Of a stretch of DNA of 26,060 nucleotides, positions 1 to 26,060 are shown in pieces. Source of the DNA: a bacterium (GTDB lineage: Bacteria; JAHJDO01); NCBI GenBank assembly GCA_030611945.1, contig JAUWOV010000013.1, forward strand, positions 1 through 26,060, in the 5' to 3' direction. The translations under genes were made by a program, and so were the position numbers. Under the pieces are notes generated by a model. The model saw only the letters and a list, made by a program, of their open reading frames with translations. It searched no databases and was not told the origin of the DNA. Numbering within the stretch: the first letter of the stretch is position 1; each line of letters opens with the position of its first letter.

Positions 1-1
1 C

Positions 2-97
2 TTGCTTATGATTCCTCCTATTGACCTTGATACTGCGATTAGATTAGATCAGTCTTTTTCTGCCCAGGGGGGTAATGATGTGTTGACCGTTCCCTAA
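2..97 (+). mobile_element. 3' end of an integrase-core transposase gene (partial, contig edge)
   Basis: An open frame from base 2 to a TAA at 95-97 encodes 31 residues beginning LLMIPPIDLDTAIRLDQ. It matches, with one Ser/Leu difference, the end of the reverse-strand frame at 25867-26058. There the preceding residues (FNLHRPNTYKENKTPW) have the look of the C-terminal part of an rve/DDE integrase-core transposase, as in the IS481 and IS3 families. The similarity between the two copies stops right after the stop codon, so the IS end is probably there. Only the tail of the gene is in the window. Confidence 0.75.
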
Positions 98-286
98 TGT
101 TACTGGAGTTACGGTATACGGTGATTTGACATGGCATATAAAATTTAATATCATGCTCCTGATATAAATATCTAGTAAGACCCATTGAAAAAGTGGTGAG
201 TGACGGGTGATACGTGAGATGATATTTCCAAAGGATAATCTTGAACTTAACCATGCATGGAAATCCTGCGCTGCCCCCTGGTCATT

Positions 287-1864
287 ATGGAACTAACTTC
301 TCTCACAAGATCTGCAGGCAAGGTTGGGATTGCAACAATTATCAGCAGAGTTTTTGGCTATATCAGAGATATCCTATTAGCCTCGCTTTTTGGCACATCA
401 ATGTTTGCAGATGTCTTTTTTGTTGCTTTCAGAATTCCAAATACATTGAGACGTCTCCTTGGAGAAAATGCGTTTAATGCCTCGTTTATTCCTGTGATGG
501 GAGATTATCTTAAGAAAAAAGGTGAAAAAGAAGCATGGAATATGGCTGTATCTATAGGCATGATATTCTTGTGTATATTACTCTTTATTACCGTTATTGG
601 AGTTGTTTTTGCGCCTTTTATCATGAAGATAGCAGCTCATGGGTTCATTCAAACTCCTGGTAAAATAGAGCTTGCAGCAAAACTCCTGAGAATAATGTTT
701 CCATATATCTTATTTATAGGCATGGCTATCCTCATGATGAGCATCTTGAATTCCTTTAGAATCTTTTTTATTCCCGCACTTGCTCCCAGCATCCTGAATA
801 TATGCATGATTACATCTCTTATCTTCTTCTGCTACAGGATGAAGGAACCAGTAGTAGGACTGGCGATTGCAGTCCTGATTGGAGGAATAGGGCAACTTGG
901 GATTCAATTACCCAGCTTGGTAAAGCGAGGCAGGGGATTTTTCAAAGACTTAAAACCCAAATTTAATCATCCAGCAGCCAAGACAATAGGAAAACTCTTG
1001 GTTCCTGTCATATTGGGCTCAGGTGTTTATCATATAAACATTCTTGTTGATACATTTCTAGCCTCATTCTCTCATATAGTAGGTGAAGGAGCTGTGTCTG
1101 CGCTCTACTATGCCAACCGTTTGATACAACTTCCTCAGGCTGTATTCGCAATAGCCCTAGGCACTGTTATTTTACCTGCTATGGCTGGTTTTGCTTCGGA
1201 AAACAATATTGATAAGCTAAAAGAAACCTTCACCTTTTCCATAAAAATGATTATTTCAATCACTATTCCTTTGAGCGTATTATTTATAGTCCTGAGATTT
1301 CAAATCATCCAATTATTATTTGGATGGGGAAATTTTCAATTCTATTCTATAAAAGCAACAAGTTTTGGACTCTTATGCTATAGCTTTGGACTTGTTGCAT
1401 ATTCAGCTAATCAGATCATTACACGTGCGTTCTATTCAGTTAAAGATACAAAAACTCCTCTGAAGATAGCATGCTTAAGCATGGGTATAAACATTATACT
1501 TAATTTAGTACTGATGCGACCGTTGAAGCTGGGTGGACTTGCTCTTGCAACTTCTATTTCTGCTGCATGCAGCATGGTAGCGCTCTTTATTCTTTTAGAT
1601 AGAAAGATAGGCAGAATAGATTGGCATGGTATAAGGGATACATTGTCCCGTTTGTTACCCGGATCAGCAGTAATGGCAATAACCTGCTGGTTTACATTAA
1701 AATGGATAATATGTATTGAAGGGAATCTGCTTACAGTGCGTCTTATTCAGCTTTTTGTCCCTGCTTTTGTTGGAACTATTAGTTTTCTTATCATATCCTA
1801 TTTTTTAAAACTCAAAGAATTAAGACACGTATTGGGACTAATGGTAAGATTCAGACAAAGATAA
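287..1864 (+). CDS. murJ: MurJ (MviN), lipid II flippase
   Basis: This is a 525-residue polytopic membrane protein of the MOP superfamily. MurJ moves the peptidoglycan precursor lipid II across the inner membrane. The N-terminus (SLTRSAGKVGIATIISRVFG, then GYIRD and FRIPN) is diagnostic of MurJ, and about 14 hydrophobic segments follow, including the later RAFYSVKDTKTP motif typical of the family. I place the start at the ATG at 287, because MurJ proteins normally begin a few residues before SLTRSAG. An in-frame ATG at 257 would add ten residues; an in-frame TAA at 248 excludes anything earlier. Neither start has a clear Shine-Dalgarno sequence. The 5' region (98-286) lies between the IS end and this gene and holds a GTGAGTGACGGGTGA-type stretch but no recognisable promoter. 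The gene converges with nadA. Confidence 0.93.
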   Translation: MELTSLTRSAGKVGIATIISRVFGYIRDILLASLFGTSMFADVFFVAFRIPNTLRRLLGENAFNASFIPVMGDYLKKKGEKEAWNMAVSIGMIFLCILLFITVIGVVFAPFIMKIAAHGFIQTPGKIELAAKLLRIMFPYILFIGMAILMMSILNSFRIFFIPALAPSILNICMITSLIFFCYRMKEPVVGLAIAVLIGGIGQLGIQLPSLVKRGRGFFKDLKPKFNHPAAKTIGKLLVPVILGSGVYHINILVDTFLASFSHIVGEGAVSALYYANRLIQLPQAVFAIALGTVILPAMAGFASENNIDKLKETFTFSIKMIISITIPLSVLFIVLRFQIIQLLFGWGNFQFYSIKATSFGLLCYSFGLVAYSANQIITRAFYSVKDTKTPLKIACLSMGINIILNLVLMRPLKLGGLALATSISAACSMVALFILLDRKIGRIDWHGIRDTLSRLLPGSAVMAITCWFTLKWIICIEGNLLTVRLIQLFVPAFVGTISFLIISYFLKLKELRHVLGLMVRFRQR

Positions 1865-1976
1865 GAGTGAGCTTATTTTTTTGTCGCAAACACACCCATG
1901 AGATATATTGAGAATCACAATGAGAATCTTAAACAAAAAGTGTTACCTATGTTTCTCAGCCTTCGCAGTGATTTTT

Positions 1977-2900
1977 TCACAACACCTCTAACATTCTATC
2001 TACAGCTCTCTTGGCTTTGATTTGAATATCTTCTGGGACTTTGACCTCATACTTCATATCTTCTAAACACCATAATACTTTTTCCAAGGTGGTCAGTTTC
2101 ATATCGTTGCATACAGCTTGTTCCGAAAGAGGATAAAATCTCTTTTCAGGGTTTTCTTTGCGTAATCTGTGAAGCATTCCATGTTCAGTGCCTACAATTA
2201 TCTCAGATGCGCCGGATAACTTTGCATACTTACACATTCCACTGGTGGAGAGAGCTTCGTCAGCAAGTTTAATTACCTGTGGCGCGCACTCAGGATGAAC
2301 AATAACTTTCGCTTCAGGATGCGCTTTTCTTTGTCTTGTAATATGCTCAGACAGGATCTTGGCGTGAACAGGACAATAGCCGTCCCAAAGAATGAGACTG
2401 CGATTAACTTTTGTAGACACGTAGTGCCCCAAATATTTATCAGGAACAAAGATAATCTCTGCTGCATCCTTTAACGACTTTATTACCTTAACGGCATTTC
2501 CGGAAGTGCAGCAGATGTCAATTTCTGCCTTAACTTCAGCAGAAGTATTAACGTAAGCTACTACAGTTGCTCTTGGATGTTCTTTTTTTAGAACTTTCAG
2601 TTCGTTTCTTGTAATCATATCAGCCATAGGACACCCTGCATTTATATCAGGCATAAGAACCAGTTTATCCGGGCAGAGAATAGATGCGGTCTCAGCCATA
2701 AAACGAACGCCGCAGAAAACAATTACATCAGCATTGGTCTTGCTTGCTGTTCGGCTTAATTCCAAGGAATCACCAATATAATCAGCAATATCCTGCACCT
2801 CATCTATTTGGTAATTATGGACAAGGATTACAGCATTCCTTTTTCTTTTCAATTCCAAAATCTTTTCTACTAAATTTTTATTTATTTTTAATTTTTGCAT
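1977..2900 (-). CDS. nadA: Quinolinate synthase NadA
   Basis: A 307-residue [4Fe-4S] enzyme that condenses iminoaspartate with dihydroxyacetone phosphate to give quinolinate, the start of de novo NAD synthesis. Visible family motifs are VHNYQ near residue 27, SLELSR near 45, the NAGCPMAD loop at 88-94 and WDGYCPVH at 172-179. Three cysteines, C90, C176 and C264, are spaced 86 and 88 apart, like the three cluster ligands of NadA from other bacteria. The length is normal for the short bacterial form. The ATG lies one base after the mnmA stop, so iscS, mnmA and nadA form one transcription unit. There is no strong Shine-Dalgarno, and the junction is very AT-rich. No nadB or nadC is seen here, so iminoaspartate must come from elsewhere. 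The desulfurase upstream may supply cluster sulfur. Confidence 0.95.
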   Translation of the reverse strand: MQKLKINKNLVEKILELKRKRNAVILVHNYQIDEVQDIADYIGDSLELSRTASKTNADVIVFCGVRFMAETASILCPDKLVLMPDINAGCPMADMITRNELKVLKKEHPRATVVAYVNTSAEVKAEIDICCTSGNAVKVIKSLKDAAEIIFVPDKYLGHYVSTKVNRSLILWDGYCPVHAKILSEHITRQRKAHPEAKVIVHPECAPQVIKLADEALSTSGMCKYAKLSGASEIIVGTEHGMLHRLRKENPEKRFYPLSEQAVCNDMKLTTLEKVLWCLEDMKYEVKVPEDIQIKAKRAVDRMLEVL

Positions 2901-2901
2901 T

Positions 2902-3948
2902 TTAATTTTTAATTTTATTTATCGTTCCTCCTCCGATAACTTCTTCCCCATTATAAAATACTACTGCCTGACCTGGGGTAACTGCCTGCTGTGGAGAATC
3001 AAACCTCACACTGACCTTGTCTTTATTTAATGGAATGACCGTTGCCTGCGAGGGCTGATGCAGGTATCTTATCTTCGCTTTCACTTTAATAGGAGTTTCT
3101 AATTTTTCTATATTTATAAAATTCATATTATCGGCAATTAATTCGTCCGTATATAGTTCTTCTTTTTTGCCTGCCATAATAACATTGTTCTTCTTGTCAA
3201 TGGCAATTACGTATAAAGGATTCTTATCCGCTATCCCCATTCCTCTGCGTTGGCCAATAGTATAAAAAACAATTCCTTTGTGCTCTCCGATAACTTTTCC
3301 TTCCTTGTTTACAATAGGACCGGGGCAAATTAGTGATGAGTCAAAATATTCTTTAACAAACTCCCCATAATTATTCTCAGGGATAAAACATATTTCCTGC
3401 GATTCAGGGCTATTTCCCACATGCAGGTTTTTCTCTTTAGCAATTTCTCTTACTCGCTCTTTATAAAGGTCTCCCAATGGCATCAAAGTAAATTTCAGCT
3501 GCTCCTGAGTCAGCACGTACAGGAAATAAGACTGGTCCTTTTGTGTATCAACGCATTTCTTAAGTAGGCATCTGCCTTTTTGCTTATCAAACTCTATTCT
3601 TGCATAGTGGCCTGTAGCGATATAATTTGCTTCTAATTCTTTTGCTTTTTTAGCTAAAGCGTCAAACTTTATGTATTTATTGCATCTGATACAGGGGTTT
3701 GGCGTTCTTCCGTCTTTATATTCTTCACAAAAATTGGCGATTACTTTCTCTTTAAAAAAATTCCTCATATCTAACGCATAGTACGGTATTCCCAGTTTGT
3801 CAGCTACCATCTTTGCATCCTTATCTTTGGAACGCTCCCAGATATGCATATAGATACCGATAACTTCAAACCCCTTATCCTTAAGCAAGGCTGCAGCAAC
3901 AGATGAATCCACCCCTCCGCTCATTGCCACAACTACTCTTTTTTTCAT
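2902..3948 (-). CDS. mnmA: tRNA 2-thiouridylase MnmA
   Basis: A 348-residue PP-loop ATPase that places sulfur on C2 of the wobble uridine of tRNA-Lys, Glu and Gln. The ATP loop SGGVDSS is at residues 10-16. The catalytic pair is C89 (in NPCIRCN) and C187 (in ESQEICFIP). A third cysteine, C86, makes a CxxC with C89, at a position where Escherichia coli MnmA has Asp. Three such cysteines could bind a [4Fe-4S] cluster (inference). A GTG at 3966 would add six residues and overlap iscS by 16 bases. I prefer the ATG at 3948, two bases after the iscS stop, because the sequence MKKRVVVAMSGG is the usual family N-terminus. Sitting behind the cysteine desulfurase gene, it probably receives persulfide sulfur from that enzyme. 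Confidence 0.95.
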   Translation of the reverse strand: MKKRVVVAMSGGVDSSVAAALLKDKGFEVIGIYMHIWERSKDKDAKMVADKLGIPYYALDMRNFFKEKVIANFCEEYKDGRTPNPCIRCNKYIKFDALAKKAKELEANYIATGHYARIEFDKQKGRCLLKKCVDTQKDQSYFLYVLTQEQLKFTLMPLGDLYKERVREIAKEKNLHVGNSPESQEICFIPENNYGEFVKEYFDSSLICPGPIVNKEGKVIGEHKGIVFYTIGQRRGMGIADKNPLYVIAIDKKNNVIMAGKKEELYTDELIADNMNFINIEKLETPIKVKAKIRYLHQPSQATVIPLNKDKVSVRFDSPQQAVTPGQAVVFYNGEEVIGGGTINKIKN

Positions 3949-3950
3949 CT

Positions 3951-5114
3951 TTATCCATTCTTCCACAATGGCGACATAGAACGGAGCTTTTCTACAATTC
4001 TTGGCAATACTTCTAAAACATTATCAATATCTTCTTTCTCGGTGTATCTACCCAAGGTAAATCTCAAAGAACCATGTGCTAACTCATGTGACAGCCCCAG
4101 CGCCAGTAAAACATGTGAAGCTTCCAGACTTGATGAACTGCAGGCAGAACCTGTAGAAGCAGCAATTCCTTCCATGTCCAGATTAAGCAGCAAAGATTCT
4201 CCTTCTGCGGATTCAATAGAGACATTGACATTGTTAGGAAGCCTTTTTAAGGGATGTCCGTTTAATCTGACGTGTTCAATTTTCTCAAAAATACCTTTTA
4301 TTAATTTGTCTCGTAAAACGACCAGTTTTTTCGCCTCTTCATCCATCCTTTCTTTTGCAATTTCTACTGCTTTACCGAATCCAACAATAGCCGGTACATT
4401 TTCTGTAGATGCCCGACGTTTTCTTTCTTGTTCCCCTCCATGTATAAACGGGACCATTCCAGTGCCTTTTTTTATATATAGCGCTCCAATCCCTTTTGGC
4501 CCGCATAACTTATGGCCGGATATACTAAGCAGGTCTACATTAAGTTCATCAACATTTATAGGGCAGTGACCAAATGTCTGAACGGCATCTGAATGGAAAC
4601 AAATTTCTTTTTCTCTGGCAATTTTACCTATTTTTGATATTGGCTGGATTGTCCCTATCTCATTACTAGCGTGCATAACTGATATAAGAATTGTCTTATC
4701 AGTAATCGTCTTTTTCACATCCTCAGGATCAACAAATCCATCTTTGCTCACATGAAGATAAGTTATCTTAAAACCCATCTTCTCTAAAAACTTGCAGGAA
4801 TTAATTACTGCATGATGTTCAATAGACGAAGTAATTATATGATTTCCTTTATGCTGGTTGGCGTATGCTGCGCCCTTTATAGCAAAGTTATCACTTTCCG
4901 TGCCTCCGCTGGTAAAGATAATCTCCTCCTGCTTTGCGCCTAAAAAAGAAGCTATTTTTCCCCGCGCTTCATCCGTTGCTGCTTTGGCTTCCTGTCCAAA
5001 TGAATGAATGCTTGAAGGGTTTCCAAATTTATCAGTAAAATATGGCAGCATCGCTTTTACTACTTCAGGGTCTGTAGGCGTAGTAGCCGCATAATCAAGA
5101 TACACTTTTCTCAT
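3951..5114 (-). CDS. iscS: Cysteine desulfurase (NifS/IscS family)
   Basis: A 387-residue PLP enzyme that removes sulfur from cysteine, producing alanine and an enzyme persulfide used for Fe-S clusters and tRNA thiolation. Family landmarks are YLDYAATTP (5-13), the cofactor-contacting EHH near 99-101, the PLP lysine K202 in SGHKLCGPKG, and the persulfide-carrying C325 in GSACSSSSLEASHVL. The C-terminal extension after C325 is of NifS/IscS length. A strong GAGGAG lies about nine bases upstream of the ATG. It heads the unit iscS-mnmA-nadA, whose other two products need sulfur or an Fe-S cluster. No Rrf2/IscR-type regulator or scaffold gene adjoins it. Without iscU nearby, NifS and IscS cannot be separated with certainty, so the symbol is a best guess. 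Confidence 0.93.
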   Translation of the reverse strand: MRKVYLDYAATTPTDPEVVKAMLPYFTDKFGNPSSIHSFGQEAKAATDEARGKIASFLGAKQEEIIFTSGGTESDNFAIKGAAYANQHKGNHIITSSIEHHAVINSCKFLEKMGFKITYLHVSKDGFVDPEDVKKTITDKTILISVMHASNEIGTIQPISKIGKIAREKEICFHSDAVQTFGHCPINVDELNVDLLSISGHKLCGPKGIGALYIKKGTGMVPFIHGGEQERKRRASTENVPAIVGFGKAVEIAKERMDEEAKKLVVLRDKLIKGIFEKIEHVRLNGHPLKRLPNNVNVSIESAEGESLLLNLDMEGIAASTGSACSSSSLEASHVLLALGLSHELAHGSLRFTLGRYTEKEDIDNVLEVLPRIVEKLRSMSPLWKNG

Positions 5115-5253
5115 CTTTTATTATCTCCTCTTTTGCTTCGTTCTATTGCCTTCTGGACGAACTACCTTAACATATTCCTCAATCTTTTTAAATATCTGCT
5201 CCAGAAATATAATGGACATGGTTAAGTGAATGTGATATTTTACAGCTAACAAA

Positions 5254-5268
5254 ATACGAAGTTCGTAT
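5254..5268. promoter_or_regulatory. Perfect palindrome upstream of hicBA, candidate operator
   Basis: ATACGAA-G-TTCGTAT is a perfect 7+1+7 inverted repeat ending 34 bases before the hicB ATG and overlapping a weak -10-like TATATT. It lies in the divergent gap between iscS and hicB. A toxin-antitoxin autoregulatory site is the simplest reading, although this HicB shows no obvious DNA-binding domain. Confidence 0.45.
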
Positions 5269-5302
5269 ATTAGTTGTTGTGGCAAAAATGAAAGGAGCAA
5301 AG

Positions 5303-5527
5303 ATGAAAGAAATACTTACTGCAATTTTCGAGAAATCCCCACAAGGATATATAGGATATGTAGAAGAACTTCCCGGCGCTAACACGCAGGGAGATACTTT
5401 AGAAGAAACCAAGAGAAATTTGATTGAATCTGTTCACTTGGTTCTTGAAGCTAATCGCCAACTTGCTGAAGAGGGTATTTTAGAAAAGGAATTTATAAAA
5501 GAGCCTTTAGGAACAATTACAGTATGA
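5303..5527 (+). CDS. hicB: HicB-family antitoxin
   Basis: A 74-residue protein of the HicB/UPF0150 fold that neutralises the HicA RNase. The family pattern is visible: FEKSPQGYIGYVEELPGANTQ (split here as FEKSPQGYIG then YVEELPGANTQ), GDTLEEtkrNL and ESVHLVLEANRQL. The ATG at 5303 is chosen over an in-frame GTG at 5279 because AAAGGAG stands five bases before it. The protein ends soon after the HicB core and has no ribbon-helix-helix or HTH extension, so any DNA binding would need the core itself or another factor. Its last codons overlap hicA by ATGA, which couples translation. The order antitoxin-toxin is one of the two orders known for this family. Confidence 0.88.
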   Translation: MKEILTAIFEKSPQGYIGYVEELPGANTQGDTLEETKRNLIESVHLVLEANRQLAEEGILEKEFIKEPLGTITV

Positions 5528-5709
5528 AACGGAGGTCTCTTATCCGGCATTTAGAGAAATATGGCTGTGAATTTTTGCGTGAAGGCGGGAATCATACAGT
5601 TTATGTTAATAGAAGAGAAACGAAAGTCACAACTGTCCCACGACACAGAGAAATTGACCAAAGATTATTTTATAAAATTTGCAAAGACCTTGGAATACCA
5701 AAAATCTAA
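5524..5709 (+). CDS. hicA: HicA-family mRNA interferase toxin
   Basis: A 61-residue toxin with the small double-stranded RNA-binding-like HicA fold. It cleaves mRNA independently of any reading frame. The pattern is complete: an N-terminal helix (SLIRHLEKYGCEFLREGG), then NHTVYVN with the catalytic histidine at residue 24, VPRHREIDQ, and the C-terminal helix LFYKICKDLGI. The start overlaps the hicB stop. The pair sits between two sulfur-related minus-strand operons and converges with larE, leaving 55 bases in which no clear terminator is visible. Nothing suggests the toxin is broken. Confidence 0.9.
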   Translation: MKRRSLIRHLEKYGCEFLREGGNHTVYVNRRETKVTTVPRHREIDQRLFYKICKDLGIPKI

Positions 5710-5764
5710 CAAGACTTCTCCAGTATATTTTCAGTATGAATGCAAACAAAGAAGATAAAAAATA

Positions 5765-6598
5765 TTACCGTCTCGTTTTCTTTCCTTTTATTTTACCTTT
5801 CAGGGCTTCATTCATGCTCCCTGTTCTATATCCTTCTAAATCAACTGTCACATAAGTATAACCTAATTCCTTGAATTTAGTTACAATTTTATCCCTTGCA
5901 TCTTCTTTTAATAATTTGGACATTTCATTTTTCAGGACTTCTATTCGTGCAATCTGCTCATGGTGTCTTACTCTTACTTGGGTTATGCCGAGCTTTCTTA
6001 GGAATGCCTCTGCTTTATCAACTTTGGCAAGATTCTCTTTGGTTATCTTCATTCCATATGGAAAACGACTGGCAAGACAGGCAAGAGATGGTTTGTTCCA
6101 TGTAGATAATCCAAGCCTCTCTGATAAGCTGCGAATTTCGTTCTTGTCAAGACCTGCCTCTTCAAGCGGGCTTCTTACACCCAATTCCCTCGCTGCTTTC
6201 ATCCCAGGCCTGAAGTCCTTTCTGTCATCATAATTTGAACCGTCTAAAACATAGTTTAATTTATACTTCTTAGCTAATGCAATCAATTTGGAAAACAATT
6301 CCCTTTTACACCAATAGCATCTATCAACAGAATTCTCTACAAATTTTTGATTAAAAAGTTCATCGGTTTTAATAACTAAATGTTTCACTCTTAATCTTTT
6401 TGCGATAGTTTTGGCATCTTTTATTTCGCAGGCAGGATAAATTAATGAATCTGCAGTAACAGCCAATACCTTATCATCATCTAACACATCCTTGGCAACC
6501 TTAACCAAAAAAGTGCTGTCCACCCCCCCTGAATAGGCTATTAAGACACTCTGCATTTCATTCAGGAGCTTCCTTAGATGCTGCGATTTTTTATTCAT
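5765..6598 (-). CDS. larE: LarE-like ATP-dependent sulfur transferase
   Basis: A 277-residue PP-loop enzyme. LarE adenylates a pyridine dinucleotide and inserts sulfur during synthesis of the nickel-pincer cofactor of lactate racemase. Visible are the ATP loop SGGVDST near residues 23-29, RCYWCKRELF (C94, C97), GSNYDDRKDFRPG, and PSLACLASRFPYG with C174. C174 matches the sacrificial cysteine of single-Cys LarE. The added CxxC makes this the three-Cys type, which in other bacteria holds a [4Fe-4S] cluster and can turn over. The ATG at 6598 shares one base with the cysK stop (TGATG). No larA, larB or larC lies nearby, so the target here could be another sulfur-containing cofactor. The cysK link suggests cysteine-derived sulfur. 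Confidence 0.85.
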   Translation of the reverse strand: MNKKSQHLRKLLNEMQSVLIAYSGGVDSTFLVKVAKDVLDDDKVLAVTADSLIYPACEIKDAKTIAKRLRVKHLVIKTDELFNQKFVENSVDRCYWCKRELFSKLIALAKKYKLNYVLDGSNYDDRKDFRPGMKAARELGVRSPLEEAGLDKNEIRSLSERLGLSTWNKPSLACLASRFPYGMKITKENLAKVDKAEAFLRKLGITQVRVRHHEQIARIEVLKNEMSKLLKEDARDKIVTKFKELGYTYVTVDLEGYRTGSMNEALKGKIKGKKTRR

Positions 6599-7485
6599 CA
6601 CCAAGTGCTTAAATACCGTTCACCTGTATCAGGGAAGATTGCAACAATAAGTTTGCCTTTGTTTTCTTTTCTTTTAGCAATTTTTATTGCTGCCCAGGCT
6701 GCTGCTCCGGAGGAAATACCTGCAAATATGCCTTCTTCTTTAGCTAATCTTCTTGCAGTCTCAGCAGCATCTTCATTGCTTACCTGAATTATCTCATCCA
6801 CCAGATCCATTCTTAAAACATCAGGCACAAACCCTGCGCCAATGCCCTGGATCTTATTCGGTGAATCCTTGGGCTCAACGGCAATTGCTTTAAACTCGGG
6901 CTTTCTTTTCTTAATTACCTCAGCTATTCCTGTAATGGTTCCACCTGTGCCCACACCACTGACCAATATGTCTATCCTGCCGTCTGTATCACGCCATATC
7001 TCTTCAGCTGTAGTCTCTCTATGAGCCTTTGGATTAGCCGGGTTTTTGAACTGCTGCGGCATAAATGAGTTGGGAGTGTTCTTTAGGATTTCTTCTGCCT
7101 TTTTCACTGCTCCAATCATCCCTTCCTGTCCAGGTGTCAGGATAACCTCTGCTCCGAATAAAGATAGTAACTGTCTGCGTTCAATAGACATTGTATCAGG
7201 CATGGTTAGAATCAGGTGATAACCTTTTGCAGCGCAGACAAAGGCTAGAGCAACTCCTGTATTGCCGCTTGTCGGCTCAATAATTATTGTTCCGTCTTTA
7301 ATTAATCCCTTGCTCTCTCCATCTTCAATCATTGAGATACCGATTCTGTCTTTCACGCTGGATAACGGATTAAAGGATTCAAGCTTTGCCACAACAGTTG
7401 CATATGTGCCTTGTGTAATCTTATTTAACTTTACCAGAGGCGTATTCCCTATTAATCCGGTTATATCATCTGCTATCTTTGACAC
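6598..7485 (-). CDS. cysK: Cysteine synthase (O-acetylserine sulfhydrylase)
   Basis: A 295-residue fold-type II PLP enzyme joining O-acetylserine and sulfide to make cysteine. The PLP lysine is in SVKDRI (K45), the substrate loop is PTSGNTG near 71-77, and the phosphate-binding loop is GVGTGGT near 178-184. A C-terminal ISSGAA motif is present. The length fits CysK and CysM; K/M cannot be separated by eye. The start is a GTG at 7485, preceded at eight bases by AAGGAG. An ATG at 7493 is out of frame. It lies 20 bases after the DUF1858 gene and overlaps larE by one base, giving an operon that makes cysteine and moves its sulfur. Confidence 0.93.
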
Positions 7486-7505
7486 TACTGCATCTCCTTC
7501 TATAA

Positions 7506-7709
7506 TTAACTATGAATTCTATTTATATCCTCTAACAAACTTTTGGCATCTATGCCATACGTTTTACAAACTTCGCCTATCTTTAGACTTTCCATTTCCA
7601 TCTTTGCCATGGGGCAGTGCAAACACGGCAGTTGATATTTAGAAAGCATTTTTTCAGCACCATCAATCTTTAGTATATCAGCTAATGTTGTGTTTTCATT
7701 TACTTCCAT
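7506..7709 (-). CDS. DUF1858 redox-disulfide domain protein
   Basis: A 67-residue protein that is nearly all DUF1858, the domain also described as the hybrid-cluster-protein-associated redox disulfide domain. The N-terminal part ([18 protein letters not shown]) is followed by LPCLHCPMA with a C29-x-x-C32 pair, and a third Cys at 48. A GAGGAG lies seven bases before the ATG. It is the first gene of the unit with cysK and larE. A thiol/disulfide or sulfur-relay role next to these enzymes is plausible, but the biochemical function of the family is not established. Confidence 0.82.
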
Positions 7710-7760
7710 TTTTTACTCCTCTGATAAATTGTTAATTGACTATTGAGTTCTTGTGATTCC

Positions 7761-7775
7761 GTTCTTTTAAAGAAC
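7761..7775. promoter_or_regulatory. Perfect palindrome upstream of the DUF1858-cysK-larE operon
   Basis: GTTCTTT-T-AAAGAAC is a perfect 7+1+7 inverted repeat 51 bases before the DUF1858 ATG. It could be an operator for the cysteine operon. It also directly abuts the terminator hairpin at 7776-7804 and supplies a T-rich tail on the minus strand, so it may simply be part of that terminator. Confidence 0.35.
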
Positions 7776-7804
7776 AAAGGCAAGGTTATTCACACCTTGC
7801 CTTT
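7776..7804 (-). terminator. Rho-independent terminator of the Cys-rich protein gene
   Basis: A perfect 10-bp stem (AAAGGCAAGG / CCTTGCCTTT) with a nine-base loop lies 17 bases past the stop of the small Cys-rich gene. On the minus strand it is followed by GTTCTTT, a T-rich tail. It separates that gene from the DUF1858-cysK-larE unit. Confidence 0.7.
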
Positions 7805-7821
7805 ATATCCTTCTGCTTATA

Positions 7822-7980
7822 TTACGAACAGCAGGAGCAGGAATCATCTTTTTTAACCATCGGTTTTCCACAGCATTCTGGAACAGGCTGGCATTCGTCA
7901 ACTTCTACTGTTTCGCAGCAGCAATTGTCAGCGCATTTGTACTCTATCTTTTTCTTAGGCTCTGAACCGCAACATCCCAT
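7822..7980 (-). CDS. Small Cys-rich protein with a desulforedoxin-like ECCGKPM motif
   Basis: A 52-residue frame with an excellent ribosome site (AAGGAGGTGA, five bases before the ATG). Twelve of its 52 residues are Cys: C3, C4, C16, C20-22, C30, C36, C37, C48, C50 and C51. The middle part, YKCADNCCC...ECCGKPM, resembles the rubredoxin-like site of desulforedoxin and the desulfoferrodoxin N-terminus (YKCxxC...CCGxPM). The first pair is spaced CxxxC or CxxxxC rather than CxxC, and extra CC and CSCC clusters stand at each end. It probably binds iron or zinc, and a metallothionein-like role is also possible. It has its own terminator and no signal peptide, so it acts in the cytoplasm. Its spacing from the lipid operon (99 bases) suggests separate expression. 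Confidence 0.82.
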   Translation of the reverse strand: MGCCGSEPKKKIEYKCADNCCCETVEVDECQPVPECCGKPMVKKDDSCSCCS

Positions 7981-8079
7981 CTGATTCACCTCCTTTTGAA
8001 CTCGTTATAAACTTAATAATATCACACTTTGACTGTTCCTTTCTACTCTTTTTTTAGACTTCTATGTAGGTTTTAGGGT

Positions 8080-8646
8080 TTAGAATGAGATGCTGATTCC
8101 AATAAGGACTTTGCTTGAATTAAGTGGCACGTTGGGCTGTTTCATGCCAGCGTTAGATATGTGATGGAATCTATATTCTAATACAAATGAACGGTCTTTT
8201 TTGGTCTTGTAACTAAGTCCTAATCCCGCTTGATAGTTCCCGCAGAGATTAGCTCCAACGCCAGGTACGTTCGCTTCCGTATAGACAGGACCGCCGCCTA
8301 CAAAGAAATATGGTCTGTATTTCTGCGATGTCTTCAGCGTCCAGGATGCAAGAAAGTTCAAGCCAAAAATCTGGCCGTCATCAGGTTTAATAAGATAAGA
8401 CACAGGTAGTTCTATCAGGAAGTCATGACTTCCGCGATACCAGTCACGTCCGGTATCTTTGATTTTTCGCCTATATCTCAGAATTGTATCCACTGTCTCA
8501 ACATGTTCACGAGTTTTGCCGAGTCCCGGATGCGTGGTGCTGTAGCCGGTCATCAACATCCATGGCTCATCAGTCTGATCCGCATCGGCAAAGGCGACGT
8601 TAATTGCAACAACTGTGAACAGCAGTATTAGACAGGTTAATTTCAT
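8080..8646 (-). CDS. PagL-like lipid A deacylase family outer-membrane protein
   Basis: A 188-residue protein with a signal peptide (about residues 1-20, ending AFA) and alternating beta-barrel sequence ending in Phe (VLIGISISF), as expected for an outer-membrane barrel. The stretch EYRFHHISNAG is the PagL (acyloxyacyl hydrolase, PF09411-type) signature. His162 and Ser164 match the catalytic His and Ser of Pseudomonas PagL, which removes the 3-O-acyl chain from lipid A. The catalytic Glu should stand 12 residues after the Ser, and here Asn176 is found. Many family members have this PNPGxN version, so activity is uncertain. It is the last gene of the lipid operon, overlapping the acyltransferase stop by ATGA. 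It may trim, or simply bind, the lipid made by the operon. Confidence 0.78.
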   Translation of the reverse strand: MKLTCLILLFTVVAINVAFADADQTDEPWMLMTGYSTTHPGLGKTREHVETVDTILRYRRKIKDTGRDWYRGSHDFLIELPVSYLIKPDDGQIFGLNFLASWTLKTSQKYRPYFFVGGGPVYTEANVPGVGANLCGNYQAGLGLSYKTKKDRSFVLEYRFHHISNAGMKQPNVPLNSSKVLIGISISF

Positions 8647-9581
8647 GTCTTCATTTTACCTGTGCTTTTTGTTTCTTCTTCCCACACATTAGAAAACAAA
8701 AAATATTGGTAAGGGTGTTTGTGTGTATATGCTTCAAGCAACGCGGCAAATTTTTGAACCCATTGCTGTAGTTGATGACGTTTATCCTTCCCATTCTCAT
8801 AGCATGGATACAGTACATTAGATACATCAACAATGTACTTATAAGCAGATACCTTCTCTGACAATAGAACAACTACTGGACATCTTGCTGCTGCTGCAAT
8901 TGTAAAGCCGCCGTAAGGGAACCATGCTTTCTTTCCAAGAAATAAAACTTCCACAGCCTTAAACCCATATCTGCGGTCACCCATAATGGACACAATCTGC
9001 TTTTCCTTTAACTTGTTCATGATTTCAACAATTCCACCAAGATCCTGTTCCGGAGAAATAATCCTGATATGGTTTTGTTCCCTGCTAATGCGCAGTGAAC
9101 TTTGCACTGCAGGGTTATCTTCCGGACGCATAACCAGATACACTGTTTTTTCCAGTTTTTTCAACACAGTCATAGCAACTTGCCAGTTACCGACATGAGC
9201 GGTCAACAAAATTATTCCATGATGTGAACTCTGAACCAGAGATTTAATTCGTTCATATCCGCGTATTTGGATATCAAATATTTCCTGTCCTGAAACAACG
9301 GCGTATCGGTCAATAAGCTGTTTTCCCTGATTTACAAACAACAAATATACGTGTCTCAGCCTTTTTACAAAACCATGTGACGGAAACCTTCTCTTAATAT
9401 ATGCAGTTGCTCCAGAAATAGCTGTTCGGTCAAACAGCACATAATAGATACATACAATATATAATAATCCATACGCTCCTCTTAACCCAAAGAGGCGCAG
9501 AGAAATCCTGAAAAACCAGAATCCAAGGGCATTGCCCCTTCTCTTTGCTTCAATTTTTCGAGATGCTTTAGCTTTTTTCAC
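8643..9581 (-). CDS. LpxL/HtrB-like lipid acyltransferase
   Basis: A 312-residue protein of the bacterial lipid A biosynthesis acyltransferase family, which moves an acyl chain from ACP to a glycolipid at the inner membrane. The N-terminus RGNALGFWFFRISLRLFGLR followed by AYGLLYIV is the usual membrane-entry helix. The catalytic motif is TAHVGNWQ with His129, the MRPEDNP and GDRRYG segments follow, and AAAARCPVV stands where family members have the acceptor-binding strand. The HX4(D/E) motif ends in Gln134 instead of an acid. The longest frame would begin inside the previous gene. I choose the GTG at 9581, which overlaps the DUF2062 stop as GTGA. Last but one in the lipid operon, it probably attaches the operon's acyl product to a lipid. 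Confidence 0.85.
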   Translation of the reverse strand: MKKAKASRKIEAKRRGNALGFWFFRISLRLFGLRGAYGLLYIVCIYYVLFDRTAISGATAYIKRRFPSHGFVKRLRHVYLLFVNQGKQLIDRYAVVSGQEIFDIQIRGYERIKSLVQSSHHGIILLTAHVGNWQVAMTVLKKLEKTVYLVMRPEDNPAVQSSLRISREQNHIRIISPEQDLGGIVEIMNKLKEKQIVSIMGDRRYGFKAVEVLFLGKKAWFPYGGFTIAAAARCPVVVLLSEKVSAYKYIVDVSNVLYPCYENGKDKRHQLQQWVQKFAALLEAYTHKHPYQYFLFSNVWEEETKSTGKMKT

Positions 9582-9997
9582 TTGTTCTGCAATGCTTTCG
9601 CTGTGAAAAACACACTTATTCCTACAATAACTGCCAACACAGGCGCAATGATAAGAGAGCCAAGCAGCCATTCCAACAATCTGTCGTGGAATTGCTTAAA
9701 AATAACATCCATGGAAACATCGGTTAACCAGTGACCGTGCCGCATATAATATCCCAGTTCAATGCAGGCTACAGGGACAAAAGGCGGCATGCATAAATGC
9801 TGTATAGCCAGCGCCATAATCTTATTCAGACGCAGTCGTATTGTTACATAGATGATTGCTAATGTATGAGTAGAGATAAGTGGTAATGTTCCAAGAAAAA
9901 TCCCTACACCTGCAGATAAACCTAATCCAGCGGGAGTAGCATTTTCCCTTAACAACGTTTTCAATAATTTAATTGGGGAAAAGTTATTATGTTTCAC
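9578..9997 (-). CDS. DUF2062 membrane protein
   Basis: A 139-residue protein of the DUF2062 family. The family core is seen in RENATPAGLGLSAGVGIFLG followed by TLPL, then ALAIQHLCMPPFVPVACIELGYYMRHG, then a C-terminal hydrophobic segment (LIIAPVLAVIVGISVFF). About three membrane segments are expected. The biochemical function is unknown; the domain is often found near or fused to glycosyl- and acyltransferases. I choose the GTG at 9997, overlapping the radical SAM gene by 11 bases, because the longer frame upstream only repeats sequence inside that gene. It is coupled to the acyltransferase gene by a GTGA overlap, which suggests joint work at the inner membrane. Confidence 0.8.
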   Translation of the reverse strand: MKHNNFSPIKLLKTLLRENATPAGLGLSAGVGIFLGTLPLISTHTLAIIYVTIRLRLNKIMALAIQHLCMPPFVPVACIELGYYMRHGHWLTDVSMDVIFKQFHDRLLEWLLGSLIIAPVLAVIVGISVFFTAKALQNK

Positions 9998-11354
9998 GCA
10001 GTCTTTTTCTTTTATTTCCAGAAATAAGCATATCCCACATAGAGCCTGAATATCCAAGTTTATGAAGAAACTGCAAACTGGTATCCATGACATCAGGAGG
10101 AAAAATACAATGCCTAATGCCGGAAAACGCTTTAGTTAATGTATCCTCCAGCCACTCCTTATCAATGTTTGGAGAAATGTAGTAAACCGGTTCTAACAAA
10201 TCCTGACCGCTGGAAAGAAGCCCTTCTTTAGTCGCTATGCGCTCAAGAGTGGTGCCGGGAAGAATTCGTATTCCCATAAAAATAAAAGATACCGTTTTTT
10301 TCAGGTTCTTGATATTCTCTATTCCCTCAAGCACTGTTTCTCGCGTCTCGCCCGGACAGCCAAACATATAATAATGCGCTGTAGCAATACCTGAACGGAC
10401 AAAGGAATCGTTGCACTCAATGATGTCCCTGAACAGAAATGATTTACCAAGTTTACGAAGTGTTGTATCGGTAGATGCATCGGATCCAAGTTCCGCTGCT
10501 TTCAGCCCGGTCTGTTTCATCAGCGCTATAATCTCATCATCCAGCTTTTCCGGCTTGAAGAACGCAGTCCATGGAGTAGATATCCCTCTTTTTGCCATTT
10601 CCCGAACTACGTTCAGATAATGTTTTTGATCATCATTAAAAACCGAATCGGTAAAGAAGATATATTTTGCCTTGTGCGTATCAGTCAGTATCTGAATATC
10701 ATCAACCACTGCCTTCGGATCCCTGCAGCGAATACTTGTCCCTTCCAAAATAGGATAAGAGCAGTATACACAATTATGTGTACAACCACGCTTTGTTTGT
10801 ATAGGTCCAATATTCCCCGTTTTTAGATAAAAATCTATGATACCGGGGTCGTAACACGCAGATGAAATTTCTTTTCCGCTTAACTTGGATGCAGTCCGTA
10901 TGCAACGCTCTTTTGGATACTTCCCTTTTTCAGCATCTGCAACAAATTTAAGCATAAGCGTCTCTCCCTCTCCAACAATTCCATAATCAGCGCCAACTTC
11001 ACGTAGGATTGTTTCAGGCATAATGGAAAATGCCGCCCCGCCAAGCACTATCGGCACATTTGTTTGCGTGCGAATTGTTTGCACAATATCTTTAGCAACT
11101 TCAATATATCTTTGTTCATTTAGAAGGTTTACATTATCAATATTGCGAATTGATACACCAATAATGTCCGGAGTACTGTCTCCGATTGCGCTGCAAAGCG
11201 CATTCATAGACTTATTATTCTGAAGAAAATCAAACTGATATACCTTATGTCCTCCATTACGCAGAGCTGCTGCAATCATGCCTAATCCCAATGGATATAC
11301 AGGATATGGAGTGCTGGCAATATTGGAAGCAATCAGCAGGATTCTCACAACCAT
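9987..11354 (-). CDS. B12-binding radical SAM protein (second copy in the operon)
   Basis: A 455-residue two-domain enzyme. Residues 1-140 form a Rossmann-like cobalamin-binding domain (LLIASN, PLGLGMIAAALRNGGHKV, GVSIRN, VLGGAAFS, YGIVGEGE). From about 180 a radical SAM domain carries the cluster motif C191-x3-C195-x2-C198 in RGCTHNCVYCSYP, followed by FFTDSVFN and FGCPGETRET. The DxHxxG His ligand is absent, which is common in this class. It resembles the lipid-biosynthesis B12/radical SAM proteins found with ladderane-type clusters (from memory). Methylation, cyclisation or desaturation of an acyl chain are all possible. It overlaps the other radical SAM gene by ten bases; a GTG at 11348 is an alternative start. 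Confidence 0.85.
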   Translation of the reverse strand: MVVRILLIASNIASTPYPVYPLGLGMIAAALRNGGHKVYQFDFLQNNKSMNALCSAIGDSTPDIIGVSIRNIDNVNLLNEQRYIEVAKDIVQTIRTQTNVPIVLGGAAFSIMPETILREVGADYGIVGEGETLMLKFVADAEKGKYPKERCIRTASKLSGKEISSACYDPGIIDFYLKTGNIGPIQTKRGCTHNCVYCSYPILEGTSIRCRDPKAVVDDIQILTDTHKAKYIFFTDSVFNDDQKHYLNVVREMAKRGISTPWTAFFKPEKLDDEIIALMKQTGLKAAELGSDASTDTTLRKLGKSFLFRDIIECNDSFVRSGIATAHYYMFGCPGETRETVLEGIENIKNLKKTVSFIFMGIRILPGTTLERIATKEGLLSSGQDLLEPVYYISPNIDKEWLEDTLTKAFSGIRHCIFPPDVMDTSLQFLHKLGYSGSMWDMLISGNKRKRLRET

Positions 11355-12592
11355 GCTCGATTGGCATTTAATCTGGCTCTTTTATAAGTCATGTCTTTCT
11401 TTTCTTTTTCAATAACTTTAAGAAACAGCTTTGCCATCTTCATTTCTTTGCCGCAGTCAGAATAAAATGTTTCCCATGCATAGTGATACATCTTTTGCAG
11501 TGACTTTGCAGTCATTTTAGCCGGTTTAAATACAACTTCCCCTGTTGTGTATTGAATCCAGTTGTTATGAAGAATTCTATTCTCTTTTTCCAGCTGATTT
11601 CTTATCGGCGTATGAAGAAATGGAGTAAGGATAGTGAATTCAGCAAGATCAAGATTTATTTCCAAAAGAAAATCAACTAACCGCTTTATATAATCTTCAT
11701 CATGATAGTCCAATCCGAGAATAATAGTCCCTTCAACTCCTATACCGCGTTCCTGCAAATGTTTCACTCTTCTGCGAATATGATCCGAGGTATCTATTAT
11801 TGCCTGATACACATACCAGCATCCTGCTTTAGCGGCTAAATCCAATATTTCATCATCATCCTTTATGGGATGAGATATCCACTTCTTTTTCAATGGAGCA
11901 ATTGCCTTGAACAGCTCCTTTTCCCATTCATCGTTCTGCGCTAAGGAATTATCAACAAAAAATAACCTGTTATTGTTAATGCTTTCCAGCTCCCTCACTA
12001 CTGCGTCAATAGGACGCGGTCTGAATTTGCGCCCTCCCAAATATGGCGTACAGCAGGGAAAACAATCAAATCGACATCCTCGAGATGCATGTACCAGATC
12101 AACCATCTGTACACCGCGAAAATTATATAGTTCACGCTTAAGAATACTGCGTTTGGCAGTCCCAACCAGATTCATGTCGGGAAAATCGTGAAAAAAGTCA
12201 TACGTTTTTTCTAGATGACCTTTTTTAAAATCGTCAATAACCTTATCAAACTTACCTTCAGCCTCCCCTAAAAAAACAGCATCAGCATGAGACATTGTCT
12301 CTTCCGCATGAAGCATTGTTGCAATGCCGCCAAATACCACCTTTTTCCCATGAGCCCGATACCAGTCGGCAATCTCCCATGCGCGGGGCATCTGGCATGT
12401 CAGCATAACCGAGAGCACAACTAAGTCTGCGTCTTCAGAAAAATCAAGTTTCTCAACATTTTCATCACAAAAAGAAATTTCAACATCATCACTCAGCGCT
12501 GCAGCAAAACACACCGGACCATGAGGCGGCAGATTAAATTCCGTCTGGTCCATTAGTTTCGGCCATGTGGGATATATCAGCTTTATTTTCAT
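11345..12592 (-). CDS. B12-binding radical SAM protein (first copy in the operon)
   Basis: A 415-residue protein with a shortened cobalamin-binding domain (MKIKLIYPTWP, LPPHGPVCFAAALSD, VVLSVMLTCQMPRAWEIADW, VVFGGIATMLH, AVFLGEAEG) and a radical SAM domain with C173-x3-C177-x2-C180 in RGCRFDCFPCCTPY. LFFVDNSLAQND and IILGLDYHDED are the usual later strands. It differs clearly from the neighbouring radical SAM protein, so this is not a recent duplication. BchE, HpnJ and similar B12/SAM enzymes carry out methylation or ring formation; the substrate here is presumably the ACP-bound or lipid-bound chain made by the ketosynthase pair (inference). The start ATG overlaps the ketosynthase-like stop (ATGA) and has AAAAGGAT just before it. 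Confidence 0.83.
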   Translation of the reverse strand: MKIKLIYPTWPKLMDQTEFNLPPHGPVCFAAALSDDVEISFCDENVEKLDFSEDADLVVLSVMLTCQMPRAWEIADWYRAHGKKVVFGGIATMLHAEETMSHADAVFLGEAEGKFDKVIDDFKKGHLEKTYDFFHDFPDMNLVGTAKRSILKRELYNFRGVQMVDLVHASRGCRFDCFPCCTPYLGGRKFRPRPIDAVVRELESINNNRLFFVDNSLAQNDEWEKELFKAIAPLKKKWISHPIKDDDEILDLAAKAGCWYVYQAIIDTSDHIRRRVKHLQERGIGVEGTIILGLDYHDEDYIKRLVDFLLEINLDLAEFTILTPFLHTPIRNQLEKENRILHNNWIQYTTGEVVFKPAKMTAKSLQKMYHYAWETFYSDCGKEMKMAKLFLKVIEKEKKDMTYKRARLNANRAWL

Positions 12593-13167
12593 ATCCTTTT
12601 TGAAGAAGCGTCCTCTTCTTTTTTCATCACAAAACAGACAGCTTTGTTTTTACCGACTTTCATAGCCACTACTGTTGATGCTTCTTTGCGGGAGATTATG
12701 CCTTCTGCATATTGCAGTAAAGATGGAATTTGTTTTTGCGGAAAACCGATATACAATAATGGTCCCTGAAATCCAAAGTGTATTGATGCTTCTGCCAGAG
12801 GACTTGACGGAAGTGTGTAGATAAAAAGATTTCCGCGCGCGAGTTTTCTGCCTGTCTGCACGTAATCTTCGAAATAATTCAGATTGGATTTCAGACATCC
12901 GTCGGCATTTGTGCCGATGATAGCAATATCCTGTTTGCGTTTTTCGGAATACTTTATTCCTGCATCATGCAGCGCCAAAGCACCTGCGCAGCAAGCCATT
13001 TTTGACGTTATGTCAAACCTTCCGAAATTCTTTACAGGATACAAAAATACTGATTCATTCTGCAGCTTTGAATGCAGAGATTTTATATCAGTATAATCTC
13101 TGCGTATTTTTCTTTTTACACAGCCATATTTTTCTTTAGCGATCCAGCCAATACCTGAAATAATCAT
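12589..13167 (-). CDS. Half-length ketosynthase-like protein (chain-length-factor-like)
   Basis: A 192-residue protein matching only the N-terminal half of a beta-ketoacyl synthase, as in the PF13723-type proteins of polyene clusters. IAIIGTNADGC (81-91), FIYTLPSSPLAEASIHFGF (115-133) and GP (135-136) follow thiolase-fold order. Eight residues after GP the operon's ketosynthase has its active Cys; this protein has Gln144. Gln at this position is the hallmark of the chain-length factor (KS-beta) of type II polyketide synthases. The C-terminal half with the two catalytic His is missing, so it cannot condense by itself. It probably pairs with the adjacent ketosynthase and shapes its product length. 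It overlaps genes on both sides by ATGA, which suggests equimolar synthesis. Confidence 0.78.
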   Translation of the reverse strand: MIISGIGWIAKEKYGCVKRKIRRDYTDIKSLHSKLQNESVFLYPVKNFGRFDITSKMACCAGALALHDAGIKYSEKRKQDIAIIGTNADGCLKSNLNYFEDYVQTGRKLARGNLFIYTLPSSPLAEASIHFGFQGPLLYIGFPQKQIPSLLQYAEGIISRKEASTVVAMKVGKNKAVCFVMKKEEDASSKRI

Positions 13168-14312
13168 AACTGCTGCTTATCACATTTTTTCAATATCAAT
13201 GCGGAATTCACTCCGCCAAATCCGGCATTGATAGAAATAGTTACAGGGTTGTTAAATGCACACTGTTCATTGGAGACCCAGCCCTCAGCTTCATTATCAG
13301 CAACACGCAGATTAACTGTAGGCGGAACAAGTTTTTTTCTTAATGACTGTAATGCCACAATTACCTCTACAAGACCAGCTGCCCCCATCGTATGCCCTAT
13401 TCCTCCCTTAATTGAGTATGTTGGCACAGCTTTGGACGTAAAAACAGATTTAAACGCCTTCATTTCCATCGCATCATTATATATCGTTCCCGTACCATGC
13501 GCAGCTATGCATCCCACGACATTTTCAGAGATATTCGCTGATCGCAGGGCTTTACGCATAGCCAGCGCCAGTCCGCCGCCATCTCTGGACGGACCTGTCA
13601 TGTGATTGGCATCATTTGTCAGTCCCCATCCTGCTATTTCTCCGATAATAAATCTTTTTTCCTGAAGAGCTCTTTCTTTACTCATAACCAAAACAAATCC
13701 TGCCGCTTCGCCAAGGCTTAGTCCCCTTCTGTTTTTATCAAATGGCCGCGCTGTATCTTTATCTAACGCCATCAAAGAAGAAAATCCGGCAAAAACAAAT
13801 TCACTTACAATGTCACAAGCAACTATCAGCGCGCAATCATGCTCTTTACTACGAATCATTGCTGATGCCTGGGCAATTGCGCTGCTTGAAGAAGTACATG
13901 CCGCAGAAATAATAATTCCGGGCGACTTTATTCCGCTCAAACATTGCACCTTGCTTAACAGACATCCTGGCGCGCTTTCGTTCGCATTGCCTTTGCCGCT
14001 AAGAACCTGTTTCTCCAGAATATCTATTTCGCCTGTTGTGGTTGCTAAAATTAAAAGTGCGTCCTTTGGAATAATGGCAGACGCTTTCTTTAGCAACGGC
14101 TTCAGCATCTGCATTACCAGAGAATCACTTTGCCCTGTTTTAAGTTCAGCGATTGTAGCCGCTTTTTTTGTTTGAAACGCCTCTGTATCAAAACGGTTTA
14201 ACGGATTTATTGCAGTCTTTCCGGATAAAAGCCCATTCCAGCACGCATCAATACCCAGTCCATAAGGAGTTATGAGGTCACATGCAACAACAACTGCCTC
14301 CGGCGCATGCAT
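13164..14312 (-). CDS. Beta-ketoacyl-ACP synthase (KAS II type)
   Basis: A 382-residue condensing enzyme with a full Cys-His-His set: C139 in SAACTSSSSA, H272 in AAHGTGTIYND, and K302/H307 in SIKGGIGHTMGAAG. It adds two-carbon units from malonyl-ACP to an acyl-ACP in the cytoplasm. RPFDKNRRGLSLGEAAGF and the C-terminal NAGFGGVNSALIL are typical FabF-type strands. An ATG at 14333 would add seven residues. I prefer the ATG at 14312, one base after the hotdog gene stop, because AAGGAA stands seven bases before it. The short, operon-bound form, next to a Gln-type partner, points to a dedicated ketosynthase rather than housekeeping FabF. Neither an acyl carrier protein nor a ketoreductase is in the operon, so these must be shared with general fatty acid synthesis. 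Confidence 0.88.
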   Translation of the reverse strand: MHAPEAVVVACDLITPYGLGIDACWNGLLSGKTAINPLNRFDTEAFQTKKAATIAELKTGQSDSLVMQMLKPLLKKASAIIPKDALLILATTTGEIDILEKQVLSGKGNANESAPGCLLSKVQCLSGIKSPGIIISAACTSSSSAIAQASAMIRSKEHDCALIVACDIVSEFVFAGFSSLMALDKDTARPFDKNRRGLSLGEAAGFVLVMSKERALQEKRFIIGEIAGWGLTNDANHMTGPSRDGGGLALAMRKALRSANISENVVGCIAAHGTGTIYNDAMEMKAFKSVFTSKAVPTYSIKGGIGHTMGAAGLVEVIVALQSLRKKLVPPTVNLRVADNEAEGWVSNEQCAFNNPVTISINAGFGGVNSALILKKCDKQQL

Positions 14313-14313
14313 A

Positions 14314-14706
14314 TTAGTTTCCTTGTGTTTCATCTTTGAAACCTACTCTCAGCTGCAGCTTGGCAACTTTTTTGTTTTTACTGGTTACTAATGCTTTTAT
14401 GAGCGCTTCGCTGTTGCTTTCTGTTTGTTTTCTGTAATTAAAAACAAGTTCTTCTTCTGGAGAAACCGGTGAAAGGAATTTTGCCGAAACAATTTCCTTC
14501 AATCTAATATCTTTCTTTTCCCATGCCTGAAGCATTACTATAACCGCCTGTATTTTACAAACACCAGGAAGAACAGGTTTGCCTGGAAAATGCCCCCGAA
14601 ACCCAATGAATTCTGCTGGGAAAAGAAAGCGCGCATATACCTCCCCTTTTTTAGTTTCAGCTAAATCAAACATGCATTGTTTTATCTCCTGTATGAGCTT
14701 ATTCAC
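14314..14706 (-). CDS. FabZ-type hotdog protein (3-hydroxyacyl-ACP dehydratase family)
   Basis: A 130-residue single-hotdog protein. FRGHFPGKPVLPGVCKIQAV is the FabZ/FabA signature, with His39 in GHFPG. In FabZ a catalytic Glu lies 14 residues later; here it is Gln53 (in KIQAV). The family removes water from 3-hydroxyacyl-ACP to make a trans-2 double bond. With Gln instead of Glu it may be slow, act with a partner, or serve as a binding or shuttling protein. The start is a GTG at 14706 overlapping the lipoprotein stop by four bases (GTGA). Its place just before the ketosynthase supports a role in chain building. Confidence 0.8.
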   Translation of the reverse strand: MNKLIQEIKQCMFDLAETKKGEVYARFLFPAEFIGFRGHFPGKPVLPGVCKIQAVIVMLQAWEKKDIRLKEIVSAKFLSPVSPEEELVFNYRKQTESNSEALIKALVTSKNKKVAKLQLRVGFKDETQGN

Positions 14707-15398
14707 GTCTGAATCTCTTTCAATCGCACAGTTAGCTGATAGTTATATTTATGATGTCTGAGCATAATGCCGGATGGATATAGTTTCCCGTTCTTCCTGC
14801 GGTACTCATAATAAAAAACACTCCATATCTTTCGCCACCCTTTATAATATCGTTTTTCAACCAACAGGTTGTCAGCGCCGGCGAATGTGTATTCCATTAC
14901 ACCTTTTTCTGCAGACTGCCTGAAAACAATCTTGTTTTTCTTTTTATATATTTTAGCTTCAGGGTCAGGAATACAGTCAAAATAAATTCTTTTAATATCA
15001 TCTGCCACTGCCTTAGCAAAATTGCCGGGAAAAGAAGCTCCTTCAAAAGCGAACTTGCATTTAACACTGCTATTATTCCCGGATAATTCAAATAGCTTAA
15101 TACCTGCATGATTAAGACAGACAATCGTAAAAAGCTTTTGAATGGCGTCAATATCAGTGTATCCAATAGCGGAGAACTTGTGCCGCCTATACTGGAAAAC
15201 AATTGTGCTAAGTACCTTGAATTTTTGAGGAAGGGTACTGGCAAATTGCTCCCGAATTGCTGCAGGATGCACTTTGCTGACAGAAACATATTGAACCCTT
15301 TTAAACGGGACACTGCTGCATCCTGAAATGCACAATACAAGCAATACAAAGACTAAATTCTTAATTTTCTTTTCTTTGTGTCTATGTGCCTTTGCCAC
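14703..15398 (-). CDS. Lipoprotein of the lipid operon (DUF3261-like)
   Basis: A 231-residue lipoprotein. A basic N-terminus (KAHRHKEKKIKN), a hydrophobic stretch (LVFVLLVL) and a lipobox CISG-C27 are clear, so it should be lipidated and anchored in the inner or outer membrane facing the periplasm. The rest is mixed beta-strand sequence (VFQYRRHKFSAIGYTDID, IKLFELSGN, IVFRQS, YYEYRRKNGKLYPSGIML). Aryl-polyene clusters carry a DUF3261 lipoprotein in the same place, between exporter and dehydratase genes. I infer a similar part in lipid delivery but cannot confirm the family by eye. It starts with a GTG 17 bases inside the exporter gene; no ATG fits. Confidence 0.7.
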   Translation of the reverse strand: MAKAHRHKEKKIKNLVFVLLVLCISGCSSVPFKRVQYVSVSKVHPAAIREQFASTLPQKFKVLSTIVFQYRRHKFSAIGYTDIDAIQKLFTIVCLNHAGIKLFELSGNNSSVKCKFAFEGASFPGNFAKAVADDIKRIYFDCIPDPEAKIYKKKNKIVFRQSAEKGVMEYTFAGADNLLVEKRYYKGWRKIWSVFYYEYRRKNGKLYPSGIMLRHHKYNYQLTVRLKEIQT

Positions 15399-17739
15399 TT
15401 TGTGCCTTTTTTACTGTTAATCTATGCAGCGATGGAATAACCAACAGCGCTGAAATATACCCTCCTGTTACTCCTATTACAAGCGTTATACCAATAGAAA
15501 ACAATACAGGATGCATGGCAAACAAAAGCGCACCTGCTCCAATAATTGTTGTAAGCGCTGACAATGAAACTGCCATACGCGTTCCTGTTTTCAAATTATA
15601 CCGACAAGTATAAACCATGAATATCCCGTAGTCAATGCAGAGGCCGATAACAATTATACCGGCAATAACACAGGGAGCATTTAGAGATAGTCCAATCGCC
15701 GGCATGATCCCCAAGATCAATAGAATGCCTGTGATAACCGGAATCAGAGCAAGCAAAGTCAGCCGTATGTTTCTCAACAATAAACATGTTAATGCCAGAA
15801 TTAACAACGCCGTAATTCCTGATAAAAAGATAACTTCTGAGGAGACTGACTGAGAAAGCATACGGGAAAAAGTATTCACGGATACTAAAAATGTCTTTGG
15901 ATAACGACTGCTTATTGCGCTCAGCGCTTTAATATATTGATCTTTATCCGGAAAAAATGATAACACCTGATATCCATCCGCTTTTTTCAATATAAATCGT
16001 TCCTTCAACCTGTTAAAAAAGGTAAGTCCTTCAGGCATATTTTCAATAACTTCGTCGGTATATAGATGTTTGAAAAACGGAGAAAATGCATCATTGGAAA
16101 AATGATAGTCTTGCCCATGCTCCTGAAGAAGCTCTCTCAGTTTTAATTCTCTTCCCTGTTTCCAGAACTTGTTCCAGCGCGCAGAGTTTGCTGTTCGTGT
16201 TTGATTTGACAGCCACAATTTTGAAAAACTTGTAAACTCCATATTTACTGCTTCGGCGTAAATGCGCTCATTACGCTGAAGCGTCTCTTCCAAATTTTTC
16301 CCTGATACAACAAGGATTGCCGGTTTGTCCGCGCCTCCCCACACGTTATGAAATTCCTGTTCGGTTTGTATGACATCCTGTTTGCTTCCGTCCAATTGAC
16401 TGATATCGCTATTAAATTCTACCTGCCGCGATAAAACTATTGCGGCAATTATAATCGCTCCCCAACATGCAATGCATATCCGGTCAGACGTTTGCGAATG
16501 CAGGGAACTGGTTTTCCTGAACATAACGGGAAGATTTTTATAACTCTTTCCTGTTAAAAGATGAGGTAGAATAAATAAGGCGCAGACAAGACAGAGAATA
16601 ATACTGATGATTGAGAAAAGAGCAAGCTGATGATACCCCTGAACGCTGGAAAAGAAAAACGCAGTAAAAACACTTATTGTGGTTAATGCAGCGATTATTA
16701 CGGGTTTTATTATTTTCTTAACTGCATCAGCCCTACCGTCTCCTGTTCGTACAGCCAAATACACATGAATCCCGTAATCCACAGCAATGCCGGCAACAAC
16801 GGCCCCCATACCAATAATAAAATATGACAGTTTCCCAAGAATAATAGCTGATAAATTTATTGAAACAAGAACTGATATCAGCGGTATGATAAATATCAGA
16901 ACTGCTCTTATATCCCTGAAGACGAACAGGAATAATAATAGAAAGGCAACTGATACAATGGTCAACGTTAGGCGAATATCCTTTTTCATTACATCTTCAT
17001 TGCTGATTGTGTGAATATGCCCGGCAATAATGTCAGCTGAAATAAACTCAGGCAGAGACTCCAGCTGTTTATGCAGATACTCTATTAGGTTTTTTGAGCC
17101 GAATCCATCAGTAAGACGTACAGGCGTTTTAAGTATAAGCATAGCGTTCCTGCCATCCTGACTGATAAAATAACCGTCTTTGATTTGAACCTTATATCCT
17201 AAAGAACTGGAAAGCTTTTGTATATTGGAGAGAAATCCTATTTTTATTCCAAGCGGATCAGAGCGGATAAACGGCGTTACAAACCCACTGCCCGGAGTCA
17301 GTAATTGCTGATAGTCTCTACTCAGACTCGTTTTTACCCCTTCAGATGTTATTTGTTTTGCGATTTTGGAGAGCTCCTGTTCGCTTAGCAGCTGCGGAAC
17401 ATACCTCATAAAGGAATGCATCTCCTGCATTAGATCTGCTTTGGAAACGCCGCTTATTACATCTGTTATTAAAGGCGGCTTTAAAGAGTTTTCCAATTGG
17501 TCAACAGCTTGAATAAGGTCATGAGTGATATATTCCGGGGATTTTAGTCTTAGAGAAAGAATAACCTTATCCGAAAGATTTGATTCCCGAAGAAAACGCA
17601 TACTGCGAAGAATCTCAGGATTCGCAGGAAGCATTAGTTCAATGTTATTATCAAAAGAAATAGACCTGAGACCAATCGCCGAAATAAGGATTATACCTGC
17701 TGCAAGTACGGATATAATACGTTTCCGTTTATCAGCCAC
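15382..17739 (-). CDS. MMPL/RND-family lipid exporter
   Basis: A 785-residue inner-membrane transporter of two similar halves, each with one membrane segment, a large periplasmic domain and five more segments. Proton-relay Asp-Tyr pairs stand in the fourth helix of each half: D321-Y322 (GIAVDYGIHVY) and D703-Y704 (GLCIDYGIFMVY), as in MmpL3. The family exports lipids or hydrophobic compounds by proton motive force. Similar exporters occur in aryl-polyene clusters. An ATG at 17766 would overlap lolA by 35 bases. I prefer the GTG at 17739, because GGGAGG lies nine bases upstream and MADKRKR is a good cytoplasmic N-terminus. With LolA and the lipoprotein it probably hands the finished lipid to the periplasm. 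Confidence 0.88.
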   Translation of the reverse strand: MADKRKRIISVLAAGIILISAIGLRSISFDNNIELMLPANPEILRSMRFLRESNLSDKVILSLRLKSPEYITHDLIQAVDQLENSLKPPLITDVISGVSKADLMQEMHSFMRYVPQLLSEQELSKIAKQITSEGVKTSLSRDYQQLLTPGSGFVTPFIRSDPLGIKIGFLSNIQKLSSSLGYKVQIKDGYFISQDGRNAMLILKTPVRLTDGFGSKNLIEYLHKQLESLPEFISADIIAGHIHTISNEDVMKKDIRLTLTIVSVAFLLLFLFVFRDIRAVLIFIIPLISVLVSINLSAIILGKLSYFIIGMGAVVAGIAVDYGIHVYLAVRTGDGRADAVKKIIKPVIIAALTTISVFTAFFFSSVQGYHQLALFSIISIILCLVCALFILPHLLTGKSYKNLPVMFRKTSSLHSQTSDRICIACWGAIIIAAIVLSRQVEFNSDISQLDGSKQDVIQTEQEFHNVWGGADKPAILVVSGKNLEETLQRNERIYAEAVNMEFTSFSKLWLSNQTRTANSARWNKFWKQGRELKLRELLQEHGQDYHFSNDAFSPFFKHLYTDEVIENMPEGLTFFNRLKERFILKKADGYQVLSFFPDKDQYIKALSAISSRYPKTFLVSVNTFSRMLSQSVSSEVIFLSGITALLILALTCLLLRNIRLTLLALIPVITGILLILGIMPAIGLSLNAPCVIAGIIVIGLCIDYGIFMVYTCRYNLKTGTRMAVSLSALTTIIGAGALLFAMHPVLFSIGITLVIGVTGGYISALLVIPSLHRLTVKKAQSGKGT

Positions 17740-18379
17740 GCGGCTTGACCTCCCATGCGGCATCATTGATCGGAGTATTCAGCATGGTATCATTAAATCT
17801 GAGAAGCGTACTGTCTCCACCCTTCTCTTTTATGTATATCTCGCAGAGATAGCGTTCATCCTCTCTGAATACAATCCTTACATAGCTGATAATATTATAA
17901 GCCATTGTATTTTCGCGCGGTATAAATTTAAGAGAAACAGGTTTTTGCCCGAGTACTGTCACGTTGTATTCTTCCAGTAATGACATATATATGCCTGAAA
18001 GCCACTTTCTCATTTGCCCGACAACGGTCTGAAACGCAGGATTATCCTTCATGCTTACCTTCTGAACCTGGTCTATATCCTCATCCCACTGCAGAATAAT
18101 ATCACCCCTTATAATCATAGAATACCGTGTTGGCTCTTCAGTATGCCATGCAAAAAGATCCGGCTTTTCAAGAAATATCCTGCCCTTCAAAATAATTTTC
18201 CTATCAAAGATCGCTAAATTTTTCTCCTGAACAAAACCGGTTTGCAAAGTTTTTATATCTGACATTTTTTCTTCAAGTCTTATAAGTACATCCTCCACAC
18301 GCTGCTCAGCATAGACATTAAGCGGAAACAGAGACATATATAATGCGATTAGTATTATTATTTTATTCATATTCGTCAT
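17732..18379 (-). CDS. lolA: LolA-like periplasmic lipid/lipoprotein carrier
   Basis: A 215-residue periplasmic protein. The signal peptide is residues 1-24 (cut after NVYA). The LolA fold is recognised by LQTGFVQEKNL, ILKGRIFLEKPDLFAWHTEEP, DEDIDQVQKV and a C-terminal strand pattern with AAWEVKP. LolA carries hydrophobic lipoproteins between membranes. Lol-type proteins coded with MMPL exporters, as here, are thought to carry the lipid product instead (inference). It is the first gene of the eleven-gene run. No Shine-Dalgarno is seen before the ATG at 18379, and a second ATG at 18370 is possible. A TATAAT nine bases upstream suggests a very short leader. A decayed fragment of the same gene lies at 18983-19047. 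Confidence 0.85.
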   Translation of the reverse strand: MTNMNKIIILIALYMSLFPLNVYAEQRVEDVLIRLEEKMSDIKTLQTGFVQEKNLAIFDRKIILKGRIFLEKPDLFAWHTEEPTRYSMIIRGDIILQWDEDIDQVQKVSMKDNPAFQTVVGQMRKWLSGIYMSLLEEYNVTVLGQKPVSLKFIPRENTMAYNIISYVRIVFREDERYLCEIYIKEKGGDSTLLRFNDTMLNTPINDAAWEVKPRG

Positions 18380-18387
18380 AACTTATG

Positions 18388-18393
18388 ATTATA
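18388..18393 (-). promoter_or_regulatory. Candidate -10 box of the lipid operon
   Basis: TATAAT on the minus strand ends nine bases before the lolA ATG, so a transcript from it would be leaderless or nearly so. No good -35 hexamer is seen 16-18 bases upstream, where the relE gene ends. Read-through from the toxin-antitoxin promoter is the alternative. Confidence 0.35.
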
Positions 18394-18400
18394 CAGATAC

Positions 18401-18655
18401 TTACTCTCCATAATGTGTTCTGGCTCTATGGATATAAACCGTCTTCTTCTTCTCGTCCACGGAATAAACAATCCTATCCCTATATGAAAGTCTAATTGAA
18501 AAAAATCCGGTAAGATCCCCGATTAATTTCTTGCCTGAATATGGTTCCTCAGCAACTCGTTTTAGTAAAATTTCTTTAAGCTTTTGTTTTAGTTTTAGAG
18601 ATAATTTTTCTACATCTTTGAAAGCGGTTTTTGTAATTCTAATTTCATAAGGCAT
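18401..18655 (-). CDS. RelE/YoeB-type toxin
   Basis: An 84-residue toxin of the RelE/ParE fold, probably a ribosome-dependent mRNA nuclease. The usual order is present: YEIRITKTAFKDVEKL helix, KKLIGDLTGFFSIRLSYRDR strand pair, IVYSVDEKKKTVYIHRARTHYG. The C-terminal Arg-His-Tyr group (HRARTHYGE) fits the RelE/YoeB active region. It shares one base with the antitoxin stop (TAATG), so the two are translated together. It ends only 21 bases before lolA, placing the lipid operon directly behind a toxin-antitoxin unit. Confidence 0.85.
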   Translation of the reverse strand: MPYEIRITKTAFKDVEKLSLKLKQKLKEILLKRVAEEPYSGKKLIGDLTGFFSIRLSYRDRIVYSVDEKKKTVYIHRARTHYGE

Positions 18656-18915
18656 TATTCCGTATTTCCAAAAACTTCATTAAATGAAACGCTTTCTCCA
18701 TCTTTCATTTGTTTTACAGATTTAGAAATGCTTTCTCTGAAACCAGGAATTGAAAGAAGTTCTAAAGTCTCCTGAAAGCTATCAAATTCCTCTTCCGACA
18801 TTAAAACCACATCTCCCTTTTTATAATGAATGTGATATATTTGATGCTTTTTAGTCGCTCCTTTGAGCATATCAAAAAAACCATTTCTAGCATCTGTCGC
18901 TGTTAAAGTAGTCAT
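18655..18915 (-). CDS. Phd/YefM-type antitoxin
   Basis: An 86-residue antitoxin. The N-terminal DNA-binding half has the Phd/YefM pattern (TLTATDARNGFFDMLKGATK, then HIHYKKGDVVLMSEEEFDSFQETLELL). The C-terminal part (ESISKSVKQMKDGESVSFNEVFGN) is the toxin-wrapping tail. A weak GGGGAAAAA precedes the ATG at 18915. The protein should repress its own promoter together with the toxin, and a fitting operator lies just upstream (18931-18981). Confidence 0.88.
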   Translation of the reverse strand: MTTLTATDARNGFFDMLKGATKKHQIYHIHYKKGDVVLMSEEEFDSFQETLELLSIPGFRESISKSVKQMKDGESVSFNEVFGNTE

Positions 18916-18930
18916 TAATTTTTCCCCTAG

Positions 18931-18981
18931 TTAACGTACCATTTTATGTACATAGAATATATCATATTTATTGTTTGTCAA
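18931..18981 (-). promoter_or_regulatory. Promoter and YefM-like operator of the toxin-antitoxin pair
   Basis: On the minus strand a perfect -35 TTGACA (18976-18981), a 16-bp spacer and a -10 TATTCT (18954-18959) are followed by the palindrome TATGTACATA (18945-18954), whose core is TGTACA. A second, weaker site with a GTAC core (18936-18939) lies 12 bp away, centre to centre. A long and a short TGTACA-core site 12 bp apart is the published layout of the Escherichia coli yefM-yoeB operator, as I recall it. Confidence 0.6.
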
Positions 18982-18982
18982 T

Positions 18983-19047
18983 GTTTTTATCTCTGACATT
19001 TTTTCTTCAAGTCTTATGAGTACATTCTCCACACTCTACTCAGCATA
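18983..19047 (-). pseudogene. Decayed fragment of lolA
   Basis: These 65 bases match lolA 18249-18313 with five mismatches (60 of 65 by eye). On the minus strand they read YAE, a stop codon in place of Gln, then SVENVLIRLEEKMSEIK, so the frame is dead. A weaker match continues about ten bases further, into the TTGACA box of the toxin-antitoxin promoter. At the other end the match stops inside the attC R' core (TATGC). Confidence 0.75.
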
Positions 19048-19108
19048 ACGCCTGAACTCACTGGTTTTTACGGAGCGGAGTAAAATCCAGTGCAGTGATT
19101 TGTTATAC
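19043..19108 (-). other. Integron attC site
   Basis: On the minus strand this 66-bp site begins GTATAAC (R''), has the AACAAATCACTGCACTGG pattern common to attC, a 13-bp arm with one mismatch around an eight-base loop (CACTGG 19059-19064 pairing with CCAGTG 19087-19092), then GAGTTCAGGC and GTTATGC (R', 19043-19049). Size, palindromic layout and boxes fit attC recombination sites. It lies 30 bases past the HNH gene stop, as expected for a cassette. Confidence 0.82.
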
Positions 19109-19138
19109 ATGTTTCATAACCTACCCTTTTGGATGAAA

Positions 19139-19726
19139 TTATAGAATATCGTTACTACTCAATAATGCTTCTATGCATAATGAGTATTCCTTATCTGCAC
19201 CACATTCATTTTTTAATTCTTCAAGTGCCTGCTCTCGCAATGCAGTATTAGCGGTACGGAAACAACTATCAATTGCTTTTTGTACAGAGTTTAATCTTTC
19301 ATTCCTTCTTTCCAATAGCTGTGCTCGATTTAGACCAATTCCTAGATTTTCACTAATTGTTATTTCACCTCTTTCTGACCCTTTTTTTTGCTTAACCAAT
19401 GCCCCGAGAGCCAAAATATATTTACTAGGATCTTCTTCATACGGATTTATATATGAGGTGCTTTCATTGTATTTGTTTTTTTTGATTCCATTACACTTAG
19501 AGCATACAAATCCTAAATTTGACCATTCGTATTCCAATGAGGGATATTTTGATTTTGGTTTTATATGCTCAATATCTCCATAATAGACATGAGATATTTT
19601 ACTTTCACAATACATACACTTGTCGTGACTTGCGTCTTTCAATGCTTTTTTGTTGTCTGTATGCTTGTAGTTTTCGTTTGAAAGTGCAGATGCGTTGGGA
19701 CAATTGGGTCTAATTATTCTAATCAT
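19139..19726 (-). CDS. HNH endonuclease (PtuB-like, TIGR02646-type)
   Basis: A 195-residue nuclease. CMYCE (C37, C40), GDIEHIKPKS (E53-H54), EYEWSNLGFVC and CSKCNGIKK (C75, C78) make a zinc-knuckle HNH of the type regularly coded behind an AAA ATPase, as in Septu (PtuAB) anti-phage systems and some retrons. It would cut nucleic acid when released or directed by the ATPase. Two ATGs stand in tandem (19729, 19726). GAGGT is better spaced to the second, which I use. It overlaps the ATPase gene by eight bases. The attC of the cassette follows 30 bases downstream. Confidence 0.85.
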   Translation of the reverse strand: MIRIIRPNCPNASALSNENYKHTDNKKALKDASHDKCMYCESKISHVYYGDIEHIKPKSKYPSLEYEWSNLGFVCSKCNGIKKNKYNESTSYINPYEEDPSKYILALGALVKQKKGSERGEITISENLGIGLNRAQLLERRNERLNSVQKAIDSCFRTANTALREQALEELKNECGADKEYSLCIEALLSSNDIL

Positions 19727-20966
19727 CATTTACCTCAATTAATTTGCTGATGGCTTCAGGCATAAGACCCTCAAGACCAATTGTTTTTAAATCGCTTCGC
19801 ATTTTTCCAAAGTTTTCCTTATTCATATCAATATTTGAAAACTTTTTAACAATATTGTTTAATTCTTCTTCTGCCCAAATCGGCATTGTAACTGATACAC
19901 CAAGAACCTCATCTAATATTTCAGAAGCAGTTTTGGCTTGATTAATTAAATCTAATTTTTGACTAATGATTTTTTTGTCGTCGTTGTACTTTAAAACATA
20001 TACGTTCGACTCTCGAACAGAACCAACAATAAGTGGACTATGAGTTGAAATAACAAAACGAGCCTTTGGAAATGCATTTAATAAATCAGGCAAAATTTGT
20101 CTTTGCATAGTTGGATGCAAATGATTCTCAATTTCATCTATGATTACTGTGAACTCTGTTATTTCCTTTGTAGAAAACATATAAATTTGCCATGCAATAT
20201 CTATTAGTGCACTGATGCCACCAGAAGCCTGTTCAAGCACAAATTCATCTTTACCATTATTGCAAATAAAAACAATCTCACGTTCACGGATTTCAAAGTC
20301 TTCAAACCCTAACGTTGCAGGGAGTAATTTCTCTAAGACTTCTTTAAATCCTTCAAAATTCTTAATTTGCTCTTCATCACTTGGCATTATTATCTTGTCT
20401 GTTTTCTTGACACCATAACCTTGAATAGCCCAGCCAATGAGGGTGTTTTTCATAAAAAAACTTGAAGATTGATTGTTATTTCCAATATATCTTTCTTTTG
20501 TTGCATTATAAACTTCTTGAAAGGCAGTGTCCTTATTCTTTTTACCAAAGGGAATGTTACTAATAGGTTGATAGCGAAATATCGCCCTATGAGATGGTAT
20601 AAAGAAGCACTTTACCTCCTGTTGTCCAGCAATTTGGATTTGATACTGCGGAGAATTGTTGTTTGGAATCTGAAGATTTGCTTTTTGACCTCCATCATAT
20701 TTGAGGTATCCAATGATATTATTGCTACTTTTATTTTCACCATTAAAAAGTCGTGAAAGAAAAGAAAAAACACCGGATGTTTTATCCTTTTTAGGCGTTG
20801 AAAGAGATTGAACATTCCAATTATTATGTCTGGCAAGTATGTTACTTAAAATTGTTGTTTTCCCACTCCCATTAGCTCCAGTTAAGACCGTAAGTTTATT
20901 GTGGAAATCAATGTCCACCATTAAGAATTGTTGCCATTCATTGATATTTAACTTTTCGAAATTCAT
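19719..20966 (-). CDS. AAA/ABC-type ATPase (PtuA-like)
   Basis: A 415-residue ATPase of the OLD/SMC-like AAA_21 group. Walker A is GANGSGKT (30-37). An ABC-type signature is in LEQASGGISALIDIAW. Walker B with the catalytic acid is VIIDEIENHLHP, and the switch His is in ISTHSPLI. Only a short coiled or insert region lies between, giving a protein a little smaller than classical PtuA. With the HNH partner it fits a Septu-like defence module, in which the ATPase senses infection and the nuclease acts. The N-terminus (KLNINEWQQFLMVDIDFHNK) is the usual first strand of this group, supporting the ATG at 20966. No reverse transcriptase or msr/msd is adjacent, so this is not a retron form. Confidence 0.85.
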   Translation of the reverse strand: MNFEKLNINEWQQFLMVDIDFHNKLTVLTGANGSGKTTILSNILARHNNWNVQSLSTPKKDKTSGVFSFLSRLFNGENKSSNNIIGYLKYDGGQKANLQIPNNNSPQYQIQIAGQQEVKCFFIPSHRAIFRYQPISNIPFGKKNKDTAFQEVYNATKERYIGNNNQSSSFFMKNTLIGWAIQGYGVKKTDKIIMPSDEEQIKNFEGFKEVLEKLLPATLGFEDFEIREREIVFICNNGKDEFVLEQASGGISALIDIAWQIYMFSTKEITEFTVIIDEIENHLHPTMQRQILPDLLNAFPKARFVISTHSPLIVGSVRESNVYVLKYNDDKKIISQKLDLINQAKTASEILDEVLGVSVTMPIWAEEELNNIVKKFSNIDMNKENFGKMRSDLKTIGLEGLMPEAISKLIEVNDD

Positions 20967-21136
20967 GCTTTACCCAATCCTATTCATGTATAACAATTAA
21001 TACATGGAATCCATGTTTTCTCGATTCCTAATTATAAAACTATCTAAAACATAGCAAACCTTTACTGATTTAGCAAAATAATTCCCGCTAACTTCCATAT
21101 TCGCAATATGCAATCATGCTATAGCACCGTGTTGAG

Positions 21137-21163
21137 TGGTTGTTCGGAAATCCCGAACAACCA
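21137..21163. terminator. Strong hairpin downstream of fic
   Basis: A perfect 11-bp stem (TGGTTGTTCGG / CCGAACAACCA) with a five-base loop. A T-run (GTTCTTTTTC) follows on the plus strand only, while fic reads on the minus strand and ends 30 bases before it. It may insulate the fic and cassette sides, or be a leftover IS end. Confidence 0.4.
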
Positions 21164-21192
21164 GTTCTTTTTCATGCAGGATATATCGTATA

Positions 21193-21924
21193 TCATCTTA
21201 AAAGCCTTAAATAGTCCTTTTGTGTTTCGCGTACTGTCCTTGCAATAAATTCTATAAAGTCCCCATCCGATGTATGTGCCTTTTCTAATGATTCTATATA
21301 ATCTTTGCGAAGAACGGGCGGAATGATCGCAATGACATAATTCTTTTGTAAAAGAACTAGGTTTGTTAAAAGCCTTGCTACTCTTCCATTCCCATCTATA
21401 AAAGGATGTATAAATACAAACTCTTTATGAACCAAAGCAGCGTATTCTATAGGGTGGTATTTTTGTTCTAATTTTTTTAATTTATCTGCAAATTCTTTCA
21501 TAAGAACAGGAATTTTATCCGGGTCAGGAAGAGTATATTTAGAGCCTGCAATAAAAACTTTCTCTGTTCTATATTTCCCTGCTTTATTCTCATTAATCCT
21601 ATGGTAGAAAAGTTTATGCAGCTTCTTAATATCTACTTCTAAAATGTTTGTGTTCTTTGCTAATTTATAAATATGATCATAAGCTTCGCTATGTCCTAAT
21701 GCCTCATATAAATCTTTAATAGGCTTTCCACCTATTGTTATGCCATCCTCTAAAACAATTCTGGTTTCTGTCTCGGTTAAGGAGTTTCCTTCCAAAGCGT
21801 TACTGGAATAAGTCAAGCCTACTCTATAATACTCTTTTAATTGCTTTAATATATTTTTAGATAATGGTCTAAAAGAATTAATCTCTTTTTGGAGTTTATC
21901 TATTTCGCCAAGTATTTTTATCAT
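21193..21924 (-). CDS. Fic-family AMPylator with N-terminal inhibitory motif
   Basis: A 243-residue protein. The catalytic loop HPFIDGNGRVAR (H173 to R184) is a complete Fic motif, for transfer of AMP (sometimes another nucleotide) to a protein hydroxyl. The inhibitory helix motif (S/T)xxxE(G/N) is S41-NAL-E45-G46 in TYSSNALEGN, at the N-terminal side, so this is a class II, self-inhibited Fic. GKYR and the flap strand VFIAGSKYTLPDP are also present. I use the ATG at 21924 (AAGGGA nearby) over a longer frame to 21972 that has no family sequence. No partner antitoxin gene is needed in this class. It lies between the tRNA cluster and the integron cassette, in the accessory region. Confidence 0.88.
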   Translation of the reverse strand: MIKILGEIDKLQKEINSFRPLSKNILKQLKEYYRVGLTYSSNALEGNSLTETETRIVLEDGITIGGKPIKDLYEALGHSEAYDHIYKLAKNTNILEVDIKKLHKLFYHRINENKAGKYRTEKVFIAGSKYTLPDPDKIPVLMKEFADKLKKLEQKYHPIEYAALVHKEFVFIHPFIDGNGRVARLLTNLVLLQKNYVIAIIPPVLRKDYIESLEKAHTSDGDFIEFIARTVRETQKDYLRLLR

Positions 21925-21979
21925 ATAATTTCCCTTTTTTTTGATTATACTACATTGTACTGCGAGTGTCACCTATGTT

Positions 21980-22019
21980 CCCAAATTCCTATTTAGCCCA
22001 GCAAATACAGGAATTTGGG
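21980..22019. repeat. Hairpin with 11-bp arms between fic and tRNA-Lys
   Basis: CCCAAATTCCT and AGGAATTTGGG pair perfectly around an 18-base loop that itself contains an ATTT/AAAT pairing. The flank TGTCACCTATGTT before it has the look of a transposon end, so this may be a remnant of a small non-coding element. It could also shape the region ahead of the tRNA promoter. Confidence 0.45.
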
Positions 22020-22033
22020 GCAAAACTTTCCAT

Positions 22034-22061
22034 TTGCTATCATAATAAAAATCTGTATAAT
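22034..22061 (+). promoter_or_regulatory. Promoter of the tRNA cluster
   Basis: TTGCTA (22034-22039), a 16-bp spacer and a perfect TATAAT (22056-22061) lie 13 bases before tRNA-Lys. This should drive the three tRNAs and may read on into tig. Confidence 0.65.
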
Positions 22062-22074
22062 GGCAAAATTATTG

Positions 22075-22148
22075 GGGTCGTTAGCTCAACTAGGCAGAGC
22101 AGCGGACTCTTAATCCGTTGGTTGTGGGTTCGATTCCCTCACGGCCTA
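22075..22148 (+). tRNA. tRNA-Lys (anticodon CTT)
   Basis: A 74-base cloverleaf with D arm GCTC/GAGC, anticodon arm GCGGA-CTCTTAA-TCCGT and T loop TTCGATT. The acceptor has two wobble pairs (G1-T72, T4-G69), and the T arm GTGGG/CCCTC has one T-T mismatch. The CCA end is not encoded. Confidence 0.88.
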
Positions 22149-22154
22149 CTAAGA

Positions 22155-22238
22155 GCGAGGGTGGCGGAACTGGCATACGCGCTAGATTTAGGATCTAGTT
22201 CCTTTACAGGAATGCGGGTTCAACTCCCGCCTCTCGCA
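22155..22238 (+). tRNA. tRNA-Leu (anticodon TAG)
   Basis: An 84-base class II tRNA. Acceptor GCGAGGG pairs with CTCTCGC. The anticodon arm is CTAGA-TTTAGGA-TCTAG, the long variable arm is TTCCTTTACAGGAA and the T arm is GCGGG/CCCGC. No CCA is encoded. It starts six bases after tRNA-Lys. Confidence 0.93.
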
Positions 22239-22252
22239 CTGGTAAGTTTTAC

Positions 22253-22324
22253 GCGGGTGTAGCTCAGTGGTAGAGCTCTTCGTTGCCAACGAAGTGGTCG
22301 TGGGTTCGAATCTCATCACCCGCT
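22253..22324 (+). tRNA. tRNA-Gly (anticodon GCC)
   Basis: A 72-base tRNA. Acceptor GCGGGTG pairs with CACCCGC. The anticodon arm is CTTCG-TTGCCAA-CGAAG and the T loop is TTCGAAT. No CCA is encoded. It ends only 18 bases before the tig start, so the two are probably cotranscribed. Confidence 0.93.
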
Positions 22325-22342
22325 CTAAGGAGGAATGAAAGA

Positions 22343-23560
22343 ATGACAGACACTACTAGCAGCAACATTAAGATAGATATCAAGGATACAGGAAATTGCG
22401 GTCGTTTCTTAAAGATTGAAGTTCCCGTTGAACTGGTTGAGAAAGAGACAAAAAACGCATACAGCGCCATCCAGAAGACCGCTTCAGTACATGGATTCAG
22501 GACAGGAAGAACACCGTATTCCATTTTGAAGATACGCTTTGGAAAAGCTCTAAATGAGGAAATTAAGGAGAAACTAATTAATCAAACTTATCAGGACGTA
22601 CTTAAAAATAATAATCTGATCCCCATTTCCGAGCCTAAAATAGACAAGATCGCATTTGAAGAAGGAAAGCCGTTTACATACGAGGTATCTTTAGAAGTAA
22701 AGCCTGAGATAAAACTTGCCGTATACAAAGGATTAAAGATGTCTGCAAAACCTGTTAATGTTTCTGATGATGACGTTAATAATGTGTTAAAAATGAGACA
22801 GGAGCAGAACGCAGAATTTATTCCGGTCGACAGACCTGTAAAAGTCAGTGACCAAATAATAATGGATTATGAGACAATTACTGATGGCACACCGTCAAAA
22901 AAACAGACAAACAATCCATATATATTAGGCTCTAAAATATTTCCCGAAGAAGTAGAAAAAGAACTCATTGGGGCAAAAATAGACGACAAGAAGGAAGTTG
23001 AAGTAATTTCAAAAGAAAAGAACACAAAAACTATTTATAAAATAGCTGTTAAACAGATAAAAGAGAAACGACTTCTGCCAATTAACGATGATTTCGCAAA
23101 AGAATTGGGTAATTTTAAAAACCTTAGCGAGCTTAAAGACGATATCAAGAAGAGGCTTAAAAGCATTGCTGAAGACAAACAGAAAGCAGATATTAAAGAG
23201 CAGCTATTAGACATAGTTAGTGAGAACTCCAAGATGTCAATTCCAGTAGGACTTTTAGATAAACAAATAGACTATATAGGTACACGCAGCAAAGAAAAAG
23301 ACACTGATAAGAGCAAATGGAAAGAAAAATATTCAAAAGAAGCAACTAAAGACGTAAAGAAAATGCTTGTTCTGGAGGAGATTGCTGAAAAAGAAAAAAT
23401 AGATGTCAGCGCAGAAGAAGCAAAGCAGAAACTCCAAAATCTGGCAGGCGATAATAAAACAGCTAATATGAATAATTACATTGAATACATACAAAGACAA
23501 ATGAAAAGACAAAAAATCCTTGATTTTATATATGAAAATGCAGAGATTTCAATATCTTGA
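22343..23560 (+). CDS. tig: Trigger factor
   Basis: A 405-residue ribosome-bound chaperone that meets nascent chains at the exit tunnel. The N-terminal domain carries the ribosome-docking loop GFRTGRTP (51-58), an Arg variant of the usual GFRxGKxP. A middle FKBP-like domain lies roughly at 150-245 ([32 protein letters not shown]), and a long helical, Lys- and Glu-rich chaperone domain forms the C-terminal third ([39 protein letters not shown]). The ATG at 22343 has AAGGAGG nine bases upstream; a longer frame would run into tRNA-Gly. It is followed by clpP, the usual order. Confidence 0.93.
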
Positions 23561-23573
23561 TGGAGGGAATATT

Positions 23574-24158
23574 ATGAGTTTAATTCCAATGGTAATAGAG
23601 CAGACAGGCAGAACAGAACGCGCGTATGACATTTATTCAAGACTATTAAAAGACAGGAATATAATTATCGGAACACCTATAGATGATAATGTAGCTAATG
23701 TTGTGATTGCGCAGATATTGTATCTGGAATTTGAAAATCAGGATAAGGACATAACTATTTATATAAACAGTCCCGGAGGAGTAGCTACTGCAGGACTGGC
23801 AATATACGACACTATGCAGTATGTGAAATCGGATATTTATACTATTTGCATGGGACAGGCAGCAAGCGCTGCTGCTATATTGCTTGCTGCGGGAACAAAA
23901 GGAAAAAGGCTGTCTCTTCCGAATGCGCGTGTTCTTATTCATCAGCCTTCAGGAGGTATGCAGGGACAGGTGTCGGATATTAATATCCATGCGAAAGAAA
24001 TGCTTGATTTAAAAGAGAAAGTAAATAAAATTCTTGCAAAGCATACAGGGCAGTCAATAGAAAAAATAGAAACAGATACAGATAGAGATTTTTTTATGTC
24101 GGCTGAACAAGCCAAAGAATATGGTATTGTTGATGAAGTAATCACTCAAAAGAAATAG
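23574..24158 (+). CDS. clpP: ATP-dependent Clp protease proteolytic subunit
   Basis: A 194-residue serine peptidase that forms the barrel of Clp proteases. The triad is complete: S98 in [10 protein letters not shown]123 in VLIHQPSGG, and D172 in [30 protein letters not shown] (63-81) and the N-terminal [20 protein letters not shown] region (5-24) are typical. The ATG at 23574 has GGAGGG six bases upstream and lies 13 bases after tig. clpX normally follows clpP, but here a palindromic repeat and a regulator gene follow, so the unfoldase must be coded elsewhere. Confidence 0.95.
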
Positions 24159-24187
24159 AACATTATGAATAACATAAAGCAATATAA

Positions 24188-24319
24188 ATTCGAAGCACGA
24201 AGCACGAAATACGAAACAATATCAAATTACCAAAATACAAATTACCAAAACAATGTTTTAAATTTCGAAAATTTGAATTTAGAATTTGTTTTGGATTTCG
24301 GATTTAGAATTTCGGATTT
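24188..24319. repeat. AT-rich palindromic intergenic repeat
   Basis: About 130 bases built of short units: CGAAGCA twice, AAATTACCAAAA-type twice, and GGATTTCGGATTTAGAATTTCGG at the right end. The left half (CGAAGCACGAAATACGAAAC) is an imperfect reverse complement of the right half, so the whole can fold on itself. No frame is convincing. Similar ATTTCGGATTT/CGAAGCACGAA repeats are familiar from intergenic regions of environmental bacteria (from memory). It fills the gap between clpP and the regulator. Confidence 0.65.
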
Positions 24320-24336
24320 CTTAAACGAAGTTTAAG
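24320..24336. promoter_or_regulatory. Inverted repeat at the start of the HTH gene
   Basis: CTTAAAC-GAA-GTTTAAG is a perfect 7+3+7 inverted repeat that ends three bases before the ATG of the regulator, exactly where a Shine-Dalgarno would stand. It could be the regulator's own operator or an RNA hairpin at the start site. Confidence 0.4.
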
Positions 24337-24339
24337 CTT

Positions 24340-24684
24340 ATGGCTATTAAAACTGATAGAGACATGAGAAAAAGCAAGGATTTTCAGGAATTAAATGTTC
24401 CTGTTGCTGAGAGAAAACGAATGGGTTACGTTGAGGACAGAGAGCTTGTTACGGAGACAAATATCTCTTTCTTTGCAATACAAAATTATGTTCAGACAGG
24501 ACTTCTTGAAATAGATGCTGAAACGCTTCAAGGGAGAAAATTATTTAAAAAAGATAAAGCGCTGAAACGATTAAAGCTGTTAATTTATATGCAAAAATCA
24601 CATCCTGTATATGAGTTGAAAAACGCAATATATAGTCCAGACTTTAATGAAAACGAGTTTCTGGATAAAATTGAAAATGGGTAA
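24340..24684 (+). CDS. MerR-like helix-turn-helix protein
   Basis: A 114-residue protein. Residues 38-80 (ETNISFFAIQNYVQTGLLEIDAETLQGRKLFKKDKALKRL) follow the MerR pattern: a helix-turn-helix, the (Y/V)xxxGLL step, then a wing in which RKLF takes the place of RRY. The remaining part is one helix and a short tail (HPVYELKNAI, NENEFLDKI), too short for an effector domain and without metal-binding cysteines. It therefore probably responds to protein level or binds DNA constitutively. No Shine-Dalgarno is seen; an inverted repeat occupies that place. It ends 15 bases before rplM, and control of the ribosomal protein pair is possible. I do not recognise a named family. Confidence 0.65.
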   Translation: MAIKTDRDMRKSKDFQELNVPVAERKRMGYVEDRELVTETNISFFAIQNYVQTGLLEIDAETLQGRKLFKKDKALKRLKLLIYMQKSHPVYELKNAIYSPDFNENEFLDKIENG

Positions 24685-24699
24685 TAGGAGGTCAAGATA

Positions 24700-25140
24700 G
24701 TGAAGACATTTATTCCTAAGGCAGATGATACAAAAAGAATGTGGTATATTGTAAATGCAGAAGATAAGGTTCTGGGGAGATTAGCGTCTAAAGTTGCAAC
24801 TATACTCAGAGGGAAACATAAACCTATATATGTCCCTCATGCTGATGTCGGAGACTATGTAATTGTTGTTAATGCGGCTAAAGTTCGCCTAACAGGTAAA
24901 AAAATGGAACAAAAAATTTATTATCATTACTCGGGGTATCCGGGAGGCCTTAAAGAGACACCCATCTCCGATTTGATGGAAAAGCACCCTGAGGAAGTTA
25001 TAAAAAGAGCTGTGAAGGGCATGCTTCCTAAAAATAAGCTTGGGAGAAAAATGCTGACAAAATTAAAAGTTTATTCAGATAAGGAGCATGGTCAGGAAGC
25101 TCAAAAACCTGTTCCTATGCCAGCGGAAATGGAAATATAA
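24700..25140 (+). CDS. rplM: Ribosomal protein L13 (uL13)
   Basis: A 146-residue large-subunit protein. [19 protein letters not shown] (15-33), [29 protein letters not shown] and [15 protein letters not shown] are standard L13 landmarks. The start is a GTG at 24700 with TAGGAGGT about eight bases upstream. A short extra C-terminal tail ([14 protein letters not shown]) follows the family end. It lies before rpsI, the usual bacterial pair. Confidence 0.97.
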
Positions 25141-25152
25141 AGGAGATTTATT

Positions 25153-25569
25153 GTGGCGAAAGCGGCGAAAACAACGAAAGCAAAACAAGTATTCTACTCT
25201 ACCGGCAGACGAAAAACATCTGTCGCTCGTGTAAGATTAATTCCAGGAAAAGGAGAAATAATAATAAATAAAAAACCTTACAAAGATTATTTTGGAAATG
25301 ATACATTAAGCATAACTATATGCCAGCCGTTTAATGAAACAGATACTCTTGAAAAATATCATATCTTTGCAAGTGTTAATGGCGGAGGAAGCTCCGGTCA
25401 GGCGGGCGCAGTCCGCCATGGTATATCAAGAGCATTAGTAAAGGCTGACGAAGGATTAAAGGATACTTTAAAGAAAGCAGGATTCCTTACCCGCGATCCG
25501 AGAAAGAAGGAAAGAAAGAAATACGGACAAAAGGGCGCGCGTAAACAGTTCCAATTTACTAAGAGATAG
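25153..25569 (+). CDS. rpsI: Ribosomal protein S9 (uS9)
   Basis: A 138-residue small-subunit protein. [14 protein letters not shown] (16-29), [39 protein letters not shown] and the C-terminal FTKR, which reaches the P-site tRNA, are all present. The GTG start has AGGAG eight bases before it and lies 12 bases after rplM. Confidence 0.97.
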
Positions 25570-25581
25570 TAAGTTTCTCAT

Positions 25582-25863
25582 ATGTCAGATCAACAACAGA
25601 TAAAAATCAGTGTACTTGGCGCAGAATATAAAGTTAAGACTGATAAAGACCCATCCCGAATCCACAAAATTGAAGATTATCTGAATAATAAAATAAGAGA
25701 AATCTCCAACGACACACATATAGCATCATCTCTTAAAATCACTACTTGGGCTGCCTTATTTATTGCAGAAGAATTCCTTTCATATAAAGAAAAAACTGCT
25801 CAGCATGAGAAAAAGATTAATGATATAATTGAGAAAATAGACAAAACAAATTCAGAAACATAA
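25582..25863 (+). CDS. zapA: ZapA-like cell division protein
   Basis: A 93-residue protein. IKISVLGAEYKVKTDKDPSRIHKIEDYLNNKI is the ZapA N-terminal domain (beta-strand, then helix), followed by a helical coiled-coil tail (YKEKTAQHEKKINDIIEKID). ZapA bundles FtsZ filaments at the division ring. The ATG at 25582 is 12 bases after rpsI, with no strong ribosome site. It ends three bases before the IS end at 25867. The length is normal, so the gene is probably intact, although its last few codons could have been set by the insertion. Confidence 0.87.
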   Translation: MSDQQQIKISVLGAEYKVKTDKDPSRIHKIEDYLNNKIREISNDTHIASSLKITTWAALFIAEEFLSYKEKTAQHEKKINDIIEKIDKTNSET

Positions 25864-25866
25864 ATT

Positions 25867-26060
25867 TTAGGGAACGGTCAACACATCATTACCCCCCTGG
25901 GCAGAAAAAGACTGATCTGATCTAATCGCAGTATCAAGGTCAATAGGAGGAATCATAAGCAAGCGCTTGTCCAGATTCGGCACCTTATCTTTAGCTAATT
26001 GCCAAGGCGTTTTGTTCTCTTTGTAAGTATTGGGTCTATGGAGATTAAAGAATAGCTGGT
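25867..26060 (-). mobile_element. 3' part of an integrase-core transposase gene (partial, contig edge)
   Basis: The minus-strand frame (26058 to 25867) encodes 63 residues ending at TAA: FNLHRPNTYKENKTPWQLAK, then PNLDKRLLMIPPIDLD, then a Gly- and Ser-containing tail. The first part fits the end of an rve-type catalytic domain (HRPNxYKENKTPW, compare the YNxxRPHxxLxxxTP pattern), as in IS481/IS3-type elements. The N-terminal and DDE residues lie beyond the contig. It matches the copy at 2-97 in opposite orientation, with one base difference. Confidence 0.8.

What the first reader, a model, noticed from the sequence alone, without database searches (positions are those of the whole stretch)
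8080..18379. Eleven end-to-end overlapping genes for an unusual outer-membrane lipid
lolA, MMPL exporter, lipoprotein, hotdog protein, ketosynthase, half-ketosynthase, two B12 radical SAM proteins, DUF2062 protein, LpxL-like acyltransferase and PagL-like barrel are in one strand with overlaps of 4-17 bases or a 1-base gap (chosen starts). Seen directly: order, overlaps and motifs. Known: KS plus CLF, hotdog, DUF3261 lipoprotein, MMPL and LolA occur together in aryl-polyene clusters, and B12/SAM enzymes in ladderane-type clusters. Inference: this run makes, radically modifies, attaches and exports an acyl chain, and combines features of both cluster types without their ACP and ketoreductase.
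Basis: partly seen in the sequence, partly recalled or inferred. Interest (0 to 1): 0.85.

Follow-up and report, generated by a model that had tools for sequence, protein, structure and literature searches.

The report
Radical-SAM aryl-polyene-like lipid gene cluster
These eleven genes are the middle third of a roughly 27-gene set, kept in the same order in several phyla of mostly uncultured bacteria, that looks like the machinery for aryl-polyene outer-membrane lipids with added vitamin-B12 radical enzymes; its product is unknown.

Summary
The eleven ORFs exist as described. The order LolA–MMPL–DUF3261-like lipoprotein–hotdog–KS–half-KS–B12/rSAM2–B12/rSAM1–(GT2::)DUF2062–LpxL-like acyltransferase is not local: all 10 related loci that hold all ten genes keep it (Desulfobacterota, Omnitrophota, one unnamed phylum). 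There it is part of a larger operon. Upstream lie KR, phytoene-desaturase-like, KS, ACP, PlsC, CoA-ligase and rSAM::dehydratase genes; downstream lie ACP, KS, CLF, ACP, condensation-like, FAD and AMP-ligase genes. This genome has the same set split over four contigs, so "without ACP and ketoreductase" is wrong for the genome. Most members match, one to one, the aryl-polyene proteins of E. coli CFT073, including the outer-membrane transport set; no ApeH counterpart was found. Extra parts: two B12-radical-SAM enzymes (one is NCBIfam's "ladder_B12" equivalog), a third rSAM, a phytoene-desaturase-like enzyme and a PagL-like barrel. Resembling clusters were described in anammox bacteria and Desulfotalea in 2009, and antiSMASH calls "ladderane" clusters in these phyla; no product is known. 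The window's own oddity is a ~744-bp deletion that removed the glycosyltransferase domain. Best reading: a radical-SAM variant of the aryl-polyene/flexirubin outer-membrane lipid pathway. The chemistry is inferred.

The parts
17732..18379 (-). LolA-like periplasmic lipid carrier (ApeL-type)
   Evidence: NCBIfam LolA2_flexi 104.5 bits, under its cut-off 125; family HMM matches ApeL 2.6e-16
15382..17739 (-). MMPL/RND exporter (ApeM-type); 794-aa ORF from 17766, likely start GTG 17739
   Evidence: Pfam MMPL 33.9 bits; ApeM 9.5e-43; GGAGG before 17739
14703..15398 (-). DUF3261-like, LolB-like lipoprotein (ApeN-type)
   Evidence: Pfam DUF3261 4e-4, 20.6 bits, just under cut-off 22.3; ApeN 1e-4; same place between MMPL and hotdog in relatives
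14314..14706 (-). hotdog dehydratase-like protein (ApeI-type); Gln at the place of FabZ's acidic residue
   Evidence: Pfam FabA and ApeI-like over cut-off; ApeI 8.4e-14; alignment
13164..14312 (-). beta-ketoacyl synthase, catalytic Cys-His-His present (start ATG 14312 or 14333)
   Evidence: Pfam KS N and C domains; C-H-H in 25 of 25 relatives
12589..13167 (-). half ketosynthase (N-terminal thiolase-fold domain only), no catalytic Cys: chain-length-factor-like partner
   Evidence: profile vs PDB 1j3n 5.8e-10; AlphaFold model pLDDT 85, Foldseek FabF 4.7e-6, VIA Z 16.4; Cys absent in 29 of 29
11345..12592 (-). B12-binding radical SAM protein 2 (CxxxCxxC), the most conserved gene of the cluster; no equivalog
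   Evidence: Pfam B12-binding and Radical_SAM over cut-off; 68-92% identity across phyla; dN/dS 0.075 within genus
9987..11354 (-). B12-binding radical SAM protein 1, TIGR04072 rSAM_ladder_B12
   Evidence: 645.9 bits vs cut-off 360; closest solved relative TsrM 6wte
9578..9997 (-). DUF2062 membrane domain, C-terminal remnant of a GT2::DUF2062 protein; GT2 domain (~744 bp) deleted
   Evidence: deletion shown against G012; GT2 present in the relatives that hold the gene
8643..9581 (-). LpxL/HtrB-like acyltransferase (ApeJ C-terminal half type), motif HxGxWQ instead of HX4(D/E)
   Evidence: Pfam Lip_A_acyltrans; ApeJ 7.3e-34; motif in 25 of 26 relatives
8080..8646 (-). PagL-like outer-membrane beta-barrel, HxSN motif kept
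   Evidence: Pfam PagL 6.5e-17; next to AT in three congeners, next to KR or rSAM in other phyla

Best explanation
The eleven genes are the central part of a dispersed ~27-gene pathway for an outer-membrane lipid, built like the aryl-polyene/flexirubin pathway but with cobalamin-dependent radical-SAM tailoring. Inferred working: adenylating ligases load a starter onto dedicated ACPs. KS/CLF pairs (window KS + half-KS; KS2/CLF2 on C19) elongate it with malonyl units, and the KR on C113 and the hotdog dehydratases leave double bonds. The B12-radical-SAM enzymes rSAM1 and rSAM2, and perhaps the phytoene-desaturase-like FAD enzyme and the rSAM/SPASM::dehydratase, modify the ACP-bound chain; C-methylation is the most likely reaction by kinship to TsrM, cyclisation or C-C bond formation the alternative. 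The LpxL-like acyltransferase transfers the chain to a (glyco)lipid. MMPL lifts it out of the inner membrane, LolA carries it across the periplasm, the DUF3261-like lipoprotein inserts it into the outer membrane, and the PagL-like barrel may trim an acyl ester there. Shown here: gene content, order, homologies, active-site residues. Inferred: every enzymatic step and the product.
For: Ordered conservation across phyla: rSAM2-rSAM1 adjacent in 32/32 loci, KS-CLF 25/25, rSAM1-GT2 26/26, GT2-AT 24/24, and all ten genes in exact order in 10/10 loci that hold all ten. Family HMMs match E. coli CFT073 aryl-polyene proteins one to one: LolA-ApeL 3e-16, MMPL-ApeM 1e-42, LP-ApeN 1e-4, hotdog-ApeI 8e-14, TE-ApeK 1e-30, GT2-ApeJ N-half 7e-53, AT-ApeJ C-half 7e-34, PlsC-ApeD 4e-18, ACP1-ApeE 5e-24, KS2-ApeO 3e-82, CLF2-ApeC 7e-9, rSAM-fused DH-ApeP 2e-17, KR-ApeQ 5e-71. 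ApeL-M-N-O have the same order in E. coli (roles in PMC8253772). The rest of the set is in this genome: C113, C4, C19. Break points complement those of two congeners: window AT-PagL | ACP1, congeners DUF2062 | AT-PagL-ACP1. The genes compared with G012 are under purifying selection, dN/dS 0.08-0.31. rSAM1 is TIGR04072 'lipid biosynthesis B12-binding/radical SAM protein', nearest solved relative TsrM methyltransferase.
Against: No chemistry is known for any close relative. None of the cluster's ligases matches ApeH, and no aromatic ammonia lyase is in the genome, so an aryl starter is unproven. The half-KS does not match ApeC by sequence. The GT2 domain, thought to build the anchor, is deleted in this genome. 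The thioesterase gene found in most relatives is absent from the window locus, and it was not sought elsewhere in the genome. Dispersal over four contigs might mean partial decay, although selection on the intact genes argues against it.
Confidence: 0.62

Rival explanations
1. A true ladderane pathway: the B12-radical-SAM enzymes cyclise a polyunsaturated acyl-ACP into concatenated cyclobutanes, as proposed for anammox bacteria.
For: rSAM1 is the 'ladder_B12' equivalog. Gene types shared with the anammox loci: PD-like enzyme, phenylacetyl-CoA-ligase-like enzyme, paired normal and non-canonical FabF, two adjacent radical SAM genes, FabG, FabZ, ACPs, glycosyltransferase (PMC2649909; PMC4790861 Table 2). 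antiSMASH calls 'ladderane' clusters in Omnitrophota and Desulfobacterota (PMC9902471).
Against: D. psychrophila carries a similar cluster and made no detectable ladderanes (PMC2649909). Ladderanes are known only from anammox. No anammox SAM-methyltransferase-type gene was noticed in these loci (not searched for specifically). The outer-membrane export set points to an exported lipid, not an anammoxosome phospholipid.
Confidence: 0.06
2. An anaerobic polyunsaturated fatty-acid or hydrocarbon pathway: the PD-like and rSAM enzymes desaturate chains (the proposal of Rattray et al. 2009).
For: PD-like gene next to KS/ACP; D. psychrophila makes C31:8 and C31:9 hydrocarbons (PMC2649909).
Against: In gamma-proteobacteria long-chain polyunsaturated hydrocarbons are linked to pfa and ole genes (PMC6463001, title and abstract). 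The exporter/LolA/LolB-like and LpxL-like genes are not needed for a membrane PUFA or a hydrocarbon. KS/CLF + KR + DH already leave double bonds without a desaturase.
Confidence: 0.12
3. An ordinary aryl polyene or flexirubin-like pigment; the radical SAM enzymes only decorate the head group.
For: One-to-one match with Ape proteins; the ligase is close to FlxY (469 vs cut-off 520) and LolA to LolA2_flexi (104.5 vs 125).
Against: No ApeH match, no aromatic ammonia lyase, three radical SAM enzymes where E. coli ape has none; the two B12-rSAM genes sit in the core and are among the most conserved proteins of the cluster.
Confidence: 0.15
4. A lipid A remodelling system (LpxL-like acyltransferase plus PagL) that happens to neighbour fatty-acid genes.
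For: PagL and LpxL families.
Against: AT and PagL travel with KS/ACP/rSAM genes across phyla; the AT motif is HxGxWQ, not HX4(D/E), in 25 of 26; the AT family matches ApeJ 7e-34.
Confidence: 0.05

Closest known systems
Aryl polyene (APE) cluster of E. coli CFT073 / Xenorhabdus
   Same: ApeL-M-N-O order; KR, ApeI/ApeP-type dehydratases, ApeK-type thioesterase (in relatives), ApeJ-type GT2 + LpxL acyltransferase, ApeD-type PlsC, ApeE-type ACP, KS/CLF
   Different: No ApeH, ApeG, ApeB or ApeA match; adds B12-rSAM x2, rSAM/SPASM fused to the dehydratase, PD-like enzyme, condensation-like protein, FAD oxidoreductase, PagL; GT2 and AT on separate genes, GT2 fused to DUF2062
FASII/radical-SAM ('ladderane') loci of Kuenenia stuttgartiensis and Desulfotalea psychrophila (Rattray et al. 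2009, PMC2649909)
   Same: rSAM enzymes with KS paralogues, PD-like, phenylacetyl-CoA-ligase-like, ACP, FabG, FabZ, GT and a putative lipid-transport membrane protein; a B12-binding rSAM (kuste2803)
   Different: The published text does not mention aryl polyenes, flexirubin or MMPL
Flexirubin clusters of Bacteroidota
   Same: FlxY-like ligase, LolA2_flexi-like LolA (under the curated cut-offs)
   Different: Dialkylresorcinol genes and ammonia lyase not seen in the loci read; radical SAM core added
B12-radical-SAM enzymes TsrM, CysS, MgmA, OxsB
   Same: Domain order, Fe-S motif, fold similarity
   Different: Only about 13-20% identity in the fold alignments; substrate unknown

Membership tests
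TIGR04072 rSAM_ladder_B12 | score over curated cut-off 360 along the full model | tested here: met
   645.9 bits, model 1-443
Aryl polyene cluster | KS with chain-length-factor partner | tested here: met
   KS + Cys-less half-KS in the window; KS2/CLF2 on C19 match ApeO 3e-82 and ApeC 7e-9
Aryl polyene cluster | dedicated ACPs, ketoreductase and dehydratases | tested here: met
   elsewhere in this genome: ACPs C19 and C113, KR C113 (ApeQ 5e-71), DH window and C4
Aryl polyene cluster | ApeH-type aryl-acyl-ACP synthetase | tested here: not met
   neither ligase family matches ApeH (E 0.33 and 0.61); an aryl starter itself is not testable here
Aryl polyene cluster | LolA/MMPL/DUF3261 outer-membrane transport set | tested here: met
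   (the DUF3261 match is weak)
Aryl polyene cluster | ApeJ-type glycosyltransferase + acyltransferase | tested here: inconclusive
   AT present; GT2 domain deleted in this genome but present in relatives
Aryl polyene cluster | ApeK-type thioesterase in this genome | not tested
   present in most relatives, absent at the window locus; genome not searched for it
Anammox ladderane pathway | ladderane fatty acids made | not testable with these tools
   no lipid data for this organism
Anammox ladderane pathway | gene types PD, ligase, rSAM, paired FabF, ACP, FabG | tested here: met
   present over four contigs, compared with the published gene list; by type, not by direct sequence comparison with anammox proteins
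Flexirubin cluster | FlxY and LolA2_flexi over NCBIfam cut-offs | tested here: not met
   469.2 vs 520; 104.5 vs 125
PagL lipid A 3-O-deacylase | Pfam domain with HxSN motif and catalytic acid | tested here: inconclusive
   domain 62 bits and HxSN kept; at the place of the acid (position recalled from memory) the family has Asn

The most novel reading that the evidence does not exclude
A cross-phylum, anaerobe-type branch of the aryl-polyene superfamily makes an exported outer-membrane lipid whose acyl chain is rebuilt by paired B12-radical-SAM enzymes (methyl-branched or ring-bearing), a structural class not yet seen. The anammox 'ladderane' locus would then be a specialised descendant or cousin of this outer-membrane lipid pathway.
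Probability: 0.3. Interest if true: 0.85.

Novelty: new variant of a known kind. Interest (0 to 1): 0.62.

Why it matters
It offers a testable link between two puzzles: the missing pathway for ladderane lipids and the function of the many 'ladderane' clusters that genome mining reports in bacteria that make no known ladderanes. If most of the pathway is shared with aryl polyenes, the likely product is an exported outer-membrane lipid, and the question narrows to what two very conserved B12-radical-SAM enzymes do to an ACP-bound chain. Cultured sulfate reducers with related clusters could answer it.

Tried and rejected
The reading of the eleven genes as a complete system was rejected once relatives showed about 27 genes and the own genome held the rest. 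'No ACP or KR' was rejected. The half-KS as an ApeC orthologue: no sequence match to ApeC, and ApeC structures are not among the rows that VIA-align lists, which excludes nothing. The locus labelled Bacteroidales (L016) was discounted, being 98.7% identical over 14.5 kb to an Omnitrophota locus. Celluxanthene clusters were checked as a parallel; the paper does not mention radical SAM. PDB 9s5h is the best sequence match to the KS proteins, but its organism could not be learned. Horizontal transfer between phyla is suggested (window vs Desulfobacterales L008: rSAM2 80%, MMPL 63% against 58% for uL13) but was not tested against a species tree.

Full report
OBSERVATION. The eleven minus-strand ORFs are present. 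With sensible starts, the junctions are overlaps of 4 to 17 bases or a 1-base gap. Domain calls hold for PagL, LpxL-like AT, DUF2062, two B12-binding radical SAM proteins, KS, hotdog and MMPL; LolA rests on NCBIfam matches under their cut-offs and on ApeL. The DUF3261 lipoprotein and the half-KS are under Pfam cut-offs but are supported by a weak match to ApeN, by a profile match of the half-KS to FabF and by an AlphaFold model of the half-KS (pLDDT 85) that matches ketosynthase N-domains (Foldseek 4.7e-6; VIA Z 16.4, 157 residues aligned, rmsd 3.8).

EXTENT. A scan of named genomes with rSAM1 gave 12 close loci, and family searches in 285 Omnitrophota and 297 Desulfobacterota genomes gave 9 and 63 over cut-off. 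In the loci read, rSAM2–rSAM1 are adjacent in 32/32, KS–CLF in 25/25, GT2–AT in 24/24, and all ten core genes are in order in 10/10 loci that hold them all. The longest loci give one order: PagL – KR – PD-like – KS – ACP – PlsC – phenylacetyl-CoA-ligase-like (FlxY-like) – rSAM/SPASM::ApeP-like dehydratase – LolA – MMPL – DUF3261-like – ApeI-like – thioesterase – KS – half-KS – rSAM2 – rSAM1 – GT2::DUF2062 – AT – ACP1 – KS2 – CLF2 – (SmpA-like) – ACP2 – condensation-like – FAD oxidoreductase – AMP ligase. The window lies in a genus whose phylum has only five held genomes; three have rSAM1.

THIS GENOME. The set is split over contigs: C113 (KR–PD–KS–ACP, with a further ORF inserted between KS and ACP), C4 (PlsC–ligase–rSAM::DH), the window (LolA…AT–PagL) and C19 (ACP1–KS2–CLF2–ACP2–condensation–FAD–ligase). 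In two congeners the break lies between DUF2062 and AT, and AT–PagL–ACP1… form one operon; the different break points point back to one ancestral order. Relative to G012, the window has lost about 744 bp carrying the GT2 domain; the DUF2062 remainder is open and still shows dN/dS 0.13–0.20, though part of that signal predates the loss. An assembly fault cannot be excluded.

KINSHIP. HMMs of each family were compared with all 18 ape proteins of E. coli CFT073. Matches are one to one for ApeC (weak, CLF2), D, E, I, J (both halves), K, L, M, N (weak), O, P, Q. There is none to ApeH, G, B or A. Extra to APE are rSAM1, rSAM2, rSAM/SPASM, PD-like, DUF2062, PagL, the condensation-like protein and the FAD oxidoreductase. 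rSAM1 is the TIGR04072 equivalog; its nearest solved relatives are TsrM, AprD4, CysS and MgmA by sequence (the name MgmA for 9ccb is) and TsrM, MgmA, OxsB, AprD4 and CysS by fold (model pLDDT only 70). rSAM2 has no equivalog and is the most conserved protein (68–92% across phyla; dN/dS 0.075).

ACTIVE SITES. KS keeps Cys-His-His in 25/25; the half-KS lacks the Cys in 29/29, so it is probably a partner, not a catalyst; the AT motif is HxGxWQ in 25/26, unlike LpxL's HX4(D/E) (from general knowledge); the ApeI-like hotdog keeps the GHF…LPGV stretch in most members but not FabZ's acid. PagL keeps HxSN with Asn at the place of the third residue.

LITERATURE. Rattray et al. 2009 (PMC2649909) described FASII clusters with rSAM, PD-like, PCL, GT and a putative lipid-transport membrane protein in K. 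stuttgartiensis and D. psychrophila, with no ladderanes in the latter. Expression of anammox genes kuste3603-3608 in E. coli gave no ladderanes (PMC4790861). Cariaco Basin MAGs of Omnitrophota and Desulfobacterota carry antiSMASH 'ladderane' clusters of unknown function (PMC9902471). APE functions: PMC8358021 and PMC8253772. No paper in the library was found that holds three or more of the terms ladderane, aryl polyene, MMPL and LolA. The library lacks most subscription journals, so novelty of the link is provisional.

CONCLUSION. The run is real, conserved and part of a larger system. It works like an aryl-polyene pathway in synthesis, attachment and transport, but is not filed as an aryl-polyene cluster, because ApeH is missing and the aryl starter is unproven. 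It shares the B12-radical-SAM family and gene types with the anammox locus, without evidence that it makes ladderanes.

Noticed in passing
window 19139-20966 (-): A PtuA-like ATPase (PADLOC 3.8e-161) and PtuB-like HNH protein (8e-64) lie side by side: a Septu anti-phage defence system between the cluster and tig/clpP.
   Followed up: partly
window 18401-18915 (-): Two small ORFs that look like a RelE/ParE-type toxin and its antitoxin, directly upstream of lolA (read by eye; the domain search failed).
   Followed up: no
L026 9186-13696 (G010, same genus): A transporter pair that looks like RND permease plus TolC-like protein (by eye) is inserted between the half-KS and rSAM2, interrupting the otherwise tight block.
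   Followed up: no
L006 8787-9869 (own genome C113) and window 21193-21972: An ORF that looks Fic-like (by eye) sits between the KS and ACP of the C113 fragment; another Fic-like ORF lies in the window.
   Followed up: no
L119 (G580): A different small cluster: LolA - DUF3261-like - MMPL - condensation-like - TIGR04072-like rSAM - FAD oxidoreductase - AMP ligase, suggesting that the modules recombine.
   Followed up: no
L016 vs L019: A locus labelled Bacteroidales is 98.7% identical over 14.5 kb to an Omnitrophota locus: mis-binning or very recent transfer.
   Followed up: partly
L095-L106 except L096 (Desulfobacterota): A second, more diverged and Desulfobacterota-only clade of the same cluster type; L101/L102 lack the KS next to the half-KS and have PagL in its place.
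   Followed up: partly
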